Of a DNA stretch of 64,000 nucleotides, positions 1 to 64,000 are shown in pieces. The first letter of the stretch is position 1; every line of letters starts with the position of its first letter. The notes beneath the pieces were generated by a model. The model ran no database searches and had not been told where the DNA came from. It worked only from the letters and a program-made list of their open reading frames with translations. The DNA is from SAR202 cluster bacterium. Its GTDB lineage: Bacteria; Chloroflexota; Dehalococcoidia; Lucifugimonadales; UBA3495. The stretch lies in NCBI GenBank assembly GCA_013204585.1, contig JABMNL010000031.1, forward strand, positions 1 through 64,000, in the 5' to 3' direction. A program made the position numbers and the translations under genes.

Positions 1-32
1 CCTTCCCCCTACGCGGGGCGTTGCCTCAAAAC

Positions 33-112
33 TGTCATTCTGAGGAGTGAAGCGACGAAGAATCTTCCAAGCACCACCTTGGCAGACCCTTCGCTGCGCT
101 CAGGGTGACATG
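33..112. repeat. Dispersed intergenic inverted-repeat element, family A (gtcattctgag...gaagaatct...agacccttcgct...ctcagggtgaca)
   Basis: Outward/inward complementary ends; a related copy at 57591-57661 shares 'tcattctgag', 'cgaagaatct', 'gacccttcgct' and 'ctcAaggtgacag'. Confidence 0.65.
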
Positions 113-261
113 TGCATAGGTCTGATTCGAACCGAAAACTCGGCTTTTGAGGCAAAGCCCCTACGCGGGGGAGGGTTAGGTCCGACGGAGTCGAGACTCT
201 CGACATAGTCGGAGATGGGGGCGTTTCTTTGAGGCAGGCCAACCCTGACTTAGCAGAATAA

Positions 262-297
262 AAAAGCGGCCACCCAATTGCTTGGGTGGCCGCTTTT
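262..297. terminator. Bidirectional intrinsic terminator (aaaagcggccaccc-aattgctt-gggtggccgctttt)
   Basis: Perfect 14-bp stem with A/T tracts on both sides, just after the stop of the minus-strand gene at 324. Confidence 0.85.
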
Positions 298-323
298 AGG
301 TTACCTAGGTAACGCTGGGCTGG

Positions 324-1508
324 TTAGCTCTTGGCGGTGAACCAGTCCTGCTTCCAGGGGAAGTCGCCGTTGGCGTCGTCGTAGGCAGGCGTTCCGGCAT
401 CAACCCGAGCCCGGTAGGGGCTGGCGATGGGCTCGGAATACGGATAGATACCGCCTTCGTATACTCCAGGGCCCTTCTTGAAGTGCTTGGCCTGTTCCAT
501 GGTCTCCACGAACGGGGCGTTCATGTCGTAGAGCTTGTCTGCGGTCTTGGGCCGAGGACCGGCCTTGGAAACGTGACCGTAGAGTTCGCGACCCATGATG
601 TCTTCGGCCATCCAGACGCAGTCAATCAGCTTATCGATGTCGACTCCGGTGGGGATGCCCATGTCTTCCATCATGTGGAGCAGGTCTTCGGTGGGGGCCA
701 TGCCGGTGGCGCGACCGTTGCCGCAGTAGGGGCAACCGCCGAACCCGCCGATGGTGCCGTCGAGTTCCAGGGTGTCGTCTGGTCCCAGTACTCGCATGGC
801 GGCGTAAGCCGAAGCGATGGCCATGTTGCGGCCGTTATGTAAGTGTAGGCGGATGTGGTTAACCTCGGGCCACATTTCTTTGACCCGATAAACGCTCTCT
901 TCAACCTTAGCCGGCGTGCAGTGGCTCATGGGGTCGCCCATGGACACGCTGCGGACGTCGATACCGACCTCGTCCCACATGTTGTGCTGCTTCTGGAGCA
1001 TGGTCATCAGGGCGTCCACCGGGAACTCGCCCATGAAGTTGGATCCCCAACTGGCGTTGGTTCCGATTCCAGCCTCTTTGATGTTTAATTCTTGGGCCTG
1101 GGCAACTATCTGAGGCCAGCGCTCCATCTCCACCATCTGGGAACGGTTGGCGTTCCGTCGGATAAAGACGTCGCACATGTGACAGGTCAGACGGGGGAAT
1201 CCGTCCCGTTCAATGGTCAGAGGGGGAGAATAGGCCTTGGCCCGCTCCACGCCCCGGGAGTTCAGCGCCAATGCAGTATAGGTGACACCGGGCTTGGGCG
1301 TGAACCTGGTGACAATCTCGTCGATGCGCTCCATTTGAGGAGTCCATTTGGGGCTGACGAAAGAGCCCACAACAATCTGCTGTAGGCCGGTTTCGGATAG
1401 AGCGTCCAGCAGTCTGACTTTATCGTCAACCGATATCTGGGCGTCTTCAATCTGCATGCCTTCACGCATGCCTTCTTCCTTGTATTTAATCTTCGGCCAA
1501 TCTGCCAT
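324..1508 (-). CDS. HMG-CoA lyase-like / DRE-TIM metallolyase family protein
   Basis: 394 aa ORF; 'YKEEGMREGMQIEDAQISVDDKVRLLDALSETGLQQIVVGSFVSPKWTPQ', 'LHLHNGRNMAIA', 'LDGTIGGFGGCPY' are typical of the HMGL-like family. Confidence 0.85.
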   Translation of the reverse strand: MADWPKIKYKEEGMREGMQIEDAQISVDDKVRLLDALSETGLQQIVVGSFVSPKWTPQMERIDEIVTRFTPKPGVTYTALALNSRGVERAKAYSPPLTIERDGFPRLTCHMCDVFIRRNANRSQMVEMERWPQIVAQAQELNIKEAGIGTNASWGSNFMGEFPVDALMTMLQKQHNMWDEVGIDVRSVSMGDPMSHCTPAKVEESVYRVKEMWPEVNHIRLHLHNGRNMAIASAYAAMRVLGPDDTLELDGTIGGFGGCPYCGNGRATGMAPTEDLLHMMEDMGIPTGVDIDKLIDCVWMAEDIMGRELYGHVSKAGPRPKTADKLYDMNAPFVETMEQAKHFKKGPGVYEGGIYPYSEPIASPYRARVDAGTPAYDDANGDFPWKQDWFTAKS

Positions 1509-1745
1509 CGGGGCCTCCTTAATGCGGGCGTGTCTGAATCAGTTAAGTTCTACCGTTTAAGTTCTGCCGTTGGTGTTCTGCGCCTATTGCCTATCGCCTA
1601 TTGTCAGTCCGGCGCGTTGGTTTCAGGCACCCATCGGGAGCCATTTGTTGGCCGGATTGTATGGTGGACGCAGAATAATTGTCAACAATTTCCAGTCAAA
1701 GATTAGTGTTGCCACCGGCCCGTACCGGGGCAATCACGAATCCAG

Positions 1746-1775
1746 TTGACACTAAAACTTTGCCGCTCCTATAAT
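1746..1775 (+). promoter_or_regulatory. Consensus sigma70-type promoter (TTGACA - 18 bp - TATAAT)
   Basis: ttgaca 1746-1751, tataat 1770-1775, upstream of the TPP riboswitch. Confidence 0.8.
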
Positions 1776-1819
1776 GCCATTGAACTGTTGGGGCGTATGA
1801 CCCCCTTAAAAATTTAATC

Positions 1820-1935
1820 GTCTAGGCACGTAGGGGAGCTTGGTTTAGCCAGGCTGAGAGGGAGGCCGTAATTGCCACCGACCCTTGCGAACCTGATCTG
1901 GGTAATGCCAGCGGAGGGAAACGGACTAGAGAGCT
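1820..1935 (+). promoter_or_regulatory. TPP (THI) riboswitch 1
   Basis: Conserved 'GGGGAGC...GCTGAGAGGGA...ACCCTTGCGAACCTGATCTGGGTAATGCCAGCGGAGGGAAACG'. Confidence 0.95.
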
Positions 1936-1948
1936 TACTAATTTGTTA

Positions 1949-1986
1949 GGCCGCCATGACCCTTTTGTTGGCGGCTTATTTTTTTG
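1949..1986 (+). terminator. Riboswitch expression-platform intrinsic terminator
   Basis: gccgcca...tggcggc stem followed by ttattttttt immediately after the TPP aptamer. Confidence 0.85.
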
Positions 1987-2058
1987 CCCAGAGGTAACAG
2001 ACACATCAATACAGGTTCTAACGTAGCTCCAAAACAAATCTGGGAGGTAGCTTTCGAA

Positions 2059-3105
2059 ATGTTCAAATCGACGACAGTCTTAGCAATAATTGGCCTGCTG
2101 GCCTTATTTATTGTGGCCTGCGGGTCAGACGAACCGGGTTCGTTAGTGGTCTTGACTAATGACAGCTTCGATATCAGTGAAGAGGTAATAGCACAGTTTG
2201 AATTGGCCAACAACGCCACGATTACAATCCAAAAAGCAGGGGACTCGGCTGTAGTCCTGAACCGGGCGATATTAGAGAAAGGAAACCCGTCCGGAGACCT
2301 CCTCTACGGCGTCGATAACACGTTTCTTAGTCGGGCATTGCGGGAGGACATATTTATCAAGTACGAGTCAGACCTCATCAAAAATGTGCCTAGCCAGTTT
2401 ATTCTGGATGACACCTTCCACGTTTCGCCCGTCGACTACGGCTACGTCAACATCAACTACGACATCGAGTACCTGGAGAAAAACGGCCTTACCGCGCCAA
2501 CAACTCTGGAAGCCCTGACTGAGCCCGAATGGAAGGGAAAACTGGTGGTAGAAAATCCGGCTACCTCCACGCCCGGTCTGGCGTTCCTCATCGCGACGGT
2601 CTCGTATTTCGGAGAGGACGACGACTACGACTACTTGGACTTCTGGACGGATCTGAAGGCGAACGACTTGGCCGTAAAGGACGGCTGGTCGGAGGCCTAC
2701 TACACCGACTTTACCAAATACGGCGGAAACCGGCCGCTGGTGGTGAGCTATGCCACCAGCCCCGCCGCCGAGCTCTACTTTTCAGAGGGCGCTTACACTG
2801 TGCCGCCAACGGGAAACATGCTGGTGGACAAAGCCACTTTTCTGCAGATTGAGGGTATCGGGATTCTAAAGGGGACCAAGAACGAGGGCCTGGCCAAGAA
2901 ATTCGTGGACTTTGTTCTTGACCGGCCGTTTCAAGAGGATATTCCGGGCCGGATGTTTGTCTACCCGGTAAATAGCGAAGCCCAAACACCGGACTTCTTC
3001 AAGTTCGCCGAGGTGCCCACTCTCCCTGCGGACATAGATTCCGATACCATCGACGCCAAGCGTGACGAATGGATTGACGCCTGGACTAAGGTCGTGGTCC
3101 GCTGA
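2059..3105 (+). CDS. Thiamine-type ABC transporter substrate-binding lipoprotein (ThiB/TbpA-like)
   Basis: Lipobox 'LLALFIVACGSDE'; 'LVVLTNDSFDISEEVIAQFE'; downstream of TPP riboswitch; the ORF track opens at 1984 but ATG 2059 gives a clean signal peptide. Confidence 0.85.
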   Translation: MFKSTTVLAIIGLLALFIVACGSDEPGSLVVLTNDSFDISEEVIAQFELANNATITIQKAGDSAVVLNRAILEKGNPSGDLLYGVDNTFLSRALREDIFIKYESDLIKNVPSQFILDDTFHVSPVDYGYVNINYDIEYLEKNGLTAPTTLEALTEPEWKGKLVVENPATSTPGLAFLIATVSYFGEDDDYDYLDFWTDLKANDLAVKDGWSEAYYTDFTKYGGNRPLVVSYATSPAAELYFSEGAYTVPPTGNMLVDKATFLQIEGIGILKGTKNEGLAKKFVDFVLDRPFQEDIPGRMFVYPVNSEAQTPDFFKFAEVPTLPADIDSDTIDAKRDEWIDAWTKVVVR

Positions 3106-4822
3106 GCCAAGTGACCATTCAAATGGCCGGTCAATTGGCCGGCAGACCACGCGCGAGTTTACTGTTGTGACTGCCGGTCGGCTCTTACTTCTTATTCCCT
3201 TGGCCTACTTGGCCATATTCTTCCTTTATCCGCTTTTCTCTATTCTAGAGAGGAGCTTGGGGGGCGAATCCGGCTACGGCCTCGAACCTTTTAGGGTCTT
3301 GCTGAACGACCCCTACTACTTGGGCCGTATCTGGTTCACCATTTGGCAGGCGGTGGTCTCAACCCTTCTGACCTTGGTTGTCGGTCTCCCCGCAGCCTTT
3401 CTCTTCGCCAGATACGAGTTCCCCGGCAAGTCCTTGCTTAAAGCAGTGTCGACGCTGCCGTTCGTCATGCCCACGATTGTGGTCGCCATGGGATTCACGG
3501 CGTTGTTCGGCTCACAGGGGATAGTTAACTCGGCGCTGATGACCGTCTTCAGTCTTGATGACCCGCCGGTCAGAATAACCAATACCCTGACCATTATTTT
3601 CATGGCCCATGCCTTCTACAACTACGCAATCATCGTTCGCATCGTCTCTGCGCTCTGGTCCAACCTGGATCCAAAACTCGAACATTCCGCGAAGGTGCTG
3701 GGCGCTGGTCCGATACGCACTTTCTATCACGTGACCTTGCCGCTGCTCCTGCCGGCAATTATCTCGGCATCACTACTGGCCTTCGCCTTTTCGTTCACCA
3801 GCTTTGGCGTGGTATTGATACTGGGCGGCCCGCAGTTCTCAACCCTTGAGGTGTCGATTTATGAGTTGACCGCCAAGCTGTTCCGGCTGCCGCTTGCGGG
3901 CGCACTCGCGGTAATTCAACTGGCTTTTACCTACCTATTCCTACTGCTCTATTCCAGGTTTCAAGAGCAATCAGTGGTGCCAGTGAACCTCATGCCGCAG
4001 GAGGCTACTTCCCGCCGTGCCAAGAGTTGGCGAGATAAGGTCTTTGTCCTTGGCATGGTGTTGGTGCTGCTGACCATGTTGTCTCCCCTAATCGCGCTGG
4101 TTGTGCGGTGGATAACGCTTGATGGGGGCTTTGGCACGGCCCAAATGGCCAATCTCTTTTCTGACGAGCGGGGGTCTTACTTCCACCTCTCGCCTGTAAC
4201 GATTATCTGGAACTCCCTTCGCTTTGCCCTGATGACGGTGGTGATATCGCTGGTGATTGGAACGATTATTTCCTATTTCATTTCTAATTCGAAACGCCAT
4301 TGGCGGACCATTGCCGACGCACTGGTGATGCTACCGTTGGGAGTCTCGGCTGTGACCCTGGGATTCGGGTACATCATCGCGCTGGGTCGGCCACCCCTGG
4401 ACATTCGTGGCTCCTGGATTATCCTGGTAATTGCTCACAGTCTGGTGGCCTACCCATTCGTTATCCGAAGCCTAATGCCAGTGCTAAAAGGTATGAACCC
4501 CAATCTGAAAGAGGCGGCAGCCTTGCTGGGAGCGACTCCAGCAAGGGTGTTCTTGTTGGTCGAACTCCCATTGATTGCACCGGCGCTTCTGGTCGGCGCA
4601 ACCTTCGCGTTTGCGATATCAATGGGCGAATTTGGGGCGTCTCTGATTCTGGTGCGTTCCGAATTCACCACGATGCCAGTGGCAATCTTCCGCTTCCTTG
4701 GACTGCCGGGCGAAGCCAACCTGGGCATGGCCCTTGGTATGAGTTGTCTCTTGATGGCCGTGGTAGCCCTAGGGTTCGTAGCCATCGAACGCTTCAGATA
4801 TAAAGGCGTCGGTGGCTTTTGA
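3062..4822 (+). CDS. Thiamine-type ABC transporter permease, two fused permease domains (ThiP-like)
   Basis: 586 aa with two EAA-type loops ('EHSAKVLGAGPIRTFYHVTLPLL', 'LKEAAALLGATPARVFLLVELPLI'); start uncertain, GTG near 3167 equally plausible. Confidence 0.85.
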   Translation: MTNGLTPGLRSWSAEPSDHSNGRSIGRQTTREFTVVTAGRLLLLIPLAYLAIFFLYPLFSILERSLGGESGYGLEPFRVLLNDPYYLGRIWFTIWQAVVSTLLTLVVGLPAAFLFARYEFPGKSLLKAVSTLPFVMPTIVVAMGFTALFGSQGIVNSALMTVFSLDDPPVRITNTLTIIFMAHAFYNYAIIVRIVSALWSNLDPKLEHSAKVLGAGPIRTFYHVTLPLLLPAIISASLLAFAFSFTSFGVVLILGGPQFSTLEVSIYELTAKLFRLPLAGALAVIQLAFTYLFLLLYSRFQEQSVVPVNLMPQEATSRRAKSWRDKVFVLGMVLVLLTMLSPLIALVVRWITLDGGFGTAQMANLFSDERGSYFHLSPVTIIWNSLRFALMTVVISLVIGTIISYFISNSKRHWRTIADALVMLPLGVSAVTLGFGYIIALGRPPLDIRGSWIILVIAHSLVAYPFVIRSLMPVLKGMNPNLKEAAALLGATPARVFLLVELPLIAPALLVGATFAFAISMGEFGASLILVRSEFTTMPVAIFRFLGLPGEANLGMALGMSCLLMAVVALGFVAIERFRYKGVGGF

Positions 4823-5901
4823 TGCCTATCTTGTCGGCCTCAGGTCTCTACAAAGCCTACGATGATGAAATGGTGGTTAACGGAGTCTCGTTTTCCGCGG
4901 AACCGGGCGAACTTTTGTGCCTACTCGGCCCTAGTGGCTGTGGCAAAACCACGTTACTCAGGATGTTAGCTGGTCTGGACGAACCCGACGCGGGGACGAT
5001 TAGCTTCGACGGACGCTCTATCGATGGACTGGCACCTCAGCAACGAGGTTTCGGCCTAATGTTCCAAGACTTGGCCTTATTCCCGCATATGGACGTGTTC
5101 GGCAACATAGCTTTTGGGCTTCGCATGCAAAAGCTGCCCGCCTCCCAAGTCCAGACCCGAGTTCACGAGCTGCTGGACCTGGTGGAAATGTCTGGTTACG
5201 CCCACCGGAAGGTCCATGAACTGTCGGGCGGTGAACGGCAACGGGTCGCGTTGGCTCGCTCGCTGGCACCAGAGCCCAAATTGCTAATGCTTGACGAGCC
5301 TCTTGGGTCATTGGACCGGGCGCTCCGAGAGTCGCTGCAGAGTCAGGTACGCCGAATCCTCAAAGAGGTTGGGGTAACTTCTATCTACGTCACCCACGAC
5401 CGGGATGAGGCGTTCACCATGGGCGACCGGCTTATTTTCATGAACCACGGCGATATAATCCAAACAGGCACTCCCGAAGAGGCGGTTGCCAACCCCGCCG
5501 ATGGGTTTGTGGCCCGCACCCTGGGATTCAAGAATGTCCTCACCGGCCTGCTCGTCAGCGACGGTGAAACGCTCAAAATTGAATGCGCCGTCGGCATCCT
5601 ATCAGTGCCAAAACCGCCGGGCCTGGAGACCTCTGAGGGGGCGGAGCTAACGTTGCTGATAGATGAGAAAGGGATAACGATGTCCGCTTCAAGTGGGACC
5701 GCGACGGGTGACTCGTTGCAGGGCGTGATTACCGAGAGAGTGTTTAGAGGCGATTGGTACGAGCTAAGAGTCCAGGTGGGTAACGGCGAACTCTACTGCC
5801 ACGTGTTAGCAGACGCCGTACTCAATCTAGCGCAAACCAACCAGAACGTAGTCCTGAATATCGACCCCAACTTCATCCGGTTCCTCGGCGGAGGGGGTTA
5901 G
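4819..5901 (+). CDS. ABC transporter ATP-binding protein (ThiQ/PotA-like)
   Basis: Walker A 'LGPSGCGKTTLL', signature 'LSGGERQRVALARSL', Walker B 'LLMLDEPLG'; overlaps the permease stop. Confidence 0.9.
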   Translation: MMPILSASGLYKAYDDEMVVNGVSFSAEPGELLCLLGPSGCGKTTLLRMLAGLDEPDAGTISFDGRSIDGLAPQQRGFGLMFQDLALFPHMDVFGNIAFGLRMQKLPASQVQTRVHELLDLVEMSGYAHRKVHELSGGERQRVALARSLAPEPKLLMLDEPLGSLDRALRESLQSQVRRILKEVGVTSIYVTHDRDEAFTMGDRLIFMNHGDIIQTGTPEEAVANPADGFVARTLGFKNVLTGLLVSDGETLKIECAVGILSVPKPPGLETSEGAELTLLIDEKGITMSASSGTATGDSLQGVITERVFRGDWYELRVQVGNGELYCHVLADAVLNLAQTNQNVVLNIDPNFIRFLGGGG

Positions 5902-6029
5902 TGCATTTGTAGTGACAGTACAACTACATCATTATCAAGATTAACAAGCTTGTCCATCGAGCTTGATGGCGCTGCTGATGCCCGGTGATACACTTTCTCC
6001 ACTGTTACCGCCAGTCACGGGAAGACTGG

Positions 6030-6059
6030 TTGACACCAAATCTTCGCCGCCCATATAAT
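6030..6059 (+). promoter_or_regulatory. Consensus promoter (TTGACA - 18 bp - TATAAT)
   Basis: Same spacing as the promoter at 1746-1775, upstream of the second TPP riboswitch. Confidence 0.8.
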
Positions 6060-6124
6060 TCTTTCGAACGCCGAGGACAGGTGTCCTGCTGCGAATCAGA
6101 GGGCGTGTCCAGTTTAAAAATTGA

Positions 6125-6242
6125 ATTGTCTAGGCACGTAGGGGAGCTCGGTTTAGCCGGGCTGAGAGGGAGACCGTAAATGTCACCGACCCTTGCGAAC
6201 CTGATCTGGGTAATGCCAGCGGAGGGAAACGGACTAGAGAGC
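6125..6242 (+). promoter_or_regulatory. TPP (THI) riboswitch 2
   Basis: Near-identical to riboswitch 1: 'cacgtaggggagctcggtttagccgggctgagaggga...acccttgcgaacctgatctgggtaatgccagcggagggaaacggactagagagc'. Confidence 0.95.
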
Positions 6243-6256
6243 TAACTATTGTGTTA

Positions 6257-6293
6257 GGCCGCCAGGAGTTTTCCGTTGGCGGCTATTTTTTTG
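6257..6293 (+). terminator. Riboswitch 2 expression-platform terminator
   Basis: gccgcca...tggcggc followed by tattttttt. Confidence 0.85.
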
Positions 6294-6406
6294 CCCGGTT
6301 GAATACGCTATTCATTTGAAATAGCCCTTAATTGGTTTGAAACGGCTACGTCGGCGATATACAGGCGACATACAACAGGCGTCAGCTCGCAATAGGAACA
6401 ATACGG

Positions 6407-7243
6407 ATGTCAGCGGACACGGCAGTCCAGCCCAAAATAAAAATCGAGTCAGTCTGCAAGTCGTACGTCATTGGCGGCGAACGCGAGGACGTGTTGACTG
6501 GCGTGGACATGACGGTGCATGCCGGCGAGTTCGTCAGCATCATCGGCCCCAGCGGCTGCGGCAAAAGCACATTGCTCAACATCATTGCCGGACTGGACCG
6601 GCCCGACTCCGGCTCCGTTGAACTTTTTGGAGACACCACCAGTGACACCAAAGGACGCTTGGGACAGACCGGCTACATGCAGCAGAAGGACCTACTCCTC
6701 CCGTGGCGTTCCGTCCTAGACAACACAATCCTGGGACTAGAACTGAAGGGAGTGCCCCGGCGGCAGGCCCGCGAACAGGCGTTGGAGTTCACCGAGGCGT
6801 TCGGCCTGAAAGGTTTCGAGGACCAATATCCATTTGCGCTCTCCGGCGGCATGCGGCAGCGGGCCTCCTTTTTACGGACCATGTTGATGAACCAGGACGT
6901 TGTTCTATTGGATGAGCCCTTCGGCGCATTGGACGCGCTGACCCGGATTCAGATGCAGGAATGGCTCCTCCAGTTGTGGGAGTCGCTCAACAAGACCATC
7001 GTTCTTATCACTCACGACGTGGACGAAGCATTGCTCCTTTCCGACCGGGTGTACCTACTCAGCGCCAGACCGGGCCAGGTGACCATGGTCTTGGATGTTC
7101 CATTACCCCGGCCGCGTCGCTACAACATGGTGACCAGCCCAGAGTTCAGCGTCTTTAAAGCCCAATTGATGGAGCCGCTTTGGTCGCAGATTGTCGGCAC
7201 CCAGCCTGGCAGTGCATCCGGGACTCACACCGGTCGAATCTGA
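6407..7243 (+). CDS. ABC transporter ATP-binding protein (ThiZ / SsuB-TauB-like), probable thiamine precursor transport
   Basis: Walker A 'IGPSGCGKSTLL', 'LSGGMRQRASFLRTML', 'VLLDEPFGALD'; downstream of TPP riboswitch. Confidence 0.85.
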   Translation: MSADTAVQPKIKIESVCKSYVIGGEREDVLTGVDMTVHAGEFVSIIGPSGCGKSTLLNIIAGLDRPDSGSVELFGDTTSDTKGRLGQTGYMQQKDLLLPWRSVLDNTILGLELKGVPRRQAREQALEFTEAFGLKGFEDQYPFALSGGMRQRASFLRTMLMNQDVVLLDEPFGALDALTRIQMQEWLLQLWESLNKTIVLITHDVDEALLLSDRVYLLSARPGQVTMVLDVPLPRPRRYNMVTSPEFSVFKAQLMEPLWSQIVGTQPGSASGTHTGRI

Positions 7244-8040
7244 TGAGACTATCTAATAGATTCGCCGGGCTAAGCACGTGGCTACTACCCATATCCATTC
7301 TGGTTGGGCTGTTGGCGGCCTGGGAATTGTGGGTGCAGTTGGGTGATGTCCCACGGTGGCAGCTCCCGGCGCCTTCGGCCATCGCCCAGGAACTTGGCTC
7401 CAGCCGCAGCCTGCTCTGGGACCACACATTGGTCACGTTGGAAGAGATTGTAGTGGGCTTCATCGCCGCCCTGGCTGCTGGGCTAATATTGGCTGCTGGA
7501 ATCGCCTATTCCAGGGTTCTGGAACGCTCGGTCTACCCCATAGTCATTGCCTCGCAGACGGTGCCCATCATCGCCATCGCGCCGTTGCTGTTGATCTGGG
7601 TTGGCTACGGACTAACCCCCAAGATAATCATCGTGGCCTTGATCTGCTTCTATCCAATCGCGGTAAATACCGTAGACGGGCTGAAAGCCATCGACCCCGA
7701 CATGGTCAATATGCTGCGCACATTGGGCGCATCGAGGTGGCAGGTGTTCACCAAACTTCAGGTTCCAACCGCGCTGCCCTTCATGTTTTCGGGCATCAAG
7801 ATCGGTGTCTCGGTCAGTGTGATTGCCGCGGTGATTGGTGAATGGGTCGGGGCCAGCGAAGGACTCGGTTACCTGATTACCTATTCCCAGCCGCTTTTCC
7901 TTACGGAACGGGTGTTCGCCGCCATATTCCTTTTATCAATCATGGGCATTGCGTTGTTCGTGCTAGCCGTCGTCGCCGAACGAATGATGATGCCCTGGTA
8001 TTTCAATGAAAAACGCTCCCGGTCCCTAAACCAGTTGTAG
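7243..8040 (+). CDS. ABC transporter permease (ThiX / SsuC-like)
   Basis: ATG overlaps the ThiZ-like stop (TGATG); 'MLRTLGASRWQVFTKLQVPTALPFMFSGIKIGVSVSVIAAVIGEW'. Confidence 0.85.
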   Translation: MRLSNRFAGLSTWLLPISILVGLLAAWELWVQLGDVPRWQLPAPSAIAQELGSSRSLLWDHTLVTLEEIVVGFIAALAAGLILAAGIAYSRVLERSVYPIVIASQTVPIIAIAPLLLIWVGYGLTPKIIIVALICFYPIAVNTVDGLKAIDPDMVNMLRTLGASRWQVFTKLQVPTALPFMFSGIKIGVSVSVIAAVIGEWVGASEGLGYLITYSQPLFLTERVFAAIFLLSIMGIALFVLAVVAERMMMPWYFNEKRSRSLNQL

Positions 8041-8139
8041 ACCTAAACATATCGCAATTAAACACATCTCAGGGAAAAACGCTCCCGGTCACGAGACCAG
8101 CTTTAGATATCCAAATTCTGTCCAAGGAGACTACCCAAC

Positions 8140-9144
8140 ATGAAGATATTCAAGAAACCGGCCCTGATACTGCTCTCATTATTGTTCGGTCTTTCTCTGC
8201 TGGCCACAGCCTGCGGCGGGGATTCGGAGCCTGAAGAACTAACAAAGGTATCGATTGCCCTGGACTGGTTCCCCTGGTCCAACCATTCCGGTCTTTACGT
8301 AGCCCAAGAACGAGGCTACTTCACCGACGAGGGACTGGAGGTAAACATCTACGTCCTCGGCGACCCAACCACGGTGCTCCAGACCGTTGGCGCAGGCCGG
8401 GATGATTTCGGCATCAGCTACCAACCGGAATTGCTCATCGCCAGGGAACAAGGCATCGAAGCGGTCTCCATCATGGCCATGGTCCAACATCCGCTCAACT
8501 CAGTGATGGCCTTGAAAGACTCCGGCATCCTCGAACCCAAAGACCTCAAGGGTAAGAAGGTCGGCGCAACTGGAGCAGCCTCGGACGAAGCACTAATCGA
8601 TACCATGCTGCGTAGCCAAGGGCTCACCATCGGCGATGTGGAAATGGTAAACGTCGGCTACGACCTTATTCCCGCCCTAATCAGCAAGAACGTAGACGCC
8701 ATTCTCGGCGCTTACTGGGTCCACGAGTCCATCTCGGCGAAAAATCTGGGCTTCGACCTGAACATCATGCGCATGGAAGAACATGGAGTACCAGACTTCT
8801 ACGAACTGGTGATTGTGGCCAGCGAGGACAAGATTGCCGATGAACCGGAGGTTGTCCAAAAGTTCGTCCGCGCCGTAACACGGGGGTACGAAGACGCCAT
8901 TGCCGACCCAGTCGACGCAGTAGCCGTGTTGAAGGCATTGAAGCCAGAGACCGACCTGGATATCGAAAACCCAGGCGTCAAGCTGTTAGCCCCATTGTGG
9001 GCAACCGATAACGGGGTGTTCGGCTGGCAAGAAAAAAGCCGCTGGGAGACGTTCGCCAATTGGTTGGTGGAGACCGGCCGGTTAACATCGGCCGACGATG
9101 TCTCCAACGCCTACGACAACAGTTTCGTTGAGGCCGCCAAATAA
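8140..9144 (+). CDS. NMT1/THI5-like ABC substrate-binding lipoprotein (ThiY-like)
   Basis: Lipobox 'LLATACGGD'; 'VSIALDWFPWSNHSGLYVAQERGYFTDEGLEV' typical of THI5/NMT1-like proteins. Confidence 0.9.
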   Translation: MKIFKKPALILLSLLFGLSLLATACGGDSEPEELTKVSIALDWFPWSNHSGLYVAQERGYFTDEGLEVNIYVLGDPTTVLQTVGAGRDDFGISYQPELLIAREQGIEAVSIMAMVQHPLNSVMALKDSGILEPKDLKGKKVGATGAASDEALIDTMLRSQGLTIGDVEMVNVGYDLIPALISKNVDAILGAYWVHESISAKNLGFDLNIMRMEEHGVPDFYELVIVASEDKIADEPEVVQKFVRAVTRGYEDAIADPVDAVAVLKALKPETDLDIENPGVKLLAPLWATDNGVFGWQEKSRWETFANWLVETGRLTSADDVSNAYDNSFVEAAK

Positions 9145-9230
9145 GAACGATTCAGGCCTGGCCCAGTGATATACTTTCTCCGGAATGGCCAGCCTGACCG
9201 GTCGGCCTAGTTATTGGGAGATAACAATAG

Positions 9231-9590
9231 ATGTCACTCTATTTTTTGTTGGGTTCCTTGACCCACGATGGGCAGCGGATGCTGCATGGCAACAAGAACC
9301 TCATTGGCGACCGCACGCGAGACTTGAAAGTTCCCGGCGCAGAGATACTTGGCCAATACGCCGTTTTAGGGCGGTACGATTTCGTGATTATGGCGGAGGC
9401 CGACGACAACGACGCCGTTGCTAGATTGTCCCTGGAACTGGGTATGATGACCGGACTCCATCTGGAAACTCTGCCGGCAATTCCCATCGGCTTCATGGGC
9501 GATGGGCCGCCCAAGGACCCGTTTGACGAGGCGGAGTCGGTTGGTCTCACCCCGGACTTCACTTCCGAGAGCGGTCCAGGCGACGAGTAA
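9231..9590 (+). CDS. GYD domain-containing protein
   Basis: 'RMLHGNKNLIGDRTRDLKVPGAEILGQYAVLGRYDFVIMAEADDNDAVARLSLELG'. Confidence 0.75.
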   Translation: MSLYFLLGSLTHDGQRMLHGNKNLIGDRTRDLKVPGAEILGQYAVLGRYDFVIMAEADDNDAVARLSLELGMMTGLHLETLPAIPIGFMGDGPPKDPFDEAESVGLTPDFTSESGPGDE

Positions 9591-9616
9591 ATTTTCCGGC
9601 CAGAAGGGCAAACCAA

Positions 9617-9985
9617 ATGACCTCACCGACCAACACATTCCATTCCCCCATCGAGATTAGCCCCAGAGACGGCTCCCGGTTTCAACGAGTGATAGTCGTG
9701 GCTGGCTCGGAAAATATCTATTCGGTGCTCCCCTCCACGCTGCTTGAGATGATTGGAGTCGTCCCCGAATGGGAATCCCGGTTCACCCTGCCCGGCGGCG
9801 GTTGGGAAATGCTGCCCATGGCCGAGGTGCGCATGCGTATCGACGGCCAAGAGCGCACCACCATCTGTGTGTATGGCAAGGCCGACGGTGATCCCATCCT
9901 GGGTCGCCACACCCTGGCCGCCTTCGGCCTAGCCGCCGACCACGAAGAGCAAAAGCTCATCCAAGCCGATATGTTTCTGAGCTAG
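9617..9985 (+). CDS. Retropepsin-like (clan AA aspartic protease-like) domain protein, apparently lacking the catalytic D-T/S-G
   Basis: 'VVAGSENIYSVLPSTLLEMIGV ... GDPILGRHTLAAFGLAADHEEQKLI' resembles the clan AA pattern xDTGAtySvLPxxLLexlGi...iLGxxxLexlGl. Confidence 0.45.
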   Translation: MTSPTNTFHSPIEISPRDGSRFQRVIVVAGSENIYSVLPSTLLEMIGVVPEWESRFTLPGGGWEMLPMAEVRMRIDGQERTTICVYGKADGDPILGRHTLAAFGLAADHEEQKLIQADMFLS

Positions 9986-10070
9986 GCACTCGCAAGGATG
10001 CTTAGCGTCAATAACACCGCTCGTGGAGAGTTCGTCGTACCCCGCACTGGGGACAGTGCATCTCTACCAA

Positions 10071-10114
10071 GGATATGACTTATGCGGCCCTTCGACGGAG
10101 CTCAGGACGAGCGG
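10071..10114. repeat. 44-bp repeat, left member of an inverted pair flanking ileS
   Basis: ggatatgacttatgcggcccttcgacggagctcaggacgagcgg; reverse complement of 13722-13765 with 2 mismatches by eye. Confidence 0.85.
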
Positions 10115-10144
10115 TGGAAATCCTAATCTTCAACACGATAATTC

Positions 10145-10246
10145 GCCATTCGTCATTCCAGCGAACGCTGGAATCCAGAATGCTCTGACGGAATGATGCC
10201 CGGCAACGGCAGCCAATCCACCTTCCGGCCTGCGCTGGAATGACGG
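10145..10246. repeat. Intergenic inverted repeat, family C (cgtcattccagcgaacgctggaatcc ... cctgcgctggaatgacgg)
   Basis: Complementary ends 'gtcattccagcg'/'cgctggaatgac'; nested within family B sequences. Confidence 0.7.
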
Positions 10247-10416
10247 TGAGGATGACTAACCCTATGAGCGATGAGAACCTATCAACCGCTCGTGGTGAGC
10301 TCGTCGAACCATTGCTCGAAGTATGCCAAGACTCACTGGCCATCGCCCCCTGCGGTATAATGTCCGATTAGTAAGACAATCGACGTTATAACACCAGTTC
10401 CGGGACCCGTTTCTCA

Positions 10417-10454
10417 CCGGAACCCCCCAATTAAACCGGAACCCCCCAATTAAA
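10417..10454 (+). repeat. Two perfect tandem 19-bp units (ccggaaccccccaattaaa) in the ileS leader
   Basis: Direct reading of sequence. Confidence 0.9.
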
Positions 10455-10470
10455 AGGAACACTTTTCCGA

Positions 10471-13400
10471 ATGTTTAAGTCCGTATCCAGCCGCGTCAGT
10501 TTCCCTGCGTTGGACGCCACCGTCCTCCAGCATTGGAACGACAAAGATGTCTTTAAGCGCACCGAGTCCGAACGCCAGGACGCGCCCCTTTTCATGATGT
10601 ACGAGGGCCCGCCCACAGCCAACGGCAGCCCCGGCATTCACCACGTTTTGGCCCGCGTTTTCAAAGACGTCATCTGCCGCTACCGCACCATGAAGGGCTA
10701 CCGTGTGCAGCGCAAAGGCGGCTGGGACACCCACGGCCTGCCCGTAGAACTTGAGGTCGAGAAAGAACTGGGCCTAAAGAGCAAAAGGGACATCGAAGAG
10801 TACGGCATCGAGGCGTTCAACCAGAAGTGCCGGGACAGCGTCTTCCGCTACGTAAAAGAGTGGGAGACCATGACCGACCGCATCGGCTACTGGGTCGACA
10901 TGGAAGACCCCTACGTCACCCTGCACAACAACTACATCGAGTCCGGCTGGTGGATGCTAAAGACCCTGTGGGACCGGGACCTGCTCTACCAAACCATGCG
11001 CGGCACTCCCCACTGCCCCCGCTGCGTAACCAGCCTCAGCTCCCACGAAGTCGCCCTGGGCTACCGAGAGAACACGCCAGACCCATCGGTCTTTATCAAG
11101 TTTCAGGTGGACCCAGCCGCATCTTCAGGCAAGCCCGAAGTCTTAGAAAAGTTGGGCGCGGATAAACTTCCGGTCTTCCTATTGGCCTGGACTACCACGC
11201 CCTGGACATTGCCCGGCAATACCGGCCTGGCGGTGGACGAAAACGCCGACTACAGCATTGTGGAACTGGAAGACGAAAGTGGCCGCCACCGTTTGGTGTT
11301 GGCCCAAGCCTTGCTGGCCGCCAACATGCGGCAGGAACACAACGTCGTCGGCTCAGTAAAAGGCTCCGACCTAGTGGGCCTGGGTTACACGCCCCTTTAC
11401 CACCCTGCGGAATTCGGCTCACAGATACGCCATTTCGTGCGTCGGCCTGGCCCCGGCGGCGCAATGGTCTCCGAACTGGAAGACGGTGGCGAGTTCGCGC
11501 CCAAGGTTATCTCCGCTGCCTTTGTGTCGTTGGACGACGGCACCGGCATCGTCCACATCGCCCCAGCCTTCGGCGATGAAGACCTTGGTGTGGGCCGGGA
11601 CAAAGAATTAGCATTCGTGCAGCCCGTCGATTTGCAGGGCATCATCACCGGCAACTACCCCTTCGCCGGCAAGTTCGTGAAGACCGCCGACAAAGAAATC
11701 ATGGAAGAGCTCAAGGGTCGCGGTCTGCTGTACCACCAAGACGTCTATCGGCACACCTACCCCTTCTGCTGGCGCTGCGACACCCCACTGCTCTACTACG
11801 CCAAGAGTTCCTGGTACATCAGAACGTCAGCCCTGAAAGACCAATTAGTCAGCGGCAACGACACCATCAATTGGTACCCCGAATACATCAAGGACGGACG
11901 CTTCGGCGAATGGCTGCGCAACAACGTAGACTGGGCCATTTCCCGGGAGCGCTACTGGGGCACGCCCATCCCCATCTGGCGATGCCAAGAATGCAGCCAC
12001 ACCATTTGCGTCGGCGGCGTAGATGAACTGCGCGGCATGGCCGGGGCCAACAGAGCATTAAACGCCGACAACCTGGACCTGCACCGCCCCTACGTCGACA
12101 ACGTAGTCCTAGCCTGCACCGCTGAAGGCTGCTCCGGCGAGATGCGGCGCATTCCCGAGGTCATGGATGCCTGGTTCGACTCGGGTGCCATGCCCTTCGC
12201 CCAGTGGCACTACCCCTTCGAAAACGACACCATCGACACCGACGGTCGGTTCCCAGCCGACTATATCTGCGAGGCAGTGGACCAGACTCGTGGTTGGTTC
12301 TACAGCCTGCACGCTCTGTCCACTCTGCTCAAGGGCCAACCCGCGTACAAAAACGTCATCTGCCTGGGCCTAATTCTTGATGAGAAGGGCCGGAAGATGA
12401 GCAAGCGGGTGGGCAACGTAGTCGAGCCCCTAGGAGTGCTGGACGAGCACGGCGCCGACGCCCTGCGCTGGTATCTGTTCACTGCGTCCCATCCGGGAGA
12501 GCCAAGGCGGTTCTCCGCCAAGCTGGTTAGCGAGACCCTGCGAAGGGTGATGCTCACGCTGTGGAACGTCCACTCCTTCTTCACCAGTTACGCCGAAATC
12601 GACAAATTCGACCCGTCCCAAAAACCCGCCGACTGGAAGCCCGAGAACGAGTTGGACCGCTGGGTATTGTCAGAATTGAACACCCTGATTGCCCAGGTCG
12701 ATGGCTTCATGGACGGCTACGACCCCACCAACGCGGGACGACGCATCCAGGAGTTCATCGACCAGCTATCCAACTGGTACGTGCGCCGCAGCCGCCGCCG
12801 CTTCTGGCGAAACGAGGGCGATTCCGACAAGCTGTCGGGCTATATCACTCTGCACACCTGCCTGGTGACCGTGGCCAAACTGATGGCCCCCTTGGCACCC
12901 TTCGTCGCCGAGGAGATTTACCAAAACTTGGTCTGCGCCGTGAATCCATCGGCGCCCGACAGCGTCCATCTGGCCGAGTACCCAGTATCCGACCCAGCCT
13001 TGATTGACGAACCGCTGATGGAAGCCACCCGGTTGGCCATGCGGATTGCCAGCATGGGCCGTGGCGCACGCTCCAAGGCTGGCTTAAAAGTGCGCCAACC
13101 CCTGGCCAATGTGTTCGTGAAAATCAGAATCCCCGCCGAGCGTGGGTACATCGACCAGGTACGCGCCCAGGTGATGGAAGAACTGAACATCAAGGACATC
13201 CAAGTCATCGAGAATGACGCGCCGCTCGTCAAACAGTTTCTGGAGCAGGCTGGCGACCAGACAGAAACGATTGTCTCGGTGGACAACTACACTGCATCGC
13301 TGGATGGCGACTATATGGTGGTCGTCGATGGGGCCATTACCCCGGAACTGGCGGAAGAGGGCCTGGCCCGCGAGGTCGTCCACCGCATCCAGGGTATGCG

Positions 13401-13620
13401 CCGCGCCGCCAACTTTGATGTCACCGACCGTATAGTGACCTACTACCTAGGCCCGGATGAATTCCTAAAGGTCATGCAGGGAACATTCTCAGACTACATC
13501 CGCGACGAGACCCTAAGCACCAAACTGGTTGAAGGTGCCGCCGACCCAAGCGCCGAAGCCGCGACTGAAGAAACCAAGGTGGAAGGCATGGAGATTACCC
13601 TCGCCGTGCACCGGGCGTAA
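10471..13620 (+). CDS. ileS: Isoleucyl-tRNA synthetase
   Basis: 1049 aa; 'YEGPPTANGSPGIHHVLARVFKDVICRY', 'KMSKRVGNVV', 'GWDTHGLPVELEVEKELG'. Confidence 0.97.
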   Translation: MFKSVSSRVSFPALDATVLQHWNDKDVFKRTESERQDAPLFMMYEGPPTANGSPGIHHVLARVFKDVICRYRTMKGYRVQRKGGWDTHGLPVELEVEKELGLKSKRDIEEYGIEAFNQKCRDSVFRYVKEWETMTDRIGYWVDMEDPYVTLHNNYIESGWWMLKTLWDRDLLYQTMRGTPHCPRCVTSLSSHEVALGYRENTPDPSVFIKFQVDPAASSGKPEVLEKLGADKLPVFLLAWTTTPWTLPGNTGLAVDENADYSIVELEDESGRHRLVLAQALLAANMRQEHNVVGSVKGSDLVGLGYTPLYHPAEFGSQIRHFVRRPGPGGAMVSELEDGGEFAPKVISAAFVSLDDGTGIVHIAPAFGDEDLGVGRDKELAFVQPVDLQGIITGNYPFAGKFVKTADKEIMEELKGRGLLYHQDVYRHTYPFCWRCDTPLLYYAKSSWYIRTSALKDQLVSGNDTINWYPEYIKDGRFGEWLRNNVDWAISRERYWGTPIPIWRCQECSHTICVGGVDELRGMAGANRALNADNLDLHRPYVDNVVLACTAEGCSGEMRRIPEVMDAWFDSGAMPFAQWHYPFENDTIDTDGRFPADYICEAVDQTRGWFYSLHALSTLLKGQPAYKNVICLGLILDEKGRKMSKRVGNVVEPLGVLDEHGADALRWYLFTASHPGEPRRFSAKLVSETLRRVMLTLWNVHSFFTSYAEIDKFDPSQKPADWKPENELDRWVLSELNTLIAQVDGFMDGYDPTNAGRRIQEFIDQLSNWYVRRSRRRFWRNEGDSDKLSGYITLHTCLVTVAKLMAPLAPFVAEEIYQNLVCAVNPSAPDSVHLAEYPVSDPALIDEPLMEATRLAMRIASMGRGARSKAGLKVRQPLANVFVKIRIPAERGYIDQVRAQVMEELNIKDIQVIENDAPLVKQFLEQAGDQTETIVSVDNYTASLDGDYMVVVDGAITPELAEEGLAREVVHRIQGMRRAANFDVTDRIVTYYLGPDEFLKVMQGTFSDYIRDETLSTKLVEGAADPSAEAATEETKVEGMEITLAVHRA

Positions 13621-13644
13621 CTCACACCGCTTACCCAAGGCCGG

Positions 13645-13765
13645 TGGTTCGACGGGCTCACCATGAGCGGTCGATGGGTCTTGATTGTTCAGCGCACAGT
13701 GAAGTCCAAGTCTCGGCGCAACCGCTCGTCCTGAGCTCCGTCGAAAGGCCGCATAAGTCATGTCC
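13645..13765. repeat. Intergenic inverted-repeat element, family B (ggttcgacgggctcaccatgagcggt ... accgctcgtcctgagctccgtcgaaagg)
   Basis: Self-complementary ends; right-hand partner of repeats at 10071-10114 and about 10287-10312. Confidence 0.75.
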
Positions 13766-13831
13766 CTGGGTAAGAAAGCGCTTACCCAACGCGTGGTCCG
13801 GTGAGCTCAGGACGACTTGAGAGTGGGGCGG

Positions 13832-16800
13832 TCAATCGCTGGCGAGCGCCTTGCGCACCGCCGGGTGGTTCAAGAACCCTTCACGTACTTCCGGCCTGCC
13901 GCAATGATCGGCTATGTAGCCGATGAGTTCCCGGCACTGTCGGAGCAGTTGCTCTTTATCTTCCTGTCGATCTTCCAATGCCGCAACCTGGCTCAATTCA
14001 AAGAGGATACGCCATAGGGTCAGCCGCGAACCGCGGGCTTCAGCAATCTCCCGCGCCTTGCCCAGTTCTTCCCTGGCTTCGTCGATTCGGTCCAGAGCAA
14101 TTAACGCCTGACCCCTGATTCGGAGCAGGTCAGGAAGGACAATATCAGCACTTAATTCTCCAGCTTGACCGTGAGATTTGATGTCGTAATCTAAGACCAG
14201 CTGGAATTCTTTCTTCGCCAACAGCAATTCGCCTCTGACCACATCGGGCAAAGAGGTGAGTATGCCAAAGTATTCTAGTTGGCGCTTGGACTCCAATTCG
14301 GGCTGTTCATATAGGAATTGCAGAGACTCTGCGGCTTCGGGTAGGCGACCTGTATAGACATATGCCAATGCCATTGGGGTACGAAATCGCCAACTTTGCT
14401 CCGAATTTAGCATGTTGGTTGCGAGGAGAGCTTTGTCGAGCGCTGATTCACTCATGCTGAGGAGCGCGTAAATGGCGGCGGCGGTTGCGTGAAGAAATTC
14501 AGTGACGATACCTGCATCTACGATTTCACTCAGCTTCTCAATCCCGTTTTCAGTCGCTGCCAATGCACTGGCAATATCACCGGAATTCATGTGGGATTGG
14601 ACGGAGATTACGAGGCCGATCACCTCCAAATGTACGCTGCCAATAGACCGGCTGATGTCCAGCCCATCCTGCCCGAATTCGCTTGCTTCGGCGAAATCCC
14701 CCTGGGCATATAGAACTCCGGCGGTATTGTAGAGATTGTCGGCTAACATCGTCATGTTGCCGATGGAGCGCCAGTGTGCTCGAGCGCCTTCCAGCGCTAC
14801 TTTGGCTGCGGGGAATTGTTCCACTGCAACATGGGCGCGGGCGATATCTTGCAATGAAAACGCAATTTGGTCTTTCAGATTATATTGCCGGGCGATTTGC
14901 AGCGACCGCTCACCAAACTCCAGGGCCTTGTAAAAATCATCACCGGCCAAGACCTCAATGAGAAGGCTGTTCCATAGAATTTTGGCCTCGGAAGGGTGAT
15001 CACCTAATTGCTGTGCCAAGATTAGTGACCGTTCCGACAACGTCCTTGCCCTTGCTGCGTCAGGTCGTCCCGAGAGGGTCGAATGGATTGTGACCATTGG
15101 AATCAATGCTGCCATTTCCAGGGCGGCATCCTGAGCTTTTCGACCCAGGTCTTCTAGTTCTCGGTATCCAGCCAGAGCTTCATCGTGCTGGCCACTGACT
15201 TCCTGGGCGCGTCCTCTGGCCATAAACAGGGCGATGAGCTGCTCGTTTGATGAACCAGCCTCCTGCGCCATCTCTATGGCGCGGGTGTAGTGGGTGATGG
15301 CCTCATTGTTGGCATACAGCCTGGCCGATTTGTCACCGGCCAGGATTGAATATTTCAAAGCCCTTTCGTTGCTACCCGCTTGATAGAAGTGATGTGCCAA
15401 TAGGTGGGCATTTTCCTCCAACCGGTCACTGAACAGCCGTTCAACGGCCTCTCCGACGTTCAGGTGGAACTCCCGACGCTCACGTAGGAGGATCGAGTTA
15501 TACGCCGCTTCCCTTGTGAGGTCATGCTGGAAGATATATTCCAACTCTGGGACTCGGGTCGCCTCACGGATCAGCTCCGCCCGCTGGAGCGTGTTGAGGT
15601 GGCGTGCCAGGGTGTTACCGGGCTCACATATCTCCTCTAAGACACCAAGGTGGAACGACCGACCGATAACCGAGCTCTTTTGCAGGGTACGCCGCTCGTC
15701 CTCCTCCAGCCGGTCGATCCTGGCGGTCAACAAGGCCAGGAGGTTATCGGGAATTGAGATTGCATCGACGTTCGTATCGGCCTGCCAGTGGGCGCCGGTT
15801 TCATCGCGGGTAATGACCCCGCTGTCAATAAGTGTGCGGATGAACTCTTCAATAAAGAACGGGTTGCCATCGGTCTTCTGCAAGATTGTCCGGCGCAGTT
15901 GGGTCGGCAGGTTAGATATGCCAAGCAGGTTTTCAAACAACTCATCGCTGTCTTCGTCTGTTAGGGCGGTCAGGTTAATCTCGGTGTAAACATGGGAATA
16001 TCCGGTCTCGGCGGCCTGTTTTGCACGCCAGGCCGCCGACTGCCGCTCTGGACGGAACGAGCAGAGTATGAGCAGCGGGGCCTCTTCAATTAGGGGAAAT
16101 AAATCGATTATGAGCTGTACTGAAGCAGGATCAGCCCAATGCAAATCGTCCATCACGATGACCGTGGGCGAGTGGGAAGCAACCGCGCGCCACCAACCGT
16201 GACAGGCCTCGTGGAGTTCGCGTTGTGCGGCTTCGCCCTGTGACTGCTTACCATCTGACGCGGTTTCAAACGCCAATAATACCGACATGGCCTTCACCAC
16301 CGCCGATTGGATCTCCGGCGGAAAACCCACCGGCGCCACGGCAACCTTGGCCCGCACGGTTTCAATGGAATCGTTGTCGGCCACGCCAAAGACCTGGAGC
16401 ATCTGTTGGGAGAATAGCCCGTACGGCCGGGTGGTGTCGTAAGATACCCCGCGACATTCAATCCAAGGCGCTGCGCTGCCGGCGATCTGCTCCCAGCAGG
16501 CGTGCAGTTCATTGAGCAGGCTGGATTTGCCAAGTCCGGCCTCGCCGGTCAGACAAACGAGCGCCCCTCGGCCATCGTGCAGTCGATTCAGAACCTGCCG
16601 CAACTCGTTAATCTCTTTAACACGTCCAACCAGCGGCGAGCTTAGGCCCTCAATGCCTCGCATCCGGCCGGGTTCGGCCTTCTTACTCAGAACCCGGTAT
16701 GCCGTGACCGGCGCTGTTTTGCCCTTGACCCCAACCTCTTCGGGCGCGTCGAAATCGAATAACGGAGCAATCAGACTGTGGGTGTCGCCGGAGATATGCA

Positions 16801-17560
16801 CGGTGCCGGGCTGGGCAGTCTGTTCCATGCGGGCTGCCAAGTTGATGGCGTCGCCCATGGCGGTGTACTCCACCCGCAGGTCGGAGCCGACTTCCCCGAC
16901 CACCACGAGGCCAGTGTTAATCCCGACCCGCACGCCGAAGTCGAGGTTCCATTTACTTTTAACTTCAGCTTGATAGGCGTGAATGCCCTCGATGATGTCT
17001 AGACCGGCGAGCACTGCCCGCTGGGGGTCGTCTTCGTGGGCGATGGGCGCGCCAAAGAAGGCCAAGATTGCGTCGCCCATGAGCCGGGCGACGGTGCCTT
17101 CATACCGATAGATGGGCGAGATTAGGTGCTTAAACGCACCGTTCATAATCTCCGCCCATTCTTCAGGGTCCAATCTCTCAGCGGCGGCGGTCGATCCGGT
17201 GACATCGCAGAACAGCATGGTTACCACGCGACGTTCGCCCGAAGCAGCGCCCGCGCGGCGGGCACCTTCCAGCTTGGCCAGGAGTTCTTTAGGGATGTAC
17301 TGCTCCAGCCGTTCGCGACCGGAATCGGCGGCCACCGGCCCGGCCGTATGGATTGGCTGGGCTGGCTGGGCTGGTCGGGTGGGTGAACCTGAATCACGCT
17401 CGGCGGCGGCCAGGTACGAGAGGGCGTCCTGATTCTCAGGGTCGAGTCTCAATACGGACCGGGCGCGCTCTGCTACCAGCGTCCAGTCCTGGCTGGAAAT
17501 CGCCTCCTCAGTCTCATCCAGGAGACGATCAATCTGTCTTTGTATACGTTCGCTGGGCAT
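13832..17560 (-). CDS. Class III adenylate/guanylate cyclase domain - AAA ATPase - TPR protein
   Basis: 1242 aa; cyclase 'RRVVTMLFCDVTGSTAAAERLDPEEW', 'DAINLAARMEQTAQPGTVHIS'; AAA 'LTGEAGLGKSSLLNELH'; C-terminal TPR-like helices. Confidence 0.9.
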   Translation of the reverse strand: MPSERIQRQIDRLLDETEEAISSQDWTLVAERARSVLRLDPENQDALSYLAAAERDSGSPTRPAQPAQPIHTAGPVAADSGRERLEQYIPKELLAKLEGARRAGAASGERRVVTMLFCDVTGSTAAAERLDPEEWAEIMNGAFKHLISPIYRYEGTVARLMGDAILAFFGAPIAHEDDPQRAVLAGLDIIEGIHAYQAEVKSKWNLDFGVRVGINTGLVVVGEVGSDLRVEYTAMGDAINLAARMEQTAQPGTVHISGDTHSLIAPLFDFDAPEEVGVKGKTAPVTAYRVLSKKAEPGRMRGIEGLSSPLVGRVKEINELRQVLNRLHDGRGALVCLTGEAGLGKSSLLNELHACWEQIAGSAAPWIECRGVSYDTTRPYGLFSQQMLQVFGVADNDSIETVRAKVAVAPVGFPPEIQSAVVKAMSVLLAFETASDGKQSQGEAAQRELHEACHGWWRAVASHSPTVIVMDDLHWADPASVQLIIDLFPLIEEAPLLILCSFRPERQSAAWRAKQAAETGYSHVYTEINLTALTDEDSDELFENLLGISNLPTQLRRTILQKTDGNPFFIEEFIRTLIDSGVITRDETGAHWQADTNVDAISIPDNLLALLTARIDRLEEDERRTLQKSSVIGRSFHLGVLEEICEPGNTLARHLNTLQRAELIREATRVPELEYIFQHDLTREAAYNSILLRERREFHLNVGEAVERLFSDRLEENAHLLAHHFYQAGSNERALKYSILAGDKSARLYANNEAITHYTRAIEMAQEAGSSNEQLIALFMARGRAQEVSGQHDEALAGYRELEDLGRKAQDAALEMAALIPMVTIHSTLSGRPDAARARTLSERSLILAQQLGDHPSEAKILWNSLLIEVLAGDDFYKALEFGERSLQIARQYNLKDQIAFSLQDIARAHVAVEQFPAAKVALEGARAHWRSIGNMTMLADNLYNTAGVLYAQGDFAEASEFGQDGLDISRSIGSVHLEVIGLVISVQSHMNSGDIASALAATENGIEKLSEIVDAGIVTEFLHATAAAIYALLSMSESALDKALLATNMLNSEQSWRFRTPMALAYVYTGRLPEAAESLQFLYEQPELESKRQLEYFGILTSLPDVVRGELLLAKKEFQLVLDYDIKSHGQAGELSADIVLPDLLRIRGQALIALDRIDEAREELGKAREIAEARGSRLTLWRILFELSQVAALEDRQEDKEQLLRQCRELIGYIADHCGRPEVREGFLNHPAVRKALASD

Positions 17561-17693
17561 GATGGATGAATACTAATACCGGCACGATGGGCATGTCTAC
17601 GACATCGTGCCTGTCATACGGTGCGAACGGACTGCTTGGACTAGTGGCGAGGTGGGAGAACAAAAGCACGGCGAATGAGTTCTCATCGCCTCA

Positions 17694-18704
17694 CTAACCC
17701 ATATACGGGATAATCCGGTTTCCGATTAGGTCTATGGTCTTCATGATTTGAGCGTGGGACGGCCCGCCAGAATGGGCGTGTCTTAGCCGCAACAGGCAGC
17801 TCTCGGCCCCGGTGCCCTCGCTCCACCGCTGAAATTCGGTCAGGCATTCTTCAGGGTCGCCCATGATTAGCCGGTCTTTGGCAATTCGGTCAAGAGTCAG
17901 TTCCGACTCATCTTTGATGGACTTAAATTCGGCCAGTCCGTTCTGCCAATAGTAGCGGTACGCCGCCAGGACTTCGGGGCCGTAGACTTCCTCCGCCTCC
18001 TTTCTGGAACTCGCCACCCAAGCGTCGCGCATGATGATGGGTGTCGGTGTTTTGTTGGCGGCCTCGGCGGCTTGGCGGTACTCGTTAATCAACCGGGTAG
18101 TATTTTCCAACGTGGTGCTCGGCGTGGTCACCAACGCATCGCCAATGGTTCCGGCCCGGCGTGCGCTGACCGGTGCGCTCGCGCCGATCCAAATTGGGGG
18201 ATGGGGGCTTTGCACGGGGTCGGGCCGAACGCGAAGGTTTTCAATCTGATGGTGTTTGCCGTCGTAGGAGAACTCCTGACCCGACCAACATTTGCGCAGG
18301 ATGTCGATTTTTTCTTCGAATAACTCGACCCGGTCGGCCATGTTAACGCCGAAGGCCCGAAAATCTGCCGGTTGGTAACCCAGGCCTACACCCAAGGTCA
18401 CCCGCCCTTTGGACACTATATCCAACGTGACGACGTCTTCAGCAAGGCGAACCGGATGGTGCAACGGCAGCAGAATTACCGATGTCCCCACCCGCAACTT
18501 GGTGGTGGAAGCTGCCACAGCGGCGCATACGATTAGCGGCGATGGCAAAAACCCGTCTTTGTCTTGATGGTGTTCGCCAAAGAAACAGGAGTCGAACCCA
18601 GCTTGCTCGGCCAGTTGCGACTCTTCAATAACTTCGTCCACACACCGGGGCAAGTCCTCGCCGCGCGGCGGGTTGGCAATGGAACTATAGATTCCAAATT
18701 TCAT
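17694..18704 (-). CDS. LLM-class (luciferase-like, possibly F420-dependent) oxidoreductase
   Basis: 'FGIYSSIANPP', 'STTKLRVGTSVILLPLHHPVRLAEDVVTLDIVSKGRVTLGVGLGYQPADFRAFGV'. Confidence 0.85.
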   Translation of the reverse strand: MKFGIYSSIANPPRGEDLPRCVDEVIEESQLAEQAGFDSCFFGEHHQDKDGFLPSPLIVCAAVAASTTKLRVGTSVILLPLHHPVRLAEDVVTLDIVSKGRVTLGVGLGYQPADFRAFGVNMADRVELFEEKIDILRKCWSGQEFSYDGKHHQIENLRVRPDPVQSPHPPIWIGASAPVSARRAGTIGDALVTTPSTTLENTTRLINEYRQAAEAANKTPTPIIMRDAWVASSRKEAEEVYGPEVLAAYRYYWQNGLAEFKSIKDESELTLDRIAKDRLIMGDPEECLTEFQRWSEGTGAESCLLRLRHAHSGGPSHAQIMKTIDLIGNRIIPYMG

Positions 18705-18843
18705 GGCTATGCTTCCTTATATCAGTACAGGTATTCGTACAGGCATCTACATGGGATTATTTATCCGACTCGTCGTAGAGGGTACCACCGCATAGAACAG
18801 CGATGTCCAGTTTGGCAAAGCGATTATTTTCAAGGGCGATGGT

Positions 18844-19905
18844 ATGATTGGGCGGCTAATTAGTATGAGTGGAGGCACGATTATGCCGTTCGGGGGAAAC
18901 GATTGGCTCTCATTAACACAAGAACCCACCTTGGAACCAGAAATTCCCATTTGCGACCCTCACCACCATTTTTGGGATCGGCGACCCGCGCGTATTCCAT
19001 ATCAGAACTATCTACTGCCGGAGCTATACGACGACCTGAACAGCGGTCACAACGTGCACTCCACGGTGTTCGTTGAAACCCGAGCGATGTACCGCATCGA
19101 CGGACCGGAAGAGATGCGTCCGGTTGGCGAGGTCGAATTTGTCCAAGGCCTGGCTGCCGCCGCCGCCACCGGGCTTTATGGGCCAGCCAAGGCCGCAGCT
19201 TCCATCGTGGGACATGCCAACCTCAACCTGGGCGATAAGGTCGCCCCGGTTTTAGAAGCCTTGCTAGCGGCCAGTCCCAACCGCTTTCGCGGCATTCGCC
19301 ATGGCCTCACTTGGGACGCCGACCCTCGCATAGGCGACAACGCCTACGGCCTAAAAGACCAGCTTTCCTCGGAAAGTTTTCGTGCTGGCGCCAGGGTCTT
19401 GGCCCGCATGGGCTTAACCTTCGATGCTTGGCTGTACTTTCCTCAGTTGCCAGAGTTGGTGGACTTCGCCCAGGCGATTCCCGAGTTAACGATCATCCTC
19501 AACCACGTCGGTGGGATGCTGCGTATCGGCCCCTACGCCAACCGCGACGAAGAAGTCCTGCCCACCTGGAAAGCGGGAATCGATGCCGCCGCCAAGTGTC
19601 CCAACATCGTCGTTAAACTTGGTGGCATTGGCCAGCCTCGCACTGGCTACGACTGGTACGCCAGGGACAAACCCATCGGCTCAGAAGAACTGTCCGAGAC
19701 CATGGCTCCGTACATGAACTATTGCATCGAGCAGTTTGGACCCAGCCGGGGGATGTTCGAAAGCAATTTCCCGCCGGACAAAGTGGGGCATTCCTACAAC
19801 GTGCTATACAACGCCTTCAAACGCCTGTCCAAGGGTTATTCAGCCACCGAACGGGCCGACATGTTCCATGACACTGCGGCAAGGGTCTACCGGGTAGCGG
19901 ACTAA
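18844..19905 (+). CDS. Amidohydrolase family protein (TIM-barrel fold metal-dependent hydrolase)
   Basis: 'ICDPHHHFWDRRPARIPYQNYLLPELYDDL', 'MFESNFPPDKVGHSYNVLYNAFKRL'; ATG at 18883 is an alternative start. Confidence 0.85.
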   Translation: MIGRLISMSGGTIMPFGGNDWLSLTQEPTLEPEIPICDPHHHFWDRRPARIPYQNYLLPELYDDLNSGHNVHSTVFVETRAMYRIDGPEEMRPVGEVEFVQGLAAAAATGLYGPAKAAASIVGHANLNLGDKVAPVLEALLAASPNRFRGIRHGLTWDADPRIGDNAYGLKDQLSSESFRAGARVLARMGLTFDAWLYFPQLPELVDFAQAIPELTIILNHVGGMLRIGPYANRDEEVLPTWKAGIDAAAKCPNIVVKLGGIGQPRTGYDWYARDKPIGSEELSETMAPYMNYCIEQFGPSRGMFESNFPPDKVGHSYNVLYNAFKRLSKGYSATERADMFHDTAARVYRVAD

Positions 19906-19941
19906 CATGCCCCCCATAGGCGTCCAGAGGAATACCTAAAC

Positions 19942-20754
19942 ATGCCAGAACTGCCTGAGGTAGAAAACACCCGGCGCAACCTGGTTCGGGCCGGACTACC
20001 TGGCTGCACCATTACCGGCGCGAACATCACCTGGGCCAACACGGTCAAAAAGATTTCTCCGCCGGAGCTGGCCGCTGGCCTAAAAGACCGCACAATCCAG
20101 GACGTACAACGTCGCGGCAAGTTCCTGATTCTTCCGCTCTCAGGCAGCGGCCCCGCAAATTTCATCGTGCACCTGGGCATGACCGGTCGGTTGCTGGTCC
20201 AATCCCAGTCCCAAGCACCCGACCCGTTGACCCGGCATTCTTTTCCTCTGGACGACGGGCGGGAGATACGGTTTGTGGACGGCCGCAAGTTTGGCAAGCT
20301 GTGGTTGGTGGACTCCCCCGGTGAAGTGCTTCCTGTGATGAGCCCGGAGCCATTCGATGACGAGTTCACGGTGGAAACTTTGGCCGAGTCCCTGGCTGGC
20401 AAGAAGGCCCCAATTAAGGCCCTAATCTTGGAGCAGGGAATCGCCTGCGGCCTCGGGAACCTCTACGCCGACGAGTCGTTGTTCCTAGCAGGCATCCATC
20501 CGGAGCGGCCCGGTTCCGACCTTTCTGTCGATGAGGTCGCCCACCTGCGGCAGTCGATGATCGACGCCCTAACCGCTGCTTACGGAGTCTATGACCGCGC
20601 CCGCGACCAAGACTGGCCGAACCCGCCCACCGCCATGATGACCTGGAGCCACCCCCGAGACGCGGCAGCACCCTGCCCCAACTGTGGCACCACCATGACG
20701 AATATCAGGGTCAGGGCCAGAGGGACTTACTTTTGTGCCAAGTGCCAGGTGTAG
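19942..20754 (+). CDS. mutM: Formamidopyrimidine-DNA glycosylase (Fpg)
   Basis: N-terminal 'MPELPEVENTRRNL', C-terminal zinc finger 'CPNCGTTMTNIRVRARGTYFCAKCQ'. Confidence 0.95.
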   Translation: MPELPEVENTRRNLVRAGLPGCTITGANITWANTVKKISPPELAAGLKDRTIQDVQRRGKFLILPLSGSGPANFIVHLGMTGRLLVQSQSQAPDPLTRHSFPLDDGREIRFVDGRKFGKLWLVDSPGEVLPVMSPEPFDDEFTVETLAESLAGKKAPIKALILEQGIACGLGNLYADESLFLAGIHPERPGSDLSVDEVAHLRQSMIDALTAAYGVYDRARDQDWPNPPTAMMTWSHPRDAAAPCPNCGTTMTNIRVRARGTYFCAKCQV

Positions 20755-20791
20755 GGGTAAACGCTTAGGCCTAAGGGAACGGCTTGGCCGA

Positions 20792-21457
20792 TTAAGGGCA
20801 ACTTCCAAAAATCGAAATGTCACCGATTAAACTATTCATGCTAAGCACCACCACGGTGCCAGCCATCATCCCAACAAAACCGCCGACTGCTAAATATAAG
20901 CGTCGCGGCCCGTCTCCGAATCCCGTTCCCTTCCAAAAACCCACGAAGAAGCCGACTAACGGAACAGCTACAAAAACCCCAAATACACCCCAAGCGAACC
21001 ACGAGCTAAAGCTACTCTCCAAGATTTGTCGGATTCGCATCTCATCAACAGGATTACTCGGAACACCTAGCCATCCCAAATCACTAAGCACCTCATTAAG
21101 CACGACGAACGGGCGAATTAACCACGCTGCACTGATGATTCCTAAAAACTGAAGTTTGAATCTCCTAAATCGGATTAGGGCGGTGGCGGCTGTAACGCCC
21201 ACCAAAAAATGGAGCAATGGACCGGAGAGAACTCCCCATAAGAAGATTGTCTCAAGTTGAATTCCTCCGGTTGGAGTAGTGATATTCCAATGCACGCAAC
21301 TCGGCAAACCGCTGAAATAAAACCCGATTCCGTGTGCTATCTCATGGGGCAGATTAAGAGCAACAGTGAAAATAAGCGCGGAGACGATAACCAGTGATTC
21401 GGGTCGGCGGATCAAAAACATGAATCGCCACCAAACTACGTTTTGGGACTCTCCCAC
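20792..21457 (-). CDS. Multi-pass membrane protein with HExxH motif (possible M50-like intramembrane metallopeptidase)
   Basis: 'FTVALNLPHEIAHGIGFYFSGLPSCVHW' in a hydrophobic segment; several further TM segments. Confidence 0.5.
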   Translation of the reverse strand: MGESQNVVWWRFMFLIRRPESLVIVSALIFTVALNLPHEIAHGIGFYFSGLPSCVHWNITTPTGGIQLETIFLWGVLSGPLLHFLVGVTAATALIRFRRFKLQFLGIISAAWLIRPFVVLNEVLSDLGWLGVPSNPVDEMRIRQILESSFSSWFAWGVFGVFVAVPLVGFFVGFWKGTGFGDGPRRLYLAVGGFVGMMAGTVVVLSMNSLIGDISIFGSCP

Positions 21458-21877
21458 CTAAACCGCCGTCCCGTAAATCCTGTCCGGCACCACGATAACC
21501 GCCGAGCGGCGGTCGTCCACCATGGCTTGGTCGTACTCTTCCCAGTTGTTGTGCTCTTCGTTGGTGGCGGCGCGGTAGACGTCACGCAGGGCTAGGCGAA
21601 GTTCGTCGGCGTCGGTGCTCCCAGGCGAGAGGATGGTGGCCTTGCCTTCCAAGACGACGTAGCCCCACCAGTCCCGCTTGGAGACCATCAGCGAGCACCG
21701 GGAGTCCCGTTTTAGGTTGAGCAGCTTGGCGCGGTCGGCGGTGGTGGTGAAGGCCACACCGTCGCGGTACGCCCCACAGGTGACAATGCTCATCTGGGGC
21801 ATGCCGTTCTTTCGAAAGCAGGTCAGGACTCCCTGGTGGTTCTCGGTGGCGAACTGAACAACGTTATCGGGCAGCAT
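21458..21877 (-). CDS. PPOX-class (pyridoxamine 5'-phosphate oxidase-like, possibly F420-binding) protein
   Basis: 'ATENHQGVLTCFRKNGMPQMSIVTCGAYRDGVAFTTTADRAKLLNLKRDSRCSLMV'; start set at MLPDN. Confidence 0.8.
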   Translation of the reverse strand: MLPDNVVQFATENHQGVLTCFRKNGMPQMSIVTCGAYRDGVAFTTTADRAKLLNLKRDSRCSLMVSKRDWWGYVVLEGKATILSPGSTDADELRLALRDVYRAATNEEHNNWEEYDQAMVDDRRSAVIVVPDRIYGTAV

Positions 21878-22382
21878 CGTTTTCCTCCAAGCCAGACCTT
21901 TCCGGGTCAAGCTTAAACTCGACCTCGTACATGTCGTAGTGGGTTTGTTTCATACGCAGGCCTTGGTAGACACCCTGGGCAATGGTGTTGTCTTTGTCCA
22001 CGTAGAGCCGCAGACCGCAGACGTTGCCCAGACGACGGGCTTCCACTGCGGCATAGATGTGAAGGGCCTTGTAGGCCCCCATGCGCCGGTTTTCCGGGCT
22101 GACGTAGACGCTCTGTATCCACCAGAAGTAGGCGTTTCGCCAGTCGCTCCACTCGTAGGTGATAAGTAGTTGACCAATGGGACGGCCCAAACGTTCTGCA
22201 ATCAAGTAAAAACCCAAGTCGTTGCGGGTGAGCACCGCCTGAACGCCGGGCCGAAGCAGGTGAACATTCAGCTGTTTCCCCTCGGTCTCTTTGGCCATCG
22301 CCGCGTTGAAATCGACAATGGTATCCAAGTGCTCCAACGATGCCCGGCGCACCTGAATGTCGCTACCAGGAACGGATGTCAA
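21864..22382 (-). CDS. GNAT family N-acetyltransferase
   Basis: 'IGQLLITYEWSDWRNAYFWWIQSVYVSPENRRMGAYKALHIYAAVEARRLGNVCGLRLYVDKDNTIAQGVYQGLRM'. Confidence 0.85.
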   Translation of the reverse strand: MTSVPGSDIQVRRASLEHLDTIVDFNAAMAKETEGKQLNVHLLRPGVQAVLTRNDLGFYLIAERLGRPIGQLLITYEWSDWRNAYFWWIQSVYVSPENRRMGAYKALHIYAAVEARRLGNVCGLRLYVDKDNTIAQGVYQGLRMKQTHYDMYEVEFKLDPERSGLEENDAAR

Positions 22383-22410
22383 AATCTCTCTCCCGTTGGG
22401 GTGGGGCCGG

Positions 22411-24996
22411 TCAACTTAGCCAAAAGGTAGACCCTGCTTCGTCCTTCAGGACTTCGATGCGCACTGGAAATGCCTCTTTCAAATCGTCTAGGTGGGTAAT
22501 GACTATCACCTTCTCAAAGTCGTTGCCGATTACGCTAATCACGTCCAGTATCCGCTCCCGGCCCACGGCGTCCTGGGTGCCAAATCCCTCATCAATGAAC
22601 AGAGTCGGCAGCGGCGCTCCCATGCGTTGGGCCAGCACTTTCGACAGGGCAATACGCAGGGCCAGGTTTACCCGAAACGCCTCCCCGCCGCTGAACATCT
22701 CGTAACTGCGGGGGCCAAGTTCGTCGCTGACTAGAATTTCCAGTGTTTCCCTGGGCTCACCCTGGCCTGACGCCCGTTCGCGCTGGGTCTCCAATTTCAC
22801 GTTCATGCGATTATCGGTCATGCGGCCCAGCAAGGCGTTGGTTTCGTCCTCTAGCCTCGGCACCACCGTTTCAATGAGCATGGCCTGCACGCCCTGACGG
22901 CCAAAGGCGGTGGACAATTCTTGATAAATTGACTGCTCGTCTTGCAGGGCGGTGAGCCGTGCCGATTCAGATTTCACTTCCTGGCCGAGCGACTCTTTGC
23001 GCTCCACTTGGTTGCGGAGGTACCCCTGGCGTTCGATGGCCTGCTGAATCTTAACGCCGAGTTCCCGTTCCATTTGTTCGGCTTGGGTGAAGTCGTTTTC
23101 GAGCGCGGCCAGACCCACCAAAGCCTGCTTGGCTTCGGACACCTGGGCCTGTAATTGCTCCAGTTCTTCTTTCCGCCGCTGGGCCATGGCGGCGTTCTGT
23201 TCCACTGTTTCTTTGGCCCCCGGCAACCCGGCCTCAGCCTGCTGCAGTAGGCGTTCTTGCTGAGCGAACTCGTCCAGCGACTGAGTCTCTTGGAAGATGC
23301 GCCGTCGGGCCTCCGGGTCGTATTCCAACTCCTGAATCTGGGCTTCCAATTTTTGTAGTTGCACCGACTCTTCAGCGGCGAAGGAACCGTCGGCCAAAGA
23401 AGCCCGCATGGCGTCCAATCTGGGGGTGGCCTCAGCAACTTCCAACCGGGCCTGTTGCGACTCCTGAATCTGCTGCTCTAGTTGCTGTAGGCGCACCTGC
23501 CGCTGGTTCTTGGCCTGGGACAATGCCTGTTCCTGCTGGGGCAAGCGACCTTCCAACTCGGTCGTCTCGACTTGCAGCGTTTTAATCTGCGCCGAAGTGT
23601 TCCGGTACTCTTCGCGTTTGGCTTGGATATCGACATCGAATGCCTCGGCCAAACGCTGGCAGCCGTCTTCGCTCAACGGCGTCTGGCACAAGGGGCAAAC
23701 CGCATCCTCATCGTTGGCGCTGTTCAGCAATTCCTTCTTGGCCGCCAGTTCCTTACCCTCGTCGGCGAACCGCTTCAAAGAACCTTCCAACTGACCCACC
23801 TGGACTGCCAAGCCGTTAAACCGTCCCCGCTCCGCCGCCAGCGCTCGCTCCTGTTCCTCAAGTCCAGGCCCTTCATCTTGCAGCTGCTTTTTGCTCGCCT
23901 CAAGCTGCTCCAGCAATTGGGCTTTCGGGTTGAGACGTGTTTCTATCTCGGTATTCAGTTGCTGGGCTTGGGACTCTAGCAGCGTCTGTTTTTGGGCGAT
24001 TGCCGCCGCAATGGCCACCCGCTGGCGCTCTAGTCCATCGAAGTTTCTGCCAGCCTCTTCCAACCGGGCAAAGGCGCTGCGGGCAGCGGTGAGTTGGGCC
24101 GCACCCTCACGGATGGCCGTGGCCTGTTCCACCAGTTTTTCAAAGGCTGCCACCTGCTGCTGGGCCGTCTTGTGCGCAGACTCGAACTGCTCTTGCTCTT
24201 TGGCCAAGGCCAATAGCCGTTGCGCCGTTTCTTCCTGGCCTGCCTGCTGTCGGCGGAGCTCGCCAACTTGGTCGCGCAGTCCGGCGGTTTTTACTTGTTG
24301 CTCGGATAATTCCTTGTTCAGGGCAACAAGGCTTGCTTCTACTTCCTCAAGTTCCGCCGACGGGGCCAGCAATAGCTCCAGTTCGCGGCGCATGCGGTCC
24401 ACGTTGCCTTCCGCTATTTTGCTGGTGTTCGTGGCCCAAGTGTTCCCTTCCCTAGCGCGCACTTGCAGTCGGTCATAGGCCTCCAGGCCAAGAATCTTGC
24501 CGAGGACTGCCTTGCGCTCAGCGGGGGTCCTGTTGGTGAACTCGTCGGCCCGGCCTTGAACGAGAAATGCCGAGTTGATGAAGGTGTCGTAGTCCATGCC
24601 GATGGTCTGGTCGATACGGGCTTGGGTCTCGCGGATAATGTTGCCGGTAACGGGCCGGGACGTATCGCCTTCAAGGACCATCAGTTGCAGGTCGGACGCG
24701 CCGCCTCTACGCCGTTTGCCGCCCCGGGCGTGGCTGCGTATGATGCGGTATTCCTGGTCGCGGGAGGAGAAATCCAGTTCGACCCGGCACTCGTCAGCGC
24801 CGTAGGAAATCAGCTCGTCTTGAATCTTGCCCCTGGCCTTGCCCCACAACGCCCAGGTGATGCTATCCAGTAGGGCCGATTTTCCGTGGCCGTTGCCACC
24901 GCAAAGGCAGGCAACGTGGATACCGGCGAAGTCCAACATGGGGACGTTCTCCCGGTAACACAAAAAGTTACTGAGGGTGAGCCTAAGGGGTATCAT
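22411..24996 (-). CDS. sbcC: SbcC/Rad50-type SMC-like nuclease ATPase subunit
   Basis: Walker A 'CGGNGHGKSALLDSITWALWG', zinc hook 'CPLC', long coiled coils, 'FSGGEAFRVNLALRIALSKVL'. Confidence 0.92.
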   Translation of the reverse strand: MIPLRLTLSNFLCYRENVPMLDFAGIHVACLCGGNGHGKSALLDSITWALWGKARGKIQDELISYGADECRVELDFSSRDQEYRIIRSHARGGKRRRGGASDLQLMVLEGDTSRPVTGNIIRETQARIDQTIGMDYDTFINSAFLVQGRADEFTNRTPAERKAVLGKILGLEAYDRLQVRAREGNTWATNTSKIAEGNVDRMRRELELLLAPSAELEEVEASLVALNKELSEQQVKTAGLRDQVGELRRQQAGQEETAQRLLALAKEQEQFESAHKTAQQQVAAFEKLVEQATAIREGAAQLTAARSAFARLEEAGRNFDGLERQRVAIAAAIAQKQTLLESQAQQLNTEIETRLNPKAQLLEQLEASKKQLQDEGPGLEEQERALAAERGRFNGLAVQVGQLEGSLKRFADEGKELAAKKELLNSANDEDAVCPLCQTPLSEDGCQRLAEAFDVDIQAKREEYRNTSAQIKTLQVETTELEGRLPQQEQALSQAKNQRQVRLQQLEQQIQESQQARLEVAEATPRLDAMRASLADGSFAAEESVQLQKLEAQIQELEYDPEARRRIFQETQSLDEFAQQERLLQQAEAGLPGAKETVEQNAAMAQRRKEELEQLQAQVSEAKQALVGLAALENDFTQAEQMERELGVKIQQAIERQGYLRNQVERKESLGQEVKSESARLTALQDEQSIYQELSTAFGRQGVQAMLIETVVPRLEDETNALLGRMTDNRMNVKLETQRERASGQGEPRETLEILVSDELGPRSYEMFSGGEAFRVNLALRIALSKVLAQRMGAPLPTLFIDEGFGTQDAVGRERILDVISVIGNDFEKVIVITHLDDLKEAFPVRIEVLKDEAGSTFWLS

Positions 24997-25209
24997 GGGG
25001 AAGGCCTCGAACTGGCCTTAAATGGGGGACCGGCCACCTGCCACCTCGCCACACCGTAGGGATGGGCTCGCAGCCCTGTTTTTAGCGCAAAAACATCGAA
25101 AAAAACGTCTGGCCCGAGCAAAAATAATTCTAGCACAGGGGAGTGTTCGCCCGGTGGTAATTTGAGCCTGCCAGCCTTGGCCCTGAATCTTGGGCCAGCT
25201 GGAACTCGA

Positions 25210-25926
25210 TTAATGCGGCCTGCCAACTACGTCCATTAGTTGTTCTATTTCCTTCGACGGAATCAAATACGTATCTGGGTCAGAACCATTTTTCAAGGCC
25301 ACCCAAGCAACAACCTCAGCTTTCGGAACTACATCCCAATGCGTTCTAAGGGCTTTCATCAAATGACTGGTGTCGGCGTTTTCCAAGATTTTGAACGAGA
25401 ATCGTTCACCAGGATTTGCGAAGCTATAAATATCGTGGAACACCATCTCAAGGTTATCCAACAAAGTTCTCATTTCTTCGATATGAACCGGTTCGGGAGT
25501 CGCGTTGATTTCAGAGTGAGCTGCTTTTTTGTCCCTATAGCGTCGCACCTTTCTTTCAACTTCGCGTTGCGCTTTCAATTTTTGTCGGCAGCCCTCAATA
25601 TCGAAACCGTCTGCATTGGGATTCGGGTTCTCCAGCATCTGGAACAGGTTATAGAAACTCGGTGCCTTTTTATGTTTCGAGTCTGTCACATTTCCGATTT
25701 TTATGAAGCAATGGTCTATCAGTGCCGCCCGGCTAATTGCGAAGAAACCCTTATATGCATTCAGCATCGTCACAATATCTTCGCTCTCGGGCCACAGGTC
25801 TAGCCAAGTACTAAAACTCAACCTAGCGTACAGCAACTCGATTCTTACTCGTTCCAAGAGGTCTTGAAAATTTAAGGGCTGCATCTTGTCCTCCGTCGGA
25901 ATCTCAGTTGAAATTGTTATCTCCAT
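25210..25926 (-). CDS. HEPN/AbiU2-like protein
   Basis: All-helical sequence; 'RRYRDKKAAHSE' fits the HEPN Rx4-6H pattern; 'ISRAALIDHCFIKIGNVTD'. Confidence 0.5.
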   Translation of the reverse strand: MEITISTEIPTEDKMQPLNFQDLLERVRIELLYARLSFSTWLDLWPESEDIVTMLNAYKGFFAISRAALIDHCFIKIGNVTDSKHKKAPSFYNLFQMLENPNPNADGFDIEGCRQKLKAQREVERKVRRYRDKKAAHSEINATPEPVHIEEMRTLLDNLEMVFHDIYSFANPGERFSFKILENADTSHLMKALRTHWDVVPKAEVVAWVALKNGSDPDTYLIPSKEIEQLMDVVGRPH

Positions 25927-26082
25927 TCCTGTAATAGTACCGCGATGAATGTCTCAGCCTGTCAAGACCCCAGGAGTCATTAAATTAACTCGCCAGTGTT
26001 GTGAGTTTCTGACATCCTTGACCCTTTAACTTGGCCAAGCCTAAAATTAATAGCACTACCCTCAATCACAAAAAGAGCCGAT

Positions 26083-27417
26083 ATGTTTGAAAATCTAACC
26101 GACAAGTTGACCGGTATTCTGAACAAGCTGTCCAACAAGGGCCGCTTGACCGAAGCGGACGTAGACGAGGCCTTGAGCCTAGTCCGGCGCTCGCTACTCG
26201 AAGCCGACGTCAATTTCCGGGTTGCCAGGGACTTTGTGGCCGCCGTTAAAGCGCGGTCAATTGGCTCGGATGTTTTAGAAAGCCTTTCTCCCGGCCAGCA
26301 GGTCATCAAGATTGTTCACGAGGAGTTGACCTCCTTGCTGACCGGCGGCGACCATTCCATGACCCTCTCCAGTCAGCCGGTGACGACCATCATGTTGGTC
26401 GGATTGCAGGGCTCCGGTAAGACGACCACTGCCGCAAAGCTAGCGCTGGACCTGCGCCGCCAGGGACACAAGTCCCTGCTCATCGCCGCCGACCTACGCC
26501 GTCCCGCTGCCATCTTGCAACTAGAGACGCTGGGCAAGCAGTTGGATGTACCGGTCTATTCGGAAGACCCCAAGAAAACGACCGTGGTCAAGGTTGCCAA
26601 GAACGGCTTGGAGAAGGCCAAACAACTGGGCGTCAATTGGGCCATCATCGACACCGGCGGTCGCCTCCAGATTGACGAAGAATTGATGGAGGAACTGGCC
26701 GACGTCAAGAAGGCGACCAACCCCCAGGAAGTGCTGTTGGTTGTTGACGCCATGACCGGTCAGGAAGCGGTCAGCGCCGCCGAGGGATTCCACGAGCGCG
26801 TTTCTCTAACCGGCCTAATCATGTCCAAAATGGACGGCGATGCCCGTGGCGGCGCCGCTCTGTCGATTACCAGGGTCACCGGAGTCCCGATTAAGTACAT
26901 CGGCGTCGGTGAACGTCCCGACGGCCTGGAGGCTTTCCACCCGGACCGTTTGGCCTCCCGAATTCTGGCCATGGGCGATATCCTGACCTTGATTGAAAAG
27001 GCCCAGGATGCGGTGGACGAGAAAACGGCGGCGGAGATGGAGAAGAAGTTCCGCCAGGCCACCTTCGATCTGGAAGATTTCTTGGGTCAAATTCAGAGCG
27101 TGAAAAAGATGGGCTCTTTATCATCGGTGATGGAGATGATTCCGGGGATGAGTCAGCTCAGTAAAAAGATGCCCATGGGCGACCTGGACGACGGCCGCAT
27201 CGAGCGTATCGAGGCCATCATTCGCTCCATGACGCCCCAAGAAAGGCAGCGTCCCGAGATTCTCAACGGCAGCCGCCGACGCCGCATCGCCAACGGCAGC
27301 GGCACCACACCCCAGGACATTAACCAATTGCTAAACCAGTTCAAGCAAACGCAAAAACTGATGAAGCAAATGTCCAAGTCGCGCAACCCCATGTCCCTAA
27401 TGAAAATGTTCAAATAG
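26083..27417 (+). CDS. ffh: Signal recognition particle protein Ffh/SRP54
   Basis: 'GLQGSGKTTTAAKLALDLRR', 'DTGGRLQIDEELMEEL', 'MSKMDGDARGGAALSI', Met-rich M domain. Confidence 0.97.
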   Translation: MFENLTDKLTGILNKLSNKGRLTEADVDEALSLVRRSLLEADVNFRVARDFVAAVKARSIGSDVLESLSPGQQVIKIVHEELTSLLTGGDHSMTLSSQPVTTIMLVGLQGSGKTTTAAKLALDLRRQGHKSLLIAADLRRPAAILQLETLGKQLDVPVYSEDPKKTTVVKVAKNGLEKAKQLGVNWAIIDTGGRLQIDEELMEELADVKKATNPQEVLLVVDAMTGQEAVSAAEGFHERVSLTGLIMSKMDGDARGGAALSITRVTGVPIKYIGVGERPDGLEAFHPDRLASRILAMGDILTLIEKAQDAVDEKTAAEMEKKFRQATFDLEDFLGQIQSVKKMGSLSSVMEMIPGMSQLSKKMPMGDLDDGRIERIEAIIRSMTPQERQRPEILNGSRRRRIANGSGTTPQDINQLLNQFKQTQKLMKQMSKSRNPMSLMKMFK

Positions 27418-27516
27418 CGGGCGGCGGCGCAGCCGCGTTTTCATGAGCCAGCATTGCGGCGTGCCTTCCTGTCAGCGTGAATTGGCTAGAACATATTTGG
27501 GGCTAGTGCCAAGTCA

Positions 27517-29574
27517 CTAACGGGTCAACGTGAACGAGCCATCGATACTACCGCCGCCGTCACGTCGGAGGAATCTGCCGCTAAGTGTATCCCCGCCGAG
27601 AGTCGCCGTCCCTCCGTACATCCGTGTTCCCACATCAGTTGGGAAATTGAAAGTCACATCCCAGCTATCTCCAGATATTGTTCCGGAGACCGACCCCGAA
27701 GATGAAGAATAGCCCCTAAAATCGCAACCGGGAACCCAGCGGCTTTGTATGCCATTGGCAGATGCAGACCCGGAAAATGAGTTCCCACTCACGGTAATGG
27801 ACATGCTCAGTGTTCCGCTGCTGTCATAGGTGCATCCTCCACCGCCCAGCGAAGAAGAATTGTGGCTACCCGACCAGGTTACTGCCAGCGGGGCAGTCGG
27901 GGTTGGCGTTGAAATTACCGGTGCCGGATTTACGTTCATTGCAAATTGCTGGCATACATTTGTTCCAACTTGATCAGTGGCGCAAACATCGAATCGCTGC
28001 AACCCGGTGGGCGTATATTCCGCTGGCGTTCCCCTTAATACTCCGTTGAAATTCAAGGTCAGGCCAAAGGGCAGGCCGATGCCGTGCGAGAACGTATAGT
28101 TCGGCGTTCCTCCAGTAGGATTGTTGGTCACTGGGTTGGCTGCCAACGGCCCACCGCAAAACAGGCCGGGTGCCGGTTCCGGGTCGCAAAATGAATAATC
28201 GTACGCCATGCCGATGGTGCCATCGGGCAAAGAACGCACTCCAAATACGAGTTCTGGCACCGGCGGTTCTCCCAGTGCGAGTCCGTAGAGCAACTCGTCT
28301 AGAATCTGCTGGTCTTGTGCAAAATCGTCGGCTAAGCTCACCGTCCTGAATTGGAATTGTTGTGTGCCTCGGAACACGAACGCATACTGCCAGGTCAACC
28401 CCCCGTCGGTTATCACCGCCTTATAGGCCTTGTTCCCGTCATCCAATACCACTTCACCCTCTGATGTCACCACTTGGCTGGGGTCTCGATACAGCTCAAT
28501 AACCCGTTTTCCGTATTCAGCAATAGTTGTACCATCGGTTACCCAGTGGTCCAGATTGAGTTCTTCAACACTTAGGTAAGGGAATCCTCCCCCAGCAGAT
28601 TGAATCTCCACGACACCGTCGGGGTTGCTCGCTGGTGTAACTGTCCAGTCTGCGGGGTAGCTTATGGAAAAACCAAGCTCAGGGCTCTCGTAACTGACCC
28701 TTGGCACCGGTGTCGGCAAAGGCGTTGGCTCAGGCGTTGGATCGGGAATCAAAGTCGGTGCTTCACCAGCGGCTATGGGCTCTGCCACTGGCGGTACCGT
28801 GACCTCAACAGTCTCATTAAATCTACTCAAGCGGAACAGTAAACTCTGAAAAACCTCACCGGTCAGTTGTTCGATTAATCCCTGGTAGTCTGTGGCGGGA
28901 ACCAGCCCCTCCACCTGCATTTGACGCACGAATAGGTCAATGACGCCCACCCACAACACTACCCGCTCTTTCTCTGGGTCGTCCAGCACGGTGCCAGTGA
29001 GGCGGTAAGCTGGCAGGCCGTCCAAATAGACTAATTCTGCTTCCGACGCGACCATGCCTTCCGGGACTAACTGCTTGAACGAAGAGTCCTCCGAGTCGCT
29101 TGCATCCTGGTCAATCGCCCACTCCGCTGTGATGGGGTCTTGAATGTAGCTAACGCTCTCCACTTCTCGGGCATTGAATGTCAGCGTGCCGGTAAATTCT
29201 GCGACATCAATATCCATAATTAGGGAAATCTGGTTATCGCCTTTGACATTCCCAGCGCCGATGACCTGCACCGACAACAGATTTGCGTCGTCATCTCCGG
29301 TGGCTTTAAGAACCATTTCGCCGTCCAGATGAAAGCTTTCCAACGACGCCATGGCGGCATTGATATCTTCCAGGAGTTGGGCCGGTGAATCGGTCGGGTT
29401 GGAGGGTTGCGTGGGCAGAGGAGTCAGGGTCGGGTCCGGGGTAGCAGTAGAGGTAGCGGGTATCGAAGTACCGGCCTCGCAAGCCGCCAGAATTAGGGCA
29501 AGAAATAATGCAAGAACGACTACCGTGGTCGAGCTATTGGTGCGAGTGGAGTACCTTCCTTCTAGCAGTTTCAC
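27517..29574 (-). CDS. Secreted lipoprotein with LppX/LprAFG-like and putative Ig-like regions
   Basis: Lipobox 'LALILAACEAG' followed by a Thr/Pro-rich linker; 'TGTLTFNAREVESVSYIQDP'; 'PFGLTLNFNGVLRGTPAEYTPTGLQRFDVCATDQ' Ig-like. Confidence 0.65.
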   Translation of the reverse strand: MKLLEGRYSTRTNSSTTVVVLALFLALILAACEAGTSIPATSTATPDPTLTPLPTQPSNPTDSPAQLLEDINAAMASLESFHLDGEMVLKATGDDDANLLSVQVIGAGNVKGDNQISLIMDIDVAEFTGTLTFNAREVESVSYIQDPITAEWAIDQDASDSEDSSFKQLVPEGMVASEAELVYLDGLPAYRLTGTVLDDPEKERVVLWVGVIDLFVRQMQVEGLVPATDYQGLIEQLTGEVFQSLLFRLSRFNETVEVTVPPVAEPIAAGEAPTLIPDPTPEPTPLPTPVPRVSYESPELGFSISYPADWTVTPASNPDGVVEIQSAGGGFPYLSVEELNLDHWVTDGTTIAEYGKRVIELYRDPSQVVTSEGEVVLDDGNKAYKAVITDGGLTWQYAFVFRGTQQFQFRTVSLADDFAQDQQILDELLYGLALGEPPVPELVFGVRSLPDGTIGMAYDYSFCDPEPAPGLFCGGPLAANPVTNNPTGGTPNYTFSHGIGLPFGLTLNFNGVLRGTPAEYTPTGLQRFDVCATDQVGTNVCQQFAMNVNPAPVISTPTPTAPLAVTWSGSHNSSSLGGGGCTYDSSGTLSMSITVSGNSFSGSASANGIQSRWVPGCDFRGYSSSSGSVSGTISGDSWDVTFNFPTDVGTRMYGGTATLGGDTLSGRFLRRDGGGSIDGSFTLTR

Positions 29575-29700
29575 GGGTCAATCCTCCTACAAAGGACGAC
29601 TTGACGCTTACGCCGGAAATCGTTCCCAGGATAAAATCCCGAACTGTATCCACTCTCGCCGAATCAGGACCCGCGCTCAAGTGCCAAACGGCACCAAAAG

Positions 29701-31152
29701 TCAGGTGAGAATCCTCCGATTTCCCTCATCAACGTAGGATTTATCCCCAACTCGAGAAATCTTTATCTGCTGCCGGTAGACCTCTCCACCCAAACTGTGC
29801 TCAGCATTGTGTAACTCGCTAGACCATTCCAAGTCTTTGGCGTCGGGGCCAGCAGATAGCGCCTCTTCAAGCACCCGCCCATGCATTCCCTGGTGGCCGG
29901 AAATGCCCAGTATTCTCAGAAAGGTGGGCGCTAAATCCATGTTGCCGGACGGTGTGTCTAACTTGAGACTTAATTTGAAACTGGGGCCGTGGGCAAACAT
30001 GATTCCATTGATTTCGTGACGACTCATTGAGCCATGCTGCCCGGTGCCGGGTTCGCCTCCGGTGGAGTAGACAGTGCCGCCGTATCCGGCGCTATTGGGC
30101 GATGAATCCCAAAGAAAGGAGACGGTTAGCTCAGGTGCGCGCAGCCCTTGGTTCCCTACCAAAGAGGCTGGCAGCGTACCGGGGATACCGGCGACGGCAT
30201 CGGACGCCGTTATGGTGCCGCACCACGGTTGCCTCATCAGCCAGTCAGCCAACCTAGTGGCCGTGCCGACATCGCCGGGCGAAGTATAAAAAAGGACCGC
30301 ACCGCCATTTTGTGCAACCACCACTCCCCCGGCCTCGCCACCCGGTGGGAATCCAGCATCCCGCAGCAACGATTCAATGGCCAAGGTTTCAGATATCGTC
30401 GAGTAGCCATGGTCAGACACCACAACGATGTCAGTATCTTCGGCCCGTCCGTTTTCTCGCAGCCATTGCAGCAGGTCCCCGAATTGTCCGTCGGCCTCTT
30501 TTACCGCAATGTCCGAAAGACTGGACCCGACCCCGGAGTCGTGTTGCGATTTGTCCGGCTCGGACGACCAAATCAGAGTCACGGCTGGCAGCCGCTCGGG
30601 TAATACGTACTCGGTCAAGATTCGCATAGCATGGGCTAATCTGGGGGTATTCGGCAGCAATGCTTCCGGCCATTGCCCAAACCGATCAATCAACAATTCG
30701 TGCAAGTCTCTAGGAAGCGCAAAAGTTGGGTGAATCGTCGCCCCGCCGGTGTCGTCGGCGGTCGGGTTGTGAAGGTAGGCGTTACCGCTGGTTCCGACTC
30801 CAAGGGCCACATACTCACGCCCATGTTCCGAGAGGATTTCGGCCAATGTTGGCCCAAGTAGGACTGACACCCCGGCCTTCGCGACCTGCTCTAACTCGGG
30901 TTCCAAAGCTGGAATTGCCCGGTCCGAATCGAAGTCACGAATCATAAGCCTGTTACCCGCCAGACCATGCCCTCCCGGATTTAGGCCAGTAACCATGCTG
31001 GAGACGTTCACCCGCGTCACCGTTGGGAAAACCGAATGGTGGTTGGCGAACGTCACCCCGCTATCGGCAAAAGCCGAGAGGTTGGGCATCAGCCGAGGAT
31101 TAACTTGCGCTGGCTGCAACCCATCAAAAACAAAAACTATTATTGAGGACAT
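29701..31152 (-). CDS. Alkaline phosphatase / nucleotide pyrophosphatase superfamily protein
   Basis: 'FVFDGLQPAQVNPRLMPNLSAFADSGVTFANHHSVFPTVTRVNVSSMVTGLNPGGHGLAGN', 'DIVVVSDHGYSTI'. Confidence 0.85.
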   Translation of the reverse strand: MSSIIVFVFDGLQPAQVNPRLMPNLSAFADSGVTFANHHSVFPTVTRVNVSSMVTGLNPGGHGLAGNRLMIRDFDSDRAIPALEPELEQVAKAGVSVLLGPTLAEILSEHGREYVALGVGTSGNAYLHNPTADDTGGATIHPTFALPRDLHELLIDRFGQWPEALLPNTPRLAHAMRILTEYVLPERLPAVTLIWSSEPDKSQHDSGVGSSLSDIAVKEADGQFGDLLQWLRENGRAEDTDIVVVSDHGYSTISETLAIESLLRDAGFPPGGEAGGVVVAQNGGAVLFYTSPGDVGTATRLADWLMRQPWCGTITASDAVAGIPGTLPASLVGNQGLRAPELTVSFLWDSSPNSAGYGGTVYSTGGEPGTGQHGSMSRHEINGIMFAHGPSFKLSLKLDTPSGNMDLAPTFLRILGISGHQGMHGRVLEEALSAGPDAKDLEWSSELHNAEHSLGGEVYRQQIKISRVGDKSYVDEGNRRILT

Positions 31153-31215
31153 AATTCCCCTAGCCAGTCGATTTGAATACCGGTTGAATACCGGGGCGAG
31201 TTTCGCTAAACAACC

Positions 31216-32208
31216 CTAGGGAGCCAAAGCCCTAATTGTCCGCGCGTAGGATTCCTTGAGGTCTCCCACGGGCACGGGCGCGATTACTGGCTTCGACAAC
31301 CCCATTACGCGTAGTTGGTCCAACCGTTCCCGACAGTCCGCAGCGGAGCCAACCACTCCCACTTCTTGTTGCATACTTTCGCTGATGGCTGCGGCGCTGG
31401 CTGGGTCGTCGCGGTGATCCCTGGCCGAAACAACTCCGGCCATCTCCCGGTCAAAGCCGGTGTCCTGAAAAAAGGCGCGGTAATGAGAACTGCTCGCGTA
31501 CCGGGCGATCTGTAGCTGAAGGCTGGCCCGCCCAGCCGCTAGGTCGTCGGTGACAGCAACCCGCAGGTAGCCCGAAATCTCAACTTCAGACTGGTCGCGT
31601 CCGACCTTGGCTGCACCGTCACGGACCAGCTGGATTGCCTGCTCCAGGTAGCTGGAAGCCGTCCAACTCAGCAGGACGCCATCGGCAATCTCCCCAGCCA
31701 GTTGCAACATTCGCGGGCCAAGCGCGGCGATGTAGATTGGAACCTTGCCCTGAGGAGCAGCAGCGCCAAGCGATGCGCCGCTGACAGCGATGGCCTTCCC
31801 CTGGTAGGTGACTTCCTCGCCATTTAGCAGTCGGCGAACAATCTGAATCATATCTCGCAGGTGTTCTAGAGGCTGACTGTAGGCCACCCCATGTCCGTCT
31901 TCCACTGCTGGCCGGTTGCCCACGCCCAGCCCCAGGATGAACCGTCCATCTGAAACAGCCGATAATCCTGCTGCCGACATGGCAGTGATTAAGGGCGTTC
32001 GGGAAAACATGGGCAATATGCCAGTGCCAAGGCCGATTCGGCTGGTTGCCGTGGCGATGGCGGTTAGCTGGGTCAGGGAGTCCCGGCCATTACCCTCGGT
32101 CATCCAGACTTCGCCGTAGCCCAACTCTTCGGCTAGCGACGCCAAAGACTGGATGTCAGCCGGGCTCATCTGAGGTTCGTTCCCCAGTCGAAGGCCAAGA
32201 AATGTCAT
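31216..32208 (-). CDS. LLM-class F420-dependent-like oxidoreductase
   Basis: 'LGLRLGNEPQMSPADIQSLASLAEELGYGEVWMTEGNGRDSLTQLTAIATATSRIGLGTGI'. Confidence 0.85.
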   Translation of the reverse strand: MTFLGLRLGNEPQMSPADIQSLASLAEELGYGEVWMTEGNGRDSLTQLTAIATATSRIGLGTGILPMFSRTPLITAMSAAGLSAVSDGRFILGLGVGNRPAVEDGHGVAYSQPLEHLRDMIQIVRRLLNGEEVTYQGKAIAVSGASLGAAAPQGKVPIYIAALGPRMLQLAGEIADGVLLSWTASSYLEQAIQLVRDGAAKVGRDQSEVEISGYLRVAVTDDLAAGRASLQLQIARYASSSHYRAFFQDTGFDREMAGVVSARDHRDDPASAAAISESMQQEVGVVGSAADCRERLDQLRVMGLSKPVIAPVPVGDLKESYARTIRALAP

Positions 32209-32239
32209 CTACAACTCCAAGACGGTTTGCGCAGAGTAG

Positions 32240-32317
32240 GTGGTTCGACAGGCTCACCATGAACGGATACGGAATGCAGGTTGTAAAACTCCGCTCATCC
32301 TGAGCCTGTCGAAGGAT
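32240..32317. repeat. Intergenic inverted-repeat element, family B (ggttcgacaggctcaccatgaacgg ... ccgctcatcctgagcctgtcgaaggat)
   Basis: Complementary ends, related to the copies near ileS. Confidence 0.75.
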
Positions 32318-32336
32318 TTTCCGGCTACAAACCCGT

Positions 32337-33260
32337 TTACCCTGCGCCAGTCCTTAGTGCGCTGAACAAGTAGACGGTAGCAAATGTGCGATAGGGTGAC
32401 CAGCGCTGGGCGATGTCTTCCACCTGGACGTCGGTTACATCTTCGCCGTCAGTGAACAACCGGGAAACCACTCTCCGCAGGGCCAAGTCACCCAGAGGCA
32501 ATGCGTCTGGACGGCCAACCGCGCGAATTAATACCCACTGGGCGGTCCACAGTCCCACGCCGCGCAGTGCAACAAGTTTTTCCACGATCTGTTGGTCGGT
32601 CAGACTATCCAAGCCTTCAAGCCCCACGCCATTGTCCAGGGCAGACCCGGCCAAGCCGTGGACGTACTCGGACTTGCGCTGGGTCAGCTTCATGGTGTGC
32701 AGCTCGGCAGGGGATGACGCCCAAATAGACGCGGGCCTGGGGAAGGCGTAGTAGGTCACGCCGTCGAACTCCGCGCTGGGGCCGAAGGTTTCGATGAGCA
32801 GCGTCCGAATTATGCGGGCCACACTGGTCGATATCTGCTGGCCCAACACCGCCAATATCAACGCCTCGAACACCGTGGCTGTGTGGGGCAGGTGGAGACC
32901 GTAGAACTCGTCAATCAAGCCAGACATGGCCTTGTCCGCCCGGCCCAGTTCGTAGAAAGGAGCCAAATCTTGGTCAACGCCCAAGAGCCAAGACACCCTA
33001 GCCTTGACCTGCTCAACATCCTCGGGGCTCAATTCTTGGCCCTGCAATTCCAAGGATAGTTCGGGGGAGTCGATGGTACCGATGGACCGTACCGATGCTA
33101 AAACCAGTTTGCTGCCAAGGTCGAGCAGCCGCCGGTAAACGCCATCCTCCATGGTGTCGGTGCCGTAGCGACTTTGGAAGTAGGTGTGGTAACTGGCTGT
33201 AAGCTCGAAGTTGAAGGGCGGCACAGGCCGAATGGTCGCGGTCAATCGGTCCATGGCCAA
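32337..33260 (-). CDS. DNA-3-methyladenine glycosylase II / AlkA-like HhH-GPD protein
   Basis: 'ALILAVLGQQISTSVARIIRTLLIETFG', 'LVALRGVGLWTAQWVLIRAVGRPDALPLGDLALRR'. Confidence 0.88.
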   Translation of the reverse strand: MAMDRLTATIRPVPPFNFELTASYHTYFQSRYGTDTMEDGVYRRLLDLGSKLVLASVRSIGTIDSPELSLELQGQELSPEDVEQVKARVSWLLGVDQDLAPFYELGRADKAMSGLIDEFYGLHLPHTATVFEALILAVLGQQISTSVARIIRTLLIETFGPSAEFDGVTYYAFPRPASIWASSPAELHTMKLTQRKSEYVHGLAGSALDNGVGLEGLDSLTDQQIVEKLVALRGVGLWTAQWVLIRAVGRPDALPLGDLALRRVVSRLFTDGEDVTDVQVEDIAQRWSPYRTFATVYLFSALRTGAG

Positions 33261-33893
33261 TCACCCGCCGCCAATGGACGCAGAGCCTACTAGATAGTGC
33301 CGCGACCCGGCGGGGTCAAGCTCGGTGCGCATCAAGTTAACGGTGTCGGCAGTCCAGGATGGGGTACTAGGCAGCTTTCCTTCGGTAATGACCTGCCCAA
33401 TGTTACTCGACTGCACTTCCGACACTTCCCGCCTCACCCGGCCTAAAGTTAGATGGGGCGAGAATGCGCGCATTTCTTTCGGCAATCCCAGGTTCCCCAC
33501 CGCTTCATCAACGGCCAGTTGCAACGCAGCCAATGTCTCTAGGTCGCCTTGAACCCCCGCCCACAAAACCCGGGGACGCCGAGGGTTTGGAAACACGCCC
33601 AACCCGGCAATAGTAAGCCCAAAGGGGGAGAACTCGGCGGTCACTTCCAGCAGTGCCTCCAATACCCGATTCACCAGTTCGGCAGGGATGTCGCCCATGA
33701 ACTTGAGCGTCAAGTGCATGCCTTCAGGGCGCACCCAGCGCACGCATTTCCCAAATTCGGAGTCCAACACTTTCACTGTCTCTTCCAACACCGCTATTCC
33801 TTCTTGGGGCAGCGGAATTGCGATGAATGACCGAACCTTATTGTCGTCGGACGTCGTCATTGCTTGGCCGCCTCCCTCAACCGCCCATACCAC
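33261..33893 (-). CDS. thpR: RNA 2',3'-cyclic phosphodiesterase (2H family)
   Basis: Two H-x-T/S-x motifs: 'HLTLKFMGD' and 'HLTLGRVRR'. Confidence 0.9.
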   Translation of the reverse strand: MVWAVEGGGQAMTTSDDNKVRSFIAIPLPQEGIAVLEETVKVLDSEFGKCVRWVRPEGMHLTLKFMGDIPAELVNRVLEALLEVTAEFSPFGLTIAGLGVFPNPRRPRVLWAGVQGDLETLAALQLAVDEAVGNLGLPKEMRAFSPHLTLGRVRREVSEVQSSNIGQVITEGKLPSTPSWTADTVNLMRTELDPAGSRHYLVGSASIGGG

Positions 33894-34408
33894 TCGGCCA
33901 GGTCGTTCAACGAGTACTTGGCGTTGGCCGGACTGGGGTTGGGGACGACGAATATCTTAGACGTGCCAATAACCCGTTCTTGCATACCTAATCGAGGACT
34001 CTCTCTCACGCCCTCGCCGTGCTGAAGATAGGCTTTGTAGGCCATCAGTCCGTGGAAGCAGACCAACTTGGGAGCGAACCGAATAATCTTTTCTTTGAGC
34101 ACCGGTGCCCACTGGCGAAAGTCGGCGGCTCGCAGTCCCGAACCCATTGGCGTTGGCCGCTTGGCAACGTCGGTGAACCCAATGCCGTCGCTCAGCAGGG
34201 AGGCATCTTCTTGGGCGGTGACTTCCCGCGAGACCAGGCCCGACAGGTTGAAGGCTGGCCAGAACCGGTTACGTGGATTGGCAAAATAATGGCCGACTTC
34301 GGCGGAGTATTGGGAAGGGTTCAGCCCGACAAACAGCAAGTCCAGCCCGTCCCGCAGGTAATCGGGGAGGGTTACAAACTCATCTGATGACAAGTTGGCG
34401 ACGCTCAC
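33857..34408 (-). CDS. Mismatch-specific (G/U) DNA glycosylase, Mug-like UDG superfamily
   Basis: 'LLFVGLNPSQYSAEVGHYFANPRNRFWPAFNLSGL', 'VVPNPSPANAKYS'. Confidence 0.88.
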   Translation of the reverse strand: MSVANLSSDEFVTLPDYLRDGLDLLFVGLNPSQYSAEVGHYFANPRNRFWPAFNLSGLVSREVTAQEDASLLSDGIGFTDVAKRPTPMGSGLRAADFRQWAPVLKEKIIRFAPKLVCFHGLMAYKAYLQHGEGVRESPRLGMQERVIGTSKIFVVPNPSPANAKYSLNDLAEWYGRLREAAKQ

Positions 34409-35298
34409 AGATTCAAGAGTCGGGCGGCGTTTCCGGACAACAGTGCGGCTTCCACGTCGGGGGCAAGGCCAGCGCCGCGCACCTGCTGCAACGGCCGGGA
34501 GGCTTCCATCAATGGGTAGTCGCTGGCAAAGAGCACCTTACCCGCCCCGGCCAGTTCAGCCACAGCGGAAAAGACCTCGGGTCGGTAGAGGAAGGGAGAC
34601 GCCGCCGAGTCGAAGTACACGTTTTTCAGCACGTCCGGGACTTCGGGCATCAGGGAGTAGAAAGGCAGGCCGCCGCCCCAATGGGCGCAGATGATTACAT
34701 TGTCGGGGAAGTTTTGGATGAACCGGTAGAGCTTGTCGGGGGTGGCGCTCCCTTTACCGGGGTATTGGTGCCCGACTGGCTCCGACGCGTGAACCAGCAC
34801 CGGCAGGCCGTTAACGCGGGCTAGGTCCATGACCGGCGCCATGGTTCCGGCGTCCGTAATGTCGAACCCCTGGGTGTCGGCATGAAGCTCGCCAATGCCC
34901 ACCAGTCCCGCCGCCAAGCACCGTTTGGCTTCTGCCACTGCCGGTTCCCCCCAGGCGGGGTTCACCGAGCAGAACCCAGTCAGCCGGTCTGGGTGCTCAC
35001 CCACCGCCTGGATGATGTAGTCGTTGGCTTCGACGGCTGTCTCGTAGTCCGTCCAGCCCATGCCCATGACCACCGCCCAGTCCACACCGTCGCGGTCCAT
35101 GGCTTCTAGCAGGTCTTCGGCAGACGCAATGCGGGCATCCGGGCTAGCCAGCAGTTCGGAAAAGGTGGCATCACGCTGGGCAATCTCAGCCCGGCGGTCG
35201 CGAAAAGAGGGAGGGAGTATGTGACAGTGAGCGTCTATTACCAAGGCGTAATCTGTACAATCAAAGGCCGAATGAACATTAGGGAACGAGTATAGCAT
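34405..35298 (-). CDS. Amidohydrolase family protein
   Basis: 'VIDAHCHILPPSF', 'NVIICAHWGGGLPFY', 'VLFASDYPLM'; start chosen at MLYSF because the upstream ORF extension runs into a low-complexity repeat. Confidence 0.8.
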   Translation of the reverse strand: MLYSFPNVHSAFDCTDYALVIDAHCHILPPSFRDRRAEIAQRDATFSELLASPDARIASAEDLLEAMDRDGVDWAVVMGMGWTDYETAVEANDYIIQAVGEHPDRLTGFCSVNPAWGEPAVAEAKRCLAAGLVGIGELHADTQGFDITDAGTMAPVMDLARVNGLPVLVHASEPVGHQYPGKGSATPDKLYRFIQNFPDNVIICAHWGGGLPFYSLMPEVPDVLKNVYFDSAASPFLYRPEVFSAVAELAGAGKVLFASDYPLMEASRPLQQVRGAGLAPDVEAALLSGNAARLLNL

Positions 35299-35351
35299 CG
35301 GGTGGTTGGGAGCTGATTCAACGAACCAGGGAAACGCCCCATCTCCGACTC

Positions 35352-35383
35352 CGAACCCGACTCTGACTCTGACTCTGACTCCG
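35352..35383. repeat. Hexanucleotide-type low-complexity repeat (gactct/gactcc)n
   Basis: 'gactccgaacccgactctgactctgactctgactcc'. Confidence 0.8.
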
Positions 35384-35466
35384 TCGAACCTAACCTTCCC
35401 CCGGACGGGGGAAAGGATACCAAAGAATCTACCGCATGAAAATGACACTCTTATTATGATTAGAAT

Positions 35467-36024
35467 ATGAGCACTGACCCTACCGGCGAGCTATTCACGC
35501 TCAGGGGGCGTACTGCGCCCGACTTTACTCTGCCCAAACCCGAGGGCGAGTTTCTATCGCTTCAAGAATTACGAGGACGGAAGGTCTTGCTGGTCTTCTT
35601 GAGGCACTTCGCTTGAGTGCCTTGAAGAGAGCATCTGTCGCAGTTGCGACAGCAGTACGGCGAGATTCAGGCCAAGGGCGCGGATGTGGTCGCCATCTCC
35701 TTTGAACCTAAGGAGCGGCTTTTCCAACTAACCCGGCAGGCCCAACTGCCCTTTCCCATATTGTCGGACCCCGAGAGGGCCGTGTATGCCGCCTACGGTC
35801 TAACGGAAGGTCACTGGCTAAAGATTTTCTCGCTCAAGACAATCTGGACTTACGTGAAGCACTTTGCCAGGGGGCGACGCTACCATCACGCGGCCAGCGA
35901 CTGGAAGCAATTGGGTGGGGACTTTGTCTTGCAAGAAGACGGAATAGTTATCTACGAATACCGAGGGCAGGCGCCCCATGACCGACCAACCGTTAATCGC
36001 CTAATCGCCGAACTGGGCGGCTAG
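35467..36024 (+). CDS. Peroxiredoxin-like (AhpC/TSA family) selenoprotein with a UxxU redox motif; two in-frame UGA codons read as Sec (U50, U53)
   Basis: ATG 35467 is in frame with the tracked ORF 35644..36024; reading through TGA 35614-35616 and 35623-35625 gives MSTDPTGELFTLRGRTAPDFTLPKPEGEFLSLQELRGRKVLLVFLRHFAUVPUREHLSQLRQQYGEIQAKGADVVAISFEP..., matching the family pattern RHFxCPxCRExLxxL with both Cys replaced. Confidence 0.88.
35635..35652 (+). promoter_or_regulatory. Candidate bacterial SECIS hairpin (ctgtcgc-agtt-gcgacag)
   Basis: Perfect 7-bp stem; the apical loop starts 16 nt after the second UGA and 25 nt after the first; loop contains AGU. Confidence 0.75.
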
Positions 36025-36329
36025 TGGTCGCTGCCGTCTTCGCTGAACTCGTTCTCGTCGCTAAAGACACCGGTCTCGCGTCCCTGGAAGACGTGAACCA
36101 CAAAATTCTCACGGTTGATACCGACAGCATCGACGATATCTTCGTCCACGGTGTCGATGATTTCCTGGATGGTGTCCTGGGTCAAGCTCTCGTCAACCGA
36201 TATCGCCACGTGGACCATTTCCGCTGTGAAATGGATATCCACCCGGCCGACCTGCCGGTCCAACTCCATAATCATGTACGCTTCGGAAGAAGGTGTGCGC
36301 ACCTCGCGCTCAAAGCTCAGATCAGCCAA
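36021..36329 (-). CDS. Conserved hypothetical protein (102 aa, acidic)
   Basis: ORF with coding-like composition; stop overlaps the convergent peroxiredoxin stop (CTAG). Confidence 0.6.
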   Translation of the reverse strand: MADLSFEREVRTPSSEAYMIMELDRQVGRVDIHFTAEMVHVAISVDESLTQDTIQEIIDTVDEDIVDAVGINRENFVVHVFQGRETGVFSDENEFSEDGSDH

Positions 36330-36360
36330 AAATCATTTCCTCCGTGTTCCCTAGCCGTCG

Positions 36361-37638
36361 TTACTGCCTGACTTGCCCCGTCCCCATTATGACCCATTTA
36401 TAAGTAGTTAGCTCTTTTAACCCCATCGGCCCACGAGCGTGAAACTTCTGGGTGCTGATGCCCACTTCCGCGCCGAGGCCAAATTGCCCACCGTCGGTGA
36501 ACTGGGTGCTGGCGTTGACATAGACTGCCGCGGCATCCACCTCGTCCAAAAACCTGGTCGCTGCCGCCTCATCCTCGGTGATAATCGCCTCGGAATGACC
36601 CGAGCCGTAGGTCTCGATGTGTTCCAAAGCGTCGTCCAATGAATCCACTACTTTCACTGCGGCGATGAGGGCCAGAAATTCCTTGCCCCAATCATCCTCG
36701 TTGGCCGGCACAGCAGTTCCAGAAGCGTCGGGCCCCAAAATGCTTAGCGCCCGAATGTCGCAGTGGAGTTCCACGCCTGAATCGGTCAGTCCCTTGGCGA
36801 TGAGGGGCAGTCCTTCCGCCGCAACGTCCGAGTGCACCAGAACAGTGTCGAGGGCATTGCAGATGGAAGGACGCCTGACTTTGGCATTGTGGACAATCTC
36901 CGCCGCCATCTGAAGGTTGGCCGCCCGGTCCACGTAGGTGTGGCAAACTCCGATGCCGCCGGTAACCGCCGGCATGGTGGCGTTCTCGGCCACAAATTTG
37001 ACCAGACCCGCGCCGCCCCTGGGCACCAGCAGGTCGATATAATCATTCATTCGGAGCATCGCATCAACCAATGCCCGGTCTGGGTTGTCCAAATACTGGA
37101 CGGCATCCTCGGTCACTCCAGCGTCCAACAAGGCCTTCCGGAGCAGCGTCACCAGCGCAGTATTGGAGCGAATGGTCTCCTTGCCGCCCCGCAAGATGCA
37201 GGCATTGCCCGACTTGAGGCAAAGACCAAAGATGTCCACAGTCACGTTGGGCCGGGACTCATAAATGCTGCCCACCACTCCCAGCGGCACGCGGCGGCGG
37301 GTGGTAATCAGCCCGTTGGGCATGGTGGCCGTCTCGATAACTTCGCCCACCGGGTCCGGCAATTCTGAGACCCGCTGAACCTCGTCGGCAGTGCCGTTCA
37401 GACGCTCCGAGGTTAGCAGCAGCCGGTCCAACATGGACTCGTCCATGCCATCGACTTTAGCTTCTTGGTAGTCCAGTTGGTTGGCCGCCAGCACGCCTGC
37501 TTGGTCCGACCGAAGCAACCCAGCCAGATTCAGCAGCACCTGGTTTTTGACCTCGGTCGACAACCGGGCTACCTCGCGGGACGCTTTACGGGCGGCTAGG
37601 CCCAGGGCGTGCAAGTCTTGTACTGTCTTGGTGATCAT
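36361..37638 (-). CDS. proA: Gamma-glutamyl phosphate reductase
   Basis: 'RRVPLGVVGSIYESRPNVTVDIFGLCLKSGNACILRGGKE', 'YVNASTQFTDGGQFGLGAEVGISTQK'. Confidence 0.97.
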   Translation of the reverse strand: MITKTVQDLHALGLAARKASREVARLSTEVKNQVLLNLAGLLRSDQAGVLAANQLDYQEAKVDGMDESMLDRLLLTSERLNGTADEVQRVSELPDPVGEVIETATMPNGLITTRRRVPLGVVGSIYESRPNVTVDIFGLCLKSGNACILRGGKETIRSNTALVTLLRKALLDAGVTEDAVQYLDNPDRALVDAMLRMNDYIDLLVPRGGAGLVKFVAENATMPAVTGGIGVCHTYVDRAANLQMAAEIVHNAKVRRPSICNALDTVLVHSDVAAEGLPLIAKGLTDSGVELHCDIRALSILGPDASGTAVPANEDDWGKEFLALIAAVKVVDSLDDALEHIETYGSGHSEAIITEDEAAATRFLDEVDAAAVYVNASTQFTDGGQFGLGAEVGISTQKFHARGPMGLKELTTYKWVIMGTGQVRQ

Positions 37639-37641
37639 CTT

Positions 37642-38832
37642 TTACAAAAGCACCAGGTTATTCCGGTGCACAACTACCTGGCCGTAGTGGTAGCCCAGCG
37701 CCTCTTCAATACGGTCTGACTGGAGCCCCTGTATCTTGGCGATATCATTGGCCCCGTAATTGGCGATGCCACAGGCAATCTGATTACCCTTGGAATCGAC
37801 CACATAGATGGAATCGCCACGGTTAAAATCGCCCTCGACAGTCTGGATGCCCGCCGGTAGCAGGCTCCCGTGGTCGTCCACCAATGCCCCGGCCGCTCCG
37901 TCGTCCACGGTGACCTGGCCACGCTGGGAGATACCGCTCAGCATCCAACGCTTGCGTGCTTCCATCTTGCTGTCGGCAGGCTGGAAAAAGGTGCCCACCG
38001 GTTCGCCTTGTACGGCGCGCACCACCACGTTCTCGGCCCGGCCTTGGCAGATTACCATGGGGATGCCGGAAGCCGTAACCAGCTTGGCGGCCTCTAGTTT
38101 GGTGGCCATCCCGCCCCTGGCCCAGGCATGCAGTTCTTCTCCGGCTAGCGCCTCAATGCTGGCGTCCACCTGATCGACTTCGGGAATCAGAGTCGCGTTG
38201 GGGTCGGTTCTTGGGTCATCCGACATCAATCCCTCTATGTCGGTCAAAATCAGCAAAAGGTCGGCATCCACCAAGTTGGCCACCAAGGCTGATAGGCGGT
38301 CGTTGTCGCCGAACACCTCGCCAATCTCGTCCACGGCCACCACGTCGTTCTCATTGACCACCGGCACCACCCCTAGTTCCAACAGATGTTCCAAGGTGTT
38401 GCCCACGTTCAAATAGGACTGACGGTCGGAAAGGTCGTAAGTCGTCAGCAGGGTCTGGGCTACCTGGGTGCCGTGGGAGGCGAACAACTCCTGGTAGGTG
38501 TGCATCAACCGGCTCTGGCCCACCGCGGCAAAAACCTGGCGCGAGGGAATATCTTGCCCGGTATCGCCAATAGCCTGGCCCAAAGCCGACCGGCCAGCCG
38601 AAATTGCACCAGACGTTACCAACAAAATCTCTGCCGAGGCTTCGCGTAACTCACAAATCTGGCGCACCAAATCGGCCATGACTTTTTCGTCTAGACCAGC
38701 AGGGCCGGTTAGAACCCCGGTTCCGGCTTTAACCACGACGCGCCGGTATCGAAGAACACCAAGACCGCTGGACGCGGACTCGGAATTCTTGAAATTCATA
38801 GAGGAATTGGAACTCTGATTTGCTCTGGCCAT
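37642..38832 (-). CDS. proB: Glutamate 5-kinase with C-terminal PUA domain
   Basis: 'VVVKAGTGVLTG', 'PVVNENDVVAVDEIGEVFGDNDRLSALVANLVDADLLLILTDIEGL', 'GGMATKLEAAKLVTASGIPMVI'. Confidence 0.95.
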   Translation of the reverse strand: MARANQSSNSSMNFKNSESASSGLGVLRYRRVVVKAGTGVLTGPAGLDEKVMADLVRQICELREASAEILLVTSGAISAGRSALGQAIGDTGQDIPSRQVFAAVGQSRLMHTYQELFASHGTQVAQTLLTTYDLSDRQSYLNVGNTLEHLLELGVVPVVNENDVVAVDEIGEVFGDNDRLSALVANLVDADLLLILTDIEGLMSDDPRTDPNATLIPEVDQVDASIEALAGEELHAWARGGMATKLEAAKLVTASGIPMVICQGRAENVVVRAVQGEPVGTFFQPADSKMEARKRWMLSGISQRGQVTVDDGAAGALVDDHGSLLPAGIQTVEGDFNRGDSIYVVDSKGNQIACGIANYGANDIAKIQGLQSDRIEEALGYHYGQVVVHRNNLVLL

Positions 38833-38852
38833 AATTCGGGTCTTTTAGGCTC

Positions 38853-38878
38853 AAAAAACGGGCGGTTTTAGACCGCCC
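38853..38878 (-). terminator. Intrinsic-terminator-like hairpin in the proB leader (minus strand: gggcggtctaaaaccgcccg-tttttt)
   Basis: Perfect 7-bp stem plus T6 on the minus strand, about 20 nt before the proB start. Confidence 0.65.
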
Positions 38879-39226
38879 TACTCGCCAAATATTATAGCAC
38901 GCACCCTCTGCGTATCTGGATTCCACTAGGCTCGAGTGTTCACTATTTGCAAACACCGTTGGTTGTCCGCCTTTTGGGCATCGATTGAACAAAAAATACC
39001 GCATCTGGAGGGTCTTGCATCGGTAGAGTAGCAAACCACTTGAAGCGGTCTGGGTAGTCCATTGTCATTTGGCGGACTTCATCGTTGCAGTATTTGGCAA
39101 TGGCCAGGGGCGTGGGAACATCCAGGTCATACTGCAGGTCATTCTGCAGGTCATTTTGGTAGAAGCCATTGAGAGTTGAACTCGGCCTGAAACAAAATTT
39201 AGCAGTACTGGCAGCGATTGAGGTCT

Positions 39227-40084
39227 TTAGCCAAGCTGCTTGGCGATGAATTCCGTAGCTATCTTCACAAACTCGTCAACCTCCGAGCCTGCCTCCCTAG
39301 CCCAGCCGTGGCCCTTTCCCTGGAAGGGCACTAGTTGGGCATTTCCCCCGGCCCCGTTGTAGGCAGCTACAAATCTCTCGGATGCTTCAATCGGCATCAC
39401 GTCGTCGGCTGTGCCGTGGAGGACCAACACCGGAGATAACGTCAGCTTCTCGCCCCTTTCGATGACGTTCAATGGGGTGGATTCGTGCATTGCTTCGTCG
39501 CCCTGGAAGAACATGTGATGCTTTTCCATCAACTCCGTATTGCCTTTTTCTCTGGCAATCTCGTATCTGAAATACGGTTCGATGACCGGCCAGCATGAAA
39601 TTATCCAGGCCAATTTAGCGTCGGCTGGGGACGAGCCTTCCAGGGGGAGAGCTGAATATCTGGGATCATCTATGCGCATGCCCGCCAGGGGCAAGGTGTG
39701 TCCGCCGCTAGAATAGCCGATCCCGCCCACGGCATCGGGGTCACCGTTAAATTCGGCCGCATGGGCTTTAAGCCAGCGGACACCATAGTGGATGTCCTGG
39801 ACCTGTAAGGGGTAAGGGAACCCTGATCCCACCCGCTGGCCGATGGCGGCCACGACCAGGCCAGTAGCGGCCAGCGGCTTGCTAGTGGACTCGTAATCGG
39901 TGTGGTCTTTGTCGGTCCACGCACCGCCATGGATGCTTAACAGCATGGGGAAAGGACCTGGGCCTTCAGGTTGGTAGATACGGACCTGAAGGGTTACACC
40001 GCCGACGTTTAGGTACTCCTGGTCATGCTCTCGCACCTCGTACAAATCCGAAGGGTCGTAGCGGTACGCCTTTTGGATAGTCAT
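39227..40084 (-). CDS. Alpha/beta hydrolase (esterase/lipase-like)
   Basis: 'LLSIHGGAWTDKDHTDYESTSKPLAATGLVVAAIGQR', 'GGIGYSSGGHTLPLAG', 'VLVLHGTADDVMPIEASERF'. Confidence 0.85.
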   Translation of the reverse strand: MTIQKAYRYDPSDLYEVREHDQEYLNVGGVTLQVRIYQPEGPGPFPMLLSIHGGAWTDKDHTDYESTSKPLAATGLVVAAIGQRVGSGFPYPLQVQDIHYGVRWLKAHAAEFNGDPDAVGGIGYSSGGHTLPLAGMRIDDPRYSALPLEGSSPADAKLAWIISCWPVIEPYFRYEIAREKGNTELMEKHHMFFQGDEAMHESTPLNVIERGEKLTLSPVLVLHGTADDVMPIEASERFVAAYNGAGGNAQLVPFQGKGHGWAREAGSEVDEFVKIATEFIAKQLG

Positions 40085-40474
40085 AGTTGTCTCCTTATTT
40101 GTTCTGGAATACCTTGTAAGATTAGGTTTCCCCGAATCGGTGACGCTTTGAATTATCGCGAACTATAAGACGGCACTTTGAGTACGTCAACCTCAGACAA
40201 AGACCGATTAGACGTAGAGTTCGCATCACTGGAAACCCTTGCCGCCCCGTCCAATCTTTTAAGCGCAAAACCGCCCCGTCCTTCTTCGGAAAGACGAGGC
40301 GGAATTATAGGCTTGGTGGAGTCGAAGTAGAGTCGAACTCGGCCTGAAACACGGCTCGGTCTCTAGCTTGACTTAGTATTCGTTGACACTCAATTCCTCT
40401 CAACCTAGTATATTTTTGTCAGTCCAGACGCGATTTTTCCGCTCCGCTCAAGCGGGCTCAGGAGTGCATCTAAG

Positions 40475-41419
40475 ATGCCGAACATGACCGTGATATGTCG
40501 AAACGCGACTACGTTCACCAAGACCAAGGAACTCGACGAAGAGGCCTTCCGCAAATCTCTACAGCGGTTTGTCGATGCTGGGCTGGGCGTCTACCTGGCC
40601 AGCGGTGGTTCGGGCGAGGGCCACGCCCTGTCCTGGGACGAACTCCGGCGCGTTTACCAAATCGGAGTTGAGGTCTGCAAGGGCAAGGTTCCGGTTAACG
40701 CGAATCCCCCCGAAAAACATACGGCTCAAGAAACTATTGACCACGCGAACCTGGCAATCGAGGCGGGGGTCGATGTCGTCAACGTTTACGGTCCCAGCAT
40801 GTTGCATGGATTTAAACCTACCGATGGCGAGCTCACGGCCTACTACGACGAGGTCCTCAAGGCCATCAACCACCCGGTGGCGGTGGCTCCAAACCCAGTC
40901 ATTGGCTACACTCCAAATCCGGCCCTAATCGCCAGCATCTGTGACCGCTACTCCCAAGTCGTGGCCGTCAACCTGTCCGGCCTGGGCAATGCCTACTTCA
41001 TTGACCTGAAGGATTCCCTCAAACGGGCGGTGGACATCTACCATCCGGTTCCCGGCTCGCTCCATGCGCTCACCCTCGGAGCGGCCGGGCTGCTCAGCGC
41101 CGAGGCCAACATCATTCCAAAGACTCTCCGACGTTATGTCGACCTCTACGAGAGCAGTGATTTCGATGCTTTGGGCAAGGTCTATGAGGACTTCCACCGG
41201 TTCAATCGATACGTGGCGAAATGGCACAGCGGAAGCCCTAGATGGCTAAAGATGGCCATGAAGTTGCTCAAGTTGCCCGGCGGCGAGGGCGGGGTGCGCC
41301 TACCCTACCTGATGCCACCGGACGATGAAGTGGAAAGGTTCAACGACGGTCTGCTCCGATTGCGCGTGCCCGAGATTGACGAAATGGCAAAGGAGGCCGG
41401 TCTGTCCGTTCCTGATTAA
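40475..41419 (+). CDS. Dihydrodipicolinate synthase/N-acetylneuraminate lyase family protein
   Basis: 'YLASGGSGEGHALSWDELRRVYQIGVEVCKGKVPVNANPPEKHTAQETIDHANLAIEAGVDVVNVYGP'. Confidence 0.85.
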   Translation: MPNMTVICRNATTFTKTKELDEEAFRKSLQRFVDAGLGVYLASGGSGEGHALSWDELRRVYQIGVEVCKGKVPVNANPPEKHTAQETIDHANLAIEAGVDVVNVYGPSMLHGFKPTDGELTAYYDEVLKAINHPVAVAPNPVIGYTPNPALIASICDRYSQVVAVNLSGLGNAYFIDLKDSLKRAVDIYHPVPGSLHALTLGAAGLLSAEANIIPKTLRRYVDLYESSDFDALGKVYEDFHRFNRYVAKWHSGSPRWLKMAMKLLKLPGGEGGVRLPYLMPPDDEVERFNDGLLRLRVPEIDEMAKEAGLSVPD

Positions 41420-41486
41420 CGTTCGCCGATACTCAGCAGGGTTGGTAATCCGCTTGTAACACGCGCACCCAGGTCATAGAATACTT

Positions 41487-41518
41487 AAAAGGGGCTGGCT
41501 ACATCGCCAGCCCCTTTT
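41487..41518. terminator. Intrinsic terminator (aaaaggggctggc-tacatc-gccagcccctttt)
   Basis: Perfect inverted repeat with A/T tails. Confidence 0.85.
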
Positions 41519-41607
41519 CCGGCGTGCTGTGTCAATCCCGGCTAAAATGCCCGGCCAAAACGCCCCGGCCAAAGCGCAATAATCAATCTGGAGACACTGG
41601 CCAATAC

Positions 41608-44600
41608 ATGACCCTTAAGGGAGTCCTGGAATTACTGGACCGCAATCCCGAACATCGCGGGAATGTGGACACTTGCGGAGAATCCGGGGTGACTGTGCGT
41701 CAGGGCGCCCGCGCCGCGTTTCTGGCCTCTTTATGGCGTCGCCAACAGGGTCCAATGTTGGTAATCACCCCCCGGCCCGACGACGCCCGACGTCTCCACG
41801 ACCAACTACTGACCTACTTGGGAGATGAACAGCCCATCCACCTGCTCCCCGAGCCCGAGGTGCTGCCCTACGAGCGGCTCGCGGCGGACGCCAACACCGG
41901 CAACCAACGATTGAGCGCCCTAGCCGCGCTGGCGGCAACCGGAAAATTCTCTGGAATAACCCCAGATGTTCAGCCGATGGTGGTTTGTTCTATTGGGTCG
42001 GCCCTGATTTACACCCTGCCCCCTGAGTTGATGGCTGGCGTCTATCCCGCCACCGGCGAATTGAGCCTTTGGAAGAAGGGCGACCGGGTACGCATTAACA
42101 CGCTGCTCACCCAGTGGATTGACCTCGGCTATCGCAACGAGCCGGTGGTGGAAGCGCCCGGTAGTTTCAGTCACCGTGGCGGCATTCTAGACGTTTATCC
42201 CACCGGGTCTGAATGGCCCCTACGCATAGAACTATTCGACGACGAAATCGACACCATCCGCTACTTCGATCCGGTATCGCAACGCTCCATCCGCCAGACC
42301 GACCAGGTGCATTTGGTTCCGGCCAAGGAGCAGTTGCCCGGTCTGACCAACCCAGAAATACTGGCCGCCCGGATTGACGCCATGGACTACGCCAAGTGCG
42401 GTGACGAAGTCCGCGAACGAATGGTCGAAGAGTTGTCCCTACTCTCCACCTCCCCCAATCCCGAGACTCTTTGTTTCTACAACGGGCTGGCCAACCAAGC
42501 CAACCTGATTGAATACATTGGGGCCAACGGCCTGGTCGTGCTGGAACGGTCCGGTCGAGTTGAAGCCGAAGCCCAAGAACTGGAAGAACGCTTCGACCGC
42601 ATGCGGGAAGCCCGCGAGAACCGAGGCGAACTACCGGTCAACTTCCCCTCCCCTCACATGGGCTGGGAGGAGTTCTCCAACCGCCTCAGCGGCGTGCCCC
42701 AGATGCAACTACAGACCTGGGTTGGAGACGACGAAGACAAGATCTTCCGAACTTCCACCCAGTATTACGGTAAGTTGGACCAATTGGCCATCGACCTGCG
42801 CCAACACCAAGCGGCCAACCATGTTGTGGTGGCGGTCACCCAACACCAACGCCGGGTTGCCGAGATTCTGGAGCAAGAGGGCATCGGCGTCACCCTGTCC
42901 GACGCCGTGGAAAGCGCTCCTAGCCCCGGTCAGATTTGGCTGGTGCCAGGTTCCCTGCGGGAAGGCTGGACCGTTGCGCTTCTGAATGACCTGGGCGAGT
43001 CGGGCGGTTCGGGTGGTTCGGGTGGTTCAGTGGAAGTAACAACTTTGGTGCTGCTAACCGACTCAGAGTTGTTCGGAACGGTGAAGGAACAACGCCACTA
43101 CCGCCGCCGCAAGGTTGAACACGGACCAGAAGTGGTACTGGCCGACTTGGTGCCGGGCACCCACGTGGTGCACATAGACCATGGCGTGGCCCGATTTGCT
43201 GGCACAACCCACATCGGCGACGGCGACGACGAGCGGGAATATCTGATACTGGAGTACGCCGAGAACGACAAACTCTACGTGCCCACCGAACACCTGGACC
43301 GGGTTTCGGCCTACGTTGGCGCTCAAGACCAACAGCCTAGCCTCACCCGCCTTAGCACCTCGGAATGGGCGCGGGTTAAGCAGCGGGTGAAGGCCGCAAC
43401 GCGGGAGATGGCTGAAGAGTTGTTGCGGGTCAACGCCGCCAGGGCACTGGCCGTGGGACACGCCCACAGCCAAGACACGGTCTGGCAGCAAGAGCTCGAA
43501 GACTCGTTCCCCTTTGTCGAAACCACGGACCAAGCCAAGGCCATCACCGACGTGAAGACCGACATGGAGACTTCCCGCCCCATGGACCGGCTAATCTGCG
43601 GCGATGTTGGCTACGGCAAAACCGAGGTCGCCCTCAGGGCAGCTTTCAAGTCGGTCAGCGACGGCATGCAAGTGGGGATACTGGTGCCGACAACGGTCCT
43701 CGCCCAGCAGCACTACGCCACCTTCAGCCAACGGCTGAGTCCCTTCCCAGTGAAAGTGGAGGTACTAAGCCGGTTCCGCACCCCCAAAGAGCAACAGGAA
43801 GTGATTGCGGGGCTAAAAGACGGCAGCGTGGACATCGTCATCGGCACCCACCGGTTGCTACAAAAGGATGTGCAGTTCAAGAACCTGGGCCTGGCCGTGG
43901 TAGACGAGGAGCAACGTTTTGGCGTCAGCCATAAAGAGCGACTGAAGCGGCTGCGGCAACAGGTGGATGTCCTGACCCTAAGTGCAACGCCCATTCCCAG
44001 AACGCTGAACATGGCCCTGGCGGGTATACGCGACCTTAGCACTATGGAGTCGCCGCCAGAGGCCAGGCTGCCGGTTAAGACCTTTGTTTCCGAGTACTCA
44101 GAGGACGTGATTAAAGAGGCCATCCTGAGAGAGATGGAACGGGGCGGGCAGGTCTTCTACCTGCACAACCGAGTCCGTACCATTCACCAGGCGGCCGCCG
44201 ATATTGCCAAGCTGGTACCCCAAGCCCGAATTATGGTTGGGCACGGGCAGATGGCGGAATCCGAACTGGAAGACGTGATGGTCGATTTCGCCAACCACGA
44301 AGCCGATGTGCTGGTTTGCACCACCATCATCGAGTCTGGCCTAGACATGCCCAACGTAAATACGCTGATTGTCGAAAGGGCCGACCGGTTCGGCCTGGCC
44401 CAACTCTATCAGTTGAGGGGCCGGGTTGGCCGTAGCGAGCACCGGGCCTACGCCTACCTGATGACCCCTCGAGGCCGTCGCATCACCGAAGGAGCCGATC
44501 ATCGGCTCCAGGCCATTTTAGAGGCGTCAGAATTGGGGGCCGGGTTCCGCATCGCCATGCGCGACCTGGAGATACGCGGTGCAGGCAACATACTAGGCGC

Positions 44601-45189
44601 ATCCCAAAGCGGTCACATCCAGGATGTCGGCCTCGACCTTTACACCCAGCTTTTGAATGAAGCGGTGCGAGAACTGGAAGAGGCCTCGGGCAAGGCTGGC
44701 ACCGGCGAGCCATTGATTGCCGATTTGCCACGCATCGAACTTCCGCTCAATGCAAGAATTCCCGACAACTACGTGGATCACCTGCCCACTCGGCTGGCGG
44801 TCTATCAGCGGCTGGCCAAGATGACCGACAGTGACGATGTTCCCGAAATCCGAGAAGAATTACAAGACCGGTTTGGCCCCCTGCCGGAAGAGGTCGAAAA
44901 CCTGCTGACTCTGGCCGAACTCCGGGCCATGGCCGCCGCGGTGGGCGTCGAATCAATCGTGCGCGGCAGTGAGTCCATCGTGCTGTCCCTCCGAACGCCG
45001 GTGGGCGGAGCAAGGGTACCCCTACAAAAGGCATTGGGGCCGTCGGTCCAAGTAGGAAACTCCCAAATGCAGATGTCCGTGCGAAGAATGGGCGACGAAT
45101 GGCTGACCCGACTTACCAGAGTGCTGGAGCGGTTCTGGGTGTTCCAAGAAAACCTCAAAGCGATAGCCGCAGAGGCCGCCGCAAAATAA
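41608..45189 (+). CDS. mfd: Transcription-repair coupling factor Mfd
   Basis: 'DLVPGTHVVHIDHGVARFAGTTHI', 'RLICGDVGYGKTEVALRAAFKSV', 'RFGVSHKERLK', 'YQLRGRVGRSEHRAYAYLM'; ORF opens at 41524, ATG 41608 preferred. Confidence 0.95.
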   Translation: MTLKGVLELLDRNPEHRGNVDTCGESGVTVRQGARAAFLASLWRRQQGPMLVITPRPDDARRLHDQLLTYLGDEQPIHLLPEPEVLPYERLAADANTGNQRLSALAALAATGKFSGITPDVQPMVVCSIGSALIYTLPPELMAGVYPATGELSLWKKGDRVRINTLLTQWIDLGYRNEPVVEAPGSFSHRGGILDVYPTGSEWPLRIELFDDEIDTIRYFDPVSQRSIRQTDQVHLVPAKEQLPGLTNPEILAARIDAMDYAKCGDEVRERMVEELSLLSTSPNPETLCFYNGLANQANLIEYIGANGLVVLERSGRVEAEAQELEERFDRMREARENRGELPVNFPSPHMGWEEFSNRLSGVPQMQLQTWVGDDEDKIFRTSTQYYGKLDQLAIDLRQHQAANHVVVAVTQHQRRVAEILEQEGIGVTLSDAVESAPSPGQIWLVPGSLREGWTVALLNDLGESGGSGGSGGSVEVTTLVLLTDSELFGTVKEQRHYRRRKVEHGPEVVLADLVPGTHVVHIDHGVARFAGTTHIGDGDDEREYLILEYAENDKLYVPTEHLDRVSAYVGAQDQQPSLTRLSTSEWARVKQRVKAATREMAEELLRVNAARALAVGHAHSQDTVWQQELEDSFPFVETTDQAKAITDVKTDMETSRPMDRLICGDVGYGKTEVALRAAFKSVSDGMQVGILVPTTVLAQQHYATFSQRLSPFPVKVEVLSRFRTPKEQQEVIAGLKDGSVDIVIGTHRLLQKDVQFKNLGLAVVDEEQRFGVSHKERLKRLRQQVDVLTLSATPIPRTLNMALAGIRDLSTMESPPEARLPVKTFVSEYSEDVIKEAILREMERGGQVFYLHNRVRTIHQAAADIAKLVPQARIMVGHGQMAESELEDVMVDFANHEADVLVCTTIIESGLDMPNVNTLIVERADRFGLAQLYQLRGRVGRSEHRAYAYLMTPRGRRITEGADHRLQAILEASELGAGFRIAMRDLEIRGAGNILGASQSGHIQDVGLDLYTQLLNEAVRELEEASGKAGTGEPLIADLPRIELPLNARIPDNYVDHLPTRLAVYQRLAKMTDSDDVPEIREELQDRFGPLPEEVENLLTLAELRAMAAAVGVESIVRGSESIVLSLRTPVGGARVPLQKALGPSVQVGNSQMQMSVRRMGDEWLTRLTRVLERFWVFQENLKAIAAEAAAK

Positions 45190-45414
45190 CCCCAGCCGCC
45201 TAATATCTCTATGAATGCGATGTCTGTGCCTAGACCAAACCGACTCCGGCGGTTTAGCGTATTAATTCATGAGGATTCTGAGCCGGCGGCTTACCAGGAA
45301 CACCCAACCCCGTGCTCTAATCAAATAGGTGAACCCTGCTAGCTTAGCGACGCATCCAAAAAATACAGCGACGTAAATAGGCATTTTTCCGTCTAACTCT
45401 CCGTCCAACTATCC

Positions 45415-46029
45415 ATGGAGGCACGATTGCGCAATCCTTTGTTCACGGCACATTCCGTCCGTTCCGACAAGAGGTTAAGATTCCGATTTATAGTGCCCCT
45501 GGCCTTGCTCGTAGCCGTGCTACTGGCTGCTTGCGGTGGCAGCGGCGGAACCTCTGAATCATTCACCCAGGACAATCAAAACGGGGACCTAGCCCCCAAT
45601 TTCCCCGTCATCATGTTCCAAGGGCAAAACGAGGTTGGCGGGCAAGAGATAAATTTCAGTGAGCTAATTGGCGAAAAGCCCGTCGTGCTCAACTTCTGGG
45701 CCGGACTCTGCCCTCCCTGCCGAGCTGAGATGCCCGAATTACAAGTGTTCCACGACGAATTCGAAGGCCGAGCCCTTTTAATAGGGATAGACCTTGGTCA
45801 ATTCACCGGGCTCGGCAACCCGGAGGACGCTCAAGAACTGCTCAAAGATTTGGGAGTGACCTATCCGGCTGGCTACACAGTAGACGACCGGATTATCCGA
45901 AATTATGAAATTCTGGGTATGCCAACCACCGTGTTCATTGACGCCAAGGGCAAGATATTCAGCAAGTGGACCGGCGCCATCAGCGGAAAAGAATTGGAGA
46001 AAAAGACCCTAGCGATGCTGGCCCCGTAA
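45415..46029 (+). CDS. TlpA/ResA-like thioredoxin-fold lipoprotein
   Basis: Lipobox 'AVLLAACGGS'; 'VVLNFWAGLCPPCRAEMPELQVFHDEF'. Confidence 0.9.
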   Translation: MEARLRNPLFTAHSVRSDKRLRFRFIVPLALLVAVLLAACGGSGGTSESFTQDNQNGDLAPNFPVIMFQGQNEVGGQEINFSELIGEKPVVLNFWAGLCPPCRAEMPELQVFHDEFEGRALLIGIDLGQFTGLGNPEDAQELLKDLGVTYPAGYTVDDRIIRNYEILGMPTTVFIDAKGKIFSKWTGAISGKELEKKTLAMLAP

Positions 46030-46091
46030 GCACCAGTTCAAGCTGAGCCAACTACGATTAATTCCCGTCACATGCCAGATCCCATTTTGTA

Positions 46092-46118
46092 GGGGCCGGT
46101 TATAAACTGGCCCCTTTT
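46092..46118 (+). terminator. Intrinsic terminator
   Basis: ggggccggt-tataa-actggcccc followed by tttta. Confidence 0.75.
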
Positions 46119-46255
46119 ACTTAATTAGCAGATTTCCAAATGGGATCACAGTTAATTTGCTTAACCGTCCCCAAGTGCCTATGTTGCGGTATAATACCTG
46201 TGGCCCTGCCCAAAGCCCAATTCCGACTGGGAAGCGGGAACGCAGCAGGGAGAGT

Positions 46256-46330
46256 CGGGGTGTAGCGCAGGGGTAGCGCGCTGCGTTCGGGACGCAGAGG
46301 CCGGAGGTTCAAATCCTCTCACCCCGACCA
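46256..46330 (+). tRNA. tRNA-Pro (anticodon CGG), encoded CCA
   Basis: Acceptor cggggtg/caccccg, anticodon arm ctgcg-ttcggga-cgcag, T loop ttcaaat, 3' acca. Confidence 0.93.
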
Positions 46331-46417
46331 TTTTTCTAGACCTTTTCCCTGCGGATACGCCCAACGCTGGCGTGACCGCAGGCCATCTCCCACCAACACC
46401 AATCCCTGGAGTCGATA

Positions 46418-48241
46418 ATGGCTATTCAAACTCCTCACCACGAACTAGAACAAGGCGACGTCAACCTCCCAGATACCGGACGTCCAGTCGTCCGATCCAC
46501 CAAGGGAGTGATTTCCAGTGGCCATTACCTCACTTCCATGGCCGGAATGCGGATGCTACTAAACGGCGGAAACGCCTTTGATGCCCTAGTTGCAGCCGGG
46601 TTCGCAGCCGCCGTGATTGAACCCATCGCGTCCTATTCCCTGGCAGCGGAAGGCGTGTTCATGCTCCACGACGCGGCCAGCGGAGAGACGCTATCCCTCA
46701 GCGGACAGGGCGTGGCCCCAGGCAAAGCGACGGCCGAATTCTACAAGTCCCAGGGCTTGGACCGCATTCCCACCGGGCCTGGCAACAAGGCCCACTTATC
46801 TTTCACAGTGCCAGGAATTGTCGAAGCCTTCATATCCATGCTGGAACGCTACGGCAGCATGACAATTGACGAAGTACTAGCGCCAGCCATCGACTACGCC
46901 GAGAACGGCATCCCCCACTACGAATACATGCTGGAACGGCTGAAGTCCGCCAACACACCCATCCAGTTCGACAACTACCCGCCGGGCGGCTGGGACGTGT
47001 TCTTCGACAACAGACAAGTCCCTAAACCCGGGTCCATCTTGGTTCAGCCCGGTTTGGCCAATACCCTGAAAGCCATGGCATCCGCTGCCGTCGCCGGTGA
47101 CCGTGTTGCCGGACTGCAAGCAGCGCGGGACGTTTTCTACAAAGGCTCCGTCGCCAAGACCATCGTTGAATCGTCAGCGAAAGTCGGCGGTATCCTGTCC
47201 ATGGACGACCTGGCCAACTATAAGAGCCAATTCGGCGAGCCGGTTTCTACCACCTTCGCCGGTCACGAAATTCTGGGTCACGACAGTTGGTCGCAAGGCC
47301 CAATGCTCCAACAGAGCCTGAACATGCTGGAGCACTTTGACCTAAAAGCCATGGGCCACAACTCACCCGAATACATTCACACGGTCACCGAGGTTTTCAA
47401 ACTGGTCTTCGGCGACCGTGAAGGCTACTACGGAGACCCCGACTATGCTGAGGTCCCGATTGACGGCCTGCTATCCAAGGAGTACGCCGCCGAACGGGTC
47501 GGTCTGGTCGACCCTGAAGGTGCCTACCCAGAGCAACAGGCCCCCGGAGACCCGTGGAAATATTCCAACGGCGTCAGTAACTCGACCAAAGCAGCCGCAG
47601 GAGTCGGCGCAGTTTTATCAAATGGGGGCTCGGCAAACGGCGCATCCGACGATTCATCCCACGAGGGCACGACCCACGTATCAGTGTTGGACGACCAAGG
47701 GAACATGGTCTGCGGCACCATCAGCGGCGGCGCCTTCGCCAAGTCGGTCTTCTTCCCGGAACTAGGCTGCTGCTTAAGCACCCGCATCGAGATGTTCAAC
47801 TGCGAAGAGGGTCATCCCAACGTGGTCGAACCAGGCAAACGGCCTCGCACCACATTGATTAACTACATCGCCCACAAAGACGGTGTGCCAGTAATGACCA
47901 TTGGCTGCCCCGGCGGCGACAACCAGGCCCAGGCCAACGTCCAACTGGTATTGAACACATTGATTTTTGGCATGGATCCCCAGCAAGCAATTGAAGCCCC
48001 TCGCTTCGCCAGCCAGAGCGTGGTTAACTCCTTCTTCCCCCACACCTACCTGCCGGGGAAGTTGGACCTGGAACCGGGCATTCCGGAAAGCACCGCCGAC
48101 GCCCTACGAGCCAGGGGCCACATGATAGGTCGCGCGGCCAACTGCGGCCTCGGGGCCACCGTCTCAGTCAGAGACCCACAGACCGGCCACCTAAGCACCG
48201 GCGGCGACCCCCGCCGGGCTTGCTACGCCATGGGCCTGTAA
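46418..48241 (+). CDS. Gamma-glutamyltransferase family (Ntn-hydrolase)
   Basis: 'MRMLLNGGNAFDALVAAGFAAAVIEPIASYSLAAEGVFMLHDA', 'GTTHVSVLDDQGNMVCGT', C-terminal region 'APRFASQ'. Confidence 0.93.
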   Translation: MAIQTPHHELEQGDVNLPDTGRPVVRSTKGVISSGHYLTSMAGMRMLLNGGNAFDALVAAGFAAAVIEPIASYSLAAEGVFMLHDAASGETLSLSGQGVAPGKATAEFYKSQGLDRIPTGPGNKAHLSFTVPGIVEAFISMLERYGSMTIDEVLAPAIDYAENGIPHYEYMLERLKSANTPIQFDNYPPGGWDVFFDNRQVPKPGSILVQPGLANTLKAMASAAVAGDRVAGLQAARDVFYKGSVAKTIVESSAKVGGILSMDDLANYKSQFGEPVSTTFAGHEILGHDSWSQGPMLQQSLNMLEHFDLKAMGHNSPEYIHTVTEVFKLVFGDREGYYGDPDYAEVPIDGLLSKEYAAERVGLVDPEGAYPEQQAPGDPWKYSNGVSNSTKAAAGVGAVLSNGGSANGASDDSSHEGTTHVSVLDDQGNMVCGTISGGAFAKSVFFPELGCCLSTRIEMFNCEEGHPNVVEPGKRPRTTLINYIAHKDGVPVMTIGCPGGDNQAQANVQLVLNTLIFGMDPQQAIEAPRFASQSVVNSFFPHTYLPGKLDLEPGIPESTADALRARGHMIGRAANCGLGATVSVRDPQTGHLSTGGDPRRACYAMGL

Positions 48242-48257
48242 CCCAAAACATTAGGCG

Positions 48258-48293
48258 AAAAAGCCCCAGCCGATTTTGGCTGGGGCTTTTTTT
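48258..48293. terminator. Intrinsic terminator (aaaagccccagcc-gatttt-ggctggggctttttt)
   Basis: Perfect inverted repeat plus T tract. Confidence 0.88.
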
Positions 48294-48329
48294 GCTTTGG
48301 TCAGATAACCGCCAAATAGTTAGGTAGGC

Positions 48330-49121
48330 CTAGGCAACCTTTTCAGCGGCAACCGGATTGCGTAGAGTCCCAATTTCTGGGATTTCCACTTCTACAACGT
48401 CACCGGGCTTAAGCGCATCAACCGCACCCGGAGCCCCAGTCAAGATAAGATCCCCAGGGTGCAGCGTCACGTACTGGCTAATCCTGCTGACGGTTTCATA
48501 GCAATTAAAGGTCATTCCTGAAGTGCTACCCCGATCGTTTTCCTTGCCGTTAACCCGCGTAATGATGTCCAACGAATGGGGATCAACGTCGGTCTCAATC
48601 CACGGCCCCACCGGGCCAAAGGTATCGCAGGTCTTTTTCCTCCAGTTCGAAGTGTCAGCAGACCAGGACCCTTCGCTACTAACGTCGTTTGCGCAGGTGT
48701 AACCGAAAATGAAATTCGGAGCTTCGGCGGCGGTGATTCGCCTGGTGGGCTTGCCGATAACGATTACCAGCTCTCCCTCGTAATGAACGTAGTCGGAGTC
48801 TTTCGGCAGGATAATTGTTTCGTCCTGGCCGATGATGCAGCTGACTCCTTTCTGCCAAGGTCGAAATGTTTGCGCGTCTCTGCTGATGCGCTCAGCATCC
48901 AGGTTCTCCACTTGGTGGGCCACGTGGTCAGCATAATTAAGCCCGACTGCCCAAAAACTTAAGGGCCTGGTGGGCGGCAATAGCTTTACGTTGCTAATTG
49001 AGTACCTAGCGTCGGTAAAGTTATGTCTACCAAATATGTCGCCTTGGACTACCCTAAGTTGGTCACCTTCGACGACTCCGTAACTTTCCCAGCCATTAAT
49101 CTCGAACCTAGCGAATTTCAT
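48330..49121 (-). CDS. Fumarylacetoacetate hydrolase (FAH) family protein
   Basis: 'SFWAVGLNYADHVAHQVE', 'DYVHYEGELVIVIGK', 'FGYTCANDVS', 'VTLHPGDLILTGAPGAV'. Confidence 0.9.
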   Translation of the reverse strand: MKFARFEINGWESYGVVEGDQLRVVQGDIFGRHNFTDARYSISNVKLLPPTRPLSFWAVGLNYADHVAHQVENLDAERISRDAQTFRPWQKGVSCIIGQDETIILPKDSDYVHYEGELVIVIGKPTRRITAAEAPNFIFGYTCANDVSSEGSWSADTSNWRKKTCDTFGPVGPWIETDVDPHSLDIITRVNGKENDRGSTSGMTFNCYETVSRISQYVTLHPGDLILTGAPGAVDALKPGDVVEVEIPEIGTLRNPVAAEKVA

Positions 49122-49278
49122 GAGTGCTCCTTAAAATGCGTTTTTCCGTATTAAATAGCTTGTGGCAAACCTACATCTAGTGAATATCCATCACGACCAA
49201 GATTCCAAATCACGCCGAAATTATAGTATGAAACCGGTTAGACCGTCCGAATCTCCTTGGTTGTCCTAAGTTTCAGGT

Positions 49279-50205
49279 TCACTTAAGAAGCGGCTGCACC
49301 GCGAGGTGCAGCCGCTCCAGATGTTCGACATCGGTCGGCACCAGGCACAGCATCACCGTCGTGATGCCAACATCGAGAAAGCCCCTGATGAAGGCAGCGC
49401 ACTCGGCCGGCGGCCCAAAGGCGCACCAACTGTCCACGTCGTAGCCGCTATAGAACGATTGCAAAAGCGGCGCGATGCGGTTACGGGCCCGGCCTCTGTC
49501 GTTGTCGATGGAAAGATATGTGATTTTTCCCAACTCTAAGGAATCGGAGTCCCGCCCGGTACTGCTGGCTAACTCTCTGACGAAATCGCAGCCTGGTGCC
49601 GCATCATCAGGAATGCCTCCGGATGGGTGGACCCAGCCATCGGCGAAGGTCGCGGCCATGTTCATGGAGGCGCTGGTGACGCCGCCGACAAGAATTGGTA
49701 TTCCTCCAGCTTGCATGGGTTTGACGTCGATCGAGGCATTGTCCAGAATTAAATGGCTGCCCTTGAAAGAGACTGCAGCCTCGCTCCACAGGCTTTTTAG
49801 CGCGGTGATGTTCTCTCCCAACCGGACCCCTTGCCTGGGCCGTCGGTCTTCGCGGACACCTTCGTCTGGCCAAGCACCACGGGAGATGCCCAGACTAATC
49901 CGCCCCTTGGAAAGGCGGTCGATGTTGGCCATCATAGTGGCGAACGACCATATCGGAGGCGTCGGGCCACTTAACTCCGCCGTCCCCAACCGTATCCGCG
50001 ACGTCGCGGCGGCAGCCGTAGCCAGGACACTAAAGTGATCCGGATCAGTCTTTTCCTTCGGGCCGCTCCAGTCAAACCCGGTACGACTGAACAGCGCCTC
50101 GGTGAACCACAGGGAGTGGAATCCCATCTGTTCAGCTGCCTGATAAAAGTCGGGGCGCTCTTTGGACCTCGGCACGATGAGGTCCATTTTTGGTTCGTCG
50201 GCCAT
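49279..50205 (-). CDS. LLM-class flavin/F420-dependent oxidoreductase
   Basis: 'AEQMGFHSLWFTEALFSRTGFDW', 'ATSRIRLGTAELSGPTPPIWSFATMMANIDRLSKGRISLGISRGAW'. Confidence 0.85.
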   Translation of the reverse strand: MADEPKMDLIVPRSKERPDFYQAAEQMGFHSLWFTEALFSRTGFDWSGPKEKTDPDHFSVLATAAAATSRIRLGTAELSGPTPPIWSFATMMANIDRLSKGRISLGISRGAWPDEGVREDRRPRQGVRLGENITALKSLWSEAAVSFKGSHLILDNASIDVKPMQAGGIPILVGGVTSASMNMAATFADGWVHPSGGIPDDAAPGCDFVRELASSTGRDSDSLELGKITYLSIDNDRGRARNRIAPLLQSFYSGYDVDSWCAFGPPAECAAFIRGFLDVGITTVMLCLVPTDVEHLERLHLAVQPLLK

Positions 50206-50244
50206 AGAATACCTCCACTGAGCGCGAAGCCGGGTGTTGTCTGA

Positions 50245-51288
50245 TTACGCCAATCGAATTTCCCTGGTCGCCGAGTGGGTCGAGCCGCCGAAGGTTGGCA
50301 CCCATGACGAGTGTTTGCCGGGGCCACCCAGGACAATGATCATGAGCAGGTCAGGATCGACCACCATGGGCACTGGGCCGTCGGGTATCTTCTGGAACCG
50401 CTCCATCAGGGTCTCGTGGGTGTACCTCTCCAGGGGAATTCGGGCGTTCTGGTGCAACCACTCCCTGATTTCCTTCTTGCCGAAACCGTCTCTGGCGATG
50501 GTGGCGGCGTGCTCTGGGCCTAGCGCCAGCAAGGTCTCACCGCCGGTGTAGGCGTTGTTGGCTCCGGTGATGGAGATAGCCCCCGCTATGATGGTCAGTA
50601 TGTTCTCGGCGGTGCTACCGGCGTGGTCGTTGATGTTGTGGGGCGGTTCACCTGCTAGCACGGTTACCGTGCTTTGGTCGGCCCGGAAGCCCCGCTCGAT
50701 ATGCAGTGGCTCCCAGGGGTTGGCTTCTTCGTTCTCGGCCACGCAATAGGTGTACTTGGAGGGCGCGCCCTGGGTGGACATGTCGCCCACCCCCGGATAG
50801 GCCCCGCCAACGTTAAGTTGCACCAGCCTGACCGCCCGCCCGATGGTGGCATTTGGCTGCCAGCCCGGCCCGAAAGCGCCAGAGCCGCTGTGCATGCCCA
50901 ACTCGTCGGAGATGGGGCCGTTCACGATTATCAGCGGCGCACAGGGGTGGGTGGTGGCCTGGATGGCATAGAGGTTGAACACCTCATCGCACATGGCCTC
51001 AACGGCAGCGATTACCACCGGTAGGTACTCGGGCCGACAACCGGCCATGACCGCGTTCACCGCCAGCTTCTCCACCGTGGCCGCACCCCAGTTGGGCGGA
51101 ATCTCGCCGATAATGTCCTGTGCCCCCAGGGGAGTCGCCGCCAGCATGGCAGCCACCCGCGCCGGCGTTGGCGGGACAATCGGTAGGCCATCGGTCCAGC
51201 CGCGCTCCAAGTAGAGATTCTGGATGGCCTCGAAATTGTCGGCTACTTCCAATCGCTCGGAATTTAAATCAGAAATTAAATCGGCCAA
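50245..51288 (-). CDS. Conserved hypothetical protein of the kind often found beside UGSC proteins (347 aa)
   Basis: Long ORF; 'GWTDGLPIVPPTPARVAAMLAATPLGAQDIIGEIPPNWGAATVEKLAVNAVMAGCRPEYLPVVIAAVEAMCDE'. Confidence 0.7.
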   Translation of the reverse strand: MADLISDLNSERLEVADNFEAIQNLYLERGWTDGLPIVPPTPARVAAMLAATPLGAQDIIGEIPPNWGAATVEKLAVNAVMAGCRPEYLPVVIAAVEAMCDEVFNLYAIQATTHPCAPLIIVNGPISDELGMHSGSGAFGPGWQPNATIGRAVRLVQLNVGGAYPGVGDMSTQGAPSKYTYCVAENEEANPWEPLHIERGFRADQSTVTVLAGEPPHNINDHAGSTAENILTIIAGAISITGANNAYTGGETLLALGPEHAATIARDGFGKKEIREWLHQNARIPLERYTHETLMERFQKIPDGPVPMVVDPDLLMIIVLGGPGKHSSWVPTFGGSTHSATREIRLA

Positions 51289-51364
51289 AGTGTGCCTCCA
51301 CGGCAGGCTTGGGATATGATTATTTGCGCGAAACGAACGCGAGGAAAGTAACGCAGGAGGATTT

Positions 51365-51721
51365 GTGCTAGACCAATCGTTTGCCGAACATTTCGCTGCG
51401 GATTGGATTGATTCTTGGAACGGCCACGACCTGGACCGAATCCTTTCTCACTACTCCGATACATTCGAGATGAGTTCACCGGTGATTGCCCGACTGGTCA
51501 ACGAACCGTCAGGCTCGCTGACTGGAAAAATCGCTGTTGGGGAATATTGGGCGAAAGCATTGGAACTCAATCCCGGGCTGTATTTCGAACTGGTTAATAC
51601 ACTGGTGGGCGTGAATAGCATCACCCTGTACTACAAAGGACACCGGGGTATGTCTGCCGAGTGTTTTCACTTCGGCCCCGACCAGTTGGTCGTCAAGGCT
51701 TTCGCCCATTACGCGCCCTGA
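51365..51721 (+). CDS. SnoaL-like / NTF2-fold protein
   Basis: 'FAADWIDSWNGHDLDRILSHYSDTFEMSSPVI...LTGKIAVGEYWAKALELNPGLYFELVNTLVG'. Confidence 0.8.
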   Translation: MLDQSFAEHFAADWIDSWNGHDLDRILSHYSDTFEMSSPVIARLVNEPSGSLTGKIAVGEYWAKALELNPGLYFELVNTLVGVNSITLYYKGHRGMSAECFHFGPDQLVVKAFAHYAP

Positions 51722-51733
51722 TTAACGCCCAAC

Positions 51734-52282
51734 CTACCGCCCGGTTAATCCCTGAACTACCTGTTCGAGCAGACCGTCGGCTTTCTCCACGAGTTGCTCG
51801 GCCTGTAGTCCGCCAAAGGGGTGTTCCGCAATGGCCACGGCCAGTTCTGGCATCCCCAGGGAACGCCGTTCTACTTCGCCCAGCCGCTTGAAACGGTCAG
51901 TGCCCACCACCACGGTGCGAATACCCCGTTTTTCCAGTTCAACCGCGTCGTGGATACTCCACGACGTACAGGACCCTCAATCCGCCAGACCGACAATCAC
52001 CGCCTGGACCGACCCGACCAGTTCGTCAATCACCTCGTCGGTGGCGGGGAGTGAAGCCGTGGGTTTGCGCCGGTAGACGGTGCTGGCTATCTCGTATTTC
52101 TCCCGCAGCAGTTTTTCCAACCGCTCGAAGAGCAGGTCGCCATTTGGCTTGCTGTTCCACAAGAATCCGACGGACTGTCCGCCAAGGCCCGCCAATACCG
52201 GGGCCAAGGCCTGGTCCATCTTTCTGGGCGCTGCCGTGGGGTCTAGGACTACCAGCTTGGCTGAATTCGTAATGGTCATCAA
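51734..52282 (-). CDS. UGSC-family selenoprotein (in-frame UGA read as Sec, U102; motif U-G-S-C)
   Basis: Tracked ORF 51977..52282 stops at TGA (plus-strand tca 51977-51979); same-frame continuation to TAG at 51734-51736 gives ...AVIVGLADUGSCTSWSIHDAVELEKRGIRTVVVGTDRFKRLGEVERRSLGMPELAVAIAEHPFGGLQAEQLVEKADGLLEQVVQGLTGR*. Confidence 0.9.
51946..51966 (-). promoter_or_regulatory. Candidate bacterial SECIS hairpin (minus strand: cgtcgtgg-agtat-ccacgacg)
   Basis: Perfect 8-bp stem, apical loop AGUAU begins 18 nt after the UGA. Confidence 0.78.
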
Positions 52283-52379
52283 TTACCTTATCCTGGCTCG
52301 TCTAAGGCTGGAAAATTTAAATCAAGGCTAGGGCCTGCCAAATTTCATGTCAAGCAGGCCGTCCATTGTCCGCACCCCG

Positions 52380-53996
52380 TTACTCCCCCGCTTGCCTGAA
52401 GAATGGGGAAGGCATTGGCCCCACCGGAACTTCAATCAACACCGGGCAGTCCAGGGTCAAAGCTTCCTTGAGGGTGGACTCCAACTCCGCCGGTCCGTTG
52501 GCCAAGAATCCCTTTACGCCGTAGGCCTCGGCCAGCTTCACGAAGTCGGGGTTTTGCAGTTCCACGCCGATGGTCCGGCCTTGGAACTGGTTCATCTGGT
52601 CGCGTTTCACGTTTCCGTAGGCGTTGTCGTTGAACACAACCACTATCACGTTAATCTTGTGCTGTACTGCAGTGGCCATCTCCTGGGAATTGAACAAGAA
52701 GCCGCCGTCGCCGGAGAGGACGACCACTGGCTTGTCTGGCTGAGCAACCTTGGCTCCCAGCGCGGTGGGGTAGGCGTAACCCAGGTTGCCAGAGTAGGAC
52801 GAGGTGATGAAGGTGCGCGGCTCGTACACCGGGAAGTGGGCCCGGCTGTAATAACCAAGTTGGGTCATGCCGGAGACCAGGATGCCGTCTTCGGGCAATG
52901 CTCTCCGAACGGCGTCCAGCAGTTCTCCCTGGGGCTGGCGTTTAATGATGTCTTCAGACCGTTGGGTCTTCTGAGCTGCCACCTCGGACGACCGGTCGGC
53001 CCGTTCCGGCATTTTGGCGGCCAGAGCGGTGACCAGGTCTTCCATGGTGCGCTTAGCGTCACCCTGGACACCCATGGTGTTCTCATAGTTACGACCCAGT
53101 TCTTCGGGGTCGATGTCAACCTGGATGACTTTCTGGCCGTCCAGCCAGCTGGACGTGACCAGCCTGGTGCCGACGGCAAAGATTACGTCGTGGCCTTTCT
53201 CTTGTTTGGCAATGGTGTCGTTGCGCAACCACAACGCCCCCAAGGACAGGGGATGGTGGTCGGAGATGGCGCCCTTGCCCTCTGCAGTCATGACCACTGG
53301 GGCCTGGAGATACTCGGCCAGCTTGGTCAGCGCTTCTGAGGCATTGGCGGAGATTACGCCGCCACCGGCCCAGATTAGCGGGTTTTTAGCGTTGGCCAGG
53401 GCATCCGCCGCCGCTTCAATCTGCTCCTTGCTGGCCACTACCTGGCGGGGCTCTTCAGGTTCCAGCAGTTCCACGTCGGCAACTTCCGCCAACGTCTCTG
53501 GGGGAATTTCGATTTCCACCGGACGGGGTCGGCCGTTCTTAAGGTGATAAAAGGCCTCGTGGACGGCCTCGGGTACTTTCGCTGGGTCCATGATGCGGTG
53601 GGCCCACTTGGTGACCGGCTTGATGGCGTCCAGTTGGTCGTTGACCTCATGGAGCATGCCGCTGTCGCCGCCAATATGGTCGCGCTCAATCTGACCCGAC
53701 ACCACCAACACCGGGGAGGAGGCGGAGTAGGCTGTCGATATGGCCGCAGATGCGTTTAGTAGACCGGGGCCTGGCACCATCAACGCGGTGCCAATCCGCC
53801 CTCCCGCGCGAGCGTAACCATCGGCCATGTAGGCGGTGGCCTGCTCGTGGCGGACGGTGATGAAGCGAATGCCCGGCTCGTCGTACAGCCCGTCCATCAT
53901 GTGGTAGAGCTGGACGCCCGGCAAACCGAATATCACCCGAACGCCTTCGCGGTATAGGGACTTGGCCAACGCTTGGCCGCCGGTCATCTTAACCAT
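52380..53996 (-). CDS. Thiamine pyrophosphate-dependent enzyme (acetolactate synthase/benzoylformate decarboxylase-like)
   Basis: 'VIFGLPGVQLYHMMDGLYDEPGIRFITVRHEQATAYMADGYARAGGRIGTALMVPGPGLLN', 'VVVLSGDGGFLFNSQEMATAVQHKINVIVVVFNDNAYG'; start set at M 53996. Confidence 0.9.
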   Translation of the reverse strand: MVKMTGGQALAKSLYREGVRVIFGLPGVQLYHMMDGLYDEPGIRFITVRHEQATAYMADGYARAGGRIGTALMVPGPGLLNASAAISTAYSASSPVLVVSGQIERDHIGGDSGMLHEVNDQLDAIKPVTKWAHRIMDPAKVPEAVHEAFYHLKNGRPRPVEIEIPPETLAEVADVELLEPEEPRQVVASKEQIEAAADALANAKNPLIWAGGGVISANASEALTKLAEYLQAPVVMTAEGKGAISDHHPLSLGALWLRNDTIAKQEKGHDVIFAVGTRLVTSSWLDGQKVIQVDIDPEELGRNYENTMGVQGDAKRTMEDLVTALAAKMPERADRSSEVAAQKTQRSEDIIKRQPQGELLDAVRRALPEDGILVSGMTQLGYYSRAHFPVYEPRTFITSSYSGNLGYAYPTALGAKVAQPDKPVVVLSGDGGFLFNSQEMATAVQHKINVIVVVFNDNAYGNVKRDQMNQFQGRTIGVELQNPDFVKLAEAYGVKGFLANGPAELESTLKEALTLDCPVLIEVPVGPMPSPFFRQAGE

Positions 53997-54075
53997 ATTT
54001 ACAAACTTCCTTTGTTTAGTTATTCCTGTTGATTTTTCCCAGTTGGGTTCTGGGTTCTGGGTTCCCGATTGGTCT

Positions 54076-54534
54076 CTATGGAGTGTTGAACTGTACCAGG
54101 ATGCCATCTGGGTCGCGGACGTAGATGCTGCGAATCTCGCCGTCGGCATTGGTGTATGACTCCCTGGACCCGGCCAGTTCATACCCTTTGGCCACTAATT
54201 CATCGGCCAGGCTAGCAACATCGGCGACGCCAAAGGATATGTGGCTGATGCCCACCTGGTCAAGCAGGATGGGTTTGCCGTCCGGCTTCTCGCCCGGATG
54301 GCTGGTCAGCGTCAAGGTCGGCGTTGCGCCGTCGCCGTAGGCCAGGCTGACCCAATGGCGAGTGTTGCGTTCGAGCGAATAGTTGTCCAACCGCGCCGTT
54401 TGGGTGCCGCCTTCAGTGATGTCGGTAAGCTTCTCGCCAATCACCTTCATCCCCAGGGCATCCCGGTAGAATTCCAGGGACTTTGCCATGTCCCGGACGC
54501 ATACTCCGACATGGGTTACACAAGTAGCTTCCAT
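54076..54534 (-). CDS. VOC (glyoxalase/bleomycin resistance/dioxygenase) family protein
   Basis: 'THVGVCVRDMAKSLEFYRDALGMKVIGE', 'IRSIYVRDPDGILVQFN'. Confidence 0.9.
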   Translation of the reverse strand: MEATCVTHVGVCVRDMAKSLEFYRDALGMKVIGEKLTDITEGGTQTARLDNYSLERNTRHWVSLAYGDGATPTLTLTSHPGEKPDGKPILLDQVGISHISFGVADVASLADELVAKGYELAGSRESYTNADGEIRSIYVRDPDGILVQFNTP

Positions 54535-54607
54535 AATTGAGTCTCCAAGAAATTTCGAATACCGGGAAATATTAGATACCAGAAACGGTCGGATACGGGC
54601 CGCTATT

Positions 54608-55387
54608 TTACCCGAAAATGAAATCTCGGATGGCGGTGAAGTAGGCGTCCAGCCCTTTGAAGAGCAGGTCGTTGTGGCCCGCCCCTGGAACCATCAGCAT
54701 TTTCTTATCTTTGGACGCGAAACTCTGGAACATCGCCTCGGCGTACTCCAGCGGCGCTAGCGTGTCTATTTCGCCGTGAATAACCAGCGCCGGAATCGAT
54801 ATTGATGCGGCTTTGGCCCGGTAGGCTGCTTCCAAATCCTCGGCCAGTTGCGAGTCCAACCCGTTGGTGAACTGACCCAGGCTGGGCCGTCCGCTTTCGA
54901 TGATGACTCCCCTGACCCCCGGGTTCTCCTGAGCCGCCAGTTCAAAGGCGGAATGTCGCCCCAGCGAACGGCCCATCACGTAGATTGGCCCGTTAAAGCC
55001 ACTGGCCCCCAGCACGATCTGCATGGACTCCAAGACGGTGTTGGCGTCGGAAAGCATGGTGGTGAAGGCCGGAGTGCCGCCGCTCTTCCCATAACCCCGG
55101 TAGTCGGCCACGAAGAAGTTAATCCCAATCTGGTTGTACATCGGGGCGATGGAATTGTAATCAATCGCCGTCTCGCCGTTGCCGTAGAAGAACAAGATGG
55201 TTGGGGCACTAGAACCCGCCGGAAAGAACCGGCAAGACAAACCGATATCTTCGCCCGCTTTGCCGACATTAATCGTGTAGTCCTGCACCCCATCGGGAGT
55301 GGGCGTCCAATTCTGCCGGGGATAGAAAGAGTTCATCGATATGCTGGGGTCGTCCAGCACGGAATAGTCCACTTGGGCCATGGTCAA
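54608..55387 (-). CDS. Alpha/beta hydrolase (BEM46/FAM108-like)
   Basis: 'LFFYGNGETAIDYNSI', 'VADYRGYGKSGGTPAF', 'VMGRSLGRHSAFELA', 'PALVIHGEIDTLAPLEYAE'. Confidence 0.85.
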   Translation of the reverse strand: MTMAQVDYSVLDDPSISMNSFYPRQNWTPTPDGVQDYTINVGKAGEDIGLSCRFFPAGSSAPTILFFYGNGETAIDYNSIAPMYNQIGINFFVADYRGYGKSGGTPAFTTMLSDANTVLESMQIVLGASGFNGPIYVMGRSLGRHSAFELAAQENPGVRGVIIESGRPSLGQFTNGLDSQLAEDLEAAYRAKAASISIPALVIHGEIDTLAPLEYAEAMFQSFASKDKKMLMVPGAGHNDLLFKGLDAYFTAIRDFIFG

Positions 55388-55406
55388 AACTCCAGAACAA
55401 CGGAAA

Positions 55407-56279
55407 TTAGGCGAAGAACCCGTTAGCCAAATGGCTCTTAATCACGTCGGCGACCAACTCCGGCCTTTGGATGGGAACATCGTGGATGCTGTCTTCGAGC
55501 CAAACGGTCTTGCTCTTGGGCAGCCGCTCTTCAGCCTCTTCCACCAACATCAACCGGCGCTTGCCCCGTTCATGGGTGGCCAGGTTATTATCTTGGCGGG
55601 CTGGCATGATTAGCACCGAGCATTGCACCTTGCTATAAAGTTCCCTGGGTTTGTGGTCCCAAAGACCCTCGATTATCCGTAGATGGTTGGCCCGGCTCAG
55701 CCGCGCTTTTATCGTCTGGTCTTCCAAAATCTCGAAGTTGGCCATGACGATGTTGGCAACCTCGGGCGACATTCCGGTTTCCTGGTGCCGGGAGCGCACT
55801 CGTTCCAAGAAACTGTCCACCTTCACTCCGGTGAAGTCCGGCGGGGCCATTTCAATCTTGGCGTCTTCAATGTTCGGATAGCGGTTCGACACGTTAATCA
55901 TGCCGCCATCAACCCAAGTTAAACCCTTCACCGACTCCGGGGCCACCACCGCCAAGTTCAAGGCAACGCTGCCTCCCCATGAATGGCCAATCACGATTGG
56001 TTTATCCACGCCCAGTTGCTTGATAACGCCAAGCGCGTCCTGAGTCACCGTGGCGATGTCGTAGCCTTCGTCGGGCTTGTCGGTCTCGCCGTGGCCTCGC
56101 TGGTCCACCGCGATAACGGCGTGGTCTTGGGCCAAAATTGGCGCAACCATGTCCCAGATATGGCAGGTCGAGGCCAGGCCGTGGAGCAACACAATCGGCT
56201 GCCCGGACCCACCCCAATTTCGGTAGTGAAAACTCAACCCGTCAACTGTCACCCATTCTTCGCTAGGGGCCTGTGGCAT
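55407..56279 (-). CDS. Alpha/beta hydrolase
   Basis: 'IVLLHGLASTCHIWDMVAPILAQDHAVIAVDQRGHGETDKP', 'VIGHSWGGSVALNLA'. Confidence 0.9.
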   Translation of the reverse strand: MPQAPSEEWVTVDGLSFHYRNWGGSGQPIVLLHGLASTCHIWDMVAPILAQDHAVIAVDQRGHGETDKPDEGYDIATVTQDALGVIKQLGVDKPIVIGHSWGGSVALNLAVVAPESVKGLTWVDGGMINVSNRYPNIEDAKIEMAPPDFTGVKVDSFLERVRSRHQETGMSPEVANIVMANFEILEDQTIKARLSRANHLRIIEGLWDHKPRELYSKVQCSVLIMPARQDNNLATHERGKRRLMLVEEAEERLPKSKTVWLEDSIHDVPIQRPELVADVIKSHLANGFFA

Positions 56280-56329
56280 TGATAAAGCCTCAAATACTTT
56301 GGTTTAAAGAAGTAGTGTACCTTGTCGGC

Positions 56330-57379
56330 CTAGCGCCAGAGAGCGAATCCCCAGCCGCCGCCGGTTCCTGCTGGCGAGCGGTACACTGGAACGTAATCTA
56401 CCATTTCCATTTTCAGGTGTTCACAGGACCCGGCTGCCGTAATCCAGTTGAGAATCTCCGAACTGCCCGAGTTCAAGCGGTAGCGGGGCAAGGAAGCCAA
56501 CTGAGCAGCGTCCTTTTCCATCATCCCCTTGATGGCTAGCTGGTCAATCTCTTCGTCAACCAAGAAATGACTTAGGCCGCCGGAACCGACCACGGCCACC
56601 TTCTTGTCGCTGTCCCAGTCCTTGATGACCTTGGCCATGGACTTGCCTAGGTCGTAGCACCGTTTGGGGGAGGGCTGGTTGGGCGGATAGAAGGTGTTCT
56701 GCGTAACCGGCACAATGGGGCGAATCTTGTTGTTCATGATTCGCTTGACCACATAGGCGTAGGCATGGGGCATCGCCTGGGGCCTACGCTTGGTGACATT
56801 CTGTTTTTCCACGTATCCAATGGGGCCAACGGCACCGCCGGTCTCTTCGTTCATGTAACGCGCCTGGGCGATGTCGAAGTCTTCCTCAATCAGGCTCTTG
56901 ATGAGGTGCAAACCCAATTTCGCGTCCACGGGCACGTCCATTTCCACGTCGCCGTAACCCCACATGGATGCCTTAGTCGCCGGGGACGCGTTGTCGCCCA
57001 TTGTCCGGGGGGACAAGTGCATGGTGTCGCCCCAGTAGATGGAGAACATGGGCATGTTGTCGTCAAAGAACAGCTCTTCCTGGTCGTCGCCAACAATAAT
57101 AACCACGTCTGGGTCAGCCTCAATCAGGGCTTCTTCCAAAGTGGTAATCGCTTTCTGGCAGGCTTGGTACTGCGCCTGAAAGACCTCTTGAGTCTGCCGT
57201 TGGGCGATGGCCGGGTCGGCCGCCGCCAGCAGTTCCTCGTAGGTCATAACCCGACCGTCATCCAAGGACAGCAGCATGGGATTCCCCATGTCGCGCGCGG
57301 CGTATTCGCCCCACAACTCGCCCGGCAGGCTCAACATGGGGCTGTGCGAAGTGCCGAGGCCCAAAACAATCTCAGCCAT
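56330..57379 (-). CDS. Class III extradiol ring-cleavage dioxygenase (LigB-like) family protein
   Basis: 'LGLGTSHSPMLSLPGELW', 'VVIIVGDDQEELF', 'KKVAVVGSGGLSHFLVDEEID'. Confidence 0.85.
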   Translation of the reverse strand: MAEIVLGLGTSHSPMLSLPGELWGEYAARDMGNPMLLSLDDGRVMTYEELLAAADPAIAQRQTQEVFQAQYQACQKAITTLEEALIEADPDVVIIVGDDQEELFFDDNMPMFSIYWGDTMHLSPRTMGDNASPATKASMWGYGDVEMDVPVDAKLGLHLIKSLIEEDFDIAQARYMNEETGGAVGPIGYVEKQNVTKRRPQAMPHAYAYVVKRIMNNKIRPIVPVTQNTFYPPNQPSPKRCYDLGKSMAKVIKDWDSDKKVAVVGSGGLSHFLVDEEIDQLAIKGMMEKDAAQLASLPRYRLNSGSSEILNWITAAGSCEHLKMEMVDYVPVYRSPAGTGGGWGFALWR

Positions 57380-57590
57380 GTTCCCTCCTCTATGTCTCTA
57401 GTTCTTATTCGTGGAAACGGGAAGAAAATATTGGATACATAATCCGCTGGAACGTTGAATTGCGCAACCTTCCCTCCAGAAAAGCACTTCGGTTCCAAAG
57501 ATTACTATGGCCCCATGCACAAGGCACTCCAACGCGCCATACAAGTTGCTGGCCGCTGAATGCATTAAGCAACCAGCTACTTACTTTCTG

Positions 57591-57661
57591 TCATTCTGAG
57601 CGACAGCGAAGAATCTAGTTGCCATGGTATTAGACCCTTCGCTATCGCTCAAGGTGACAGG
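57591..57661. repeat. Dispersed inverted-repeat element, family A (second copy)
   Basis: tcattctgagcgacagcgaagaatct...agacccttcgctatcgctcaaggtgaca; compare 33-112. Confidence 0.7.
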
Positions 57662-57822
57662 CCAAAGATTATCGGTGGTAGTCGCCAAAGGCCATCGTTG
57701 GTAGTCGCCAAAGGCCAGCCTCAAAAGCCGGATTTCGCGGCTGCCCTGATATAGTAAGCAAGTCCGAACGCCATCAAGAAAACCTAGGCATCACCCTCAA
57801 CAAGATGAAACCGACCACCTAA

Positions 57823-58779
57823 ATGCGCCAATACACACTTAAAAGAATCGGGCTGTTCTTTCCCACGTTGCTGTTGATGACCATGTTGGTGTTCGTGGTG
57901 ATGCGGATTGTTCCGGGAGACCCGGCCATTGCCATCTTGGAGGGTGACGGCGGCGGCTCCTATACCGAAGCCGACCTAGCACAACTGAGGGCCGAGCTTG
58001 GCACCGACCGGAACCTAGTCGTTCAGTACGCCGATTGGATTGGCGGCATCGTTCAAGGGGACTTCGGCGATTCCCTTTGGTTCAAGTCTTCCGTGATGAG
58101 CGAGTTGGGCGACCGACTACCAAGGACGTTGGAATTAGCGGTTTTGGCCATCATTATCTCGGTGGCATTCTCGGTGCCCCTTGGCGTCCTATCAGCCATT
58201 AAACCCGACAGTTGGCTGGACTTCGGCGCTCGAACGTTTACCCTTGTCGGAATAGCCATTCCAAATTTTCTGATGGCTATATTGATGATTATTTTGCTGC
58301 TGACCGTCTTCAACTGGCTGCCACCGTTGGGCTATGTGGAGCTATGGGACGACCCGTTACGCAACCTACAGCAAATGATCTTCCCGGCGCTGTCACTGGC
58401 CATTTACGACATGGCATTCATCGCTAGAGTTACCCGCTCGGCGATGATGGAAGTGCTGCGGGAAGACTATATGCGGACCGCCAGGGCCAAAGGACTATCC
58501 GAAGTGGTCGTGTTGACCCGGCACGGACTCAAGAACGCATTCTTGCCCATATTGACCATCTCTGGCTGGCAGTTCGCGCGTCTGTTTGAAGGTACGGTCA
58601 TCATTGAGACCATCTTCTTGATACCGGGGATGGGCCGGATATTAATCGAGGCAATATTCCACCGGGACTTCACCATGATTCAAGCGGTAATCGTGGTCAT
58701 CGGCACCGGCGTCCTGGTCATTAACCTCCTGGTGGACCTGCTCTACGGCTGGCTGGACCCGCGCATCCGCTACAACTAG
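57823..58779 (+). CDS. ABC transporter permease, DppB/OppB family
   Basis: 'VVMRIVPGDPA', 'DYMRTARAKGLSEVVVLTRHGLKNAFLPILTISGWQFARLFEGTVIIETIF'. Confidence 0.93.
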   Translation: MRQYTLKRIGLFFPTLLLMTMLVFVVMRIVPGDPAIAILEGDGGGSYTEADLAQLRAELGTDRNLVVQYADWIGGIVQGDFGDSLWFKSSVMSELGDRLPRTLELAVLAIIISVAFSVPLGVLSAIKPDSWLDFGARTFTLVGIAIPNFLMAILMIILLLTVFNWLPPLGYVELWDDPLRNLQQMIFPALSLAIYDMAFIARVTRSAMMEVLREDYMRTARAKGLSEVVVLTRHGLKNAFLPILTISGWQFARLFEGTVIIETIFLIPGMGRILIEAIFHRDFTMIQAVIVVIGTGVLVINLLVDLLYGWLDPRIRYN

Positions 58780-58796
58780 CCTATCTGCCTCAGAAC

Positions 58797-59114
58797 CTAA
58801 AGCCCCGGCTGACCAGTGCGAATGGTATGGGCGGATTCCACGGGGGTTACAAAAACCCTGCCATCGCCCGGATAGTCGGTAAATGCTGCTTCCTGGATGG
58901 TGTGGAGTACAGATTCCACCTGATCGTCTTCGACGACAATCATAACCATCGACTTGGACAGCTCATCATAAAGCTGGCCTCCTACCTGGACTCCTTGCTG
59001 TTTGCCGCGTCCCAGAACGTCCCATTTGGTCATGCCGGGGAAATTGGCCTTCGCCAACTCGGAAACAACGACCGACTCTTTCTCTGGCCTGATGATTGCG
59101 CGAACCATTTTCAT
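58797..59114 (-). CDS. PII-family protein, NifI1-like
   Basis: 'MKMVRAIIRPEKESVVVSELAKANFPGMTKWDVLGRGKQQGVQVGGQLYDELSKSMVMIVVEDDQVESVL...GDGRVFVTPVESAHTIRTG'; T-loop is NifI1-like rather than GlnB-like. Confidence 0.85.
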   Translation of the reverse strand: MKMVRAIIRPEKESVVVSELAKANFPGMTKWDVLGRGKQQGVQVGGQLYDELSKSMVMIVVEDDQVESVLHTIQEAAFTDYPGDGRVFVTPVESAHTIRTGQPGL

Positions 59115-59137
59115 TGTTAAAGCCCCTTTCTATTTGA

Positions 59138-60700
59138 TTAGTTGATTGAACCAGCCAAAACCATGACAACCCGCGATTCGGCCCCACCGTCCGATTCCTT
59201 GCTCCGCCGAGCGTACAAGTCCTGGAGGATAACCGGAACCACCTCCCCAAGTTCGGCCACCGGGACCAGTTCCATAATCTTCTCGCCAGTCTTGGGTGAG
59301 GTACCGGTGCGTCCACCCACGAAGATGTTCACGGCATCCACAATCTTGCCATCGACCCGCGCCTTGGCACCCTGGAAGCCAATGTCTGCCGCATGGTGGT
59401 TGCCGCATCCAGCCGGGCATCCAGACCAATACATGGTTACTGGCGCCCCCTGGGGAAATTGTTTCGCCATGGTCGCGGCTAGGTCTCTACCAATGCGTTT
59501 GGTCTCGATAAGGGCCAGGTTGCAGTAATCTGTCCCGGTGCAAGTTACTAGCCCCCGATTAAACGAATTGGAATTCGGGGAGAACTCCTCAAGCAACGGC
59601 TCGGTGAGCAAATCTGCCACAACTGCGTCAACCACGTTAATCAGGATGACGTTCTGATTGGTGGTCAGGCGTAACTCCCCACTACCGTAGGTGTCCGCCA
59701 GCCGGGCCAGGTCATCAAGGTGCTCGCTACTCAACCGGCCCGTGGGAACGCACAGTCCAACCGAAGACAGTCCTGGTCGGTTTTGGGAGTGCACCCCCAG
59801 GTGGTCGGTACTATCAGAGTTCCGCGCATCCTCTTGTGCCCGTTCCAGAGGCTGGCCCCACCGCTCTTCCAAGCAGTCCCTGAACCGATCAATACCCCAT
59901 TCCTCGATTAAAAAGGCCAGACGGTTTTTAGTCCGTTTCTCCCTGGACCCTTCGTCTCGAAATAGCAGCGTAATTGCGGCGGCTAGACGGGCCGCCTCTT
60001 GGGGCACAACAAAGACATTCAGCGGTTGGGCCACCGTCATCCCGCCCGAGCCCATCTTGCCGCCCACCATTACGTTAAACCCAAACGCCCCGTCGAATCG
60101 GCGTACCGCAGGAACCATGCCCAGGTCTTGAGTCTCGCTGTGCGTGCAGTTTTCCAGGCAGCCGGTGATGGTCACGTTGAACTTGCGGGGCAGGTTGCTG
60201 AACTCCTTGTTGTTCAAGAACATTTCCGCATACTCGAAGCCCGCTGGCGACGCATCGAACAATTCGGCGTCGGTCAGGCCAGCCAGCGGACAGCAGCCCA
60301 CGTTGCGTATGTTGTCCAGCCCGGTCTGCAGCGACGTAAGGTCAACTCCCCGCAGCGCCTCGAGAATTTGGGGCACGTCTTTAATCTTGATGGCCCTCAG
60401 TTGTATCTGCTGGCGGGTGGTCAGGTCCAAAACACCGTTACCCAGGCGGCGGGCGATGTCTGCCAAGACGCGGAACTGGCCCGATGTGGCCTGGCCGTTG
60501 GTAATTCGAATCCGCATCATGAATTGGCCGGGCGTAGGCTTGCGGAAAAACGTGCCAATCCATTTCAGGCGTTCACGGTCTCCGGCCTCCAACGTCTCCC
60601 AGCCGCCATGCTGCGCCGCCAATTCCTCGATTTCACCAAGGATATCCAGGCCGTCTTTTTCAGCTTTGTGCCGTTCAATCGGATTGTTGCCTGGTTTCAT
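59138..60700 (-). CDS. Ferredoxin-nitrite reductase-like (siroheme/4Fe-4S nitrite/sulfite reductase)
   Basis: 'FMMRIRITNGQATSGQFRVLADIARR', 'CTGTDYCNLALIETK', 'YWSGCPAGCGNHHAADIGFQG'. Confidence 0.9.
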   Translation of the reverse strand: MKPGNNPIERHKAEKDGLDILGEIEELAAQHGGWETLEAGDRERLKWIGTFFRKPTPGQFMMRIRITNGQATSGQFRVLADIARRLGNGVLDLTTRQQIQLRAIKIKDVPQILEALRGVDLTSLQTGLDNIRNVGCCPLAGLTDAELFDASPAGFEYAEMFLNNKEFSNLPRKFNVTITGCLENCTHSETQDLGMVPAVRRFDGAFGFNVMVGGKMGSGGMTVAQPLNVFVVPQEAARLAAAITLLFRDEGSREKRTKNRLAFLIEEWGIDRFRDCLEERWGQPLERAQEDARNSDSTDHLGVHSQNRPGLSSVGLCVPTGRLSSEHLDDLARLADTYGSGELRLTTNQNVILINVVDAVVADLLTEPLLEEFSPNSNSFNRGLVTCTGTDYCNLALIETKRIGRDLAATMAKQFPQGAPVTMYWSGCPAGCGNHHAADIGFQGAKARVDGKIVDAVNIFVGGRTGTSPKTGEKIMELVPVAELGEVVPVILQDLYARRSKESDGGAESRVVMVLAGSIN

Positions 60701-60710
60701 AATTAATCCT

Positions 60711-61988
60711 TTAAGGCAATAAGTAAGGAGCCATTAGGACGCGGTTCGCAGCCACAAGAATCGGGGTCGCTTGATCGAATTCCTGGAATCCCCGCGGCTG
60801 CCGCCACGACAGGTGCCATCCCTCGCGGTTGAAGGAAAGGACCCTCAGAACGAAGAACGCGCCCAATGCCAGTCCAGCTAAAGCCAATAGTCCCGGCGCA
60901 AAAGAGCCGACCGCTTCTTTGGAGTTGCCCAACAGAATCGGGAGGACAAAGCCGCCGACCCCGCCTAAAGCGCCAACAACCCCGGTAGTCACGCCAATCT
61001 CAGAATGGAATCGTCCGGGCACCAGTTGAAACACAGCACCGTTGCCCAGGCCCAAGCAGGCCATCCCAGCGACTATTATTGCCACCGCCACACCGAGCGA
61101 CGGTAATGCGCTAGCCGACGCGTAAAACCCGGCGATGACAACCAGAAGCACCGAGAGCGTCGGCACACCCCCAAACCGGTCCCCCAAATAACCTCCCAGG
61201 GGGCGGACAGCACTCCCCACGCAAGCTGCCACCGCGGTAAGATACCCGGCCTGGACCGCAGTCACCTCGTATTGGTCTCGAAAAAATATGGGAAGGAAGC
61301 TGCTCAATCCTACGTACCCGCCGAAGGTGACGCCATACAACATGCATAGCCACCACAGGTCCGGCTGTTTCAAAACCGCTAGATACTGACTCGTTTTGAC
61401 TTGGCCTGTATGTCCAGGTTTGTCCTTGGCCATGAGCAAAAATGCCACCAAGACTATGGCCAGCGGCACCATCGCCAGACCCAAAACATTGTGCCACCCC
61501 ACCACGGCAGCCAGCCGAGGTGCCAAAAGATTAGCCAAAACCGAACCGCTGTTGCCTGCTGCGGCAATACCTAATACCAGACCCTGGCGTTCTGCCGGGT
61601 ACCAACGGCTAGCCAAAGGCAGCGCAACCGAGAAGGATGCCCCTGCGGTTCCAAGCAGCACTCCGATGAGAAGCACCGTGGGCAAGTTGTCCCCAGATAG
61701 CCACCCCAATGACAAAGGAATAAAGAGGAAGGCCAATAACGCAATTCCCGTCCGTTTCCCACCGATACGGTCACTGAGCAGACCCATAGGGATGCGGAGG
61801 AGGGCACCGCTGAGGATGGGCACGGCAACCATCAGACCCTTCTGCGAAGGCGACAGCCCGGCGCTGTCCGCGATGTAGATGCCGAGGGAACCCAACAGCA
61901 CCCAAAGCATGAAGCTCAAGTCGAAGTGAAGAAACGATGCAATGAGCGTAGGAAGGTGTCCCTTGGTCGTTGTGTCTTGAACGTTCAA
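60711..61988 (-). CDS. MFS nitrate/nitrite transporter (NarK/NasA-like)
   Basis: 'FLHFDLSFMLWVLLGSLGIYIADSAGLSPSQKGLMVAVPILSGALLRIPMGLLSDRIGGKRTG', 'GAAGNSGSV'-type motif 'GIAAAGNSGSVLANLLAP'. Confidence 0.9.
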   Translation of the reverse strand: MNVQDTTTKGHLPTLIASFLHFDLSFMLWVLLGSLGIYIADSAGLSPSQKGLMVAVPILSGALLRIPMGLLSDRIGGKRTGIALLAFLFIPLSLGWLSGDNLPTVLLIGVLLGTAGASFSVALPLASRWYPAERQGLVLGIAAAGNSGSVLANLLAPRLAAVVGWHNVLGLAMVPLAIVLVAFLLMAKDKPGHTGQVKTSQYLAVLKQPDLWWLCMLYGVTFGGYVGLSSFLPIFFRDQYEVTAVQAGYLTAVAACVGSAVRPLGGYLGDRFGGVPTLSVLLVVIAGFYASASALPSLGVAVAIIVAGMACLGLGNGAVFQLVPGRFHSEIGVTTGVVGALGGVGGFVLPILLGNSKEAVGSFAPGLLALAGLALGAFFVLRVLSFNREGWHLSWRQPRGFQEFDQATPILVAANRVLMAPYLLP

Positions 61989-62035
61989 TTTATGTATCGC
62001 CTCCTGAAAAGCGATTAATCAATATCACGAGTCCG

Positions 62036-62683
62036 CTAAATTTCGAAGCTGGTTTCCCCGTTGCTGGGCCTGGCTACCACCACGCCCGCTCTTTCCTGGC
62101 CATCGGCTCCCAACACCGCCGTGCGGCTTTGTCCCAGGAATCGTTTGATGCCTACCGGGTCTTTTCGAAATGCCCGAATCGTTTGGAGCCACTTCACACT
62201 CTTGTAGCCCTGTAAAAACGGCACCCACAGCCGCAGCGGTCCACCGAATTCCGTGGGAAGCGGTTTGAGATTTATCCCAAAGACCAATAGCGTCCTCGGG
62301 TCTCTGGCTATCGAGCGGGGCAGTCCTTCAAAGTACAGACCGTCAGCGGAATAGAACGAGAAATAGCCGTCCTCGGGTGAGTCGATTCCGGTTACTTTCA
62401 GCAAGTCCACCAATCGAACGCCCTCTACTTCCGGCTCCTCGGACCAGTTGAATATCTGACACACCAGCGGGGATTTCTCCCTAACCCGTGGCAGTTTCCG
62501 CAGGTCCTGTCTACCAATGGTGCAGCGCTCACCCGCCAAGCCGGTCAACGTAAGTTCCCAATCCGCTAAAGCGCACTCTTTTGGCACCGGGTACAGAGAC
62601 AGGGCTGGTAGTGGTTCGGCCTCAAAGTCCATGAGGGCGAACTGGTCTTTGAATTTTGGATAATTAATGCCTTCACGTTTCAT
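62036..62683 (-). CDS. Sulfite oxidase-fold molybdopterin-dependent oxidoreductase (Oxidored_molyb family)
   Basis: 'LRKLPRVREKSPLVCQIFNWSEEPEVEGVRLVDLLKVTGI', 'LLVFGINLKPLPTEFGGPLRLWVPFLQGYKSVKWLQTI'. Confidence 0.88.
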   Translation of the reverse strand: MKREGINYPKFKDQFALMDFEAEPLPALSLYPVPKECALADWELTLTGLAGERCTIGRQDLRKLPRVREKSPLVCQIFNWSEEPEVEGVRLVDLLKVTGIDSPEDGYFSFYSADGLYFEGLPRSIARDPRTLLVFGINLKPLPTEFGGPLRLWVPFLQGYKSVKWLQTIRAFRKDPVGIKRFLGQSRTAVLGADGQERAGVVVARPSNGETSFEI

Positions 62684-62695
62684 GGTTTTCCGTTC

Positions 62696-63073
62696 CTATG
62701 CGTGGACGTGAGAATTGGATTCATGATCTTGGGCGGCAGCGTCTTGGGCAGTGGCGACTTCATCCAATGGGCAAACAAAAATCTTGCCGTCCCCGTAGTT
62801 GTTGGTGCAGTTTGCCTGGATGATGGCGTCGACAACGGACTCCACCAGTTGTTCCTCAACAAACCAACTGGCCATCCATTTGGGTAAAAACTGCATTCCC
62901 CGTTCTTCGCCCCCCGCTTGCGGCCTAACGTACCGCAGGCCGCTTTGCTGGCCCCGGCCCATTACCCGCCAATGGATGGCCTCTTCCGCTCCCAAGGCAT
63001 CGACGACCTCGCGAGTAGCCTGCCATTTATCCGGTCTAATAAAAGCGATGACCTCTTTCAAGCTGGACCTCAC
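62696..63073 (-). CDS. PII-family protein, NifI2-like
   Basis: 'KEVIAFIRPDKWQATREVVDALGAEEAIHWRVMGRGQQSGLRYVR...LPKWMASWFVEEQLVESVVDAIIQANCTNNYGDGKIFVCPLDE'. Confidence 0.85.
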   Translation of the reverse strand: MRSSLKEVIAFIRPDKWQATREVVDALGAEEAIHWRVMGRGQQSGLRYVRPQAGGEERGMQFLPKWMASWFVEEQLVESVVDAIIQANCTNNYGDGKIFVCPLDEVATAQDAAAQDHESNSHVHA

Positions 63074-63151
63074 AAGATTCGAATTCTCCCCAGATTTCTG
63101 GGACGCTTTCGTTAGCTTAAAGAGGGTTCTTTACAAAAGAATGACCCTGGC

Positions 63152-63189
63152 GTTACCGGTCGAAAAATTCCATGTAAACGCCATGTAAC
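63152..63189. promoter_or_regulatory. Candidate GlnR/OmpR-type operator with 11-bp periodic repeats (GTTAC-n6-AAAAA-n6-GTAAA-n6-GTAAC)
   Basis: Repeats start at 63152, 63163, 63174 and 63185, upstream of the NifI2-like gene and adjacent to the regulator gene. Confidence 0.45.
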
Positions 63190-63277
63190 GGGTCGGGGCC
63201 GGATTACGTGAGGGGAAAAGAGGGGGCCAGCAAAATGCAGCCAGTCAAAAGACGAGAGAGCGAGACGGCAGAATTAG

Positions 63278-63955
63278 TTAAGCGTCAACCAGGCCGTAAC
63301 CAACGTTGGCAACGGTCCTGATGTACGAATCGCCGTGCAGTCCAAGTTTTTGACGCAGCCTGCGGATGTGAACGTCGACGGTTCGTGTGCCGCCGAAGTT
63401 ATCCAAGCTCCAAACGCTGGTCAGAAGGTCGTCGCGGGTGAAAATTCGGCCCGGATTTTCCATCAAAAACTTGAGGAGTTGAAACTCCATCCAGGCCAAG
63501 TCCACCCGCTCGCCCTCGATACGGACCTCGTAGATGCGCGTGTCTAGGGTTATCCCGCCGAGCCGAAGCAGATGGGGCGGCAATTCAGTTTGTTTGCCCA
63601 GGACTAGCCTGCTCAGGCGCTTCTCCATTTCGGCGGCAGAGCAAGGGAGCAGCAAGAAGTCGTCCGCGTATTCATACAATTCTTCGGTTTCCAGGTTCTC
63701 GTGGTCGACGCACAACAGGACCGGTGGCAAAAACGCTTGCTCACTGCTTACGGTGTTCGCTAGAACCTGTCCCACACTGTCAAAGTCCGGGCTGACCACA
63801 ATCGCTGATGGGTTCGTCCGGAACACCGCTTTTTGGAGTTCTTGAACAACCGGCCCAACAAGCTCTACAACGCCCCTAGTAGAGAGAGACGCAAAGGCTT
63901 GGTCAAGGCGATCCCAGCGCTCGCCCAGCATAAGAACTTTAATTGGTGGTTTCAT
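63278..63955 (-). CDS. Winged-helix response regulator (OmpR/GlnR-like) with atypical receiver
   Basis: C-terminal 'FTRDDLLTSVWSLDNFGGTRTVDVHIRRLRQKLGLHGDSYIRTVANVGYGL'; the receiver lacks a canonical phospho-Asp region. Confidence 0.85.
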   Translation of the reverse strand: MKPPIKVLMLGERWDRLDQAFASLSTRGVVELVGPVVQELQKAVFRTNPSAIVVSPDFDSVGQVLANTVSSEQAFLPPVLLCVDHENLETEELYEYADDFLLLPCSAAEMEKRLSRLVLGKQTELPPHLLRLGGITLDTRIYEVRIEGERVDLAWMEFQLLKFLMENPGRIFTRDDLLTSVWSLDNFGGTRTVDVHIRRLRQKLGLHGDSYIRTVANVGYGLVDA

Positions 63956-64000
63956 CGGCTTGTCAGCACAACGTACTTCTGGCCGCGAATACGTCCACTG

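Follow-up and report, generated by a model that had tools for sequence, protein, structure and literature searches.

The gene described here lies in a window of 64,000 nucleotides, the whole stretch of DNA that was analysed, from a SAR202 cluster bacterium. Its features are collected in Table 1. On re-reading the window, one frame was found to run from the ATG at 35467 to a TAG at 36022-36024, in which TGA 35614-35616 and TGA 35623-35625 are the only in-frame stops; the start, the stop and both TGA positions had thus been given correctly in the earlier note. With the two TGAs read through, the product has 185 amino acids, with UVPU as residues 50-53 in the context ...RHFA-U-V-P-U-REHL.... The internal TTG start at 35644 that the note had found in its ORF track was reproduced by a standard ORF call. 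Standard annotation splits the gene and loses the active site, yet the locus encodes an intact peroxiredoxin-like protein.

Table 1 Features of the locus and its neighbourhood, with positions in the window.
Feature	Position	Strand	Evidence and remarks
Amidohydrolase (PF04909), divergent neighbour, conserved	34405-35448	-	Synteny; true start probably downstream of the listed GTG
Selenoprotein gene, SelL-related redox protein, 185 aa plus TAG stop, two UGA codons	35467-36024	+	Pfam and NCBIfam matches, orthologues
UGA codon 1, Sec50, first UxxU position	35614-35616	+	TGA in 17 of the 18 loci compared; L041 has TCA (Ser), CxxC members have Cys
UGA codon 2, Sec53, second UxxU position	35623-35625	+	TGA in 16 of the 18 loci compared; L038 has TGC and L043 TGT, most phylum members of NF040769 have Cys
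bSECIS hairpin CUGUCGC-AGUU-GCGACAG, 7 bp, 4-nt loop at 35642-35645, -10.5 kcal/mol	35635-35652	+	Codon freezing, covariation, absence in Cys homologues, energy
Truncated ORF of standard gene calling, TTG start, without active site; false gene start	35644-36024	+	ORF calling; ATG 35467 conserved in same-genus orthologues
102-aa protein, no Pfam match, convergent neighbour, conserved	36021-36329	-	Placed with the UxxU gene on one side and proA on the other in relatives whose flanks extend that far
proA	36361-37638	-	Next after the 102-aa gene; synteny

The read-through protein matches the Pfam families AhpC-TSA (PF00578; 86.3 bits, 2e-24), Redoxin (2.7e-16) and AhpC-TSA_2 (PF13911; 60.2 bits, 3e-16). 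Its match to the NCBIfam model NF040769, 'SelL-related redox protein', reaches 159.4 bits where the curated cut-off is 120, and residues 16-182 cover profile positions 2-172 of 173. The earlier assignment to the PF13911 type needs one refinement: that model does match, but its alignment begins at residue 59, and the active site is covered by PF00578 and NF040769 instead. The placement of both UGAs on the cysteines of a CxxC motif is borne out by the relatives, in which both TGAs align with Cys. Members of NF040769 from the phylum carry UxxC, UxxU or CxxC at the active site; the window protein has Sec at both positions, whereas in most of the sampled members there is a single Sec (UxxC) or no Sec at all.

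By profile, the protein is also related to thioredoxin-fold peroxiredoxins and to ResA-type oxidoreductases. Classical peroxiredoxins (PrxQ/BCP and the TxxU Prx selenoproteins) are among these relatives (2cx3, 5.1e-18), and in the alignments Sec53 falls on the conserved Cys of the PrxQ/BCP-type enzymes 2cx3 and 5enu. The active site of classical peroxiredoxins has the signature PxxxT/SxxC. RHFAUVPU has Arg in the place of Pro and Sec in the place of Thr/Ser, and the SxxU variant L041 regains the Ser alone; the UxPU arrangement of the window protein resembles thioredoxin-type CxxC sites. A further profile match, over nearly the full length (1.7e-9), is to a protein of the Prx-like2 group, to which PF13911 also belongs, the prostamide/PGF synthase (PDB 9us9), but this is an animal-type enzyme by name and its substrate specificity is not transferable to the window protein. 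AlphaFold2, run on a two-sequence alignment, gave a pLDDT of 35, and the model was set aside.

Orthologues were searched in 99 relatives and found within the same genus and family, which gave a comparison of 18 loci including the window. The active site is UxxU in 15 of them, UxxC in two (L038 and L043) and SxxU in one (L041). A same-genus UxxU orthologue, L036 of genome G002, is counted among the 15 although it is decaying, with one TAA stop and two that are TAG; the gene has been lost there recently. In a named collection a near relative, Casp-Chloro-G2 (SAR202 cluster bacterium), was found at 77% identity. When the gene was compared with seven intact orthologues of the same genus, pN lay far below pS in the parts before and after the TGAs alike. 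Where synonymous change is not saturated, dN/dS comes to about 0.03-0.13 in both parts, a rough figure, as saturation is close. This pattern of substitutions indicates that purifying selection acts both upstream and downstream of the TGAs. The gene order with the amidohydrolase, the 102-aa protein and proA is kept in most of the loci whose flanks reach that far.

Downstream of the second TGA, the codons CTG TCG CAG TTG CGA CAG (35635-35652) form a hairpin. It starts 9 nt after UGA 2, and its loop starts 25 nt after UGA 1 and 16 nt after UGA 2. In the 17 intact orthologous loci the S, Q and L codons at its centre are invariant and the R codon has changed once; the mean pairwise codon identity over S-Q-L-R is 0.97, compared with 0.49 at 34 other conserved degenerate positions. 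Across a broader set of NF040769 proteins of the phylum, the stem varies in sequence and the pairing is kept, as in GCTTTGC-AGTT-GCAAAGC (L064) and CTGGCGC-AGTT-GCGCCAG (L073). Across 34 Sec-type sequences, six of the seven pairs have changes on both sides, 90.3% of cells are paired versus 70.5% in shuffles, and the covariation score is 0.541 versus 0.180 +/- 0.026 in shuffles and at most 0.211 in slid controls. The pairing test is conservative, since in four UxxC sequences (L065, L069, L074, L075) the hairpin is shifted by one base, with 6 bp and a 5-nt loop, and was scored as partly unpaired. RNAalifold recovered the identical stem unprompted. The same columns in ten Cys-type homologues are 54.3% paired versus 50.3% when shuffled, and no hairpin above shuffles was found there. 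Because the single-sequence fold of 70 nt is only weakly significant (z -1.63), codon freezing and covariation carry the case for the hairpin, and from them we conclude that it is selected as RNA.

The bSECIS model in PMC13188914 asks for a loop of 3-9 nt, a stem of 4-16 bp, a G in the first two loop positions, a distance of 16-37 nt from the UGA and an MFE of at most -7.5 kcal/mol. The hairpin falls within these limits for both UGAs, with its AGUU loop, 7 bp, G at loop position 2, distances of 25 and 16 nt and -10.5 kcal/mol. Only 6 nt separate the two UGAs, and there is no room between them for a separate hairpin serving UGA 1.

The source genome is a draft (3.13 Mb, 76 contigs, 92% complete, 4.3% contamination) and has the components for selenocysteine insertion, as four genes on separate contigs. 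The search for selA, selB, selC and selD that the earlier note had proposed yielded tRNA-Sec (66.4 bits; called SeC(tca) by ARAGORN), selA (570.9 bits), selB (261.8 bits; SelB-specific beta-barrel and winged-helix domains, N terminus cut by the contig end) and selD (371 bits), the last with an in-frame TGA of its own at the usual site, in the motif AGUASK. Nearly all of the 99 relatives have tRNA-Sec, so its presence or absence has no discriminating power among them. Genome G006 has two tRNA-Sec genes (C87:82055 and C33:755; 66.4 and 64.5 bits), for which its 7% contamination could account.

Taken together, it is beyond reasonable doubt that 35467-36024 is a selenoprotein gene. The sel components, the covarying bSECIS, the Cys-aligned TGAs and the NF040769 score above cut-off all speak for the Prx-like, SelL-type UxxU selenoprotein claimed at the outset. 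We hold with high confidence that the product is a cytosolic, thioredoxin-fold, Prx-like SelL-related selenoprotein in which both UGAs are read as Sec by means of one bSECIS, and that the gene is vertically inherited. SelB, bound to the single hairpin, would deliver Sec-tRNA-Sec to both UGAs; the hairpin lies in the permitted window of each and would serve both insertions. Truncated products may also be made, depending on the efficiency of insertion at each UGA. The two selenols would sit at a thioredoxin-type active site and cycle between diselenol and diselenide, with a Sec50-Sec53 diselenide, which the motif permits, as the oxidised state. Since it is the first Sec that most one-Sec members have retained, Sec50 is the likely attacking nucleophile, and Sec53 would be its partner. 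The selenols would reduce peroxides or disulfides; the diselenide and the enzymatic role of the window protein are put forward here on the grounds of sequence.

Among the alternatives, the one that survives best, though we consider it improbable, is that one UGA is decoded efficiently as Sec and the other mostly terminates or is misread, giving as main products a truncated peptide and, in minor amount, the full-length protein. The action of a bacterial SECIS is sensitive to its distance from the UGA, and the distances to the loop are unequal here by 9 nt; most Sec forms in the phylum sample also have a single Sec (18 UxxC and one SxxU among 35 Sec rows). UGA 2 is nevertheless retained in 16 of the 18 orthologous loci, and the sequence past it is under strong purifying selection. 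Moreover, L041 has UGA 2 only and the UxxC members have UGA 1 only, each over the same hairpin, so that each spacing seems to work alone: the UxxC members suggest this for UGA 1 and the SxxU member for UGA 2.

A reading of UGA as Cys or Trp through an altered code or a suppressor tRNA, with no selenium involved, is far less probable still. UGA is reassigned in some bacteria, but tRNA-Sec, SelA, SelB and SelD are all present here, both sites align with Cys or Ser and never with Trp, and the covarying SECIS would be left without a role. In the window, TGA ends eight of the 40 long non-overlapping ORFs, in agreement with the earlier view that it is a genuine stop elsewhere, and TGG encodes Trp 242 times; TGA as Trp was rejected on these counts and on the presence of the sel machinery. 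The least probable reading, a pseudogene or sequencing errors, has a real counterpart in the decaying L036, but it is excluded, together with chance, by the recurrence of both TGAs in 15 of the 18 loci from separate assemblies (the exceptions having TGC, TGT or TCA at one site, which bears out the doubt about sequencing error voiced before), by dN/dS well under 1 on either side of the TGAs and by a window copy without any other stop or frameshift.

Two observations elsewhere in the window may be recorded. The ORFs 33261-33893 and 32337-33260, both on the minus strand, are consecutive, in the same frame and parted by one TGA; read-through would fuse them, but they look like two genes, and the TGA between them is most likely a normal stop. 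Two TPP riboswitches (Rfam RF00059) at 1822-1937 and 6130-6245 on the plus strand fit the thiamine-related genes named in the earlier note.

Proteins of this kind are already known. UxxU Prx-like selenoproteins were reported from marine bacteria by the GOS survey (PMC2398784) and bacterial ones are catalogued in reviews of 2022 and 2026 (PMC9312934, PMC13188914), in agreement with the statement that UxxU is known from the SelL/Prx-like family. The window protein matches the Prx-like thiol:disulfide oxidoreductases listed in the two reviews (PF00578; UxxC, UxxU) in domain and motif, the two-Sec form included. SelL (SELENOL, animal/aquatic) is described as a diselenide protein of fish, invertebrates and marine bacteria (PMC2397514) with two Sec and one SECIS (PMC3541580); its diselenide formation was reported by Shchedrina et al. 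2007, as cited in both. The window gene shares with it the Prx-like nature, a UxxU motif built from two Sec, and a single SECIS in the gene (PMC3541580), a likeness drawn through family models, with the diselenide of the window protein a presumed one. It differs in being decoded in the bacterial manner by an in-frame hairpin, whereas animal SelL uses a SECIS in the 3'-UTR. The window gene is thus a further SelL-related member, from SAR202-type Chloroflexota. A search of PMC9312934 and PMC13188914 yielded no Chloroflexi, and one of PMC13188914 no SAR202; in the passages found, neither review gave lineage or SECIS detail for the clade, and none of the papers searched names both SAR202 and selenoprotein. 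The present locus adds a SAR202-type Chloroflexota clade with a well-supported two-Sec gene, evidence for one covarying bSECIS placed within range of either UGA, and a set of close relatives in which UxxC, UxxU and SxxU forms all occur.

This series over one hairpin suggests that no additional SECIS came with the second UGA when it was gained. At least four changes of the UxxU label are required on a 45-row tree, whose root decides whether they count as gains or losses. UxxU occurs in two separate groups, the family of the window and L068/L082, and one UxxC and the SxxU form are nested in the group of the window. On balance we favour, with some reservation, a history in which one hairpin decodes two UGAs 9 nt apart, the second having arisen from a Cys codon within range of a pre-existing hairpin; UxxC would have turned into UxxU more than once, and UxxC and SxxU forms would have arisen later. 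If this is true, the natural series would allow direct tests of the range of spacings that SelB tolerates and of the advantage that a diselenide brings. Double-Sec redox sites are rare; UxxU, UxxC and SxxU versions in close relatives over the same SECIS offer a ready comparison of what a diselenide can do and a selenenylsulfide cannot.

Further likely selenoprotein genes were seen outside the window in its own genome, G000. Three tandem Prx-like genes (L010-L012; contig C40:23031-24706, minus strand) have lipoprotein-like N termini and one in-frame TGA each, in the UxxC motifs FWUTTC, FWUTVC and LYUVFC, and adjoin an MBL-fold-like hydrolase; they are a selenoprotein gene cluster. On contig C30 there are another Prx with a TAGU motif of the TxxU type (L014; 176748-177059, plus strand) and a Sec-containing selD (L025; 39290-40210). 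The source genome is likely to have at least six selenoprotein genes, that of the window included.
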